Positions 1 to 51,978 of a DNA stretch of 51,978 bases are shown here, in pieces (position 1 is the stretch's first letter; each line of letters begins with the position of its first letter). Made by a program: the position numbers and the translations under genes. The DNA lies in the NCBI GenBank assembly GCA_026414385.1, contig JAOAJC010000004.1, positions 1 to 51,978 of the forward strand. Reading direction: 5' to 3'. The notes under the pieces are model-generated. The model worked only from the letters and a program-made list of their open reading frames with translations. It did not search any database and was not told where the DNA came from. The DNA is from Candidatus Pacearchaeota archaeon (GTDB taxonomy: Archaea > Nanobdellota > Nanobdellia > Pacearchaeales > GW2011-AR1).

Positions 1-14
1 TGTATAAGAGACAG
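1..14 (+). other. Nextera/Tn5 transposase adapter remnant (TGTATAAGAGACAG), non-biological
   Basis: First 14 bases match the 3' end of the Nextera mosaic-end adapter AGATGTGTATAAGAGACAG. Confidence 0.93.
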
Positions 15-2941
15 CAACCACTAACATCCAAACCACCAATTTTGTTACCTTCTATTCTAAAAAACTTTGTCTTAACAATATTAGTTATAGATGTTTTAGA
101 AACCCCAAAATCAGCCAACAATCCTTTTCTTTTCTCGCTCTCTCTTATCCTATTCAAAATTTCTTGCTCGTCTCTTATCCTATTTGCTATTGAATTAGCT
201 TCTTCCTTTGCACTTCTGATTCCAGCTTTTTCTAATTTCAAATTATAATACAAATCTCTTAACTCATTATAGGAATAAGCAACTCTTCCCTTCTCATCCA
301 TTCCCTTTAATGCTTCTACCCTCTGATCATTTGGAAATTCTTTTTTCAATTTTTCCAATAATAATTGTGAAGCTCTTTGCGAATCAACGCTATCTCCCCC
401 AGCAAATATGTTTTTCTTTGTTGTTATTCCAGGGCTATTCTCTATGTTTTTTATTTCATTATTAACTTCATTTAAGGTCTTCTTCCTCATCTCAATCTCT
501 CTGTTTATATCTGCCTCATTCGCATTTAAGCACTGTGTTAAACTATAATACTTATTTCCAGGTCCTGACATAGCCCTACATCTCTCAATCCAGCCATTCT
601 TTCCACTCATTGTCTGTTCTCTCGCCATTGCCCCGCCACTAAATCCCAAAATAGTATTTTTCAATATCAAAGCACTAGAAGTTGCAAAACAAACGCTCTT
701 CATTGCTGTCACAACCTTTCCTAACTTTTCAGATATTTTCTCAAAATCATTTATTGTCTTGTTTAAACTCTTTATTGCCTCTCTCTTCCTGTCAGGACTT
801 AATTTTATTGCTCTTTTTTCTATTCCTATTTTTATTGTTAAATTAGTTTGTGTTGTCGTCCCTGCAACTTTTGGAGTCAATATGACTTTGGCAACTTTCG
901 CCATTTCAACTTTTTCCAATCTAATATTTTCTCCAGAACCCTCGCATAATTCCTCCCCGCTCGTTCCTAATTTCATTGTTTTAGTTTTCTTTAATTCTAT
1001 TGTCGCACCTCTCTGAGCAGCAACCCTACAATAAACCCCCACCTCAACCTCTTCCGAACTTATTACCTTATTTAACCTTAAATGCGTTATCTTTTTCGCT
1101 GTCTTTGAACTATCCATTCTAATTTCATTATCAGAAATTGTCTTTCCAATGAAACTTCTATTTCCAGAAAATTCTTCTTGTTCTAAATTCACAATTAAAT
1201 TATTAATGCTAAAATCAGCATTTGGTTTCTTTATTAGTTCAAAAACATCAACCAATCTTATTATCCTAAATTTCCCATCAATTTTTCCATTAAATACAGC
1301 ATTTTCGTCACTAAAAACAATCAACCTATTTAATTGTTCTTTATAACTTTCTATCTCTTTTGAGTTAGGATATTTTTCTATTAACTCTTTCAAAATTTTT
1401 ATCTCTGTCTCTTTTTTGTAACCAATTATTTTTGGTTCTCTCGCTAACTCTAACGCCCTCTTCAACGCAATCTCCCCATACAAATCAGAACCCTCTACCT
1501 CTGACTTTCTCTCAGCAGGATAATCTCTTGCGACTTTCAGATACGCTTCTATTGCCTCATTAAAAGCTTTCTCAGCATCCTCATTTGGTAAAGGAATATC
1601 AAAAAATATTCTGCTTTCCTCGGCTTTATCACTCTTTTCACCAATCCGACTTATTTCCAAAAGTATATTTCTTAACTGCTTATACCAACCCTCATTTGAT
1701 TTATACTCATTACCAACATCTTCTTTTTCATTAACAACAACCTTATCTAACTTATCAAGACTCTCTCCAAAAAACAATTTATTGCTTATATTAATCCCAT
1801 AAAACCCTTTCTTTATTAGTCCGACATCTTGTTTTAACTCAACATACCAATACACGCGATTATCTTTAGAATATTGTTTAGGAATAAGTACTTTTCCATC
1901 AGGCGTCTTTAATTCCCTCACAAAAGAACTATCTCTTAATTTCAATTCTAACGCAAAATTTCCAACACCTCTACAATTTAAACTAACCTTTCCTGTTCCA
2001 GGAGTTTTCCCGGCTTCAACTTTATAAACCTTACATCTTCCATTATCAAATGTTGTCCCTTCTGTTACAACATAACTATTTGTTCCATCATCACTTGTTA
2101 CCTCTATTCTTGCTCTCTTTACCCCAGAAACATATCCTGAAAAATAAGCATCTAAACCTGCCTGGCAATAATATCCCGGCAAATAAAAAGTATTTGCACT
2201 CTTTCCCAATTCTGCTTTTATCTCGCCGATTTTTAAATCTCCCTGATAAACTCCAAGATAAGCATTATTTGCGTCACTCCCTAACAATCTTAAAAAATAT
2301 CTTCCATTCCAAAAACCATATTTAGTTTTCTCGCTCTCCCATTTAGCATCACTTACCTCTTCTAATAAAAATTCCGTTCTGCCTATGCCGATTGCATTCC
2401 CTGCCTCATACTCAATCTGTCCTGTCAAATTAACCTCAACATAATCAGATAAATTTTTCTCAACAGGATTTCTCTTTAGAATTATCACAGCATAACCAAT
2501 ATTATTTATTAACGGACTATTTAATAATGTCTCTCTTGTCCTTAAAGCCGCTCTAGCAGGATGAAATCCAACTCCAGCAACTTCTTTTGGATAACTCCCA
2601 ACGAATCTTATGTTATCTATTGATTTAATATTTAACAACGGATTAATTTGTAAAGCTTCAATCTGACAAAATACAGGCACGTTTTGCTCAGCCAACAAAT
2701 CACTTCTAACCACCATTGGCTCGCACCCAGCTATCCCTGTCTGCAAAATAAAATCTTGCCTTGCCTTGCAATCTTCTACACTTGCAACTTGCGGCCAATA
2801 AACACTCACTCTTCCAGCATAATATGTCTGATAATTCGGCTGCATCTGATAACTTGAATAAAACCCGCTTGCAGCACTTATTAAATCTGCACTAAACAAA
2901 ATCATTAGAAAGGTTAAAACAAATAAAATAATTTTCCTCAT
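15..2941 (-). CDS. Large secreted protein, C-terminus truncated by contig edge; Sec-type signal peptide and TPR-like helical segment
   Basis: Reverse strand from ATG at 2941 (MRKIILFVLTFLMILFSADLISAASGFYSSYQMQ...) stays open to the contig edge; absent from ORF track because it has no stop. Confidence 0.85.
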
Positions 2942-2942
2942 T

Positions 2943-4787
2943 TTAATATTCCACCCCCACGCTTAATGCCTCAAACAACTCAAAATTCTTTTGCAATTCC
3001 TCTAACGAATTTGGTTTATCCAACAATCCCACCTCCAATTTTAATTTGTCTCTTTCTAAATCACTTGTCAATAAATAAATCTCTCCCCTCCCACCACCAA
3101 TTAGAGCATTTTCTATCTTTGTTTCAGGAATCTCCACATTATAACACTTTCTTTCTGTTAACCCAAAAAATCCACCCAACGCCCCTTTCGGCTCCTCAAC
3201 ACACTGCTCTTTCGTTGTCGCAGGCAACACTAAACTTGAATTAGAATAAACATAAACACTCACATTATAAAATCCCTCTGCTAACTTCACATTTTTAACT
3301 TCTGGCAAAACCGCATTTATCTGTCTCTGCCCGTTGTCAAAAATAACCAATGCCATCTCGTTTAATACCTTTCCACCACTTTTTACTTCTAACTCAACAT
3401 TATACTCTTTATCCATTATAACATCAGCAACCACCTCTTCATTAGTTGAAAATATCTGTTTATTGTCAAAATATCCTTCTTTTTTTGTTATTAAGATTCC
3501 ATTATAACAAGCGGGCGCCTTTCCAACAAACCTTCCATCAACACTCTCGCCCAATCTACACCTCTGATTTAAGCACTGATAACTTATCTCAGCATCCAAT
3601 CTATTTAAATTAACATCATAAACATTTACCTCTATATTTTGCGTTTTATATGCACAGATGTCCGGCATTTCCTCTTCCGAAATAATCTCGGAATACACTC
3701 CCTCTCGTGGTAAATTCTTGTCTATAACAGCAACCATCGCAAACTGAAATGTTTCCATTCCATCAGAAACCTGTATTAAGACAGGATAATAAATATCATA
3801 AACAAAATGATACGGGGCATAACAAAATCCCATAACACCCATTCCCTCTTGCATCCCAACTGGTTCAGCAATCATTAATTCTTCATCAGCACCATGAATC
3901 TCTATCTTAGTTGGCCATCTTCTTGAATAAATTAAATTAACATCACTCCCAATATCACTCGCAACAACAAAATAATTTCCTTTTTTCTCTTTCCCAAAAC
4001 TTATCGCCCCAATATTAGCAGATAATGCCTCTCTCAACTCTTCAATTACCTCTCTCGTCTTCCAAACTTTTCCAGAACAACCCAACTCAACCCCATCAAC
4101 AGGAGCATAAGCCCTTAAAACATCAATCCCATATTTTTCCAAAAACAAATCCTTGTTTTCTTTGTTATATATCTTAATCGCATCATCATATAACTTACCA
4201 ATCTTACTATTTATCTCAACACTATGCTTACTCCTCCTTGCACTCCCACCCCCCTCTTTATAAACTAACAAAGGAACATTTACATCAACTCTAACGACAT
4301 TATTAGAAATACTAACCCAAACATTACTTACATCACTAAGATTTATTAAAAACCCTTCCCCATAATATTTTTCAAAATTACAATTATTTACTTTTCTTGC
4401 AATATATTCTGAAATTTGTTTTTCAATCTCGCTCTTTGTTGGCACCTGCTCCTTTTGCAAACCATTATTTGCCACATAATACCAATAAGGAACAGGAAAA
4501 CCTAAAAAATTCAATTGATTTCCTGTCGGAACCAACTCACTCCCTGGGACATATTCAGGAACATCAACATATCCTCCCTGGCTCTCTGCCAAACTAATTG
4601 CTAACTCTGCTTCTTTTTTTATGCAAGATTCATATTGTGTATAAATGGGCTGAAATTCTGGAGAAATTCTCTCACCAACATAATAACTAACTAAAAAATA
4701 CCCTAATATCACGCCAACAACAACAAGCGCAACAATTACATAAATCGCAACCTGTCCTTTCTTACCATCAAAAAATTGCCACCTCAT
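2943..4787 (-). CDS. Membrane-anchored surface protein with class III (pilin-like) signal peptide
   Basis: 614 aa; N-terminus MRWQFFDGKKGQVAIYVIVALVVVGVILGYFLV; large extracellular domain. Confidence 0.85.
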   Translation of the reverse strand: MRWQFFDGKKGQVAIYVIVALVVVGVILGYFLVSYYVGERISPEFQPIYTQYESCIKKEAELAISLAESQGGYVDVPEYVPGSELVPTGNQLNFLGFPVPYWYYVANNGLQKEQVPTKSEIEKQISEYIARKVNNCNFEKYYGEGFLINLSDVSNVWVSISNNVVRVDVNVPLLVYKEGGGSARRSKHSVEINSKIGKLYDDAIKIYNKENKDLFLEKYGIDVLRAYAPVDGVELGCSGKVWKTREVIEELREALSANIGAISFGKEKKGNYFVVASDIGSDVNLIYSRRWPTKIEIHGADEELMIAEPVGMQEGMGVMGFCYAPYHFVYDIYYPVLIQVSDGMETFQFAMVAVIDKNLPREGVYSEIISEEEMPDICAYKTQNIEVNVYDVNLNRLDAEISYQCLNQRCRLGESVDGRFVGKAPACYNGILITKKEGYFDNKQIFSTNEEVVADVIMDKEYNVELEVKSGGKVLNEMALVIFDNGQRQINAVLPEVKNVKLAEGFYNVSVYVYSNSSLVLPATTKEQCVEEPKGALGGFFGLTERKCYNVEIPETKIENALIGGGRGEIYLLTSDLERDKLKLEVGLLDKPNSLEELQKNFELFEALSVGVEY

Positions 4788-4794
4788 TTTTTTA

Positions 4795-4977
4795 TTAAAC
4801 CCACACCCCCTTATTTATCACCCAATTCTCCAATCCCCTATCCACAAATTCTATCATTATTTGCATTTCATTAATCTTATTACCCCTCGCTCTGTTATTT
4901 ATTATTTGTATTGTTGAATCTATTCCAAAAGCATTTAATGTCTCTATCAGCGATTTTTTATTATCTTCTGCAACCAT
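4795..4977 (-). CDS. Small hypothetical protein
   Basis: 60 aa ORF in tight cluster with neighbours. Confidence 0.5.
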   Translation of the reverse strand: MVAEDNKKSLIETLNAFGIDSTIQIINNRARGNKINEMQIMIEFVDRGLENWVINKGVWV

Positions 4978-5101
4978 TATTTCTTTCCCCCACTCTCTTT
5001 TTTATTAATTCCATAATCTCGCTATTAATATCTTTATCTATAATTTCTTTAAATCTCTCCCACAATCTCTCGTCCTCAATTAAAAGTAAATATTTTTTCA
5101 T
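4961..5101 (-). CDS. Small hypothetical protein (MKKYLLLIEDERLWERFKEIIDKDINSEIMELIKKRVGERNNGCRR)
   Basis: 46 codons, overlaps the next gene start, same strand as cluster. Confidence 0.45.
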   Translation of the reverse strand: MKKYLLLIEDERLWERFKEIIDKDINSEIMELIKKRVGERNNGCRR

Positions 5102-5300
5102 CCTCTTTTCTCATCTATTTTATCAATAATATACTATAAAAATCTTTCTTATTTATTAAATTACTTAGTAATTAACTTAATAATAAAAGACAAAACCTGA
5201 TAAAGTTATTCATTCGTCAACCAAACAATTTAGCTAATTTAAAATAACAAATACCATTATCTTTATTTTTATAATTCTCTTAAAAATGTGCTTTCAAAAA

Positions 5301-5372
5301 TGGCCTCACCCGGAGTCGAACCGGGGTTCCATCCACGTCAAAGATGTGTCCTAACCGCTAGACTATGAGGCC
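5301..5372 (-). tRNA. tRNA-Val(GAC)
   Basis: Cloverleaf: acceptor GGCCTCA/TGAGGCC, anticodon arm CATCT-TTGACGT-GGATG, T-arm CCCGG-TTCGACT-CCGGG; no encoded CCA. Confidence 0.93.
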
Positions 5373-5441
5373 AAACATATAAGCACAATAAAATCACTAT
5401 TTAATATTTACTAACCTAAAAATCAAAGCAAGCCATAAAAA

Positions 5442-5512
5442 TGGCCCTACCAAGAATCGAACTTGGGCCCCCTCCATGTGAAAGAGGTGTTCTGCCATTA
5501 AACCATAGGGCC
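5442..5512 (-). tRNA. tRNA-Val(CAC)
   Basis: Acceptor GGCCCTA/TAGGGCC, anticodon arm CCTCT-TTCACAT-GGAGG, T-arm CCAAG-TTCGATT-CTTGG. Confidence 0.9.
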
Positions 5513-5576
5513 TTATCAATAAAATCCCCCCTATAAATAAAAACCTTTTTAACCTCTTTTCTATCAATAATTTCAT

Positions 5577-5695
5577 GCCTGCATAGCTCAGTCGGTAGAG
5601 CAACAGTTTTGTATAATGCGATTGCATCGCAAACATTTGATGCAATATGCACTCAAATGAACTGTGGGTCGGGGGTTCGATTCCCTCTGCAGGCT
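5577..5695 (+). tRNA. tRNA-Thr(TGT) with 46-nt intron (5614..5659) at position 37/38
   Basis: Acceptor GCCTGCA/TGCAGGC, anticodon stem ACAGT/ACTGT, T-arm GGGGG-TTCGATT-CCCTC; canonical BHB: central helix TTTG/CAAA with 3-nt bulges TA|T and TG|A. Confidence 0.92.
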
Positions 5696-5798
5696 TTGTC
5701 TAATGGGAATCGAACAGGTTCGATTCACTTCAAAACTCCATGTTTTGAAGTCACAGCGGAACGAAGTTCTGCTCGTGCCTCTGCAGGCTTTGTCTAAT
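5684..5798 (+). repeat. tRNA-3'-end-linked element (Thr): 21-bp direct repeats CCTCTGCAGGCTTTGTCTAAT (5684..5704, 5778..5798) flanking anti-T-arm, T-arm copy and 51-nt two-hairpin core
   Basis: Direct repeats 94 bp apart; anti-T-arm GGGAATCGAAC 5705..5715; T-arm copy GGTTCGATTC 5717..5726; core 5727..5777. Confidence 0.9.
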
Positions 5799-5920
5799 AG
5801 AAATCAAAGTTCTTCTCATACATCACCAAATTTCTTTCCAAATTTTAATTAGAGAAACTAAATAAAAATAATGCAATCAAAATACAAATAAACCATTCAA
5901 TCAAAAACCAATTTTAAAAT

Positions 5921-6268
5921 TTAAAATTTATCTGCAAACTTTCCAATCAATGGAATATATCTCTTCTCCTCACTAACAGAATAAATCATTCCTATTATCC
6001 AAAGCAAAACCCACCCAATCCATAAAACACTCATCAAAAACCAACCAATAAAAGGCAAAAATACAAAAATCATTCCAATAACCCACAAAATTACAGAAGC
6101 AATAAACAACACCAATCCTTGTTTTGCATAAAACATAACATAATCATCATCTTTCTTTGTTGCTAACGCAATTATAAATCCAATTACAGTTAAAAAAACG
6201 CCTAAAAAAGCAAAAAGCTTCCTCTCACCATCATTGCTCTTTCCCTTTTTTACCATTAAACAAACCAA
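5921..6268 (-). CDS. DUF4870/Tic20-like small membrane protein
   Basis: Hydrophobic helices and DYVMFYAKQGLVLFIASVI...FIGWFLMSVLWIGWVLLWIIGM pattern. Confidence 0.65.
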   Translation of the reverse strand: MVCLMVKKGKSNDGERKLFAFLGVFLTVIGFIIALATKKDDDYVMFYAKQGLVLFIASVILWVIGMIFVFLPFIGWFLMSVLWIGWVLLWIIGMIYSVSEEKRYIPLIGKFADKF

Positions 6269-6463
6269 ACGAAATATCTATAAAAACCTTTCCAAAATCA
6301 AACTGATCCTATCACTTAAACAAGCGAATCATAAGTATCAACCCCTATAATTACTTAATCCTAAGATTAATTCCAAGCTGTTCTAACTAAATTAGATATA
6401 AATGAAAATTTTAATGTTTGATTTGTCAAGATTAAACTAACAGAAACCCAAAATCCAATAATT

Positions 6464-7027
6464 TTATTTAACAGCTTCATCCACAAAACTTGCCTTTCCG
6501 CTTGAGACCAAAATCTCACAAACAGCAGCGTCCAAATTTGCCAACTCTCCCGCCATAAAAGGCCCCACCACATTACCAAACATATCAACAAACTGCTCAA
6601 CATTCTGCTTAAAAATTATCATTTTATTTTTGTTCTCAACCTCCCCTTTCTTCCCATTAAAAATCTTTCCGATTTCTTTGTCTTCTTCTTCAAATGATTT
6701 TACCAATTTCTCAAATAATTCTCTCTCAAAAGATAGCATATTCTCATAATCTCTTTTCATTATTCCTGTTTCTGCTGCAATAAAAACAAGATTCAATATT
6801 TTTTTCTTTCTCCTTAACATTAATTCCTTAAAAAGCGCAATTGAATTTTCTAATTGTTTTTTTGTCTTTGTTGTTGCATCACTAAAAAAATCAGATATGT
6901 TACTTTGTTCTCTTTTCTCTTGTATATACTCTGAAAACTCATCAAGAAAATTTTTTGGCAAAGCCTGTAAATTTTCACTAAATTTCTCTTTTCTTAACAA
7001 CTCATACAAATCATTGTAACTTATCAT
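6464..7027 (-). CDS. Archaeal GINS complex subunit (Gins51-like)
   Basis: 187 aa, MISYNDLYELLRKEKFSENLQALPKNFLDEFSEYI resembles archaeal GINS N-terminus. Confidence 0.65.
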   Translation of the reverse strand: MISYNDLYELLRKEKFSENLQALPKNFLDEFSEYIQEKREQSNISDFFSDATTKTKKQLENSIALFKELMLRRKKKILNLVFIAAETGIMKRDYENMLSFERELFEKLVKSFEEEDKEIGKIFNGKKGEVENKNKMIIFKQNVEQFVDMFGNVVGPFMAGELANLDAAVCEILVSSGKASFVDEAVK

Positions 7028-7115
7028 AAAATTTCTTTCCCATCTAAGTTTATAAAAATAATTACACTTCTATATACCCTCTAAATTATTTGTAAAATCG
7101 TCAAAACCCATCAAT

Positions 7116-8357
7116 TTATTTCATCAAGTTATTCCTAATAATCTTATCCCACTTAAACCTTTTTCCCTTTAACCCCTCGCTCTCAACAAATCTCTTCTCA
7201 CTTTCTATTTTTGATGGATAAATCAGCACAGGAACAGCTTTAGAAGAATGTGCTTTTTTCTTACACGAAGTTGTATGGTCTGGCAAAATAATTAATTTCT
7301 TATCCTCAATAAAATCTTTCAAAAAAGAGAAAAACTCTCTATCAATAAGTTCTATCATCTTTACTTTTTCAATTGCCCTGCCATCATGCCCCGGCACATC
7401 TGTTTCCTTAAAATGTATGTAAAAATAATCAATTTTATTTTTGTTCATTTCAAGCATTCTTTTTGCCTCTATAATTGCCTTTTTCAACCCATCATAAAGA
7501 TTTGAATAAATGTCTTCACCTTTTAATTCAGGATAAACAAACCTATAGATTTTCATCCCAAATGTTTTTGCAATTCCTATCTCAAGAGGCATATATCCCA
7601 AAGCCATCCACTTGCCTTTTAATTTAGTTATTTTTCCAACCCTTCCTCCGCCTCTGCAAAAAATAAAATTGGCAGGAAGAAGTCCCTTTTTTATCCTTTC
7701 CAAATTTAATTTGTGTTTATTTAAAATTTTAAAACTCTCCCTTACAAAATTATTTACTATCTCAGCAGCAAGATAAGAATCTTTTTTGTTATCCAACGCT
7801 CTCGCAAAATTAAACTTTCCCTTGTCAATCCCAGTTGCTCCTTTACTCGTATAACCAATATCAATATTAGATATTTTTGCGTTAAAATTTCCTTTTATTA
7901 CCAACACTCCCCTGTGTTGTATTCCCGGAACAAACTTAATCTCACAACCATTTATTAAACCAATTTTAGAATTTATCGCTTCTGCTAAAATTTCTGCTTC
8001 TCTTGTTGTTAATGTCCTTCCAACTCTCCTATCAACAACATTCCTGCTCTCTAAATTATCTATTGTCCCAAAATTACATCTAAATGCTAAATCACCCCTC
8101 TCAACTTTCATATCTAATCCGTTTGCTTCCAACCATCCTCTCGGAATTTCTTCAGGATTATACCCAAACAAAGAAACAACTGCCGCCGAAGATTCTGGAG
8201 CAACTCCTTTTTTTATTGAATAACCATACCCTATTTTTGATTTTCTCGCAATTTTATCAAGATTTTTTGTTTCAGCTTTTTCAAGCGGAGTCCTTCCACC
8301 CAATTCTAAACACAGCTCATCAGCAACCCCGTCAATAACAACAACCACCCCTTTCAT
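7116..8357 (-). CDS. apgM: 2,3-bisphosphoglycerate-independent phosphoglycerate mutase, archaeal type
   Basis: MKGVVVVIDGVADELCLELGGRTPLEKAETKNLDKIA...; ORF track start 8444 is likely too far upstream. Confidence 0.9.
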   Translation of the reverse strand: MKGVVVVIDGVADELCLELGGRTPLEKAETKNLDKIARKSKIGYGYSIKKGVAPESSAAVVSLFGYNPEEIPRGWLEANGLDMKVERGDLAFRCNFGTIDNLESRNVVDRRVGRTLTTREAEILAEAINSKIGLINGCEIKFVPGIQHRGVLVIKGNFNAKISNIDIGYTSKGATGIDKGKFNFARALDNKKDSYLAAEIVNNFVRESFKILNKHKLNLERIKKGLLPANFIFCRGGGRVGKITKLKGKWMALGYMPLEIGIAKTFGMKIYRFVYPELKGEDIYSNLYDGLKKAIIEAKRMLEMNKNKIDYFYIHFKETDVPGHDGRAIEKVKMIELIDREFFSFLKDFIEDKKLIILPDHTTSCKKKAHSSKAVPVLIYPSKIESEKRFVESEGLKGKRFKWDKIIRNNLMK

Positions 8358-8621
8358 ACTTATTATCACTGTTCCAAACTTATAAAACTTTATGTCATAA
8401 CAAGTTTTATTTAATCCGATTTTACTATTAAACCCTTTATTCACTAAAATATCAAAAATCGCATTATCTTAAAAACCCAAATCCATAATAAAAGCACATA
8501 AAACAATACAAAATTAATCTTTTATTAACAAATTATAATAGCAAACACGTCATCAGATTATTATCAATTAATTGTTTCTGTCATTGGCTATATTTATATA
8601 TGATAAAACCTATATTCAAAC

Positions 8622-9869
8622 ATGTTTGAATCACTCAAGAAAAAACTATTTTCATTTTTAGGCAAAGAAGAAAAACCGCAAAAAAAATCAAGAAAAAAAG
8701 AAAAAAAGAAAAAAGAAACTAAAATTAAAAAGCCAAAACTATCAAAAAAAGAAAAAATTGAAGAAAAACGAGGAATTATTGCAAAAATATCAGAAAGCAT
8801 CGGCATTTCCTCAAAAGCAAAAAAGCAAAAAGAAAAACCAAGCAAGAAAAAAGAAATAGAACCTAAAATTTCATTAACATTTGAACCATCAAAGCAAAAA
8901 TATGAATTAGATGTTGAAAAAAAAGAAGAAAGCGTTGAATCAATAATAGAAGAAATAAAACAAGAAGAAAAAACAAAAGAACCGCAAAAAGAAAACTTTT
9001 TTTCTAAATTAATGAAAAAATTTTCTTCCTCTCAAAGACTAACGAAAGAACAATTTGATGAAGTTTTTCAAGAATTAGAAATTATTCTTCTTGAAAACAA
9101 TGTCGCTCTTGAAGTCGTTGAGAAAATAAAAAAAGATTTAGAAACATCCTTAATCGGAATGGAAATAAAACGCGATAAACTATATTATCAAATAATTGAA
9201 TCATTAAAAATCTCTATTCTTGAAGTATTAATAGAACCACCAAATTTAATACAAGCAATAAAAGAAAGCAAAGAACCCTATGTAATTTTGTTTTTTGGCA
9301 TTAACGGCTCAGGTAAAACGACAACAATCGCTAAATTAGCTCACTTATTAAAAAAGAATAACATCTCTTCAGTCATAGCTGCCGCAGACACATTTAGAGC
9401 CGCATCTATAGAACAACTAAAAATTCATTGTTCAAACCTCAACATACCAATTATCTCAAACAATTATGGAGCAGATCCTGCCTCAGTCGCATTTGACGCA
9501 ATTAGTTATGCTAAAAAAAATCACATAAAAGTAGTTCTTATAGACACTGCAGGAAGAATGTATACAAAATTAAATTTAATGAAAGAAATGGAAAAAATAG
9601 TTCGCGTCTCAAATCCAAATCTTAAAATTTTTGTTGGAGAATCAATTACCGGCAACGACGCAACAGAACAAGCAAAAATGTTCAATGAAACAGCAGGCAT
9701 AGATGGAATTATCCTCACAAAAGCAGATGTTGATGAAAAAGCAGGGACCATACTATCAGTTTCTTATGTAACAAAAAAACCAATTTACTTCTTAGGTACT
9801 GGACAATCTTATGATGATCTAATGCCTTTTAAGAAAAAAGAAATTCTTAAAAATCTTGGCTTAGAATAA
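8622..9869 (+). CDS. ftsY: Signal recognition particle receptor FtsY
   Basis: NG-domain GINGSGKTTTIAKLA, AADTFRAASIEQL, DTAGR, TKADVDEKAG; long Lys/Glu-rich N-terminus; TATA-like element ~30 nt upstream. Confidence 0.95.
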   Translation: MFESLKKKLFSFLGKEEKPQKKSRKKEKKKKETKIKKPKLSKKEKIEEKRGIIAKISESIGISSKAKKQKEKPSKKKEIEPKISLTFEPSKQKYELDVEKKEESVESIIEEIKQEEKTKEPQKENFFSKLMKKFSSSQRLTKEQFDEVFQELEIILLENNVALEVVEKIKKDLETSLIGMEIKRDKLYYQIIESLKISILEVLIEPPNLIQAIKESKEPYVILFFGINGSGKTTTIAKLAHLLKKNNISSVIAAADTFRAASIEQLKIHCSNLNIPIISNNYGADPASVAFDAISYAKKNHIKVVLIDTAGRMYTKLNLMKEMEKIVRVSNPNLKIFVGESITGNDATEQAKMFNETAGIDGIILTKADVDEKAGTILSVSYVTKKPIYFLGTGQSYDDLMPFKKKEILKNLGLE

Positions 9870-9938
9870 AACCCATTAATCTATTTGTCTTAACATCAAA
9901 ACCACAACTTTAATAACCTTCTTTAAACTTCCAATTTT

Positions 9939-11294
9939 ATGCTTGATAAACTATCTTCAATTTTGAAAAAAACAACAGACAAAATAGCAAACGCTATCTT
10001 TCTTGACAAAAATCTTGTTGATTCAATAATAAAAGATTTACAACGAGCTTTATTAGAAGCAGATGTTAATGTCTCTCTTGTTTTAGAACTAACAAAAAAA
10101 ATTAAACAAACAGCTCTTGATGAACGAATAAAAGGGCTTGAAAAAAAAGAACATATAATAAAACTACTACATGACGAACTTATTCGGCTTCTTGGAACTT
10201 CAAAAGAAATTCAATTAGGCAAACACAATGTTTTTCTTATGGTAGGGTTATATGGTTCAGGTAAAACAACGACAATCGCAAAACTCGCATCATATTACGC
10301 AAAACGTGGCGTTAAAGTTTGTGCAATCGGACTTGACATTCATCGTCCAGCAGCATCAGAACAACTCAAACAATTATGTGACAAACTTAATATAAAATCA
10401 TTTATCTCTCCAGAAGAAAAATCGCCAAAAAAAATATGGGAAAAATTCAAAAATGAAATTAAAAACTATTCACTTATCATCGTTGACACAGCAGGACGCC
10501 ACTCTTTAGATAAGGATTTGATTCAAGAAATAAAAGAGATTGCAAACTTCGCAAAGCCAACAGAAACTTTTTTAGTTATGCCGGCAGACATCGGACAAGC
10601 AGCAAAATCACAAGCACAAGCATTCAAAAAAGCCCTCTCAATTTCAGGAATAATAATAACAAGAATGGACTCAACTGCAAAAGCAGGAGGCGCTCTTACC
10701 GCTTGCGCAGAAGTTAATGCACCTGTTGTCTTCATCGGCACAGGCGAAAAACCATCTGACTTAGAAACATTCAACCCAGAATCATTTCTCTCTCGCCTTT
10801 TAGGAATGGGCGACTTAAAAACCCTAATGGAAAAAATCCACTCAGCAATGTCAAAAGAAGATTTAGAAAAAACCCAAGCAAAATTAAGAGAAGGAAAATT
10901 TACGATGCGAGAATTTGAATCTCAACTTGAAACAATGTCTTCTATGGGTACAATGGATAAATTAATCTCGCTCATACCAGGTTTTGGTTCTGCAAAAATC
11001 CCGGAAGAAGCAATGGAAAAGCAACAAGAAAAAATAAAACGCTGGAAAGCAGCAATAAAATCTTTTACTCAAGAAGAACTTGACAATCCAGAATTATTAG
11101 AAAAACAAACCTCCCGCATTCAAAGAATCGCAAAGGGTTCTGGCACTTCTACTTCAGATGTTAGAATGCTTGTTAAACAATATAAACTAATCAAAGACAT
11201 GATTAAATCTTCTTCATCATTAGAAGAAGCAAAATTAGACCAAAAAACAATGCTCAAATTAGCAAGAAAATTCTCAAAAAAAATTAAATTTTAA
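9939..11294 (+). CDS. srp54: Signal recognition particle GTPase SRP54
   Basis: GLYGSGKTTTIAKLA, DIHRPAASEQL, DTAGRHS, TRMDSTAKAGGAL, M-domain. Confidence 0.96.
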   Translation: MLDKLSSILKKTTDKIANAIFLDKNLVDSIIKDLQRALLEADVNVSLVLELTKKIKQTALDERIKGLEKKEHIIKLLHDELIRLLGTSKEIQLGKHNVFLMVGLYGSGKTTTIAKLASYYAKRGVKVCAIGLDIHRPAASEQLKQLCDKLNIKSFISPEEKSPKKIWEKFKNEIKNYSLIIVDTAGRHSLDKDLIQEIKEIANFAKPTETFLVMPADIGQAAKSQAQAFKKALSISGIIITRMDSTAKAGGALTACAEVNAPVVFIGTGEKPSDLETFNPESFLSRLLGMGDLKTLMEKIHSAMSKEDLEKTQAKLREGKFTMREFESQLETMSSMGTMDKLISLIPGFGSAKIPEEAMEKQQEKIKRWKAAIKSFTQEELDNPELLEKQTSRIQRIAKGSGTSTSDVRMLVKQYKLIKDMIKSSSSLEEAKLDQKTMLKLARKFSKKIKF

Positions 11295-11807
11295 TTACAA
11301 ATAAATTTTATTTAATTTCTGCCCTGCCAAGCGCTTTATCTTCTTTGTGCAATACTCAATGTTTTCAGATAACGGCCTTTTGTTTGGATTAACAAGACAG
11401 CCAATCCCATATCTCTCGAGAACCTTACAAATTTTAATTGCCTCTCCTAAATAATGTTTTAAACCGCTTCCCCCTCCATCAATCATAATTAGTTGTTCAG
11501 GTATTCTTATTGCCATGCCGGGAAAATCACTCTCAAAATAATTATGGTTATAAATAGCCAAACCAACAAATATTGTTCTTATAAGATCCAAAGGCATCGG
11601 ATTTTTTGCAGCCATTATAAGCCCCTCTGAACCCCATAGGTAAATGTGTCTCTTTAACTCCCACCCCCTTCCTTCCCTCCTTTTTATTTCATTATCATAA
11701 TGCTCCTCAGAAATAACTCTATCTTCCAACAACAAAGAATTTCCTACAAATATTCTCATAGGAAAATGCCAATTTTTTATCTTTTTAAATTTAATTAAAA
11801 TAACCAT
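11295..11807 (-). CDS. Hypothetical protein
   Basis: 170 aa ORF immediately convergent with srp54; no family recognised. Confidence 0.6.
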   Translation of the reverse strand: MVILIKFKKIKNWHFPMRIFVGNSLLLEDRVISEEHYDNEIKRREGRGWELKRHIYLWGSEGLIMAAKNPMPLDLIRTIFVGLAIYNHNYFESDFPGMAIRIPEQLIMIDGGGSGLKHYLGEAIKICKVLERYGIGCLVNPNKRPLSENIEYCTKKIKRLAGQKLNKIYL

Positions 11808-11905
11808 CCAATATAATTATAAGGAATTCAACTAAATCACAAATTTATTTTTATGTTCGCAGAACTCCAAAACTCTTTTAAACAACCATAGAATTAAATA
11901 ATCAA

Positions 11906-12517
11906 ATGGAACAAATTATAGCAAAAGGTGCAGAAGCAATTCTCGTCCACAAAGACGATAAATTAATTAAAAAACGAATAAAAAAATCGTATCGCATCCA
12001 AATTTTAGACGAAAAACTAAGAAAATCACGAACAAAAAAAGAGTCAAAACTTCTTGAAAAAGCATCAAAGTTCATCCCAACGCCAAAAATTATCTCTTCC
12101 AACGAAAACAACAAAGAAATTATTATGGAATTCATAAATGGAAAAAAGCTCTCAACTCATTTAGATTCTCTCCCAAACGCAATAGAAATTTGCAACACAA
12201 TCGGCAAACAAATTGCACTCCTTCACGATAATGATATTATTCATGGTGACTTAACCACCTCCAATATGATTCTCTCAAAAGAAAACAAAGTTTATTTTAT
12301 TGACTTTGGCCTCGGATTTGAATCAAAAAAACCAGAAGACAAAGCAGTTGATTTGCACCTAATTAAACAAGCATTAGAAGCAAAACACTTCCAAAACTAC
12401 AAAGAATTTTTCTCTGCTATTCTTGAAGGTTATAAAATCTCAAAACACCATTCACTAATTCTAAATCGTCTAAAAAAAGTTGAAGCAAGAGGAAGATACA
12501 AACAACAAACTTGTTAA
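11906..12517 (+). CDS. bud32: KEOPS complex kinase/ATPase Bud32
   Basis: KGAEAILVHKDDKLIKKRIKKSYR, HGDLTTSNMIL, FIDFGLGF motifs. Confidence 0.93.
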   Translation: MEQIIAKGAEAILVHKDDKLIKKRIKKSYRIQILDEKLRKSRTKKESKLLEKASKFIPTPKIISSNENNKEIIMEFINGKKLSTHLDSLPNAIEICNTIGKQIALLHDNDIIHGDLTTSNMILSKENKVYFIDFGLGFESKKPEDKAVDLHLIKQALEAKHFQNYKEFFSAILEGYKISKHHSLILNRLKKVEARGRYKQQTC

Positions 12518-12520
12518 TGA

Positions 12521-12898
12521 CTATATCTCTCCAATTTTACCATTCCTTATGCCCTCTATTAACCTTCTAAACCTTCCATCCTCAAATATCACCCCACCAA
12601 TTAAACTAAACAAATTAACCAATTTATCCAATTTCTGTTCATCCATCCCCCTAATCCCTCTAACAAACTCGTTCCATTTTTCCGCGCTAATAAAATAATT
12701 ATTTCTTGCTCCATCACCTATACCAACAATTTTTCCATCACCCCCATTATAAAACCTAATAGCATAAAAAGGATATATCCCGCGAAATTTCTGTTCCATC
12801 TCTATCCTTTTTTCTAACTTGCTATCAGAAGGATTACAAATAGGAAAAACAAAATAACACGCTCTTTTCCCTCTATCTGTTTCTAAAAAATCACTCAT
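12521..12898 (-). CDS. Hypothetical protein
   Basis: 125 aa ORF convergent to bud32. Confidence 0.55.
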   Translation of the reverse strand: MSDFLETDRGKRACYFVFPICNPSDSKLEKRIEMEQKFRGIYPFYAIRFYNGGDGKIVGIGDGARNNYFISAEKWNEFVRGIRGMDEQKLDKLVNLFSLIGGVIFEDGRFRRLIEGIRNGKIGEI

Positions 12899-12975
12899 TT
12901 AAAATCAAACAAACAATTACTTTTAAGTATTTATTCATTTCAAAATATATCTCTTAATTAAAAATTCTCAAATAA

Positions 12976-13058
12976 CGCTGGCGCTAGGATTCGAACCTAG
13001 GTGTCCTTGCAGACAGCGGTGTTCGAGACCGCCCCATTTACCGTTCTGGCACGCCAGC
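12976..13058 (-). tRNA. tRNA-Ser(CGA)
   Basis: Class II tRNA with long variable arm; acceptor GCTGGCG/CGCCAGC; anticodon loop CTCGAAC. Confidence 0.92.
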
Positions 13059-13158
13059 ATATAATTTATCTAAAAATACATTATTTTAAAGGTTTATCAA
13101 ATTAAAATAATCAAAACACAAAACAAAAATAAATTCAATTTTGCTAAGAAATTAATTA

Positions 13159-13347
13159 TCAAAATCTTCTCGGTTTTCTTTTCGCAAAACACTCTTTGCA
13201 ATAAACTGGCTTATCTCCTTCTGGCTTGAAGGGAACTTCGCACTCTTTCTTGCATTCTGCGCAAACAGCTTTGTGCATCTCTCTCGGTGCATCTCTTCTA
13301 AAGCCGCCAAATCTTCTTTCCATTTTTTCCTCCTGTTGTCTTAACAC
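13159..13347 (-). CDS. CxxC zinc-ribbon protein
   Basis: CAECKKECEVPFKPEGDKPVYCKECF. Confidence 0.75.
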   Translation of the reverse strand: MLRQQEEKMERRFGGFRRDAPREMHKAVCAECKKECEVPFKPEGDKPVYCKECFAKRKPRRF

Positions 13348-13423
13348 TCTAAAGAAATAGTTAATAACTATTCCAAGACATGTTATAAAAAAATCTCACT
13401 TTAATAGTTTTTAAATATATCTA

Positions 13424-13496
13424 TAGCCCTGCCCGGATTCGAACCGGGGTCACAGGCGCCAAAGGCCTGTATCCTTGACCGCTAGACTACAGGGCT
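13424..13496 (-). tRNA. tRNA-Gln(TTG)
   Basis: Acceptor AGCCCTG/CAGGGCT; anticodon arm CAGGC-CTTTGGC-GCCTG. Confidence 0.92.
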
Positions 13497-13704
13497 AATT
13501 ACAAATACTCAACCAAACACTCTTATAAAATTATCTTTTTAACCACAATCACCTTATAAAGAAATAATACTCTTTTATCATTAAGACATTTCTAACGCTC
13601 ATAATAATCACCCCAAACAATTAAATTAAATCATTAAAATTATCTCATTATAACACTCGCTCCAATCAGCTCATATAAATTTCAAATGCCTCTTTACTTA
13701 AGTT

Positions 13705-14250
13705 CTACGCATTAATTATCTCAAATACTCTTATCTCGCAAAAAGTAAGAGGATATATTTTCTTCAATTTCAAAAACATCTCTTTCTGTATCTTATTTGT
13801 CATTAAATCTGAAAAAATCTCTCTTGCGCTTCTTGTCTTAAAATACTCTGTAATATACTTTTTTGCATTATTTCTTAACTCTCTTCTAACAGCTCTTGAA
13901 ACCTTATTCCTTGTAATCAAAAATGGCTTCACTCTCGCCTTCCCATCTTTTAACTCTGTCTCAAAAGAATCTTCAACATAATCAATCCCAGTTCTCATCG
14001 CTCTCCTTATAAAAGAACCAACCAACCATAAACTGATTGGTTCTCCCTCAAGATTTCCATTTACATTTTTTACCTTCAACCTTAACTCAAAACACTTCCC
14101 TTTCAAACTTCTCGTCAAATCTATTTTTATTATCTTACCCTCAATATCTGCAACAGAATTGCCATATACATGAGCTTTTACACTAGTTAATGGAACTTTA
14201 ATTTCAAAAAAGCTCTTTCTTGCTGTTTTTTTTGTTTTTGCTTCCGCCAT
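13705..14250 (-). CDS. rps3ae: 30S ribosomal protein S3Ae (eS1)
   Basis: LTRSLKGKCFELRLKV, VRRELRNNAKKYI, KIYPLTFCEIRVFEI pattern. Confidence 0.88.
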   Translation of the reverse strand: MAEAKTKKTARKSFFEIKVPLTSVKAHVYGNSVADIEGKIIKIDLTRSLKGKCFELRLKVKNVNGNLEGEPISLWLVGSFIRRAMRTGIDYVEDSFETELKDGKARVKPFLITRNKVSRAVRRELRNNAKKYITEYFKTRSAREIFSDLMTNKIQKEMFLKLKKIYPLTFCEIRVFEIINA

Positions 14251-14254
14251 TTTC

Positions 14255-14581
14255 CTATTTTGCCACCTTTTCCCCTATCTCAACCCTTGATGAACGAATA
14301 CCTTTTCTCATGTTTTTCATTTTCGCACAAACACTGCACTTATACAAAATAGCCACCTTTCTTGTTGTTTTTGTTTTTCTCTTCCATGATTTAATAGCAG
14401 GTTTACTAAACCTACCCTTATTTCCATAACCTAAAAGACTTCTTTTCTTTACCCTTGATTTCGCCCACCTAGACATCGGATGACTAGCTGACCTTCCTTT
14501 CTGCTTCGCTACTACTAAGCTCTGCAAAGTATGTTTTTTACAATACGGACAATATCTCTTTGTTTCCTTTGGTAATTTCAT
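14255..14581 (-). CDS. rpl44e: 50S ribosomal protein L44e (eL42)
   Basis: MKLPKETKRYCPYCKKHT...KTTRKVAILYKCSVC. Confidence 0.92.
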   Translation of the reverse strand: MKLPKETKRYCPYCKKHTLQSLVVAKQKGRSASHPMSRWAKSRVKKRSLLGYGNKGRFSKPAIKSWKRKTKTTRKVAILYKCSVCAKMKNMRKGIRSSRVEIGEKVAK

Positions 14582-14742
14582 CTTTCATAGTCAAAAAGCT
14601 AACCATCAACCGACTACAAGTTAATGGGTAAACGCTTATAGTTTTACCATAAATTAATTGGTTTTTAAAACTTCCGTATTTTAAAATTATTAAGCAAATC
14701 CAAAATAGCAATCTTTTTAAGCAACCAATCCAAAAAATTAAC

Positions 14743-15081
14743 ATGCAATCAAATAACACTGAAACAAAAAACACAGATTGGATAAAAACTAAACCGATGG
14801 AAGTTGAAAAATTAGTTATTGAACTATATAAGCAAAATGAAACGCCATCAAAAATAGGAATGATTTTAAGAGACAAATATGGCATACCCAAAGCTAAAGT
14901 CTTAGGAAAAAAAATAACAAAAATAATAAAAAATGCAAATCTTCCATTAAAGTCAGAAAAAGAACAAATTCTTGCAAAAATAGAGAATATGAAAAGACAT
15001 CTTGAAAAAAATAAAAAAGATAAAAACTCAAAAAGATATCTAACAAAACTCTTATGGATGTTAGAGAAATTGAATAAATAA
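14743..15081 (+). CDS. rps15: 30S ribosomal protein S15 (uS15)
   Basis: EVEKLVIELYKQNETPSKIGMILRDKYGIPKAK...MKRHLEKNKKDKNSKRYL. Confidence 0.92.
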   Translation: MQSNNTETKNTDWIKTKPMEVEKLVIELYKQNETPSKIGMILRDKYGIPKAKVLGKKITKIIKNANLPLKSEKEQILAKIENMKRHLEKNKKDKNSKRYLTKLLWMLEKLNK

Positions 15082-15099
15082 TTTTTAAAGAGGCGTTGT

Positions 15100-16419
15100 A
15101 TGCTGGAAAAAATAAAGCAAACAATATCAGAAATTGACAATTTAAGCAAAACTAAACCGATAAAAATAATCTCGCACTTTGATACAGACGGCATAACATC
15201 CGCAGCAATTTTCTCACGCTGTTTTCAAAGGTGGCACAAAAAATTCTCCCTAAAAATTGTAAAAAATCTTGACGAACAATTAGTCAAATCGCTCCCAGAT
15301 AACGAGATTCTCATTTTTCTTGATTTAGCGTCATCAAGCTTTCCATATCTTAAGAAAAAAAACACAGAAATATTTATTTTTGATCATCATGAAATACCTG
15401 ATAAAAACATTCCTCAAAATATTAGAATAATAAATCCTCTTTTATATAATTATGAACAAATATCAAGCTCAGCAATATGTTATCTTTTTGCCAAATCACT
15501 ATCAACTGAGAATCGCGATTTAGCAACCCTCGCACTAATTGGACTTGTTGGAGACATGCTTGAAAAAACTATCTCAAAAACGTTTGACGAAATAATAAAA
15601 GATGCAGACGCCATAATAAAAAAAGGTTTGCTACTTTACCCATCAACAAGACCAATAGACAAAGCCTTAGAATACTCTTCCTCGCTTTACATTCCAGGAA
15701 TTACTGGAAATCGCGAATCAATACTCTCAATATTAAGAGAGGCAAACATCCCAAAAATAGATAATAACTACAAATCACTATCAGAACTAACAGAACAAGA
15801 AATGTCAAATCTTATTACGGCAATAATATTAAAATCACACTCTCATAAAGATATCTCTGATTTTATAGGCAATCTTTATTTAATTAAAATATTTAACAAA
15901 CTAGAAGATGCAAGAGAATTCTCTGCCCTGATAAATGCCTGTTCTCGTATGGACAATCCAGAAATTGCTCTCGGTTTTTGTCTTGGAAACTCAAACTGCA
16001 TAAAAGAAGCAGAAAAAAAATACATAGAATACAAACAACAATTAGCGTCTGCATTAAAGTTCATAGAAGAATCAGAAAAAATAACCGGCTCAAATTACAC
16101 TATAATAAACGCAAAAAATAACATAAAAGACACAATAATAGGAACAGTTGCCTCAATAATTTCAAATTCCCCATTATACCCCTCAGGCTCAATTATTATT
16201 GCTCTTGCTTACAACGAAGACAAAATAAAAGCATCTGCAAGAATAGTTGGAAAAGAAGGAAAAAATGTTAGAGAAATCCTATCAAAAGCAATAGTTAAAA
16301 TTGGCGGTGAAGTTGGTGGGCATCCAAATGCAGCAGGTTGTCTCATTCCAAAAGATAAAGAATCACAATTTCTACAACAACTACAAAAAATTTTAGATAT
16401 AGAAGTAGTAAAAGTTTAA
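15100..16419 (+). CDS. DHH-family RecJ-like exonuclease (GAN-like)
   Basis: ISHFDTDGITSAAIF, FDHHE, GGEVGGHPNAAGC. Confidence 0.88.
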   Translation: MLEKIKQTISEIDNLSKTKPIKIISHFDTDGITSAAIFSRCFQRWHKKFSLKIVKNLDEQLVKSLPDNEILIFLDLASSSFPYLKKKNTEIFIFDHHEIPDKNIPQNIRIINPLLYNYEQISSSAICYLFAKSLSTENRDLATLALIGLVGDMLEKTISKTFDEIIKDADAIIKKGLLLYPSTRPIDKALEYSSSLYIPGITGNRESILSILREANIPKIDNNYKSLSELTEQEMSNLITAIILKSHSHKDISDFIGNLYLIKIFNKLEDAREFSALINACSRMDNPEIALGFCLGNSNCIKEAEKKYIEYKQQLASALKFIEESEKITGSNYTIINAKNNIKDTIIGTVASIISNSPLYPSGSIIIALAYNEDKIKASARIVGKEGKNVREILSKAIVKIGGEVGGHPNAAGCLIPKDKESQFLQQLQKILDIEVVKV

Positions 16420-16493
16420 CTAAAGCCAATTTTATTTAGTTTTAGATAAACCCTAACCAAAGGATTTTTAACCCCTCTATTTTATCAATTTTA

Positions 16494-16679
16494 ATGGTAA
16501 AAATAAAACAAATTACGAGCAAATTCCTAGAAATATTTTGTCCGAGATGCAAAAAACAAAAAATAGTATTTGGAAAATCTTCCACAAAAGTTAAATGTGA
16601 AAAATGTAACTATCTTTTGTTAAAAACATCGGGAGGAAAATCTAAAATTCGCGCAAAAGTAAGGAAAGTAATACCATGA
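16494..16679 (+). CDS. rps27e: 30S ribosomal protein S27e
   Basis: CPRCKKQKIVFGKSSTKVKCEKCNYLL zinc finger, next to aIF2-alpha. Confidence 0.9.
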   Translation: MVKIKQITSKFLEIFCPRCKKQKIVFGKSSTKVKCEKCNYLLLKTSGGKSKIRAKVRKVIP

Positions 16680-17395
16680 AAGAACACAATATAAATGAAG
16701 GAGATATAGTTATTTGTACTGTTAAAAAAATAGAAAGCGCAACCGTATTCGTAGATATAGAAGAAAACGGAGAGGGCACAATAGTCCTATCAGAAATAGC
16801 AGCAGGCAGAATTCGTAATTTAAGAGATTATGTCTCACCAAACAAAGTAATCGTTTGTAAAGTTCTCAAAATTGACCCGTCAGGCACAATTCACCTAAGT
16901 TTAAGAAGAGTTACCTCAAAAGAAAGAGAAGAAGCAAAAGAAAAATATCAAAAAGAGATGATCTTAAAAAAACTATTAAAATCAATAATCAAAAATCCGG
17001 AACAAATAATTGAAAAAATCAAAAAATCATTTTCCCTTGCAGAATTTTTTGACAACGCAAAAGAAAATCCAAAAATAATAGAAGAATATCTTCCAAAAGA
17101 TAAAGCTCAAGAATTATCTAAACTTATAACAGAAAAAAAAGAAAAAGAAAAAATAGCGAAGCAAACAATAATGTTAAAATCATTAACCCAATCAGGAATT
17201 AACGACATTAAATCAATCCTCACGCCAATCAAAAACGTAGATATCTCATATCTCGGTTCATCAAAATTCTCACTAATAGCCACAGCAAAAGATTTCAAAG
17301 AAGCAAACAGCAAAATTTTACAAGCAATAGAAACAATTAAAACAAAAGCAAAAGAAAAACATATCCTATTTGAACAAATAGAAACAAAAAAATAA
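16676..17395 (+). CDS. eif2a: Translation initiation factor aIF2 subunit alpha
   Basis: S1 domain GDIVICTVKKIESATVFVDIEENGEGTIVLSEIAAGRIRNLRDYV; ATGA overlap with rps27e. Confidence 0.93.
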   Translation: MKEHNINEGDIVICTVKKIESATVFVDIEENGEGTIVLSEIAAGRIRNLRDYVSPNKVIVCKVLKIDPSGTIHLSLRRVTSKEREEAKEKYQKEMILKKLLKSIIKNPEQIIEKIKKSFSLAEFFDNAKENPKIIEEYLPKDKAQELSKLITEKKEKEKIAKQTIMLKSLTQSGINDIKSILTPIKNVDISYLGSSKFSLIATAKDFKEANSKILQAIETIKTKAKEKHILFEQIETKK

Positions 17396-17396
17396 A

Positions 17397-17519
17397 ATGA
17401 AACTTAAAAAATGTCAAGTTTGCAATAAATACACGATGAAATTAGAACATTGTAATCAAAAAACAAAAGACGCTCATTACAAATTTATTAAAATAAAAGA
17501 TGTCAAACAAAAACCTTAA
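17397..17519 (+). CDS. nop10: H/ACA RNP protein Nop10
   Basis: MKLKKCQVCNKYTMKLEHCNQKTKDAHYKFIKIKDVKQKP directly after aIF2-alpha, a conserved archaeal order; missed by ORF track (short). Confidence 0.85.
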   Translation: MKLKKCQVCNKYTMKLEHCNQKTKDAHYKFIKIKDVKQKP

Positions 17520-17575
17520 TTTTTATTTTAACCATAATCTCCAATCCAACTATTAAAAAATCCTGCCGAAAATTA

Positions 17576-18835
17576 TCACTCAAACAACTTCTTCTGCTTT
17601 TCTATTATGCCCTCTCTTTTACCATGATTATTAATTTCTACCTTCTCCACATCCTCAATTACCCCATACTCCCCATCATACCCAGGTTTAACTTTTATTT
17701 TCCCCTCCCTATTTAACAAAATCATCTCAATAAGCTTATCATCAACCCCAGCTTTTATCATCTCTTCTTTATTAACTCTTAATAAAACATTAAACTCGTT
17801 GCCGAATTTTTCAATCAAACCCATATAAATTGAATTAGTTTTTTTTGTCGTCAAATTTATGTCAAAAGCAAACGCAATCAATTCATGTAATGGAATCAAT
17901 TTATAAAATAATTTTCCACTTTCCAGCTTATAACCCTCTCTCTCTTTTGCAAGTTCCTCTATTCTATATTCAACCCCGATAGTCAATGGTTTCCCGCATT
18001 TTGGACAAATCCCTTTTAAATTTTTTGTCTCTTCTGGCGAACAAGAGAAACCGCACAATCTATGCCCATCAAAATGATATTTCCCATATTCAGGTGGTGT
18101 CTCAATTGTCCCTTTTAATCCCTGCCCTGTCCGAATTGCATTTATTATTTTCCAATAGCTTAACTCACTCAATTCAAAAATTGTTGCCTCCCTGCCCAAT
18201 CTCCAAGGCCAAAAACTATGAGAATCAGAAAAACTAACAATATTTATTTTCTCTTTCAATCTCCAAAGCATAGAAGGATCAGCACTCATTCCACTCTCAA
18301 CAGCATAAATTTTATCTCTCTCCTTTCCGAAACATTCTTCTAAAGAATCAAAACCAGAATCACTCCCATACAAACCAAACCATGGCGTCATACAATGCGC
18401 AGGAATAATCTCAATACCATCATCAATTTTCTTAACATCCTCTACAAATTTTTCTGCGCTTATCCCAAATATCGGCCGGCCATCATAATCTAATCTCCCA
18501 CTATTTCCGAGATATTTAATAAACTCGTTAGCAATTTTTCCATTAGGAACTAAAACCACAACATGCACCGCTCTTCTCCCATTTTTAGAAAACATCAAAC
18601 TTATTTCTGTCTGCCATAAAAATGGAAATCCTCTCTTGCTCCATAAAATTCCCTTGCCATCCTCTCTTAATTTATTATCAATCTCTTTTTTCCATAGAGG
18701 ATGTTGAAAATCCCCCACCCCTAATAAATTCAGCCCTTTAATCCTTGCATATTTCTCAATATTTTCTAAATCTAAATTCTTTGATGTTGCTCTCGAATAC
18801 TTAGAATGAATATGTAAATCAGCAATAATTTCCAT
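17576..18835 (-). CDS. endoQ: Endonuclease Q family PHP-domain protein
   Basis: DLHIHSKYSRATSKNLDLENI, GVGDFQHPLW, CSPEETKNLKGICPKCGKPL, C-terminal HhH-like region. Confidence 0.85.
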   Translation of the reverse strand: MEIIADLHIHSKYSRATSKNLDLENIEKYARIKGLNLLGVGDFQHPLWKKEIDNKLREDGKGILWSKRGFPFLWQTEISLMFSKNGRRAVHVVVLVPNGKIANEFIKYLGNSGRLDYDGRPIFGISAEKFVEDVKKIDDGIEIIPAHCMTPWFGLYGSDSGFDSLEECFGKERDKIYAVESGMSADPSMLWRLKEKINIVSFSDSHSFWPWRLGREATIFELSELSYWKIINAIRTGQGLKGTIETPPEYGKYHFDGHRLCGFSCSPEETKNLKGICPKCGKPLTIGVEYRIEELAKEREGYKLESGKLFYKLIPLHELIAFAFDINLTTKKTNSIYMGLIEKFGNEFNVLLRVNKEEMIKAGVDDKLIEMILLNREGKIKVKPGYDGEYGVIEDVEKVEINNHGKREGIIEKQKKLFE

Positions 18836-19032
18836 CTCAATACTTCCTCTCTATTAACTTTATAATTAAAACACCTTTTTAATTATTATTACATAATTCA
18901 ACCCAAATGTTTCTTATTTCCCAATTCTAACAAATAATAATTTCTCAATATCAAAATTTAATTAATTTTTAGTATTATTAACTATATTTTATAACACAAA
19001 ACTTTTTAAACAATCTTAAAACTCTTTTAAGC

Positions 19033-19536
19033 ATGGTCGTCCAACAATCACTCGTTATAATAAAACCAGATGGCTTAGTTAAAAGCCTAACAGGAAATAT
19101 AATTACTGCCCTATCTGAAACAAAACTAAAAATAGTCGGAGCAAAGATACTAAAAGTATCAAGAGAATTAGCTGAAAAACACTACGAACACCTAAAATCA
19201 AAACCATTTTTTAACGAATTAATTGATTACATTATGGGAAAATACCACACTGACAGAGTTCTTGCTCTTGTCTATCATGGGGAAGAGGCAATAAATAAAA
19301 TAAGAGAAATTTGCGGAGCAACAAATCCAGAAGAAGCCTCCCCAATCTCAATAAGAGGAAAATATGGAAGGATTAACTCAAAAACAAAAGTTTTCGAAAA
19401 TGTCATTCATGCCTCAGACACTGAAGAAAATGCAAAAAGAGAAATTCAATTATGGTTTTCCCCATCAGAACTAACAGAAATCATCTATCCAATAAAAACA
19501 GAATTCTTAACATCACCAAAACTCGTCTGGGCCTAA
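19033..19536 (+). CDS. ndk: Nucleoside diphosphate kinase
   Basis: LVIIKPDGLVKSLTGNII...NVIHASDTEENAKREIQLWF (active-site His). Confidence 0.95.
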   Translation: MVVQQSLVIIKPDGLVKSLTGNIITALSETKLKIVGAKILKVSRELAEKHYEHLKSKPFFNELIDYIMGKYHTDRVLALVYHGEEAINKIREICGATNPEEASPISIRGKYGRINSKTKVFENVIHASDTEENAKREIQLWFSPSELTEIIYPIKTEFLTSPKLVWA

Positions 19537-19580
19537 AAATAAACAATAATTCTAAAAACCCAATGTTCTTTTTATTGATA

Positions 19581-19654
19581 GTCCCCATAGTTCAGCCTGG
19601 ATAGAATGCGACCTTGCGGAGGTTGAGACCGAGGTTCAAATCCTCGTGGGGACA
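19581..19654 (+). tRNA. tRNA-Arg(GCG)
   Basis: Acceptor GTCCCCA/TGGGGAC, anticodon arm CGACC-TTGCGGA-GGTTG, T-arm CGAGG-TTCAAAT-CCTCG. Confidence 0.93.
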
Positions 19655-19745
19655 TAGATTTGAACCGAGGAGAGGTTCAAATACTTCAACTTCCACGAAG
19701 TTGAAGTCCCAGAGATCGAAGATGCTCTGAGCCTCGTGGGGACAT
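19642..19745 (+). repeat. tRNA-3'-end-linked element (Arg): 14-bp direct repeats CCTCGTGGGGACAT (19642..19655, 19732..19745) flanking anti-T-arm, T-arm copy and 49-nt two-hairpin core
   Basis: Direct repeats 90 bp apart; anti-T-arm GATTTGAACC 19657..19666; T-arm copy GGTTCAAAT 19674..19682; core 19683..19731 with 11-bp perfect hairpin ACTTCAACTTC-CAC-GAAGTTGAAGT. Confidence 0.9.
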
Positions 19746-19756
19746 TTTTAATTATT

Positions 19757-20044
19757 TTATTTTTTATTAACAACTCTATCTAAAAAATCACAAGCTCGCC
19801 CATAACGAGAATGATTAAAATAAATCATCCCTGCTTTTCCAGAAAAATCGCCTTTCCTTCTCTTCATCTCAAACTCTCTTCCTATTTCAAAAGCCCTTCC
19901 CAACCCAGTCCTATAAATCTCCCTTTCAACAACCAAAAAATACCTCTCAAAATTTTTATCAGAAAAATCTTTCAAAACCCGAACCAAACACAAACCATTT
20001 TCATCCTGATAATATGCCAACCTTCCGTTTTGTTTTCTTTCCAT
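19757..20044 (-). CDS. Hypothetical protein
   Basis: 95 aa ORF upstream-adjacent to radA cluster. Confidence 0.55.
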   Translation of the reverse strand: MERKQNGRLAYYQDENGLCLVRVLKDFSDKNFERYFLVVEREIYRTGLGRAFEIGREFEMKRRKGDFSGKAGMIYFNHSRYGRACDFLDRVVNKK

Positions 20045-20055
20045 AATTCACTTAA

Positions 20056-21111
20056 CTAAACTTCCTCATCTCTTATCCCTGCCTCTGTCAAAAAGAACAT
20101 ACACTCATTTTCAGGCAAGTGCGGGGCATCAATTAGTTTAGCAACTCTGCTTCCACCTTTTCCTTTCCTCAAATACATCCTAACAGTAGAAGCATGCCCG
20201 ACAACATTCCCGCCAATAGGTGTTGTCGGATCACCAAACATCATCCCAGGATTTGCCATAACTTGGTTTGTAACATAAACAGCAAGATTATGTTGTTCAG
20301 CCATTCTTATTAAATTATGTAAATATCTATTTAACTTCTGTTGTCTATCTGCAAGTTGTCCTCTTCCAGAAAATTCCGCTCTAAAATGTGCTGTTAATGA
20401 ATCAATAATTACTAATTTTATTGGTTCCCCATTTTTTATCATCTCGCCAATTTTGTCTATAAGCAACATCTGATGATCAGAATTAAATGCTCTTGCAACA
20501 AGAATATTTTTTAAAACTTTTTCAGGATTTGCCCCCAATTTCTCAGCAATTTGCCTTATTCTCTCCGGCCTAAATGTTCCCTCAGTATCTATCCAAACAG
20601 CTTTTCCACTTAATCCTCCCTGTTCTTTTGGTAATTGCACATTAACAGCAAGAGTAAATCCCAATTGACTCTTCCCGCTCCCAAAAGCCCCATATGCTTC
20701 TGTCATTGCCTTTGTCTCCAAACCTCTTCCTCCCAAGAGTTTATTTAAATTAACACTTCCCGTTGTTATGTATCCAACATTCTCTCTTTTTTTCGCAAAA
20801 TCAGAAGCATCACTAAAACCTAAGTCAAGCATATTTCTCGCAGCTTGAATAGCTTTTCTCGCAACAGCCTCACCGATTCCTGCCAACTCAGCTAATGCAG
20901 AAGGAGACATAACAGCAAGTCCCATTAAATCATAAATACCTGCTGCCTCTAGCTTAGCAGCAATTCCAGGCCCAATTCCAGGAATATCAGTTAATTTTGG
21001 CTCTTCTTTTTCGTTTTTCTCTCCTTTCTCTTTCCCTTTTTTCTCCTTTTCTTCTTCCTTGTCCCCTCTCTCTTCATCGCTTTTTGCCATGAAATCAATA
21101 TTTTGTCTCAA
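20056..21111 (-). CDS. radA: DNA repair and recombination protein RadA
   Basis: HhH domain [55 protein letters not shown]. Confidence 0.97.
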
Positions 21112-21312
21112 TATATAAACATTATATCATCAAAAAATATACAATTTACTCTCACAATCTCTGTTATCTCAATTTTAAAATATTCACGCTATCTCCAAAT
21201 TTATCAACAAAATCTTAATCTATTAATTAATTTTTCCATCATTCATATCCCAAACACTCTCCTTTACCTCTCCACCACTCTATGCTATTAATCCTACTAT
21301 TATTATCTCTCA

Positions 21313-21762
21313 TCAAGCAAACAATCTAAAAAACAACAAAACATCAATTCCCAACACGATTAAAAACAAAACCATCTCTCTCTTTCCACCAGTCCTAAAA
21401 ATCCATTTCGCCTCTTTCTTCAAAGGCCAAAAAGGCATAATTCCATCCTGCGTTAAAGCATCTCCAATCAAATGAGAAGAATACCCTAAAAAGAAAGGAA
21501 AAGCCAAAATAGGAATAAACAACGCAAATATTAAAGAAATAAAAATACAAATCGTCATGCTATGCAACACCCCTCTATGCTTAGTTACCCATTGTACAGG
21601 CCTCCAATACCATCTCTGTCCAAAATAACTCCCACTCGTATCAATATCTGGCAAAAGCGAAGCAACTAATATAACAGAAACAAAAGCCAACTTATTATTT
21701 ACAATTGGTAAAAAATATAACATAAGCCCAATAGCAATAGCGAGATGCGTCCTCTTTATCAT
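21313..21762 (-). CDS. YdjM/DUF457-family membrane-bound metal-dependent hydrolase
   Basis: ASLLPDIDTSGSYFGQR, TKHRGVLHS, YSSHLIGDALTQDG. Confidence 0.82.
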   Translation of the reverse strand: MIKRTHLAIAIGLMLYFLPIVNNKLAFVSVILVASLLPDIDTSGSYFGQRWYWRPVQWVTKHRGVLHSMTICIFISLIFALFIPILAFPFFLGYSSHLIGDALTQDGIMPFWPLKKEAKWIFRTGGKREMVLFLIVLGIDVLLFFRLFA

Positions 21763-21845
21763 TATGATAAAGAGATACTCTTAATTTTAAACCTATCTAA
21801 TGTTTTAAAAAAATTAATCCAAAATTTTTACCACTCACAAACCCA

Positions 21846-22781
21846 TTACTTTTCCATTTCCTTAATTAAACTCTCGGCATTTATCTCTTCCACGTTCTCA
21901 ACATTAAACTCATTTGTCCCATACAATGAATTGCTCTTTATGTTTCCAAAAAAAATCATTTCCTCCCCCAACAGATTCTTTTTTCTCTCTTCAAACTTTT
22001 CAAGAGAAAAAATTTCTTCCTCACTAATTCCAATTTTATTAATTACCTCGCCAAATGCAACACATCTTATTGTCCCGCTGCCATCATCTAAAACCAAATT
22101 TAGCAAAGCCCTTTTCATTCCACTAACCTTTCCATGAATTTTACACTCCCCATCTATCACTCTTTTCCTGCACTCAGGACAAACCTCAAAATACCTCGGC
22201 TCAAAAACTTGCACAATTACCGCCCTTATCTTTAAACTATCCCCTACCCTTGCATCAGAAAGTTTTTTTGTCAAAAATATTTTTTCTCTAACTATCTCCC
22301 CTGACATAATTTCATTACTCTTTTTTATATCTGAAAATCCAGATAAATGCAACTCCCCATTTCTTACCCCAGCATTTGAAATTTCCACGACATCATTAAT
22401 ATTAATCTCGTTTCTCTCAATTAATCCTATATGATTAGTATCCCACAAAACAACCCTTATATTTCCGCTCTCATCTGCTATTCTTAAATTTGCAACCTTG
22501 CCATCTCTTCCATTCTTGTTATAACTTCTAACAGGAAATATCTCGATCACCTTCCCTATAACATTTGCTTTTCTCATTCCATTAACTATCTCAGAAATTT
22601 TCATTCGTTCTTTATCTAAATTTATTCCCAATTCAGCAGCAACAATTTGTGCAGCCCCTTCTTTTGATATTAGTCCAGAAAGCTTTGCTTTTTTTGCCTC
22701 AACTTTTCTTTCTATATCCTCCACGCTTAAATTGGCTGCCTTAGAAATTTTCTCTATTAACCTCTCATAATTTTCAACCAT
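21846..22781 (-). CDS. Replication protein A-like ssDNA-binding protein (OB folds, zinc finger)
   Basis: NVIGKVIEIFPVR..DGKVANLRIADESGNIRVVLWD; CPECRKRVIDGECKIHG. Confidence 0.88.
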   Translation of the reverse strand: MVENYERLIEKISKAANLSVEDIERKVEAKKAKLSGLISKEGAAQIVAAELGINLDKERMKISEIVNGMRKANVIGKVIEIFPVRSYNKNGRDGKVANLRIADESGNIRVVLWDTNHIGLIERNEININDVVEISNAGVRNGELHLSGFSDIKKSNEIMSGEIVREKIFLTKKLSDARVGDSLKIRAVIVQVFEPRYFEVCPECRKRVIDGECKIHGKVSGMKRALLNLVLDDGSGTIRCVAFGEVINKIGISEEEIFSLEKFEERKKNLLGEEMIFFGNIKSNSLYGTNEFNVENVEEINAESLIKEMEK

Positions 22782-22869
22782 TTTACTATCAAAAGAAACT
22801 TGTTTAAAAGCATTATGTCAATTTGATAGCACTTAATCCAAAATAAAATTTGCCAACATATAGCAAATC

Positions 22870-22912
22870 TTTAAATATATCAAAACCTAACCAATATTAA
22901 CTAAAAAGGAGG
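22870..22912 (+). promoter_or_regulatory. TATA-like box (TTTAAATATAT, 22870..22880) and Shine-Dalgarno AGGAGG (22907..22912)
   Basis: Spacing fits archaeal promoter plus short leader before ATG 22922. Confidence 0.7.
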
Positions 22913-22921
22913 TTAATAAAA

Positions 22922-23086
22922 ATGGCAAAATTGACAGCCTGGCTTGTAACTCTTGTCGGTGTATTACTTGTCCTGCCTTTGCTTGGAGTCTCTCAGTTAG
23001 ACGCACTCTCAAAATGGCTTATCCCATTGGCAGTATTAGTCATAGGTATCGGCAAGCTTGTTAGAAACTACAAGCTTATGAAATAA
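22922..23086 (+). CDS. Small two-helix membrane protein (54 aa)
   Basis: MAKLTAWLVTLVGVLLVLPLLGVSQLDALSKWLIPLAVLVIGIGKLVRNYKLMK with strong SD; missed by ORF track. Confidence 0.82.
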   Translation: MAKLTAWLVTLVGVLLVLPLLGVSQLDALSKWLIPLAVLVIGIGKLVRNYKLMK

Positions 23087-23170
23087 ATCCAAAACCCTCT
23101 TTTTGTTTTTTATATCTTTTTATTTCTTTTTATCCATCAAATTTAAATATACGCAAACTAACAAATCTTC

Positions 23171-23443
23171 ATGGCAATAGTATCAATAATCGTAAAAATA
23201 ATGCCAGAATCGCCTTCAACTAATTTAGAAGAAATAAAATCAAAAGCAAAAAATCTTATGGAATTAGAAGGAGCAAAAAACATATCATTTGAAACAAAAC
23301 CAATAGCTTTTGGATTAAATGCAATAATGATGAAATTTGCCTGGCAAGAAGAAAAAGATACCTCTATAATTGAAAATTCCCTCTCCCAAATTCCAAATGT
23401 CTCCTCAGCCCAAATTATAGATTACCGAAGGGCTTTTGGTTAA
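23171..23443 (+). CDS. ef1b: Translation elongation factor aEF-1 beta
   Basis: VKIMPESPSTNLEEIKSKAK...PIAFGLNAIMMKF...VSSAQIIDYRRAFG. Confidence 0.88.
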   Translation: MAIVSIIVKIMPESPSTNLEEIKSKAKNLMELEGAKNISFETKPIAFGLNAIMMKFAWQEEKDTSIIENSLSQIPNVSSAQIIDYRRAFG

Positions 23444-23448
23444 ATAAA

Positions 23449-24069
23449 ATGCCACTAACAAAAGAACAAATAGAAAATTTAAAAGAACAATTAAAATCAC
23501 AAGTACAACACTTGCCGGAAGAACAAAAAAAAGAAGCAATTAAACAAATAGAATCTCTCTCACCCGAATCTCTTGAATTATTACTAAAACAATCACAAGA
23601 AGCAGAAAAATCAAAATCCCCTGATATTTTTAGAAAGATTATAAACAAAGAAATTCCTGCTTTTATTATAGATGAAAACAAATTTGCTCTTGCGGTTCTT
23701 GACATAAACCCGGTTTCTCTCGGACATACAATAATCATCCCAAAAATTCAAGCAAAAACTTCAATGGATTTACCTAATCAAGCTCTCTCAATGGCAAAAA
23801 AAATCTCAAAAAGAATTATCTCAAAACTTAAAGCAAAATCTACGGAAATACAAACAGAATTTAAATTTAATGAAATAATAATCAACATAATCCCAATATA
23901 CGAACAAAAGCTCTCTCTATCATCACCGAGAACAAAAGCATCAGAAGAAGAATTAAACAACATTGCAAAAAAACTCCGTCCTCAAAAAAAGAAGCAAAAA
24001 GAAATTAAGAAAGAAGAGCCAAAAACCCAACCAACCGAGATAATAAAACTTCCCAAAAAAATACCATAA
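23449..24069 (+). CDS. HIT-fold-like protein with degenerate histidine triad
   Basis: IFRKIINKEIPAFIIDENKFALAVLDINPVSLGHTIIIPK resembles HIT core; expected HxHxH replaced by INIIPIYE. Confidence 0.72.
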   Translation: MPLTKEQIENLKEQLKSQVQHLPEEQKKEAIKQIESLSPESLELLLKQSQEAEKSKSPDIFRKIINKEIPAFIIDENKFALAVLDINPVSLGHTIIIPKIQAKTSMDLPNQALSMAKKISKRIISKLKAKSTEIQTEFKFNEIIINIIPIYEQKLSLSSPRTKASEEELNNIAKKLRPQKKKQKEIKKEEPKTQPTEIIKLPKKIP

Positions 24070-24886
24070 CAATTAATGCAACCAAAAAAGCAGGTGAAAA
24101 CGGAATTCCCTTTTTTATCCAAACCGATTTTCCAGCTTTCTTTAATTTTATAATATCATCATAACTCAAACCACTCGCGCTTTTTTTTATCAAACATTTC
24201 TTTCCCAATTTAATGTCACTAACAAGCCAATCTCCCTCTGTCAATCCATCGGGACTAACTAATCTTATCATACACTTTTCCACAGAAAACAAATAAAAAT
24301 AAAGCAAAGGAAACAAAACAATAAATCCAAAAACAATCATCCCAACATCAAATCCAAATCCTTGCCATCCAATAAAACCAAACATCAAGCCAACAAAAAA
24401 ACAAATTCCAAACAAAGTTTTCTTTCCAACCCAATGCCCTTTAAATTCTTTCTTAAATCTTTTCCAATTCCTTCCAACAATAAAAAGACTATATCCTAAA
24501 CTATAAAAAGCCCCTACTAAAAAAAGCAAAAACAAAAACCCGATTCCAACAAAAAAAACATTATAAAAGCTCTCAATGGGTAAAATAACCCCAAACCCCA
24601 TTAACAACTTTGCATCACCTCCCCCAAATACCCCGCTATAATATAATAAATTAGCAAAAATGAAAAACAACGCAAATCCCATTAACCCATAGATTAAAAA
24701 CATTTTATCTTTAAAAGACAAAGCATAAAATACCCTATAGATAAAAGCAAAACAAATAAGAGAATAATTCAACCAATTAGCAATCTCCTCTTTTTTTAAA
24801 TCTTGCACAACAGCAAAAATACTATACAACAACGCCAACCCAAACAAAAAATAATATTTCTCTACCACCATACATAAAACTCTCAA
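24005..24886 (-). CDS. Type IV prepilin peptidase (A24 family, PibD/FlaK-like)
   Basis: Polytopic; YYSGVFGGGDAKLLMGFGVILP (GxGD motif), N-terminal QDLKKEEIANWLNY. Confidence 0.9.
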   Translation of the reverse strand: MRVLCMVVEKYYFLFGLALLYSIFAVVQDLKKEEIANWLNYSLICFAFIYRVFYALSFKDKMFLIYGLMGFALFFIFANLLYYSGVFGGGDAKLLMGFGVILPIESFYNVFFVGIGFLFLLFLVGAFYSLGYSLFIVGRNWKRFKKEFKGHWVGKKTLFGICFFVGLMFGFIGWQGFGFDVGMIVFGFIVLFPLLYFYLFSVEKCMIRLVSPDGLTEGDWLVSDIKLGKKCLIKKSASGLSYDDIIKLKKAGKSVWIKKGIPFSPAFLVALIVMVFFWEVLLSRLVGFLALLS

Positions 24887-24956
24887 TTACTATTTATTAA
24901 ACTTCGCAAATTAATCAAATCAATAAGTTTTTAACTTCTCTTTAATTTTAATCAAC

Positions 24957-25097
24957 ATGGTAAATGATTATATATTTCCTGAAAAAAGGAAATCAAAATG
25001 TGACAAAAAAGCAAAAGCAAGATATATAAAATATAAAAAAGGTGGAAAATTTAGAAGTGCAAACATAAACGCTTTTTCTAACAAAACTGATAATTGA
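24957..25097 (+). CDS. Small basic hypothetical protein
   Basis: MVNDYIFPEKRKSKCDKKAKARYIKYKKGGKFRSANINAFSNKTDN. Confidence 0.4.
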   Translation: MVNDYIFPEKRKSKCDKKAKARYIKYKKGGKFRSANINAFSNKTDN

Positions 25098-25204
25098 ATG
25101 CAAAATTATCTTACATTTTTAATGCTCTTCAAAATTCAAAAAAACAACACCGCTATATAATCCCACTCTAAACTACTCACTACCCTCATCACATAAAGTT
25201 AGCC

Positions 25205-25618
25205 TTAAGAAAGACAAAGTTCTCCATTTACATAAATCTTACTAATATCTTTCTCCTTTGATTTTTTTAAATATTCACAATATTTATCTCGCGTGTAATC
25301 CCCACTTAATTTAGTGCAATCAATTTGCGCCCCGCTTGGTTTAACTCTTTTGTCCTCACAATTCATGTATTCTGTTCCACTATCAGTTTTTATTTTCCTA
25401 AATTGGCAATAATCTATATTAAAATCTTGTTCAGCATACATAATACAAGCCTTTTGCAATGCCTGCACATCACCCGGCGCAAATTTTAATTTTCCAAATA
25501 TAGTATCCCATCCGATACTAAATCCTAAAACTAATATCACCAACACAATAACACCTAACACAATAAGAATAAGCGTAGTAACACTCATTTCTTGCCCCTT
25601 TTTGTTTATCATATCCAA
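25205..25618 (-). CDS. Class III signal peptide (pilin-like) protein
   Basis: MINKKGQEMSVTTLILIVLGVIVLVILVLGF. Confidence 0.82.
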   Translation of the reverse strand: MDMINKKGQEMSVTTLILIVLGVIVLVILVLGFSIGWDTIFGKLKFAPGDVQALQKACIMYAEQDFNIDYCQFRKIKTDSGTEYMNCEDKRVKPSGAQIDCTKLSGDYTRDKYCEYLKKSKEKDISKIYVNGELCLS

Positions 25619-25802
25619 ATCAAATACCTCTTATTTATAAATCTTTTCTCTCACGCGCCCACACATTTCTAAGCCATTTGCCTTACTGATAATTCCAAAA
25701 TTTTATAATTTTTATTTAATTGTAAATTCTCCTATTCCCCAATACATCTATCAAATTACCACAAATTCATGCAAATATTTTATAAACAAAAACTTCCCCA
25801 CT

Positions 25803-26279
25803 TTATTTATTACGAATATCACAATTCTCTAAAAAATTTCCCTTTTCATCAAACTCCATGCAAATGTCAAAATGCCTTGTCACACGATTATAATCAAATT
25901 CTTCTTCAACAAACAAATCCTTTATTTCAAGAACATACTTTCCGTTGTTCTTTTCAAATTTAAATTCTCCATTTCTTACTCTAGCAAAAAAGTTCCCGAA
26001 TTCTACTACATTTATCTCACTCGCCTTTGAGATAGCAATAAAATCTTCCCTTATATTACCATTTCTTTTAATGCTCTCTTCTGCAAAAAATTTTGCCTTT
26101 GATTTTACATAACCTTCGCCCAAATCTATTGTTCTCATAATTTGATCGGTTTTTTCACTATTAACTCTTAAAGAACCATTAAAACTCAGAAAAACAAAAA
26201 GCGCACTTATCACTAAAGCCAAGGCTACAACTATAATTATTACGCTCGGCACATCTCCTTTCTTATTCATTTTATTCAT
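25803..26279 (-). CDS. Class III signal peptide (pilin-like) protein
   Basis: MNKMNKKGDVPSVIIIVVALALVISALFVFLSF; start chosen internal to track ORF (26309). Confidence 0.8.
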   Translation of the reverse strand: MNKMNKKGDVPSVIIIVVALALVISALFVFLSFNGSLRVNSEKTDQIMRTIDLGEGYVKSKAKFFAEESIKRNGNIREDFIAISKASEINVVEFGNFFARVRNGEFKFEKNNGKYVLEIKDLFVEEEFDYNRVTRHFDICMEFDEKGNFLENCDIRNK

Positions 26280-26874
26280 TTTTACAATATTCAAAAGGAC
26301 ACTCCCCATAATATGATTGAATTTTTTTTACTCCAAAAAACCCACCCTTAACTATCGTAAAATTATAATTATTAATTAAATTCATATGTTTAGAAGTAAA
26401 AAATAAATTATTAAGCAGTTTTTCTCTTTCCCCTATTCTACAAATCCCATAAGAACCGCTCATAAGATTTTCTTCATCAACCACAAGGAAATATATACAA
26501 TTACTTGCCATTTTATTTTTCTCAAAATCTTCTCTTGTTATCAAAACCAATTTTTGCATCTCTTCTCTTCTTGGTTCTTTGAATTTTTCTATCAAGAAAC
26601 CAAAATATGCAGAATCTTTATTTATTAATGCATCAAAAAAACTAATATTTTTCAAATCCCCATTCTCATCACCAATCTCAATGTTCCTTAACAAAATCTC
26701 CATATTAGAATAAGAAAAAAGCGTTGTTCTTTTACTTTCAATAGAGGGAGATTTCAAACCAGAAATCGCAAAACTCATTGCAAGATAAATTACGATTATG
26801 ACAAATATAAAAATCATTACAGGCAAACTAGTCAAAAACTTTCCCAACTGTGCTTTTTTATTTATTTTCCTCAT
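26272..26874 (-). CDS. Class III signal peptide (pilin-like) protein
   Basis: MRKINKKAQLGKFLTSLPVMIFIFVIIVIYLAMSF. Confidence 0.8.
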   Translation of the reverse strand: MRKINKKAQLGKFLTSLPVMIFIFVIIVIYLAMSFAISGLKSPSIESKRTTLFSYSNMEILLRNIEIGDENGDLKNISFFDALINKDSAYFGFLIEKFKEPRREEMQKLVLITREDFEKNKMASNCIYFLVVDEENLMSGSYGICRIGEREKLLNNLFFTSKHMNLINNYNFTIVKGGFFGVKKIQSYYGECPFEYCKNE

Positions 26875-27320
26875 TTTTCAACCTCAATACGCTGATTAGA
26901 TGCAACAATTATCTTATATTTTCCAAAAACCTTAACAAAACATTTTGGATATTCCTCAGATTTTTCTATTTCCTTTCCCTCACACAATGTAACATCACCA
27001 TAACTATACAAAACATCATTACCATCCAAAACCCTTATAGCATTTGTCTTCTCAAAAACCTCTTTTTTTATACCACAAGCTGAATAAAAATTGTTTTTTA
27101 TTTGTTCAATATTGTCACTCTCAGCAATACATCTCTCAACCTTATAACTAATTAAATTAGCTTCTCTTTCTCTAAAATCATATTCTTTTCCAAAAAAAAT
27201 GTAAATCCCCCCAACAATTCCCAACCCAATTATAATTAACAAAAAAATAAAATAAAACAACATCATCTGTTTTCCCAACTGCCCTTTCTTATTTTTTTTA
27301 TTTTTTATTATCTCACGCAT
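26871..27320 (-). CDS. Class III signal peptide (pilin-like) protein
   Basis: KNKKGQLGKQMMLFYFIFLLIIIGLGIVGGIYIFFG; ATGA overlap with next. Confidence 0.8.
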   Translation of the reverse strand: MREIIKNKKNKKGQLGKQMMLFYFIFLLIIIGLGIVGGIYIFFGKEYDFREREANLISYKVERCIAESDNIEQIKNNFYSACGIKKEVFEKTNAIRVLDGNDVLYSYGDVTLCEGKEIEKSEEYPKCFVKVFGKYKIIVASNQRIEVEK

Positions 27321-27738
27321 TTTCGCTCCCTGTTATGTTAAATTTAAGCAAGTTTCTTGGTATGCTATAATCTACCTCAATTCTCTGCCCAACAACACGA
27401 ACATCATTGAAATAACTATAACAACTTCTTCCACGCGGGCTTAATTTCACGCAAATTTTATTATTTAGATTATCAAACCAAAAAATCTCGCTCGGTTTTA
27501 AAAACCCATTTGCCTTTGCTGTTTTCATTAGTTTATGCACATCCAAAACAACTACATCCCCTGGCTTTGCCAAATCAACAATTTTTGCAATTTCTTTAGC
27601 ATAATAATCTTCCCAAAAAACAGCACTGTTTGATTGTTTCCACACCACCCCAAACATACCTAAAATAAAAATCATCAATATTATCAAATAAACAACATTA
27701 TCCATTAAAACATCACCAACAGATGCTCTTTTATTCAT
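27313..27738 (-). CDS. Class III signal peptide (pilin-like) protein
   Basis: MNKRASVGDVLMDNVVYLIILMIFILGMFG. Confidence 0.78.
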   Translation of the reverse strand: MNKRASVGDVLMDNVVYLIILMIFILGMFGVVWKQSNSAVFWEDYYAKEIAKIVDLAKPGDVVVLDVHKLMKTAKANGFLKPSEIFWFDNLNNKICVKLSPRGRSCYSYFNDVRVVGQRIEVDYSIPRNLLKFNITGSENA

Positions 27739-27739
27739 T

Positions 27740-28456
27740 TTATTTCTCCTCCTCTAATCTAAATCCAAATATCCCAAAAGGATATAATTTCGCATCAACA
27801 TATATCACATGCGTCTGAAATATTTTCAAATACGACTTTCCATCCCTCTTTTCTTTTTTTAGTTCAATCTCATTAATATCGTCCGGAATTAAAACAAAAT
27901 TAACCTCAAGTTTAGGATTTTGAATAGGGGAAGTAAACCATCGGCTATAAAAACCAACCCCCAGTTTACTTTCTAAATTTATTATACTACCAACACTTAC
28001 TTCATCAACATCAACTTTCCTACAAAACCCGTTTTTTTGACAAGCATCCCTAAAAACCCTTACTTTATCACCCACTTCTTGTTTAAAAAACCCCAAACTT
28101 CCAATATTAAATCTAAAAGCCCTTGCGGGATCATCCACCTTACAAATACAAACACAACTATCAAAATAACACTTGTCAGGCCTACCAATCTCATCTTTAC
28201 TCCATCCAACAATAAACCAACTCAATGGAGTTTTCATCTTAAATCCTTGTATTAAAAACTTCCCGCTCTGCCCCTCTTGCAATAAACTAACTCTTCCAAC
28301 AACATCATCAATCATTTTTTTTGCATTTTCACTCTCCTGTCCAATCGTTATCTGATAAATTTTATACGCCCCATAAACAATAATCAAAATTGCAATTACA
28401 GCAATTATCACTTCAGGAACATTTTCTCTTAAATCTCCTTTTTTCTTAATTTCCAT
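27740..28456 (-). CDS. Class III signal peptide (pilin-like) protein
   Basis: MEIKKKGDLRENVPEVIIAVIAILIIVYGAY. Confidence 0.8.
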   Translation of the reverse strand: MEIKKKGDLRENVPEVIIAVIAILIIVYGAYKIYQITIGQESENAKKMIDDVVGRVSLLQEGQSGKFLIQGFKMKTPLSWFIVGWSKDEIGRPDKCYFDSCVCICKVDDPARAFRFNIGSLGFFKQEVGDKVRVFRDACQKNGFCRKVDVDEVSVGSIINLESKLGVGFYSRWFTSPIQNPKLEVNFVLIPDDINEIELKKEKRDGKSYLKIFQTHVIYVDAKLYPFGIFGFRLEEEK

Positions 28457-28457
28457 A

Positions 28458-29492
28458 TTAAGGACTTCCTTCCAAATAAGTGCATAATCGTTTTATATTC
28501 GTATATGAATAAGGCACTACCTGCACCAACGAACATCCTTTCGACTCATCCTTCCCAATAAGGCTTGTTTCCAAACTTCCGCAATATCCTGCAGCAATCT
28601 CTTGGCTCTGCCAATTATTATAAGCTGCCATTCCAACCCCTGTTGCAGCAGCAACAGCCACAATTTTAATTCCTGTTGCAGTTAGCACCAATCTTTTTGC
28701 AAGGTTCCCTATACCAGGAGTAATAAACGCAGTTCCAGCAACTAAAAAAGCATCGCTTCCCAAATTTGAAATAGCCTCTCCAAACCCGATTGTTTTTATT
28801 TGTGAAAAAACAACAGAAACTTGTTTTTCATCCTGAATATCTAAATTAATGCCTTCTGCTTTTGCTTTATCCACTTCATAAATAGCACTATCAACCTTTG
28901 GATAACTCCTTACACCTTTGTCAGTCATCTTCTCCAAATAAGTTAAATCACTTCCAGGAATCTTTGTTGTTCTCATATACTCTCTTATATTTATTTTATC
29001 AATAATGTTTTTACTCACACTCTTATCTAATGCCAATCGCGAACAAATAACACAAGTAGGTTTTGCTATATCCATTGCCCTTGATTGAGCATAACTACCA
29101 AACAAATCTAACTTTCCTTCACCCATCATTTTCCAACAAGAAAAAAGTTCCTCTGTTGTAGTTTTCTCAATTAATCTCACTGCCTCGTTCTCATCTTTAG
29201 GTAATTGCACTATTTCTGGTTTTTCAACAGCAAAAGAATCCTCGCATTTCCCACTACCAGAAGTTATGCATATTTTCTTTGTTTTACATTTTAAAGGCAT
29301 ATAAGATTTTGCCGCCTCAGTTAATTGACTACCAGTCGCCCTTGCCAAAACACTCAAATGACATGTCTCTTCCTCGCTATAACCTTTCCAATCCCACAAT
29401 GCCAAAAATCCCAAAACAACAATAAAACTCAATACAGCAACAATAATTAATGCTATCTCTCTCGAAGTTAAATCCCCTCTCTTTGATATCAT
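28458..29492 (-). CDS. Class III signal peptide protein with additional internal Gly/Ala-rich hydrophobic segments
   Basis: MISKRGDLTSREIALIIVAVLSFIVVLG...; internal GSDAFLVAGTAFITPGIGNLAKRLVLTATGIKIVAVAAATGVGMAAY. Confidence 0.8.
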   Translation of the reverse strand: MISKRGDLTSREIALIIVAVLSFIVVLGFLALWDWKGYSEEETCHLSVLARATGSQLTEAAKSYMPLKCKTKKICITSGSGKCEDSFAVEKPEIVQLPKDENEAVRLIEKTTTEELFSCWKMMGEGKLDLFGSYAQSRAMDIAKPTCVICSRLALDKSVSKNIIDKINIREYMRTTKIPGSDLTYLEKMTDKGVRSYPKVDSAIYEVDKAKAEGINLDIQDEKQVSVVFSQIKTIGFGEAISNLGSDAFLVAGTAFITPGIGNLAKRLVLTATGIKIVAVAAATGVGMAAYNNWQSQEIAAGYCGSLETSLIGKDESKGCSLVQVVPYSYTNIKRLCTYLEGSP

Positions 29493-29646
29493 AATCTAAC
29501 CTATTCTTTTATATTATTAAACTTAACTTATCACAAAAACAAAATACTCAATTTAAAATATCAAACTTAATCAAAAACAAACCAATCATTATAATCCAAT
29601 TTATACTTACTAATTTACACAAAATAGTTCTTAATTAAAACCCTTA

Positions 29647-29760
29647 TCATCCAACTATTTTCTTAATCAAAAAATAAGCAGCAGCAATCCCAATTGCCAA
29701 AAATACTGCCCATTGTAAAATATTCATCAGCGCCTCATAAGTCAATCCCTTTTTGTTCAT
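29647..29760 (-). CDS. 37-aa pilin-like peptide (class III signal)
   Basis: MNKKGLTYEALMNILQWAVFLAIGIAAAYFLIKKIVG; too short for ORF track. Confidence 0.72.
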   Translation of the reverse strand: MNKKGLTYEALMNILQWAVFLAIGIAAAYFLIKKIVG

Positions 29761-29761
29761 T

Positions 29762-30547
29762 TTAACAATCCTTATTGTCTCTAGGTTTTTTTAAATCAAT
29801 AATTAAATCCCCAACACTTCCCTTATTAATGCAGAATTTTTTCAACTCTTTCTGATTATTTAAATTTAAAAACTCTAATGTTAATGGTTTCTTTAAAGAA
29901 TAATCTCTCACCACATCAACAAATTCACTAAGGCAAATAGCTGCAGGCCCGCCAACCACAATAGGTTCGCAAACCAATGTTTTAAATATAATGCCTTTTA
30001 CCTCGCAAAACTCTATACTGTTTGTAACTAAATCATACCTATAATGCGGCCCACCACCCCCATAAATATCATATTCTCGTTTAGATTTACCAACCTCTTG
30101 AAGCCCAAACCTTACTATCCCATTTTCTGCATAATATGCATAACACTCAAAATTCTTCCCCTCATAAGACATTATTTGACTTCTTGTTGTAAGAAAAAAA
30201 TCATTCCAATAATGTTTTATAAACTTGTTCTTAATTTCAGAAACTTTTATTTTAAACTCTCCAACCTCTACTTCACTACCATCATCTAACTTTATCCACT
30301 CAAAACCATCATAATAAAAAACATTTTGTGTCCTTATCTCAAATTTTACTTTCAACTCATCACTCTCTGTTTTAATCGTTGTTTGATTAAAATCAGGCAA
30401 AAACCTAAATAAAGAAGTTATCTCAGGCCAATAATTAACAACACCTAAAATAACAATAACCAAAACAAATGCTGCAATAATCGCAACAATTATGCCTGTC
30501 CTTGGTTCAGCCTCATCACCTTTTTTATTCATAAAATTATTTCTCAT
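29762..30547 (-). CDS. Class III signal peptide (pilin-like) protein
   Basis: MNKKGDEAEPRTGIIVAIIAAFVLVIVILG. Confidence 0.82.
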   Translation of the reverse strand: MRNNFMNKKGDEAEPRTGIIVAIIAAFVLVIVILGVVNYWPEITSLFRFLPDFNQTTIKTESDELKVKFEIRTQNVFYYDGFEWIKLDDGSEVEVGEFKIKVSEIKNKFIKHYWNDFFLTTRSQIMSYEGKNFECYAYYAENGIVRFGLQEVGKSKREYDIYGGGGPHYRYDLVTNSIEFCEVKGIIFKTLVCEPIVVGGPAAICLSEFVDVVRDYSLKKPLTLEFLNLNNQKELKKFCINKGSVGDLIIDLKKPRDNKDC

Positions 30548-30705
30548 TTCCCAAACCTCAATATATTTTTTAAATACTCAATAGCAGAAATTCCCTTCCA
30601 CCTCAATAACAAAATTAATGCAACAAGCAAAATAAGAATAGCAACAACAATAATCCAAGGAATTAACGTTGACCATATCTGCCCTTTCCTCTTTTTTCCA
30701 ACCAT
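30544..30705 (-). CDS. 53-aa pilin-like membrane protein
   Basis: MVGKKRKGQIWSTLIPWIIVVAILILLVALILLLRWKGISAIEYLKNILRFGK; ATGA overlap with next gene; missed by ORF track. Confidence 0.78.
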   Translation of the reverse strand: MVGKKRKGQIWSTLIPWIIVVAILILLVALILLLRWKGISAIEYLKNILRFGK

Positions 30706-30952
30706 AAATACACCAATTAATCCATGTTATTAAACATTTCCAATAACTAATAACAATTTTCAAGCCCTAAAATCCAAAAAACACCTCTTTTAATTACTTT
30801 TTAATTTCTCCCAATCAAACCCCCACATAACAAACTTTTCAATCACTCACAAAACATGTTATTAACTCAAAATAATGCTAACCTTCCCCTTATAAACATT
30901 TGTTCAGCAAATCTTTATAATCTATATTCAGTTAATATTACTAATAAAAAAG

Positions 30953-33079
30953 ATGGATAACACTAAACAAATTCTTGAAAAATACAGCAAAAAGTTTGAA
31001 TCAGAACTCTCTTCTTTTTCCCCAAAAGAATCCTCAGAATACTCTCGTTTTAAAGAAGAAATGGTTCATAAACTCTCCTCTTATGAAAGATGGGCAAAAT
31101 CACTCGGCAACCTTATAACAATAAAAGTTGCTGAAAAAGACAGAATAAGGATTCAAAAATATCTTGATATCGCTCATTTAGATGTAACTCCTTCGCAAGC
31201 ACTTACTCTTTCGGCTCTATCAATGTTCTCTGTCTTCTTTGCCACAGTTCTAATTTCAATTGCACTCTATCTTATCTATCCACAAGCCTCAAACATTTTA
31301 CTCTTTGCTTTTCTCGGCACAATTGCCTCACTATTTATTTTTTATTATACTTATAGCATGCCTCAAAGATTGGCAAATGCCTGGCGCCTAAAAGCCTCTT
31401 CTCAAATGGTTCCAGCTGTTCTTTATGTTGTTGTCTACATGAAACACACTTCTAATTTAGAAAAAGCAATAGAATTCGCCTCACAACACTTAGAAGGCCC
31501 TCTTGCCTTAGATTTCAAAAAAATTTTCTATGATGTTGAAATAGGAAAATTCTCCACAATAAAAGATTCTTTGGAATCTTATTTAGAATCTTGGCGCGAC
31601 TATGCTCCGGAATTCATAGAATCCTTCCATCTTATTGAATCTTCTCTTTTTGAACCATCAGAATCAAGAAGAATTGAAATCTTAGAAAAATCACTTCAAG
31701 TTATTCTTGATGGAGTTTATGAAAAAATGCTAAAATACTCAAGAGAAATCCGCTCGCCTTTAACAAATGTCTATATGCTTGGTATTATTCTTCCAACACT
31801 CGCTCTCGCTCTTCTCCCGCTCGCCTCAACCCTTCTCGGTGGCATAATAAGATTTCCACATATTTTTGTAATTTTTAATATAATTATCCCATTCTTTGTA
31901 TATTACCTAACTTCTGAAATTTTGTTAAAGCGCCCAGGTGGTTATGGTGAAACCTCTGTTCTTGAACTAAATCCAGAATACGAAAAATTTATCTCAAAAA
32001 AACCTTTGTTTATAGCATTTCTTATCGTATTTCCTCTAATTATTATTGGAATCTCCCCATATATCTCCCATTTCATTTTTAACAAAGATTTCACACCCCT
32101 CTCTTTTAACATAGAACTCGCTCAAGATATGAAATTTTTTGATTTCAAGAAAATTAATAATTCAACAATAGGCCCATTTGGACCAATAGCGGCAATTCTC
32201 TCTCTATTTATCCCATTGTCCATCGCTTTATTCTTCTCAATTGCGTACACCCAAAAAACAAAACCACTTATAAAAACAAGAGAAGACACAAAAATCCTTG
32301 AAGAAGAATTTACAAACTCTTTGTTTCAATTAGGCAATCGTTTAGGTGACGGGATTCCAGCAGAAATAGCGTTTGCAAAAGTCGCAGAATCAACAAAAGG
32401 ACAAAAAACAGAAGGTTTCTTTGCTCTGGTTAATCAAAACATTCAACAACTCGGCATGTCTGTAGAAAGAGCGATTTTTGATAGTCGGAGAGGTGCAATA
32501 ATCTATTACCCTTCTGCCCTTATCTCTACCTCAATGCGAATTCTAATTGAAGCAGTTAAAAAAGGTTTGCAAGTAGCAGCCCGTTCATTAATGTCTATTT
32601 CTGATTATATTAAAAACATCCAAAAAATAAATCAAAGACTAAGAGATTTGCTTGCGGAAGTTATTTCTGATATGAAATCAAACATGACTTTCCTTGCCCC
32701 ATTATTAGCAGGCATTGTAGTTGGTTTATCCACAATGATAACCATTATTTTGAACAAGCTCCAAACAATGCAAGCAGCTGCAGCATCTGGCGAAGCAATA
32801 GCAGGATTTGGCAATATTGCAGATATAACAAGATTATTTGATGTGACCCAAATGATACCGCCTTATCATTTGCAAATAGTCATAGGGATATATCTAATAG
32901 AAATAATTTTTATCCTAACCTCTGCATTAGTAACAGTAGATTCGGGCAAAGACCCTCTAAAAGAAAAAGCAATTTTAGCCTCCAATCTAAAAACAGGTAT
33001 TTTGCTTTACACGATAGTTTCCTTTATCTCAATTCTTCTCTTAACACTTCTCGCAGCAATCGCGCTAAGTGGAATGTAA
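30953..33079 (+). CDS. TadC/FlaJ-like type II/IV secretion membrane protein with two T2SSF-like domains
   Basis: 708 aa; two repeats of GspF-like helices (AIEFASQHLEGPLALDFKKIF..., AFAKVAESTKGQKTEGFFALVNQNIQQLGMSVERAI...). Confidence 0.85.
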   Translation: MDNTKQILEKYSKKFESELSSFSPKESSEYSRFKEEMVHKLSSYERWAKSLGNLITIKVAEKDRIRIQKYLDIAHLDVTPSQALTLSALSMFSVFFATVLISIALYLIYPQASNILLFAFLGTIASLFIFYYTYSMPQRLANAWRLKASSQMVPAVLYVVVYMKHTSNLEKAIEFASQHLEGPLALDFKKIFYDVEIGKFSTIKDSLESYLESWRDYAPEFIESFHLIESSLFEPSESRRIEILEKSLQVILDGVYEKMLKYSREIRSPLTNVYMLGIILPTLALALLPLASTLLGGIIRFPHIFVIFNIIIPFFVYYLTSEILLKRPGGYGETSVLELNPEYEKFISKKPLFIAFLIVFPLIIIGISPYISHFIFNKDFTPLSFNIELAQDMKFFDFKKINNSTIGPFGPIAAILSLFIPLSIALFFSIAYTQKTKPLIKTREDTKILEEEFTNSLFQLGNRLGDGIPAEIAFAKVAESTKGQKTEGFFALVNQNIQQLGMSVERAIFDSRRGAIIYYPSALISTSMRILIEAVKKGLQVAARSLMSISDYIKNIQKINQRLRDLLAEVISDMKSNMTFLAPLLAGIVVGLSTMITIILNKLQTMQAAAASGEAIAGFGNIADITRLFDVTQMIPPYHLQIVIGIYLIEIIFILTSALVTVDSGKDPLKEKAILASNLKTGILLYTIVSFISILLLTLLAAIALSGM

Positions 33080-33324
33080 ATATAGAATTAATAACAAAGA
33101 GAGAATACTTATAACTCAAGTTTAGAAAATATAACTTAATTACATCTTTTATCATATTTTTAAAATTAGATTATAGTGCAAAAATAGAAAGAAAAATTTG
33201 AATATTCAAAAATAAACTTATTTAAAATAAATCTTGCATCAATAATTCCATTAATACTTCAATAAATCATTCAAACAACTCGCCAACCAATTATTAATTC
33301 TTTTTTATCACTATGTTCATTAAA

Positions 33325-35598
33325 CTAATATTTTTTCACATGCTCAATCGCCCATTTTTTCCATTCAGGAAAAACCCTCTCAGATAACGGCAATCCAATT
33401 TCCTTTCTTACTTCATCACTTATTCTATGAAAAGCATTATTGCTCAAAGAATTAAATGGCGCTTCCAACAACTCCGGATTTTTCATCCTCCTTGCAATTT
33501 CAACAATCTCCTGTTTTATTTTCCCCCTTAACAAAATGTTATCCCAAACAGCATCCCAATTTCCAGCCCACCCCTTAACATTTCCAGCAATATTCTTAAT
33601 TATTTCACTCTCACCATTAATTAATTCTGATGTAGGCTCTAATTCATCTCTCTCAACATTATACCTTAACAAATCAACAAACCCCACTTCTCTTGCAGGA
33701 TCTTCTTTCCAATGTTTTCTTACCTCTGTTAAACTCAACACTCTCTTCATAGAATGCAATCCGTCAGGAGTTTTTACAGGATTAGCAATTAAAATTATAT
33801 CAGTTGCTTTAAATGATGTAGCAGGAACTTGTAAATCATTAACAACTCTATCAAAAACACCATATGGAGAATCCCCATGAATTGTTCCTGCAACCACATT
33901 AGCCAATGCCCCGACTCTCATTGCCTCATAAAGCGCTTTTGCCTCACTGCTCCTAACCTCGCCAACAATTAAAGCACTATCACCCAATCTTAAACTTGTC
34001 CTTATTCCTTCTGATGCTTCAACCTCTGTTGTCCCGCTCACAAGCGCACTCCTCACTTTCATTCTCAAAATATCATAATTTAATTTTCTTAACGCATCAA
34101 ATGGCAACTCCAAAGTATCCTCCACCACAATTATCCTATATTTTGGCATTATTTCCAACATCAAACTCCCTAATAAAGAGGTCTTTCCCGAACTTCTTGT
34201 CCCAGCAACTAACAATGTTCTCGAACCATCAATCAAAAAGCTTAACAACCCTGCTGTAAATGAATTTATCATTTTTTTCTCAATAAACAAAGGCAAAGTC
34301 CAAGGTGACTCTCTATGTCTTCTCAAAGCATAAGCAAGTCCATTCGGCGATAATGGTTGTTGTATCGCAGCAACTCTCGCTCTTATCTTTCCAAAAACCA
34401 AATCACTATCTAAAATCGGATTTGCCTCGTCTAATGGCCTTCCCGACTGCAATCTCAATTTTGCAGCCCAAGAATCAGCATCTTCATAACTCGGAATTAT
34501 GTTTGTTATGCACTCGTCATAATTTTCATGTCTAACATAAATCGGATTTAATGCAATAGGTGCATTTATTACAATATCTTGCAGTTTCTTATCCAACAAC
34601 AAAATTTCTATTAATCCAAATCCAATAGTATATCTTACAAGTATTCTAGCCAATTTTGTCAACTCGCTGTGATTTAATTTTATTCCTTTATCTCTTGACA
34701 ACTCTATTAACAAATCCCTGCCAACATTAAAAAAAACCATTCTTGTCTTTTCAGGATCAGTAAATTCTTCTGCTTTCGGCCTATGTTCTATTAAAACATT
34801 TCTTGCCAAATTAATTAACATATGATGTTCTTCACTTAAAGTATATTCTGGAGGCATTAAATGGTAAAAATATTTTGTCTCATCCGCTCTCTTTAATATT
34901 GTCACTGTCGCACTCTCTTCCCCCGAACTTATCTCATACTGATCAATCAATGCCGCATCTTTCGGGAATTGAGCCATTAACCTTGTAAAGGTAAAATTAG
35001 GTAATATGTCCGGCCTGAAAATAGTTTTATAAATTTCCCTCTCACCTAATTTGTAATTGTCAAGTTCGCCCAATACAGATTTTATTAATTTTGTATTTTC
35101 CAATAGTTCATGAAACTTCTCAAAAAATCTTAAATAATTCATTCCTCTACTTTTATCAAAAATTTTTCCACTCTCTATCTCACTCCTCAATAACTTTGCT
35201 CTTCTTCCCAACTCAACATAACATGCAACAGGATCTCTTTTCAACAATTCTAAAAAATAACTTATCTCGCTATGCACTTCTGGCACATTACCAAACAAAC
35301 TCATCTTTTCTATACTAAATGCATTTTCCTGCTTAATCAAAAAATTATACAACGACGCAATCTCAACTAATAAAGAAACTTGCTCAGCAGGATAATTATA
35401 ATTTCTCTGTTGCACAAATATAACTCTTGATATAGTAGGATTCTCTGATAATGTCTCAATAGTCCTAGCCATTACCATTCCGTTATCAGCAATGCTCGGC
35501 ACAAATGGGGCATTTAAATAATTTACATAAAGAACATCTTCCCCTGGCTTCCTCTCTATCTCAATTGCGTATAATGCTGCACCCTCTTTGAACATCAT
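33325..35598 (-). CDS. TadA/FlaI-like type II/IV secretion system ATPase
   Basis: VAGTRSSGKTSLLGSLMLEIMPKYRIIVVEDTLELP, SLRLGDSALIVGEVRSSEAKALYEAMRVGALANVVAGTIHGDSPYGVFDRVVNDL. Confidence 0.93.
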   Translation of the reverse strand: MMFKEGAALYAIEIERKPGEDVLYVNYLNAPFVPSIADNGMVMARTIETLSENPTISRVIFVQQRNYNYPAEQVSLLVEIASLYNFLIKQENAFSIEKMSLFGNVPEVHSEISYFLELLKRDPVACYVELGRRAKLLRSEIESGKIFDKSRGMNYLRFFEKFHELLENTKLIKSVLGELDNYKLGEREIYKTIFRPDILPNFTFTRLMAQFPKDAALIDQYEISSGEESATVTILKRADETKYFYHLMPPEYTLSEEHHMLINLARNVLIEHRPKAEEFTDPEKTRMVFFNVGRDLLIELSRDKGIKLNHSELTKLARILVRYTIGFGLIEILLLDKKLQDIVINAPIALNPIYVRHENYDECITNIIPSYEDADSWAAKLRLQSGRPLDEANPILDSDLVFGKIRARVAAIQQPLSPNGLAYALRRHRESPWTLPLFIEKKMINSFTAGLLSFLIDGSRTLLVAGTRSSGKTSLLGSLMLEIMPKYRIIVVEDTLELPFDALRKLNYDILRMKVRSALVSGTTEVEASEGIRTSLRLGDSALIVGEVRSSEAKALYEAMRVGALANVVAGTIHGDSPYGVFDRVVNDLQVPATSFKATDIILIANPVKTPDGLHSMKRVLSLTEVRKHWKEDPAREVGFVDLLRYNVERDELEPTSELINGESEIIKNIAGNVKGWAGNWDAVWDNILLRGKIKQEIVEIARRMKNPELLEAPFNSLSNNAFHRISDEVRKEIGLPLSERVFPEWKKWAIEHVKKY

Positions 35599-35791
35599 CT
35601 TCCTCTTTTATCTTTCTAATAATCTCTTTAATGCTTATTAAATAGATTTCTATCTTTTCAGCATATTTACAATTTTACCTTTTCTATTAAATTCTTTATC
35701 TTACAAAATTATCATAAATTAATTAAACCCGTTCAATTAGCCAATCTTTCATAATGGCATCATTTTTAAACTTCAAAATCCAACTCTCTCT

Positions 35792-36103
35792 ATGGCTGAA
35801 GATAATCAATCACAATATCAACAAAACCCCCAACCCCAAGAGATAATCTCGTTCCTTCACGACTTAGAAGAAAAACAAAATTTATTGAAAGATAGAGTAA
35901 TTCTTCTTGGAAAAACATTAGTTGAAGAAAGAGACAAAACTTTTCACGAAATTCAAGAACTTAAATCCTCGCTGATTAAGCTAACAGAAGAATCAAAAAG
36001 AATGCGTGAATTACTTGAAAGGATTACAGAACAACTAACAAATGTTGCAAGAAAAGAAGAACTATCAATTATCCAAAGACAAATCGACATGTTAAGAGAA
36101 TAA
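35792..36103 (+). CDS. Coiled-coil protein
   Basis: 103 aa heptad-rich sequence. Confidence 0.7.
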   Translation: MAEDNQSQYQQNPQPQEIISFLHDLEEKQNLLKDRVILLGKTLVEERDKTFHEIQELKSSLIKLTEESKRMRELLERITEQLTNVARKEELSIIQRQIDMLRE

Positions 36104-36152
36104 AAGCATAAAAATTTAAACTCAAACCAACAATATAAATCAATAAAAAAAG

Positions 36153-36806
36153 ATGGCAATCTTAACAGACATAGAACAAATGCGAAAAGAAGGCAAATCA
36201 GACGAAGAAATTATCTCAATTCTTCAATCAAGAGGAATCTCTCCGCGTGAAATTTCAGAAGCAATAGTTCAATCAAAAGTAAAAGAAGCTGTTGTAGGAA
36301 ATATTCCCGAAACACTCGCCCCAACACCCGCAACCCCACTACCACAACAAGAAGCATATGTTCCTCAAACACAATATGAAACCTCGCAACAACCAATAGA
36401 ACAATCCCCACAAGAACAATATCCGCCACAACCACAATATGCTCCTCAAGAACAATACCCTCAACAATATTCCCCAGAAACATACCAACAATATGCCCCG
36501 CAACCACAATTGCCAACAGACATAATTTCCGAAATAGCCGAACAAATTATAACAGAAAAACTTTCTCCAATTAAAACACAATTAGAAAAATCAATTGACT
36601 TTAAAACAACAGCAGAATCAAAGATAGAATACTTAGATGAAAGATTAAAAAGAATAGAAAAAATAATAGACAGATTACAACTATCAGTTTTGCAAAAAGT
36701 AGGAGATTATCTAACCAATGTAGAAGATATAAAAAAAGAACTAATTGAAATGCAAAAAACGTTTAAATCGTTATCAACAGAAAAACCTAAAAAACAACTC
36801 GTTTAA
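36153..36806 (+). CDS. Protein with N-terminal helical domain, Pro/Gln/Tyr-rich linker and C-terminal coiled coil
   Basis: DIEQMRKEGKSDEEIISILQSRGISPREISEAI; QTQYETSQQPIEQSPQEQYPPQPQYAPQEQYPQQYSPETYQQYAPQPQ. Confidence 0.75.
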   Translation: MAILTDIEQMRKEGKSDEEIISILQSRGISPREISEAIVQSKVKEAVVGNIPETLAPTPATPLPQQEAYVPQTQYETSQQPIEQSPQEQYPPQPQYAPQEQYPQQYSPETYQQYAPQPQLPTDIISEIAEQIITEKLSPIKTQLEKSIDFKTTAESKIEYLDERLKRIEKIIDRLQLSVLQKVGDYLTNVEDIKKELIEMQKTFKSLSTEKPKKQLV

Positions 36807-37108
36807 CTATAAAAATTAAAATTTCTACTATACAACCTTAATATAAATTCTTCATAAGCTCTTCTTGCCTCGCAACAATCCGGTTTATATATCAAATTTT
36901 CCTCAACAACTTTGCCCCCCTCTAATCTTATCATATAACTAAAACCACCAAATATTATTCCATTATTATCCCTGCACTTCCCCATTGCAACACTTACAAT
37001 TGTTTTATTTTCCAACAAACCAAAATCCCAATCAAATATGTCTAACCCATATTTACTTGAAATTTCCCTAGCAACTTGAATTATTTTATCAGAAATATCC
37101 TCACCCAT
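36803..37108 (-). CDS. Hypothetical protein
   Basis: 101 aa ORF. Confidence 0.55.
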   Translation of the reverse strand: MGEDISDKIIQVAREISSKYGLDIFDWDFGLLENKTIVSVAMGKCRDNNGIIFGGFSYMIRLEGGKVVEENLIYKPDCCEARRAYEEFILRLYSRNFNFYS

Positions 37109-37144
37109 CTATCCCCCTGATTTAGTCAACCAATCTTAAAAAAT

Positions 37145-37621
37145 TTATTTGCTCTTCACCAAAACCCAACTCACGACAGCACTAATAATAATCAAAAATA
37201 AAGCCCCATAAATTCTCGGACTAAATAACCAATTTTTAAATTTAACAAAATTGCTAATATCTCCAAAACTCATATAAGCAGAAACCAAAAACAAAACCAA
37301 CAATCCAACCACAAAAATAACGCCAATGCCTTTCTCCAAAAAAGCAACCTTGCCAGAAAATCCAATCAAAGCAAGAATAAAAATTAATAAAACAACAAAC
37401 ACTGCAAACCATGGGGTCATCTTAATCACAAATTCTCTCGCACCACTTGTAGTTATAAAAACACTTGCAATAACAAATGAGATAAACAATTGAACCCACT
37501 TATTTTCTCCAAGTATTTTTGTTTTAGCAAAAATCGCAAATACGCTTATAAAAATCAATAGAAAACTAAATATAGGTAATAAATCATTGAAAGCACTTAA
37601 TTCAATTGCCATTTTTCCCAA
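37145..37621 (-). CDS. Polytopic membrane protein, tandem paralogue 1
   Basis: LLPIFSFLLIFISVFAIFAKTKILGENKWVQLFISFVIASVF. Confidence 0.75.
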   Translation of the reverse strand: MGKMAIELSAFNDLLPIFSFLLIFISVFAIFAKTKILGENKWVQLFISFVIASVFITTSGAREFVIKMTPWFAVFVVLLIFILALIGFSGKVAFLEKGIGVIFVVGLLVLFLVSAYMSFGDISNFVKFKNWLFSPRIYGALFLIIISAVVSWVLVKSK

Positions 37622-37712
37622 TTAAAAACACAAAAACTATCTTTATAAATCTAACTCATTCAACTCTAACGCATCTTAATATAAAAAATGTATGCTCAAA
37701 AAACCAGCTATT

Positions 37713-38243
37713 TTAAGAAGTTCTGAATAATTTTATTTCTTTAACGCTATTTTCTGGCGTCCTTGCCATTACAACAGCAATAATCACCCCAATAAGTAAA
37801 ACAGCCCCGATAACTAAAGCAACTAAGTCTTCACTTGTTACACCAAAAGAACCCCATTTCCCCCATAACCCACTCTCTTGAAATGCTCCTGATAAAGCAA
37901 CTATCCAAATTATCGCTCCAATCCCCATAAAAACATAAATTGCCCATCTATCATCTTTTTGAATAAACAATCCAGTTAATATTGCGAGAGCTATAATTAC
38001 TGCCAATCCAACACCCAACCGAGGAAACAACTCTGTAAAAAAAACAGAAACAAAAGGTAATCTTAACGCCAATGCACTAACAACCAAAGCAATAATAACA
38101 TGAACCCCCTTATTTTTTCCCAACAATTCTGTAGAAGTTAATATCCCAAAAACAATAGCAAAAATCAACAAGAATGGCAAAACAAAATCAAATACCCCCC
38201 ACTTATCCCATGTCTGTAAAAGCATCCCAATATCTATTGCCAT
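37713..38243 (-). CDS. Polytopic membrane protein, tandem paralogue 2
   Basis: FVLPFLLIFAIVFGILTSTELLGKNKGVHVIIALVVSALALR. Confidence 0.78.
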   Translation of the reverse strand: MAIDIGMLLQTWDKWGVFDFVLPFLLIFAIVFGILTSTELLGKNKGVHVIIALVVSALALRLPFVSVFFTELFPRLGVGLAVIIALAILTGLFIQKDDRWAIYVFMGIGAIIWIVALSGAFQESGLWGKWGSFGVTSEDLVALVIGAVLLIGVIIAVVMARTPENSVKEIKLFRTS

Positions 38244-38339
38244 TACTCACAAAACAACTTCTAATTTAAATATGTTTCGTTATCAACAAAAACTATTCCT
38301 TTAATTAAAAAACTCAAAAATAAAATTATAGACTATAAA

Positions 38340-38834
38340 TTAAGATTTCTTTCCCTCGCCGAAAGGATACAATACAACAACAATCGCAACAATAACAATA
38401 ATAATCAAAATAATATTACTCATCCAACCCTCAAGCGCCCCTGCAAAAAAATCCTTGATATAACCCCAACTATTTGTAAAATAAATCAAAGCAGCAACAA
38501 CAACTATTGCAGCGATTACTCCAACAGCATTTTTCACACTAACAGGCATATCAAAAGCACCTGCCTTAAATACCATCCCCCAAAGAAGCATAAACACTAA
38601 CAAAACAACCAAACCAACTGCCAAAACAGGCATCAAGTTATTTATTAAATCAGTCGCATAACCAACAGCAACAACCATCAAACCAATTGCTAAAGCAATA
38701 ATCGCATTTGTTTGTTTTTTGTCCTTTCCAAAAACCTCACTTTTTTCCAAAACCGCAAACACCAACGCAAAAACAAGAACAAATGGCAACAAAACATCTC
38801 TCACAACAGGATTTGATAATATAGTCACAGCCAT
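38340..38834 (-). CDS. Polytopic membrane protein, tandem paralogue 3
   Basis: VLLPFVLVFALVFAVLEKSEVFGKDKKQTNAIIALAIGLMVVAVG. Confidence 0.78.
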   Translation of the reverse strand: MAVTILSNPVVRDVLLPFVLVFALVFAVLEKSEVFGKDKKQTNAIIALAIGLMVVAVGYATDLINNLMPVLAVGLVVLLVFMLLWGMVFKAGAFDMPVSVKNAVGVIAAIVVVAALIYFTNSWGYIKDFFAGALEGWMSNIILIIIVIVAIVVVLYPFGEGKKS

Positions 38835-38952
38835 ACACTCTCTTACTTCTTTTTATATTTAAATCTTCTCCTTATTATAAAATAAATCACCCTCATTAAT
38901 TAATCTCTCAAAAATACCACCATCTCAAAAACCAATCAAACAAAATTTATTA

Positions 38953-39258
38953 TTAAGAAAGCTCTTCACTTGGAGCAGGAACACTTCCAATATCTATGTT
39001 CTCTTCTTTAGTCGGCAAAGATGTTTTTGTAACAATAAAAACATCACCAACAGCTTTTACAAACTGATGAGGAATAATAACCCCCCTCGCACCACCCAAT
39101 GCTCCAATTAAACCACTCCCCAACCTAATTTTCCAGCCATCAACTTTGTTATCGGCTAAATTTACCTCTTCAACTTGCCCAAAATAATCCCCTTCAGAAG
39201 TATAAACATGCTTCCCCAACACCTCACTTAATTTTTTTATTCTTAACATAAAAAACAC
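38953..39258 (-). CDS. PRC-barrel domain protein
   Basis: KKLSEVLGKHVYTSEGDYFGQVEEVNLADNKVDGWKI. Confidence 0.78.
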   Translation of the reverse strand: MFFMLRIKKLSEVLGKHVYTSEGDYFGQVEEVNLADNKVDGWKIRLGSGLIGALGGARGVIIPHQFVKAVGDVFIVTKTSLPTKEENIDIGSVPAPSEELS

Positions 39259-39361
39259 TACAAAAAACCACTATTTATATTTTATGCTTCTCAAAAATAT
39301 TAAAAAAGCAATACACTATAAAGGATATATTTATTAAATCCAACTTCCAAAAAAAAGAAAT

Positions 39362-40009
39362 ATGAAATTGCAAGAAATTTATAATGTTCTCGCAGCAATA
39401 ATAATCCTATTTGCGATAATATCTTTTCCATCAATCTTAAAATCAAATTTAAATTTCCTACCACAAGCATTTATTTTTTCAACAATAACAATTATATTAA
39501 TTGTAGCAGCAAGAAAATTTGTTGCGCATTCTCTCGACGCAGATGCTGAACACGAAATCTGGAGCATCTATCAATGGGGCATAAAACCACACCAACATTT
39601 TTCAAAACCAATAAAATTTGGAATAATTCTCCCACTTCTTCTCTCAATTATCTCTTTCGGAATTATTAAATTTCCTGTAATTCTCACTTTTGAAGCCCGC
39701 GCACTTAAAAGGCGTGCTGCCAAAAGATTTGGATTTTATTCCTTTACAGAAATTACCGAATTCCATAACGCAGTTATAGCCGGATCAGGAATAATAGCCG
39801 CACTCGTCATCTCTCTCATTACCTATTTCTTACCAGCAAACTTTGAATACCTCGCAAAAATCTCAGCATATTACGCACTAGTTAATCTAATCCCAATATC
39901 AAAATTAGATGGTGCTCAAATTTTCTACGGCTCAAGAACACTCTGGCTCACTCTCTTCCTTATCACAATAGTTTTCACAATCTATGCCCTTTTCCCATTT
40001 CTATCATAA
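39362..40009 (+). CDS. M50/site-2-protease-like membrane protein, apparently lacking canonical HExxH
   Basis: C-terminal NLIPISKLDGAQIFYGSRTLW resembles S2P NxxP..LDG motif; no clear HExxH. Confidence 0.65.
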   Translation: MKLQEIYNVLAAIIILFAIISFPSILKSNLNFLPQAFIFSTITIILIVAARKFVAHSLDADAEHEIWSIYQWGIKPHQHFSKPIKFGIILPLLLSIISFGIIKFPVILTFEARALKRRAAKRFGFYSFTEITEFHNAVIAGSGIIAALVISLITYFLPANFEYLAKISAYYALVNLIPISKLDGAQIFYGSRTLWLTLFLITIVFTIYALFPFLS

Positions 40010-40148
40010 CTGCCCCCATGCAAAAAACCTATTATTAAAATAATTTTGCCATCTTAAATTTTAACCAAAATATTAATTTCCTTAACTAACAATTTTATCA
40101 AAATAAGTAGTAACTAATTTTTATAAAATCATTTCTTCTTTCCCTTTT

Positions 40149-40841
40149 ATGATAGTTGTTGGTATAGAAACAACCGGACCTGATCCAAAAAGAAACTCAA
40201 TAATAAGCATAGGTTCTCTTGATACAGAAAAGCTTCTCTCAGATGAAAAAGAACCTCTTTTCTATGGTGAATGTAGAATTCGCCAAGGAGCAGAAATAGA
40301 ACCGCTCGCACTTAAAATTAGCAGTTTTACAGAACATCAAATAAAATATCAAAATCCAGAATCCCATGACGAATTAATTAGAAGATGGGTTTTCTGGATA
40401 AAGTCTTCTAAAGATAAAACTCTAGCCGGAGAAAATATTGGCTATTTTGGATTACCATTCATTAAATATGCTCTCTATTCTTCTGGATATGATTTAGATT
40501 TTATAAATAAAACAATAGGAACACGCTCAATAGATATTCACTCTCTTTCCTATGCTCATCACCAAGCAACAAATACGCCAATTCCATCAAAATATGAAAG
40601 AAGTGCACTCTCTCTTGACGAAACCCTCGTTTATCTTAACCTGCCAAAAAAACCTTCCCCTCATAATGCCCTAATCGAGGCAATTCTTAAAGCAGAAGCA
40701 TATTACAGATTAGTTTTTTCAGATTCTCTTTTCTCAAAAGTTTCTTTAAAAAACATAATTCCAAAAGAATTTCCGAACAAAAGAAGAAAAGACATCCCAA
40801 ATTTTAACAACCACCCAATTCCACAATTTTCTAACAAATAA
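40149..40841 (+). CDS. DnaQ-like exonuclease fold with altered catalytic residues
   Basis: VVGIETTGPDPKRNSIISIGSL; ENIGYFGLPFI; HNALIEA. Confidence 0.65.
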   Translation: MIVVGIETTGPDPKRNSIISIGSLDTEKLLSDEKEPLFYGECRIRQGAEIEPLALKISSFTEHQIKYQNPESHDELIRRWVFWIKSSKDKTLAGENIGYFGLPFIKYALYSSGYDLDFINKTIGTRSIDIHSLSYAHHQATNTPIPSKYERSALSLDETLVYLNLPKKPSPHNALIEAILKAEAYYRLVFSDSLFSKVSLKNIIPKEFPNKRRKDIPNFNNHPIPQFSNK

Positions 40842-40902
40842 CCTATATTATAATTACGCATTATCTAGCAAAAAATTTAAACTTATAATATTAATTTTCT
40901 AA

Positions 40903-42456
40903 ATGGATATCAAAAAAATCCAAGATATTATTAAAACAACACCAAGAGATTATCAAAAAGCAATTTTTAATACAGCAAAAGACAACAACACCCTTGTTGT
41001 CTTACCAACAGGCACAGGTAAAACCCTTATAGCACTAATGCTTTCTGTACATAGAAAAATGCTTTTCCCATCTTCAAAAATTCTTTTTCTTGCACCAACA
41101 CGCCCATTAATAGAACAACATCTTCAATATTTCAAACAAAACTTACCAGAATTATTTGCAGAAATGACTCTATTCACTGGTTCAATTAACTCTGAAAAAA
41201 GACAAAAATTCTGGCAAACTTCTGAAATAATCTTTTCTACTCCGCAATGCATTGCAAACGACTTAGAAAATCATCTTTACAATCTTAATGATGTCTCTCT
41301 TCTTATTATTGATGAAGCTCATAGATGTTTAAAGAATTATGATTATACAAAAGTCGTTAAATTTTATAAAGAACACTCAAAATCCCAAAGAATTCTCGGT
41401 TTAACTGCTTCTCCAGGACACGAAATTGAAAAAGTTAGACAAATAGCAGCCCATCTTAACATTGATGAAATTGAAATTAGAACAAGAGAATCAGAAGATG
41501 TTAAGCCCTACTTAAAAGAAAGAGATTTTAAAAAAATAGAAATCCCTTTCCCGCCAGAATTTATGGAAATACAATCATTATTAAAAAAATTATTTGACTC
41601 AAAAGTTTCTTTGTTAAAAGAAAAAGGTTACATCATCCCGCCGATAAATAAAATTACCCTATTAAAACTACAAAATCGTTTATCCTCACAAATCTCTTCC
41701 GGAAATTTTGCAGCAATGCATGGCGTTTCTTTGTGCGCACAAGCAATCAAAATCTCACACGCCATTGAACTTTTGGAAACTCAAACTCTTTCTGGCCTAA
41801 ATGAATATTTTAAATCATTGCAAGAACAAGCAAAACAAAAAAAATCCAGGGCAGTCCAAACAATCATAAAAAGCCCCGAATTCTCAATAGTTCAAACACT
41901 ACTTTCCAAACTAATAGAAAAAAATATTGAACATCCAAAATTAGACGCCCTTGCTAAGATAATTGACGAAGAATTTGCGAATATTGAAAACCCAAAAATA
42001 ATCATTTTTGCCCAATTCAGAGAAACAGTTCTCTCAATAATAAAAAAATTGTCACAAAACCCAAAAATAAAAGCAAAAATTTTTATTGGACAAGCAAAAA
42101 AAACAATCTCTGGATTAAGTCAAAAAGAACAAAAACAAATAATAGATGAATTCAGAGAAGGAAAAATAAATGTTCTTGCTTGCACCTCAATAGGTGAAGA
42201 AGGACTAGACATTCCAGAAGTTAATTCAGTCATTTTTTATGAACCAATACCAAGCGCAATAAGAAAGATACAAAGAGCTGGAAGAACCGCTCGTTTAAAA
42301 CCCGGCAAACTAATCATTCTACTAACAAAAGGAACAAAAGACGAAATTCATCATTACGCCTCTCACGCAAGAGAGAAAAAAATGTATAAAATCATAGAAA
42401 ACTTAAAAGAAGAAATCAGAAACAAATCAAACCTTAATAAATATCTTAACAAATGA
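40903..42456 (+). CDS. Hef-type DEAH helicase
   Basis: PRDYQKAIFNTAKDNNTLVVLPTGTGKTLIAL, IIDEAHRC, QRAGRTAR. Confidence 0.92.
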   Translation: MDIKKIQDIIKTTPRDYQKAIFNTAKDNNTLVVLPTGTGKTLIALMLSVHRKMLFPSSKILFLAPTRPLIEQHLQYFKQNLPELFAEMTLFTGSINSEKRQKFWQTSEIIFSTPQCIANDLENHLYNLNDVSLLIIDEAHRCLKNYDYTKVVKFYKEHSKSQRILGLTASPGHEIEKVRQIAAHLNIDEIEIRTRESEDVKPYLKERDFKKIEIPFPPEFMEIQSLLKKLFDSKVSLLKEKGYIIPPINKITLLKLQNRLSSQISSGNFAAMHGVSLCAQAIKISHAIELLETQTLSGLNEYFKSLQEQAKQKKSRAVQTIIKSPEFSIVQTLLSKLIEKNIEHPKLDALAKIIDEEFANIENPKIIIFAQFRETVLSIIKKLSQNPKIKAKIFIGQAKKTISGLSQKEQKQIIDEFREGKINVLACTSIGEEGLDIPEVNSVIFYEPIPSAIRKIQRAGRTARLKPGKLIILLTKGTKDEIHHYASHAREKKMYKIIENLKEEIRNKSNLNKYLNK

Positions 42457-42460
42457 CAAA

Positions 42461-43117
42461 ATGCCTTTCTTTGATATATTCTCAAAAAACGAAAAAACCA
42501 AAAATAATCAAAAACAAACAACAAAAATTATTATAGATAACAGAGAAAAAAACTCTCTTATTCCTTCAATCTTATCAAAACTAAATATAAATTATGAATT
42601 CGCTAATCTTCCTGTCGCAGATTATATAATAAACGACGTCGCAATAGAAAGAAAAACAATTTCAGATCTAAAATCTTCAATAATAAACAAAAGAATTCTC
42701 TTCCAACTAAAAGAAATAAAACAATTCAAAAAATATCTTCTTATTATAGAACTAAACCAAAATCCTTATGAAGGAATTATTCACGAAAACGCTCTCAGAG
42801 GTTTTATTTTGTCAACACTATTAAAAACAAAAATCCCAATTGTTTTCTCACAAAATGAAGAAGATAGTGCAAAATACCTTTCAATATTAGCATCAAAAAC
42901 AAAAAAATCGCATCCATCATTAAGACAAAAAATCCATCTTTCCACAGAGCAACAAAAACAATATATTTTAGAGGGTTTCCCAGGAATTGGCCCAACAACA
43001 GCAAAAAAACTATTATCCAGTTTTAAATCAATAAAAAATATTATTAATGCAAAAGATGAAGAAATTCAAAAAATATTAGGAAAAAAAACAAAATACTTCA
43101 AAAAAATAATCAACTAA
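42461..43117 (+). CDS. XPF/ERCC4-type nuclease with HhH (Hef nuclease half)
   Basis: IIIDNREKNSLIP, VADYIINDVAIERKTISDL, FPGIGPTTAKKLLSSF. Confidence 0.9.
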   Translation: MPFFDIFSKNEKTKNNQKQTTKIIIDNREKNSLIPSILSKLNINYEFANLPVADYIINDVAIERKTISDLKSSIINKRILFQLKEIKQFKKYLLIIELNQNPYEGIIHENALRGFILSTLLKTKIPIVFSQNEEDSAKYLSILASKTKKSHPSLRQKIHLSTEQQKQYILEGFPGIGPTTAKKLLSSFKSIKNIINAKDEEIQKILGKKTKYFKKIIN

Positions 43118-43436
43118 CTCTTCCCTCTTTCCGCGCCACGTCTAAAAAATAACCAATATCAATAGTAAAACAATTCCGATAACTATCATCAAAATTATTT
43201 CTCCCGCCAACAATAATAACTTTCCTGCCTTCCCCCCACCCAGTTCTTTTAATAATGTTTTCTGCAACATACCCTCTCTCTTCTTCATTCAAATTACCAC
43301 AAAAAATAACAATTGTTTTTTGCTCAGGTTCCCATCCTCTTGGATAATGAAAAGGATTAAACAAACCACTATCATTCACAACCGACTCAAGCTCTTTTTT
43401 TCTCGTCTCATCCATCAAAATCAAATAAATTAACAC
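43110..43436 (-). CDS. Hypothetical protein
   Basis: 108 aa ORF. Confidence 0.55.
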   Translation of the reverse strand: MLIYLILMDETRKKELESVVNDSGLFNPFHYPRGWEPEQKTIVIFCGNLNEEERGYVAENIIKRTGWGEGRKVIIVGGRNNFDDSYRNCFTIDIGYFLDVARKEGRVS

Positions 43437-43729
43437 CTGTATTTAAATATAATAACAACTAAAAAATAATTTTTACAAACCAACAAAATTATAAACTCTT
43501 ATTTTCTTTTTTTTATATATTTTTATTTACTTCTTTAATGCTTAAATTCCCATTTCTAAAAATCACATCCTGCAACTTATTTTCCATAATTCCCTAATCA
43601 TTTAACTAACCTGAAAATAAATAGTCTATCTAAAACATATAGTCTCAATAACTTTAATTTATAATATAATAATTATTTATAAATAAAAATCAATCCTCAA
43701 ACTAGACTACCACTATAATTAATTTGACA

Positions 43730-44308
43730 CTAATCCTCACTCTTATAAACCCACAAATCCTTATAAATCGGCCCAGTTCTTTTTAATTCAGAACTTTTTA
43801 GCTTAAACCCTCTAATTTTAAATTTGATTTTTTTGATAGGAATTTTTAAAATTTTTTCCTCAAATTTCTTCTTATCATTAACATATTTTATTCTTGCAAT
43901 AGTCAAATGTCCCATAAACCTCTCTTCTTTTTTGAATAAATCCCCTAATTTCTCATCAATTTCTTTCTGTAAATCATAAATTCCCTTACCCTCTAACTTT
44001 ATCCAAACAATTCTCGGCATTCCTTTAAAATGAAAAATTCCAATTCTTCCAAGTTTTGCCTCAAATGTCTTAAACTTAATTTCACTCAATTTTTCTTTTA
44101 TTTTTTCAACTTCCTCACCATTAATCTCCCCCAAAAATTTTAAAGTTAGATGCAAATTCTCTAACTCAGTTAATTTGCCGACAAATTTTGTTTTACTAAT
44201 AAGTTCTTGCACTCTTGCAATTTCCATTATTACCTCGTCATCAAAATCAATGCAAACAAAAGCCCTTACCAATCCGTCATCAGAACATGCTTTTTCATCA
44301 ATTTCCAT
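43730..44308 (-). CDS. thpR: RNA 2',3'-cyclic phosphodiesterase (2'-5' RNA ligase family)
   Basis: HLTLKFLGE and HLTIARIK (two HxT motifs). Confidence 0.93.
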   Translation of the reverse strand: MEIDEKACSDDGLVRAFVCIDFDDEVIMEIARVQELISKTKFVGKLTELENLHLTLKFLGEINGEEVEKIKEKLSEIKFKTFEAKLGRIGIFHFKGMPRIVWIKLEGKGIYDLQKEIDEKLGDLFKKEERFMGHLTIARIKYVNDKKKFEEKILKIPIKKIKFKIRGFKLKSSELKRTGPIYKDLWVYKSED

Positions 44309-44322
44309 TTTCCAAACTAAAA

Positions 44323-45372
44323 TTATATTTTGTTTATTAATCCATTCAATAAATAATTTCCTTTTTTCCCAACAATTTTAAAATACGAATTCACTACCTG
44401 TTTAATTTGATAATTATAAACATCAAATTTATTTTTCATGCCCTTGCCAACCAATTCCATAAACCCAATTCCTCTAATATTTTTCCCATCTATCTTTCCC
44501 ATCACATCCACCGGCCCCTCCCAATAATTAAGAGAACCAAAAAGAACCTCCATATCACTCAAAACAGCTTTTATCTCTAACTCGATTTTTTTTGATTTGA
44601 CAATAACTTTCCAAGAAACCGGATATTCTGCGCCGCTGATTTTGCTCTTCCATTTTTTACCCTCAACCAAAATTAAATCATTTACAAAATCAGCTTTTCC
44701 ATTCCCATAAATTATTCCAACATAATTATTCTCCCCATTATTATAACGCTGAATCATTATCTCAATGCCATTATTTAATTGAATCGAAAACCACTCCCAT
44801 TTTTTTCTTCCAATAAAATTACTCCACTCATGATCCATCCAAGCTTTTCCGCACACTTCTATAACCTTATTCCCATCAACCACAACTCCTTTTGCATCAA
44901 GATTTGTGAGAGAATAATAAAAAACCTTCTTCCCATCCACTACAAAATCACCACCGCCATTATGTAATAAAGGCTCTTTTCTCGCTTTTAAAACCAAATC
45001 TAAATTCTCATTTTTCAACCGATATTTAAAAGAATCAAATTCAAAAATCTCATTATTTATATATCTCAAAGGACTATTTAAGTAATTAACGAAAAGTGCT
45101 TCTCTTTTAAAACTATCACCAGACAATATTGAAAAAGGAGAGAGATTCATAATTTTTCTTTTTTTTGAAACATCAACAAATAAAGAATGTGAAAAAAATA
45201 CTTCTTTTTTCGGTATTCTTTTTACCAAAGAAATATCACTCTTTTTTGGATTCGCCTTAAACAAACAATTCATAAAAGCATACCTATTTCTGTTTTTGTC
45301 AAATAAATTACCATTAAAATACCACCACTCAATATTACATCTATGATTTAGTTCGTCTTTTGGAAATTGCAT
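44323..45372 (-). CDS. CrtC/AttH lipocalin-like hydrolase-family protein
   Basis: HRCNIEWWYFNGNLFDKN, AWMDHEWSNFIGRKKWEWFSIQLNNGIEIM. Confidence 0.75.
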   Translation of the reverse strand: MQFPKDELNHRCNIEWWYFNGNLFDKNRNRYAFMNCLFKANPKKSDISLVKRIPKKEVFFSHSLFVDVSKKRKIMNLSPFSILSGDSFKREALFVNYLNSPLRYINNEIFEFDSFKYRLKNENLDLVLKARKEPLLHNGGGDFVVDGKKVFYYSLTNLDAKGVVVDGNKVIEVCGKAWMDHEWSNFIGRKKWEWFSIQLNNGIEIMIQRYNNGENNYVGIIYGNGKADFVNDLILVEGKKWKSKISGAEYPVSWKVIVKSKKIELEIKAVLSDMEVLFGSLNYWEGPVDVMGKIDGKNIRGIGFMELVGKGMKNKFDVYNYQIKQVVNSYFKIVGKKGNYLLNGLINKI

Positions 45373-45444
45373 AAATTAAAATGCAAAGCATAGTTTAAAT
45401 AATCAGCGTTCAAACACTAATAACAATTTTTAAATCAACACAAA

Positions 45445-46635
45445 TTATTTTGGCATAATCACCGCACTACTATAATCTTGAAATTCAACAATTTTTTTTA
45501 TATCATCTAAAGTTATTGAACGAATTTTCTTTTCATAATCATAATAATCCTCTGCTTTTCCAACAAGCTCTTTATATATTAATTCATTCATAACATTAAT
45601 ACTTTCCTCGCTCTCAACTTTTTTCAATCCAACAACTCTCTCTTTTGCCCCCTCTAATTCTTCTTCACTCATTTTCTTTGCCTTATCAAACCATTCTAAA
45701 ATTATTCTCTCAACATCCTTTATTTTTTCTTTTATTGTCCCAACATAAATAGAATAATATGAATAATTTTTCTCGGAATTAATTGAACTCTTAACAGAAT
45801 AAGCCAACCCTCTTTTTTCTCTTATCTCTAAAAAAAGCTTTGAACTCATCCCATTAGCCAGCCAAGCATCTAAAACTTCCAATGCATAACCCTCTTTTGT
45901 TCCTTGTAAAGGCGTATGAATAGCAAATAAATAATGCGTCTGATCCAAACCATTTCTCTTGTCTATAGTTTTTGCATTTTTCTTTGTTATGCTACTTTCT
46001 TTTAGTTTCACATTTTTCTTTTCAAAGTTTTTTTCCAAATAATCACAAACCTTTTCAAAATCCGCATTTCCAACAATCGTAACAATATAATTCTCAGGCC
46101 CATATCTCTCTTCAAAATATTTTTTAACAAAATCCCTCTTTAATGATTTTATTGTTTTCTCGTTTCCAATAACTCCCTCTCCAAAAGGCTTTTCATAAAG
46201 GTTTTCTTCAATCATCTCATAAACATATCTCATCGGATTGTCATGTAACATTTTTATCTCTTCCAAAATTACTTTCTTTTCCTTCTCAAATTTTTCTTCA
46301 TCAAACTTTGGATTTTTTAACATATCCAAAAGAATATTTATCCCAACGAACAAATGTTCATTAGGCAATTTAAACCAAAACGAAGTTATCTCATGTGAAG
46401 TAAATGCATTTAAAATTCCCCCTCTTCTTTCTATCTCCTTTGATATCTCCTCATGACTCCTTGTTTTTGTCCCAGTAAAAACTAAATGTTCAATAAAATG
46501 AGCAATTCCTTTTATTTTACTTTCCTCAAATCCTGCCCCAAACTTATTTGTGATGCTAAAACTAACAATTGGCAAATCCCTCTTTTCCATTAAAACAACA
46601 ATCCCATTTGAAAGCTTTTTTTTCATAAACTCCAT
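45445..46635 (-). CDS. M16-family (insulinase-like) zinc peptidase
   Basis: GIAHFIEHLVFTGTKTRSHEEI (HxxEH), EEIKMLHDNPMRYVYE, downstream half EIREKRGLAYSV. Confidence 0.93.
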   Translation of the reverse strand: MEFMKKKLSNGIVVLMEKRDLPIVSFSITNKFGAGFEESKIKGIAHFIEHLVFTGTKTRSHEEISKEIERRGGILNAFTSHEITSFWFKLPNEHLFVGINILLDMLKNPKFDEEKFEKEKKVILEEIKMLHDNPMRYVYEMIEENLYEKPFGEGVIGNEKTIKSLKRDFVKKYFEERYGPENYIVTIVGNADFEKVCDYLEKNFEKKNVKLKESSITKKNAKTIDKRNGLDQTHYLFAIHTPLQGTKEGYALEVLDAWLANGMSSKLFLEIREKRGLAYSVKSSINSEKNYSYYSIYVGTIKEKIKDVERIILEWFDKAKKMSEEELEGAKERVVGLKKVESEESINVMNELIYKELVGKAEDYYDYEKKIRSITLDDIKKIVEFQDYSSAVIMPK

Positions 46636-46853
46636 CTCAATTAATAAAACATTTAATTAATAAAACTTATCTTACTCAAATCAAAACAAAAAATGTAAGT
46701 TATTAAACTATATTTATGAATAGCCAAATACTCCTTTTCTCCCATTTTATCCACTAATCCAAATCATCATTTTAACAAATTATTAAAATTTTATAAACGC
46801 AAAACCATGCCATTTATAATAAAGTTTTTTAATAATCCCTAATAAGTTTAATC

Positions 46854-47765
46854 ATGACAGTTAATGCAGGCCCAGAATATTTTGCAGCAGAAAAAAAATA
46901 TCTTGCTTCTAAAAACATAGATGAAAAAATTTTTTATTTACAAGAAATGATAAGAAACGCTCCAAAACACAAATCATCTGAAAAATTTATAGCAGAACTA
47001 AAAAACAGATTGCGAAGATTTTTAGAAAAAAAAGAAAAAGCAAAAAAATCAGGCAAAACTACAAAAAAAACAATAAAAAAAGAACACACCCAAGTTGTTC
47101 TTCTCGGTTTTACTAATTCCGGAAAATCATCTTTGCTCTCAAAACTAACAAACGCAAAACCAGAAATTTCACCGATTCAATTTACAACAAAAGAACCAAT
47201 AATTGGAACAATGGATTATGAAGGAATAAAAGCCCAAATTATAGACTTGCCATCAATCGGCTCCGAATTTTTTGACATAGGCATAGTTAATACCGCAGAC
47301 ATTATTTTAATTGTCTTAGAAAAATCTCTTGATGATTTGGATAAAATCCTACCGCTCTTATCAAAAGCATATGGAAAACAAATCATAGCAATTAACAAAT
47401 CAGATCTGCTTTCCCCAGAAGAACAAAGAAAATTAAACGAAAAAATAAAATCAAAAAAACTAAATGCAATAATAATCTCATCTGAAACTTCTTACAATAT
47501 CGAACAACTAAAACAAAAAATCTTTGAAGAAATGCAAGTAATAAGAATTTACACAAAAGAACCATCAAAACCACCATCCCCAATACCCCTTATATTACCA
47601 ACAGGCTCAACAGTAAAAGATGCTGCAGAATCAATTCTTAAAGGTTTTTCATCAAAAATAAAAGAAGCAAGAGTTACAGGACCATCATCTAAATTCCCGA
47701 ACCAAATTGTTGGCCTCTCCCATGTCCTGAAAGATAAAGATATTATTGAATTTAAAACAAAATAA
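46854..47765 (+). CDS. DRG/OBG-family GTPase with TGS-like C-terminus
   Basis: LLGFTNSGKSSLLSKLTNAKPEIS, IIDLPSIG, NKSD; C-terminal VVGLSHVLKDKDIIEFKTK. Confidence 0.9.
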   Translation: MTVNAGPEYFAAEKKYLASKNIDEKIFYLQEMIRNAPKHKSSEKFIAELKNRLRRFLEKKEKAKKSGKTTKKTIKKEHTQVVLLGFTNSGKSSLLSKLTNAKPEISPIQFTTKEPIIGTMDYEGIKAQIIDLPSIGSEFFDIGIVNTADIILIVLEKSLDDLDKILPLLSKAYGKQIIAINKSDLLSPEEQRKLNEKIKSKKLNAIIISSETSYNIEQLKQKIFEEMQVIRIYTKEPSKPPSPIPLILPTGSTVKDAAESILKGFSSKIKEARVTGPSSKFPNQIVGLSHVLKDKDIIEFKTK

Positions 47766-47794
47766 ATTTATGAATAATTAAAACAATTATAATC

Positions 47795-48766
47795 TTATTG
47801 ATAGTTCTTTCGTATTGGAACAATTATTTTTTCCAAATAATTAGCAACAGATTTCTTTAAATCCATTGGATGCAACTCGCCAGAAGAATAAATTCCCTCC
47901 AATTCGTCTGCACTAACTAATTCCAAATCCCCGCCGAATTTTTTCTCCCTCTCTATCCTTATTCTCTCAAATCGTGGGAAAATAATTAACCTTGCGATCT
48001 GCAATATTGGATTATCTTCAACAATTTTTATTGGACAATAAGCCCCATTTATTGCCTCCTCTATCTCTTTATCACTATCAATTAAACTAATCCCGCTTCC
48101 TGGAATTGATTTTGACATTTTTTGTCCAGGCCCTTTTAACGAACAAATTAAAGGAGTATGCATAGCAACAAAATCCCATCCAAGAGTTTTTTTCATATCC
48201 TTTGCCATCATATGTATTTTTCTTTGCTCCATTCCACCAAGCGCAACATCAACTTTCAAATGTTTTATGTCAACTGCTTGCATAATTGGATACCATAACT
48301 GAGAAATTGTTGCATTTTCTATATCTCTCGCAACTTCCTGCATACTCCTCAACCCCCTGTTTATAGTCAATTCTTGTGCAAGAGACATAACATCCATTTG
48401 ATAATTTTTTTTAAATTGAAAATCACTTCCCAAAACAATTTTTGCCTTTAATCCAATTGCTTTTATTGTCTTTTTCCACCTTGCAACCTCGCGCGCTATC
48501 TCTTTCTCATTTCCCTTTCTATTTAATAATGCATGAATATCAGCCAACAAAATAATGACATTAAACCCTGCTCTTTCCAAATCCATTAATTTTGTTATTG
48601 TTACAAAATGTCCCAAATGTATTGGCCCGCTTGGCTCATACCCGCAATAAACAACAGGATTTTTTTTCTTTAGAAGCAAATTAACCAATTCGTCTTTTGT
48701 CACGAACTCCACAACATTCCTCTCTATTAAATTTAACCTCTTAATATCCAACTCTCCATTATCCAT
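47795..48766 (-). CDS. tyrS: Tyrosyl-tRNA synthetase
   Basis: YCGYEPSGPIHLGHF, QVDIKHLKVDVALGGMEQRKIH-like region, KMSKSIPGSGISL. Confidence 0.9.
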   Translation of the reverse strand: MDNGELDIKRLNLIERNVVEFVTKDELVNLLLKKKNPVVYCGYEPSGPIHLGHFVTITKLMDLERAGFNVIILLADIHALLNRKGNEKEIAREVARWKKTIKAIGLKAKIVLGSDFQFKKNYQMDVMSLAQELTINRGLRSMQEVARDIENATISQLWYPIMQAVDIKHLKVDVALGGMEQRKIHMMAKDMKKTLGWDFVAMHTPLICSLKGPGQKMSKSIPGSGISLIDSDKEIEEAINGAYCPIKIVEDNPILQIARLIIFPRFERIRIEREKKFGGDLELVSADELEGIYSSGELHPMDLKKSVANYLEKIIVPIRKNYQ

Positions 48767-48810
48767 AAACCAACAACAAAACCTTAATATTTAAACTCTC
48801 TCATAAAATC

Positions 48811-49119
48811 ATGAAAACACTTTCCTTAATTTTATCTTTAATAGGGATTTTTTTATTATTTTCCATCTTAATTTTCTCAACCCCAATTCCAATTAACAAC
48901 CCTTCACAACTAAATAATTTAATAGAAAATGAAAAAGTCCAAACACAAGGCAAAGTCATAAAGCAAACCTCTTCTTTAATAATTCTAGACAACAACCTAA
49001 CCTTCATCTGCCAAAACTGCCGAAATTTCAAAAATCAAATTATTCAAATAACAGGCACAATAACAAAATACAAAAACAAAACCCAAATCCAAACACTCTC
49101 AATCAATCCTTTAGATTAA
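48811..49119 (+). CDS. Membrane-anchored OB-fold-like protein
   Basis: N-terminal TM then VQTQGKVIKQTSSLIILDNNLTFICQN...IIQITGTITKYKNKTQIQTLSI. Confidence 0.65.
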   Translation: MKTLSLILSLIGIFLLFSILIFSTPIPINNPSQLNNLIENEKVQTQGKVIKQTSSLIILDNNLTFICQNCRNFKNQIIQITGTITKYKNKTQIQTLSINPLD

Positions 49120-49172
49120 TATAAAGTTATCAAAAGAAAAATCTATAAACTATCAAAAAAGAAAAACAAATT

Positions 49173-49385
49173 ATGAACAATAAAATCTGCGCACAGAAAG
49201 AAATAGCAATAAGACAAAGAGCTACTGAAATAGCCAGAGGCATTGGCACAAAAGGAACAAAAGGATACGAAATACGCGGCTGTTACACTTGCGACGGATA
49301 TAATAAAAATTGCCCTTCATATTTTCCCGACTCACCCTTATATTCTACAGAGTCAAATACACATTACAAAAACCAACATAAATAA
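49173..49385 (+). CDS. Small cysteine-containing hypothetical protein
   Basis: 70 aa ORF with CYTCDGYNKNC. Confidence 0.5.
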   Translation: MNNKICAQKEIAIRQRATEIARGIGTKGTKGYEIRGCYTCDGYNKNCPSYFPDSPLYSTESNTHYKNQHK

Positions 49386-49438
49386 CTATTTTTCTAAAAT
49401 TATAAAGCCAATTTAAACAAAGCAATCAATTAAATCCT

Positions 49439-49720
49439 TTATTGCAAATCAACTTCTCTTTTTTTCTTCCTTGGAGCAAATATCTTTAAAACCCCATTCT
49501 TGAACTCTGTCTTTGCTTTTTCAACATCTATCTCAGGTAAACTTGTAGAATAACTAAAACTTCTATAACTCTTTTCTTCATGATAATAATCTTTCTTTTT
49601 TATTTTCTTCTCAATCTTTTTTTCAGCCTCAATTAAAGCCCTATCTCTTTTTAACATTACTTTCACATCTTTTTTATCAAAGCCAGGCAAATCAAATTTC
49701 AAAACAATATCCTTTCCCAT
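49439..49720 (-). CDS. Short Hsp20/alpha-crystallin-like protein
   Basis: LKFDLPGFDKKDVKVMLKRDRALIEAEKK...YRSFSYSTSLPEIDVEKAKTEFKNGVLKIFAPRKK. Confidence 0.82.
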   Translation of the reverse strand: MGKDIVLKFDLPGFDKKDVKVMLKRDRALIEAEKKIEKKIKKKDYYHEEKSYRSFSYSTSLPEIDVEKAKTEFKNGVLKIFAPRKKKREVDLQ

Positions 49721-49900
49721 TTTTGTTATTTGTATAATAATTATTTTATATATTTAAAATTTTACTTTTTTTGTGTTTTTTTAATTTACCAAAATAATTT
49801 TTACTCTCAAACCAACACACTCAACAACAAAATAAACGCCAAAAATTAAAATTTTACAAACAAGAAGTCTTTAAAACAAAAATTACCCCTCCATAACAAA

Positions 49901-51103
49901 ATGATAATAGAGATTTTGATTGCTTTATTGCTTGGTGTGGCTGCTGGTACTTTCACAGGACTCTCTCCAGGAATTCACATTAACCTTATTTCCTCAATCC
50001 TTGTCTCTTCATTATACTTCTTTTCCTCTCTCCCACCAACAATTCTCCTTGTTTTTATTGTTGCCATGTCAATCACGCACACTTTTATTGACTTTATCCC
50101 TTCAATTTTTTTAGGTGCACCTGAAGAAGATTCTTTTTTATCAATTCTCCCAGGACACCAAATGCTTTTAGAAGGCAAGGGCTTTGAAGCATATATCATA
50201 ACAATCTATGGCTCGCTCACCGCACTAATAATTATTCTAATTTTTACGCCAATTTTTATTATCGCACTCCCGCCAATCTACAAAATCACAAAAACCATCA
50301 TCCCATTTTTATTAATTTTTATCTCCCTTTTCATAATCTTCCGCGAAAAAAATTATTTTCTCTCTCTTGTTATTTTCCTTCTTTCCGGCATTTTAGGTTT
50401 TTTAACATTTAATCTCCCCATTAAAGAGCCTTTAATGCCATTACTATCAGGATTATTTGGTTTATCTTCACTAATAATTTCTATAAAAACAAAATCAAAT
50501 CCTCAAAAACAAGAAGTTACTTCTATCAAAAATATAAAATTAACAAAATCAGAGTTTACTCGTTCAATTATCCCTCTTTTCATTTTTTCACCTTTCTGCT
50601 CTTTTCTCCCAGGTATTGGTTCATCACACTCGGCAACAATTAGCTCGGAAATTTTCCCGCAAAATAACCGCTCTTTTCTATTTTTGGTAGGGGCAACAAA
50701 CACGATAATAATGGGGCTCTCGTTTATTACTCTCTATACGATAAATAAATCTCGTTCAGGTTCAGCAGCCGCAATTCAAGAAATTCTAAATAATATAACA
50801 ATCCAACACATCATACTCATCATTATAACAATAATAATCTCAGGAATTATTGCATCAATTATCGGAATAAAAATAGCAAAATACATCTCAACAAAAATAA
50901 ATAAAATAAATTATGCTTTCCTCACAATTATAACAGCGCTGATTATTCTAACAATAAACATAATTTTTTCAAACTGGCTCGGTATTCTTGTTTTAATAAT
51001 AGCAACCTCTCTCGGAATTTTCACAATAACTTTAAACTCAAAAAGAATTAACTTAATGGGTTCTCTTATTATTCCAGCAATTACCCATTACTTGATTGCA
51101 TAA
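49901..51103 (+). CDS. TctA/DUF112-like membrane transporter
   Basis: GVAAGTFTGLSPGIHINLISSI, FLGAPEEDSFLSILPGHQMLLEGKGFEA. Confidence 0.85.
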   Translation: MIIEILIALLLGVAAGTFTGLSPGIHINLISSILVSSLYFFSSLPPTILLVFIVAMSITHTFIDFIPSIFLGAPEEDSFLSILPGHQMLLEGKGFEAYIITIYGSLTALIIILIFTPIFIIALPPIYKITKTIIPFLLIFISLFIIFREKNYFLSLVIFLLSGILGFLTFNLPIKEPLMPLLSGLFGLSSLIISIKTKSNPQKQEVTSIKNIKLTKSEFTRSIIPLFIFSPFCSFLPGIGSSHSATISSEIFPQNNRSFLFLVGATNTIIMGLSFITLYTINKSRSGSAAAIQEILNNITIQHIILIIITIIISGIIASIIGIKIAKYISTKINKINYAFLTIITALIILTINIIFSNWLGILVLIIATSLGIFTITLNSKRINLMGSLIIPAITHYLIA

Positions 51104-51704
51104 AATTACATATTTTCAAAAAATGAATTTGTTTAAGATATGGGCTCAAAGAAGAATCTTTCGCAATCCATGGATGCTCTAATAATTTGCAAGAATGTTT
51201 ATCAAAAGTATCAAACATCAAATCATCTTTATAAATTTCAAAGAATTCAGGTTCTGCTTTTTTTCTCTGCCAATAATCTTCCCACGCATCAAACCAACTT
51301 GGCCCATAAAAATCAACACCATTATTACACCTAACCCATCTTAAATAATGCATATTTTCCAATAAAACGACATAATTTTCTAAATCAAAAACCCCTTTCA
51401 AAATTCCCCTTGATAACTCTCCCTTCCTAGCAGCAAAATAAACTCTATTAACTCTATTGCCAATTTTTTCTATAGTTAATCCACAGTCACTATAAATAAA
51501 ATAATTCTCTCCATTATTCTCAGACACCATATTTTCAATTCTTCTATGTGCTAAACACGAACCATCTGGCAAATTATCCATAATATTTTTTGAATAAACA
51601 AAAACACCTCTCTCCACACCGCCAACAATACAATTTATTGCAGCACTCTTCAACCAACAATTAAACCCAAAAAGCCCAATAGTTCTTGGAATGTAAACCC
51701 TCAT
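51081..51704 (-). CDS. Hypothetical protein
   Basis: 207 aa ORF convergent, overlaps end of transporter by 23 bp. Confidence 0.6.
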   Translation of the reverse strand: MRVYIPRTIGLFGFNCWLKSAAINCIVGGVERGVFVYSKNIMDNLPDGSCLAHRRIENMVSENNGENYFIYSDCGLTIEKIGNRVNRVYFAARKGELSRGILKGVFDLENYVVLLENMHYLRWVRCNNGVDFYGPSWFDAWEDYWQRKKAEPEFFEIYKDDLMFDTFDKHSCKLLEHPWIAKDSSLSPYLKQIHFLKICNFMQSSNG

Positions 51705-51862
51705 TTTTAATTTTTAATTTAAAAAATCAGAATCTTACATTTTTAAATTAATCTATTTTTAGTTCTGTTAACTTAATGTTAATAAATTAAACATTAAAAT
51801 TTTCATTTTATCACTCTAAATTTAGTCAGAATTAACAGCTTGGAATTTGGTTGCTTTTTATA

Positions 51863-51976
51863 TCATATATTTCCAATTCTCAACTTTGATATCTCCCTTG
51901 AGATTTTAGTTGGAGTATTGCCATTAAGAATTTGATGAGATCTCAGGGAATTCAAATCTCCAACTGTTAGAGTAAA
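51863..51976 (-). CDS. Possible C-terminal fragment of a gene entering from the right edge (wHTH-like?)
   Basis: Open frame FTLTVGDLNSLRSHQILNGNTPTKISREISKLRIGNI*. Confidence 0.3.
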   Translation of the reverse strand, partial: FTLTVGDLNSLRSHQILNGNTPTKISREISKLRIGNI

Positions 51977-51978
51977 GG

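Follow-up and report, generated by a model that had tools for sequence, protein, structure and literature searches.

Results

The window analysed here, the whole stretch of 51,978 nucleotides, is contig C30 of a Pacearchaeota genome (G000; 565 kb in 35 contigs). At 5577–5695 on its plus strand lies an intact tRNA-Thr(TGT) gene with an intron in the anticodon loop (Rfam RF00005, 58.3 bits; ARAGORN run with introns), which ARAGORN at default settings misses. The 3' end of this target gene together with its flank, CCTCTGCAGGCTTTGTCTAAT, is present at 5684–5704 (B1) and again at 5778–5798 (B2), and all the features between the two copies are likewise assigned to the plus strand. The copies form a 21-bp exact direct repeat (family D1), 94 bp apart, as the initial annotation stated. 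B1 is followed at 5705–5715 by an inverted T-arm (invA), GGGAATCGAAC, the exact reverse complement of GTTCGATTCCC from the tRNA's own T-loop and T-stem, and at 5717–5726 by a second T-arm 5' half with its T-loop (A2), GGTTCGATTC (repeat D3); both had been pointed out earlier and both are there. The core that remains folds into two hairpins, again in agreement with the first reading. HP2, ACTTCAAAACTCCATGTTTTGAAGT, occupies 5727–5751 and has a 10-bp stem; HP3, CACAGCGGAACGAAGTTCTGCTCGTG, occupies 5752–5777 and has an 8-bp stem with a GAA loop and outer pairs, an assignment made from the fold and from covariation.

Two details of that reading need adjustment. The core does sit between the T-loop and the 3' T-stem of the second copy, but on the T-loop side 'exactly' holds only to within 1 nt. 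The duplicated block was correctly identified as tRNA 3' end plus flank, but its length of 21–22 bp is rather long: the block generally corresponds to about tRNA nucleotides 61–73 and a few flanking bases, and measures 13–17 nt at most loci. The stretch at the Thr locus is strongly structured (folding z-score -4.66; none of 200 shuffles equally stable), and the covariance model CM R2, which has two helices and rests on 30 copies, matches across its hairpins at 5719–5775 with an E-value of 5.2e-8. A first model (R1) was dropped, its RNAalifold structure having one helix only. At the gathering score, Rfam matches in the whole window are tRNAs only, leaving the element without a match to a described RNA family.

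The second copy that had been reported at 19.65 kb is real, with the parts in the same order as at the Thr locus, a 14-bp direct repeat, CCTCGTGGGGACAT, and a 90-bp period. The target is an intact tRNA-Arg(GCG) at 19581–19654, and all parts are on the plus strand: B1 (CCTCGTGGGGACAT, 19642–19655), the inverted T-arm (ATTTGAACC, 19658–19666), A2 with the second T-loop (GGTTCAAAT, 19674–19682), HP2 (ACTTCAACTTCCACGAAGTTGAAGT, 19683–19707), HP3 (CCCAGAGATCGAAGATGCTCTGAG, 19708–19731, from sequence and a stem search) and B2 (CCTCGTGGGGACAT, 19732–19745). CM R2 matches at 19676–19731 (E 1.1e-6). Among the 3' flanks of all 40 tRNA genes found in G000, a third full copy lies 3' of tRNA-Leu(TAA) on contig C5, where the hairpin pair is on the opposite strand and reads GATTCGAAC-ACTTCAACTTTCCCAAAGTTGAAGT-CACCGCGGAGCTATGCTCTGCGTGTG on the minus strand. 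The three sites in G000 that match the HP2 pattern, and likewise the three model matches, are these Thr, Arg and Leu copies. An inverted T-arm alone is found behind tRNA-Cys (L007) and one more tRNA (L036).

Two further features of these tRNA flanks were seen. Immediately after tRNA-Leu(TAA) with its two repeat elements comes a tyrosine recombinase gene (G000:C5:1994–3188; L236, L037); none of the other carriers checked showed such a neighbourhood. Another repeat family, TCTTTGTTCACCGCAG...GTGAATCAAAGAT, whose ends are complementary, begins right at the 3' end of several tRNAs, including tRNA-Leu and tRNA-Thr(CGT) in G000 (L031, L037, L006, L035), and has related copies in G068 and G041.

Many genomes have HP2 and HP3 behind their tRNAs, with nearly all isotypes represented, and the loci share a consensus anatomy. 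An intact tRNA is followed by its native flank (sometimes with a terminator-like hairpin), an inverted T-arm, a short segment, the T-loop TTCRANT(C), HP2 of the form ACTTCAA..TTGAAGT, a linker (TCC, CCC or CAC), an HP3 of 8–11 bp, AG or TAGGA, and then the tRNA 3' end again. The insert at tRNA loci is about 60–260 bp long, around a core of some 50 bp without a gene. The last 13–14 nt of the tRNA recur 59–275 bp downstream at 57 tRNA loci, in most of which the end of the repeated block coincides with that of the tRNA or is a few nt off. Of 51 hairpin-bearing tRNAs, 42 are accompanied by another copy of their own 3' end, differing at no more than one of 10 nt, as against 1 of 51 in shuffled sequence, and an exact inverted T-loop is present at 21 of these 51 loci (0/51 shuffled). 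A2 is the host tRNA's own T-loop at 24 of the 26 loci measured (permuted mean, 7.4). Since the host tRNA is matched by the second 3' end, the inverted T-loop and A2, these flanking parts stem from the target and the hairpins do not; the element itself does not seem to carry the copied tRNA parts. Repeat lengths run from 13 to 44 nt and more, tandem units included, and no classical target-site duplication of fixed length exists across the repeat-bearing tRNA loci, which counts against a mobile element.

A DNA search with the Thr locus found related material within its own family. The pattern of T-loop plus HP2 matches 21 of 181 family genomes, up to 16 times per genome, while the reversed pattern gives isolated matches. 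CM R2 matches 46 of the 181 family genomes and 1 of 19 other genomes of the order; a carrier genome has up to 27 matches, at different loci. Among 371 genomes drawn from across the phylum, 12 genomes with matches belong to the own family and 5 to others. Carriers outside the own family number only about six genomes in the phylum, and none of the other-family matches inspected adjoins a tRNA. In the GTDB species set, the archaeal pattern matches carry the titles Nanoarchaeota, Pacearchaeota, Nanoarchaeia or 'archaeon', plus one Euryarchaeota MAG, in which no HP3 was shown. Bacterial pattern matches were rejected as copies, since they are without HP3 and their number is about that expected by chance on our own estimate. 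A viral origin was likewise rejected: the 8 pattern matches in viral contigs are chance-like, in coding-type sequence without tRNA or HP3. The same anatomy in genomes from many projects rules out an assembly artefact. The literature searched contained no description of tRNA-linked palindromic elements in Pacearchaeota or DPANN.

Such loci could in principle arise with no mobile element at all, by hairpin-driven replication slippage or template switching at tRNA genes, in which the T-arm and 3' end would be tandemly duplicated and copied by fold-back, and the hairpins would be made locally and homogenised by recombination between tRNA-adjacent arrays. All the tRNA-derived pieces match the local tRNA, as this requires, and their repeat length is variable. 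There are also tandem units (90 bp x2 in G081; 94 bp x3 and 144 bp x2 in G008), and the G008 Trp array contains nested and inverted copies, including an inverted copy of the whole core. Favourable too is a mirror image of the 3'-end phenomenon in G068, where copies of the tRNA-Phe 5' part, GGGGATGTAGCTCAT, stand in tandem upstream of the gene, separated by hairpins (contig C8, L204, about 210–390, minus strand). However, the signature ACTTCAA..TTGAAGT plus a TCC/CCC-hairpin is shared by unrelated tRNAs, by other RNA genes and by different genera, among them members of other families of the phylum. Such recurrence needs a shared source, which argues against slippage and leaves it an unlikely account, if one with several observations in its favour.

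Several observations bear on mobility. Hairpin cores at different loci resemble one another more closely when they come from one genome (0.75) than when they come from two (0.68), a difference reached in none of 1000 permutations. The carrier tRNAs of G000 are Thr, Arg(GCG) and Leu(TAA), 3 of about 40; those of G062 are Trp, Leu(TAG), Glu (two), Met, Arg(TCT), Cys, Ala and others, so that the occupied sets of these relatives, which belong to different genera, largely differ. The tRNA-Thr of G062, divergently arranged with a tRNA-Val as in G000, has neither the hairpins nor a second 3' end, but its flank has diverged too far for an exact empty site to be delimited. Equally scoring copies are present at several loci in G180.

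Copies are also found away from tRNAs. One lies inside the G068 RNase P RNA (RF00373, 81.8 bits, just below the 84-bit cut-off), others lie in intergenic DNA with the outer stem CTGCGC/GCGCAG, a non-tRNA site in G062 has a copy with a direct repeat of about 34 bp, and some copies are in ORF-like contexts. This range of sites is how small palindromic mobile elements behave. It qualifies the description of the element as tRNA-targeting, which holds as a preference but fails as a strict rule, since the RNase P RNA and intergenic copies exist. As separate observations, one gene cluster (G068:C23; L205, L206, L207) has three copies of a 38-codon ORF with such a hairpin pair, two of them with MIAAKHNHKFRGKVKDFKIFNFEVPKIFNFRKNRGGCL and the third with a variant, and larger nested palindromes surround the double hairpin in two species (L251 and L281 in G111, L275 and L286 in G082), readable as protein with a recurring YSKSS-like motif.

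The hairpins covary. In HP2 the foot, TTCAA/TTGAA, is invariant, and the upper stem varies but is mostly paired. All eight measured pairs of HP3 change on both sides, and HP3 is 98.8% paired as against 59% in shuffled sequence, the percentage being inflated by the picking of stems as best stem. For the given structure on a MAFFT alignment the covariation score is 0.214, as against 0.102 after shuffling, and none of 500 shuffles reaches it. The real structure beats most slid structures; a slide of +1 ties with it on the covariation score, in our view through a one-column misalignment of one HP3 subtype. The covariation supports a constraint on pairing, which is expected of a mobile hairpin and of a functional RNA alike.

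A functional, structured RNA linked to the tRNA, for instance a 3' trailer that RNase Z removes or that makes the tRNA change from one fold to another, would account for the covarying stems. It would also fit the in silico preference of the 5' acceptor strand for the second 3' end at 56 of 59 loci. That preference, calculated with one set of energy parameters, is nevertheless retained when the middle is swapped between loci (55/59) or shuffled (54/59); since these controls behave alike, it is a property of the energy model and not of the element, and the pairing loses its value as evidence for a switch. A function for the tRNA also accords poorly with the 3 of about 40 G000 tRNAs that carry the element, with carriers that differ between relatives and with copies that have no tRNA at all. 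A functional RNA thus seems quite improbable.

The carriers were searched for enzymes that could mobilise the element, and none was identified, a point against mobility. Y1_Tnp (PF01797) has no match in seven element-rich genomes (G000, G008, G062, G081, G038, G100 and G068), and mobilisation of the RAYT/IS200 type was rejected on this ground. Tyrosine recombinase domains are present in all 12 carrier genomes, in G000 just behind the Leu(TAA) copy. Such a domain is expected in most archaea, and the best matches appear, in our reading of their size, to be mostly general XerA-type resolvases. Cas1 (PF01867) is present in 2 of the 12 carriers and absent from the other 10, including the richest. 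The source genome itself has a Cas1 gene (G000:C2:3178–4014), unlike most related carriers.

Integration by a tyrosine recombinase would make the element a mini-island, recombined into the T-loop and restoring the tRNA 3' end. The regenerated tRNA with a displaced fragment is indeed the anatomy of tRNA-integrated islands (PMC4383910), and a tyrosine recombinase domain is there in all 12 carriers searched. Those islands, however, are mobile DNAs that tyrosine integrases insert, while the insert here is 60–260 bp, too short for an integrase gene, and sits at many isotypes. Moreover, under conservative recombination every element would have to arrive with precisely the 3' end of the tRNA that it enters. 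The same hairpins are found at nearly all isotypes, with perfect matches to the local tRNA, so the tRNA copies are more likely to be made from the target. Since invA, A2 and the hairpins are not att-like either, and the recombinases seem to be of resolvase size, a mini-island is very unlikely.

Integration by Cas1, as in casposons or CRISPR, with a 14-bp target-site duplication at tRNA 3' ends, is the least probable reading and hardly tenable. Casposons do target tRNA 3' ends, with duplications of about 14 bp (14–15 bp for casposases; PMC6977970), and the repeats here are also of tRNA 3' ends and in many cases 13–15 nt long. But Cas1 is mostly missing from the carriers, no casposon-like terminal inverted repeats were seen, and the position in the tRNA is different: the block here starts at the T-loop, while in Methanosarcina mazei the duplication has no more than the final 4 bp in common with the tRNA (PMC6977970).

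Discussion

The double-hairpin family with a preference for the tRNA T-arm is best read as a new family of mobile elements. It is probable that these are non-autonomous mobile double hairpins with a core of about 50 bp and a strong preference for sites just 3' of the tRNA T-loop, on either strand. At tRNA loci, we read the insertion as coming with target-derived copies that leave the tRNA intact. The first description, of a tiny element that targets tRNAs and regenerates its target, therefore stands descriptively, given the many isotypes, the host-matched copies of T-loop and 3' end and the differing carriers, and the finding extends further than was first reported.

How such an element moves may be read in part from these pieces. 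The hairpin pair would be copied into a new site that itself forms a hairpin, either T-arm DNA that is single-stranded or cruciform, or the corresponding RNA. Insertion or repair would then re-copy the T-arm region of the target, first inverted and then direct, together with some 13–14 nt from the 3' end of the tRNA. Upstream, the functional tRNA would survive, and the displaced T-arm and 3' end, split by the two hairpins, would stay downstream. At a guess, mobilisation might be due to template switching in host replication or repair, or to an enzyme encoded in trans. Structure-guided copying at hairpins during replication or repair is favoured, with low confidence, because Cas1 is mostly missing, Y1 is missing from all seven element-rich genomes and a tyrosine recombinase domain is expected in most archaea. 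A new, non-autonomous mode of mobility in DPANN archaea can be put forward tentatively, as a possibility clearly less secure than mobility itself: a double hairpin copied into T-arm hairpins by structure-guided template switching, with the T-arm copied twice (inverted and direct) and the 3' end once, preserving the tRNA while the element carries no tRNA sequence.

Several known systems share some of these features. REP/REPIN elements are short paired hairpins in multiple copies, as here, but they go with a RAYT (Y1) transposase, of which the seven element-rich genomes show no Y1_Tnp. Archaeal tRNA introns include transposed non-canonical ones, inserted near tRNA position 60 and spread between the tRNAs of one genome, two points in which the present element resembles them. 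Here, in contrast, the intact tRNA is uninterrupted upstream, and an intron was rejected, with a bulge-helix-bulge within 4 nt of the junctions at 0 of 40.

The element is multi-copy, gene-less, palindromic and dispersed, as small mobile palindromic repeats generally are, and the closest known kinds are the Rickettsia palindromic elements (RPE) and the mitochondrial double-hairpin elements. RPE, the best-known case of such elements, are small mobile palindromic repeats in intergenic DNA, protein genes and RNA genes, including those for RNase P RNA (M1) and tmRNA (PMC2229807), and the present copies in RNase P RNA and intergenic DNA resemble them in this. They are, however, stem-loops of 105–146 bp with terminal inverted repeats, compared with a double hairpin of about 50 bp with a T-arm preference and a copied tRNA 3' end, and no such relation to tRNAs is described for them in PMC2229807. 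Mitochondrial hairpin and double-hairpin elements of fungi and sponges lie in intergenic DNA and RNA genes, at frequencies that differ between close relatives (PMC2800124). Compared by description, they are similar in size, and the double-hairpin elements have in common with ours the unit of two adjacent hairpins; those of Allomyces are described as free of flanking duplications (PMC2800124), in contrast to the duplicated tRNA 3' end found here at most hairpin-bearing loci.

Tiny DPANN genomes are thought to be streamlined, yet in one family the hairpin elements number up to dozens and in many cases lie at the most conserved genes. The elements explain many unannotated bases behind archaeal tRNAs, where annotations of tRNA fragments or split tRNAs need care. 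Each copy bears an imprint of its target. The way in which gene-less palindromic repeats insert, long a question for RPE, REP-like and mitochondrial hairpin elements, is thereby on record in these loci.

Follow-up and report, generated by a model that had tools for sequence, protein, structure and literature searches.

Behind some tRNA genes of the tiny-genome archaeon Candidatus Pacearchaeota archaeon (GenBank assembly GCA_026414385.1) lies a roughly 50-nt, two-hairpin piece of DNA that behaves like one of the smallest known mobile elements. Related copies lie at precise spots in tRNA and RNase P RNA genes of many related archaea, and at tRNAs the end of the tRNA is rebuilt so that the gene appears to remain intact. 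We consider it likely that this core is a non-coding, non-autonomous mobile double-hairpin element of DPANN archaea, an archaeal counterpart of mitochondrial double-hairpin elements with a preference for tRNA T-arms, although its movement is inferred from comparison and was never observed, and no mobilising enzyme was found.

Anatomy of the tRNA-Arg and tRNA-Thr elements

The window, i.e. the whole stretch of DNA that was analysed (51,978 nucleotides), is one of 35 contigs of a 565-kb genome (hereafter G000; other G numbers denote the genomes compared and L numbers individual loci). A preliminary description of the sequence had pointed out that the 3' part of tRNA-Arg(GCG) is repeated after 90 bp, enclosing T-arm pieces of the same tRNA and a core related to that found behind tRNA-Thr. 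Direct reading of the sequence, together with ARAGORN and Rfam predictions, confirmed every piece of this arrangement:

19581-19654 (+), tRNA-Arg(GCG), intact host gene (ARAGORN; Rfam RF00005, 59.6 bits)
19642-19655 (+), first copy of the duplicated tRNA 3' part (CCTCGTGGGGACAT)
19657-19666 (+), inverted T-arm piece (GATTTGAACC), a 10-nt exact reverse complement
19671-19682 (+), second copy of the T-stem 5' strand and T-loop (AGAGGTTCAAAT; GGTTCAAAT at 19674-19682)
19683-19707 (+), core hairpin 1 (ACTTCAA...TTGAAGT)
19708-19731 (+), core hairpin 2 (CCCAGAG...CTCTGAG, with a bulge near its base)
19732-19745 (+), second copy of the tRNA 3' part, directly abutting the 49-nt core
5577-5695 (+), tRNA-Thr(TGT) with a canonical 46-nt intron, intact host gene (Rfam; ARAGORN with introns)
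5684-5704 (+), first copy of the duplicated part in the Thr element (CCTCTGCAGGCTTTGTCTAAT, 21 bp)
5705-5715 (+), inverted T-arm piece of the Thr element (GGGAATCGAAC)
5716-5726 (+), second T-loop copy of the Thr element (AGGTTCGATTC)
5727-5777 (+), Thr core (51 nt, two hairpins)
5778-5798 (+), second copy of the duplicated part in the Thr element (21 bp)

The neighbouring genes include a nucleoside diphosphate kinase upstream and a RadA/Rad51-family recombinase downstream, and no mobile gene was seen next to the element. Both elements fold better than every one of 200 dinucleotide shuffles (z about -4.5). A pattern search for hairpin 1 revealed a third copy elsewhere in the genome, behind tRNA-Leu(TAA) and in opposite orientation. 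To avoid circularity, a covariance model (R2) was built from 22 cores of other genomes only. It scored the Arg core at 38.3 bits (E 3e-6) and the Thr core at 26.8 bits (E 9e-4), the best and second best matches in the 52 kb, and the three tRNA-linked cores ranked as the top three of the whole genome. Further support comes from a 17-sequence alignment in which 9 of 16 pairs show changes on both sides: 95.1% of cells are paired and 37 cells changed on both sides against 11.1 in shuffles, none of 500 shuffles being as high, so that chance hairpins can be rejected. The duplication of the 3' end is not due to chance either, as among the 40 tRNAs of this genome only the three core-bearing ones have a duplicate of 12 nt or more within 300 nt, the next best being 9 nt. 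Two others (Cys and Pro) carry apparent decayed copies, with an inverted T-arm followed by what we read as the remains of hairpin 2.

Distribution and insertion sites of the core

A second model (R1) identified cores in 50 of 181 genomes of the same family and 28 of 87 genera, with very uneven copy numbers reaching at least 32 copies in G019 and G048. In a sample of the phylum, 27 of 371 genomes were positive, mostly from the window's family and one other. A pattern scan of 85,462 species gave strong cores only in Nanoarchaeota/Pacearchaeota/Woesearchaeota-type MAGs and in records labelled only as archaeon, while bacterial hits scored at most 36 bits and had no tRNA beside the core. Only weak pattern hits were obtained in viral contigs and none in phage or plasmid records, and the core has no match in Rfam at gathering scores.

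Of 69 distinct cores sampled, 35 lie within 200 nt of a tRNA, 31 of them on its 3' side, of which 22 have the orientation of the tRNA and 9 the opposite one. Likewise, 17 of 30 best-hit loci have a tRNA within 130 nt, against roughly 2% that we would expect from 40 tRNAs in 565 kb. The tRNAs cover at least 14 amino-acid types. Among 93 distinct tRNAs in the retrieved loci, a duplicated 3' end is present in 27 of 36 with a core and in 5 of 57 without a recognised one. At least two of these five are divergent cores (L198, L091), whereas the others have other contents, so the duplication process may not belong to the core itself. Examples are found at L077 (contig C23 of G048), with about 98-bp tandem units behind tRNA-Gly(TCC) and a 108-nt spacer behind tRNA-Arg(CCT), both without a recognised core. 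Tandem units of about 90 bp also occur (G005, G042, G048, G157).

The proposal of the preliminary description, an element that inserts into or is templated on tRNA 3' ends, with a conserved core and host-matched flanks, is supported across many genomes and tRNA isotypes, but the insertion point is the T-loop and not the tRNA terminus. The core inserts between nt 60 and 61 when in the orientation of the tRNA and near 57/58 when opposite. Nearly all forward copies with a second tRNA end start it at the first bases of the T-stem 3' strand, at -11 to -14 from the tRNA end (one at -9), nearly all abutting the core, while 5 of 7 reverse copies start it about four bases earlier, inside the T-loop, at -16 to -18. 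Most of the duplicated blocks end 0 to 7 nt past the tRNA, and an intact tRNA is kept upstream. The other junction is irregular and contains an inverted piece of the same T-arm, often including T-stem bases specific to that tRNA. In several cases the inverted piece includes the T-stem 3' strand without the core, so it was copied from an empty T-arm, which a simple flap-ligation model cannot explain.

Furthermore, tRNAs are not the only home of the core, as about half of the sampled cores lie elsewhere, without tRNA-end duplication, which partly fulfils a condition that the preliminary description itself had set against its proposal. The tRNA preference is therefore strong but not a rule. In G160, the 51-nt core lies inside the RNase P RNA gene (RF00373 match spanning it), and alignment with G161 and G162, which belong to the same genus and lack it, shows exactly the core inserted in the loop of the P3 hairpin (AGAATT-core-GTAATGAATTCT), with no target duplication and no inverted copy. 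With the core removed, the loop has the length seen in G157 and G158. G158 has an antisense core at another point of the same gene, where G157 (L199) and G162 (L202) carry other two-hairpin inserts without the ACTTCAA motif; the second hairpin of the G162 insert has the same bulged base, hinting at a wider superfamily. Other copies lie close to sequence that we read as the end of 23S rRNA (L021), in a tRNA intron (L074) and between protein genes. In L044, L051 and L074 the core is embedded in a shared flank (GGAAGGTGAC.T.TTA.GGAAA core CCTT..TTTCATA), once inside a tRNA-Thr(GGT) intron in antisense. In three Woesearchaeota records (L181, L173, L147), cores are inserted in either orientation in a recurring intergenic sequence with GCGGGTTAC... 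and ...GGTCGCTCTCGT, itself perhaps an unknown RNA. L080 (contig C23 of G118; positions 1087, 3754 and 9930) has three near-identical copies of a core-like hairpin pair inside the ribosomal protein operon, each readable as part of a roughly 38-codon open frame just before a downstream gene. Flanks pair around the core beyond permutation in all cores and in non-tRNA cores alone (9 of 34 with 6 bp or more, against a mean of 2.0 expected). The general rule thus looks like insertion at hairpin loops, with tRNA T-arms as the preferred case.

Presence, absence and orientation also differ at a single tRNA: tRNA-Phe(GAA) carries a forward copy in G157 and a reverse copy in G158, and none in G159 of the same genus nor in G160-G162, G000 or G023. 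This indicates independent insertions at one tRNA. Most of the genomes compared are fragmented MAGs.

Possible origin and mode of movement

We propose that the core inserts as DNA, in either orientation, at the loop of a target hairpin. We infer that an unidentified enzyme acting in trans joins the core to one side of a nicked hairpin loop and that the other side is closed by error-prone, fold-back (template-switching) repair, as one exact and one irregular junction suggest, and that insertions that do not rebuild the tRNA are lost by selection. It is possible, but only tentatively so, that this represents a transposition process not yet described, in which closing the second side copies the target T-arm backwards and duplicates the tRNA end, so that the essential gene is rebuilt in the same event. 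The preliminary description had also suggested searching for an orphan integrase or transposase that could act in trans, but none was identified among the families searched: Y1 transposase, Cas1 and reverse transcriptase do not convincingly track the element, and tyrosine recombinases are near-universal (160 of 181 genomes).

Alternative explanations appear less likely. A functional RNA domain kept behind tRNA genes, such as a processing, anti-termination or tRNA quality-control signal, with the inverted T-arm and second tRNA end letting the precursor switch between two folds, would agree with the strong covariation and with the folding of the Arg precursor, which places the distal tRNA end in the acceptor stem and beats all shuffles. 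Copies within a genome also diverge while keeping their hairpins, and differ more than recent transposon bursts usually do, which counts against the mobile-element reading and could also mean a maintained RNA role. However, this reading is unlikely given that the core occurs in both orientations relative to the tRNA (9 of 31 opposite) and antisense in RNase P RNA, that it is present, absent and in opposite orientation at the same tRNA-Phe within one genus, that only 3 of 40 tRNAs have it and that decayed remnants are tolerated. Also doubtful is the repeated integration of small DNAs by a site-specific recombinase (tyrosine integrase or Cas1/casposase-like), the duplicated tRNA end being the att core or target-site duplication. 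The duplicated block of 13 to 24 bp from T-loop to 3' end does resemble tRNA att sites, arrays that could be tandem integrations occur (G042, G048, G131, G157) and other cargoes occur between duplicated tRNA ends, but the core also inserts alone, exactly and without duplication in RNase P RNA, there are no terminal inverted repeats, Cas1 is present in only 10 of 181 genomes, the inverted local T-arm is not a product of such recombination and the tRNA-matched part differs at each locus. The units, of about 60-150 bp, contain no genes, and the recombinase near the third copy in G000 looks to us like housekeeping XerA.

HUH transposition (Y1, IS200/IS605 or RAYT-type) of a minimal two-hairpin element, as for REPINs, is in our view the least probable. 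It would fit the two subterminal hairpins, the lack of target duplication in RNase P RNA and the orientation-independent insertion, yet Y1 transposase does not track cores (23 of 50 against 51 of 131, p = 0.40), with no match in G000 nor in G048 despite its many cores, no constant tetranucleotide lies to the left of the core, and hairpins 1 and 2 are not inverted copies of each other. RNA-mediated insertion, in which the core or a chimeric tRNA precursor is reverse transcribed at the locus, could account for the junction asymmetry, and reverse transcriptase is enriched in core-bearing genomes (27 of 50 against 42 of 131, p = 0.01), but we also regard it as improbable. A CRISPR array does not fit, since the repeat is the local tRNA end and the insert is the conserved part, and neither does an archaeal BHB tRNA intron, as the tRNA genes are complete upstream of the insert without splicing.

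The closest published systems are the mitochondrial double-hairpin and repetitive hairpin-forming elements of fungi, algae and sponges (PMC2800124) and the related yeast GC clusters (PMC4478555), which are tens of nucleotides long, with one or two hairpins and many copies, intergenic and inside structural RNA genes, and whose movement is also unexplained. The archaeal core likewise folds into two adjacent hairpins, is present in many copies and occurs sporadically, with empty sites, also inside structural RNA genes; we call it DHE-like and not a member of that group. The targeting of the tRNA T-arm, with rebuilding of the tRNA end and an inverted T-arm copy, was not found described in the papers searched, nor was the core itself. 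Rickettsia palindromic elements (PMC3767692) are small palindromic repeats of small-genome cells that enter genes without destroying them; they are 100-150 bp long and mostly noted in protein genes, and no tRNA T-arm rule is known to us for them. In REPINs and IS200/IS605 minimal elements two hairpins probably form the minimal mobile unit as well, whereas the present family has unlike hairpins, hairpin-loop targets and no HUH transposase association. How such hairpin elements without genes move is an old question from mitochondria and Rickettsia, and the many copies, both orientations, empty sites at base resolution and fixed insertion point found here make the joining chemistry and the repair step testable. 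The family also shows a source of tRNA-end duplications and of RNase P RNA variation in DPANN archaea.

Casposons are archaeal, use tRNA 3' ends and produce an about 14-bp duplication (PMC6977970), but they differ in every defining feature tested: in the M. mazei case the duplication takes only the last 4 bp of the tRNA and the element has terminal inverted repeats and encodes Cas1, none of which applies here, where the duplication starts in the T-loop in tRNAs and is absent in RNase P RNA. Of the 10 genomes with Cas1, two are core-bearing (G000 and G019), and Cas1 is absent from the other core-rich genomes. The gene of G000 is full-length (contig C2, 3178-4014, (-)), which is rare in this family.
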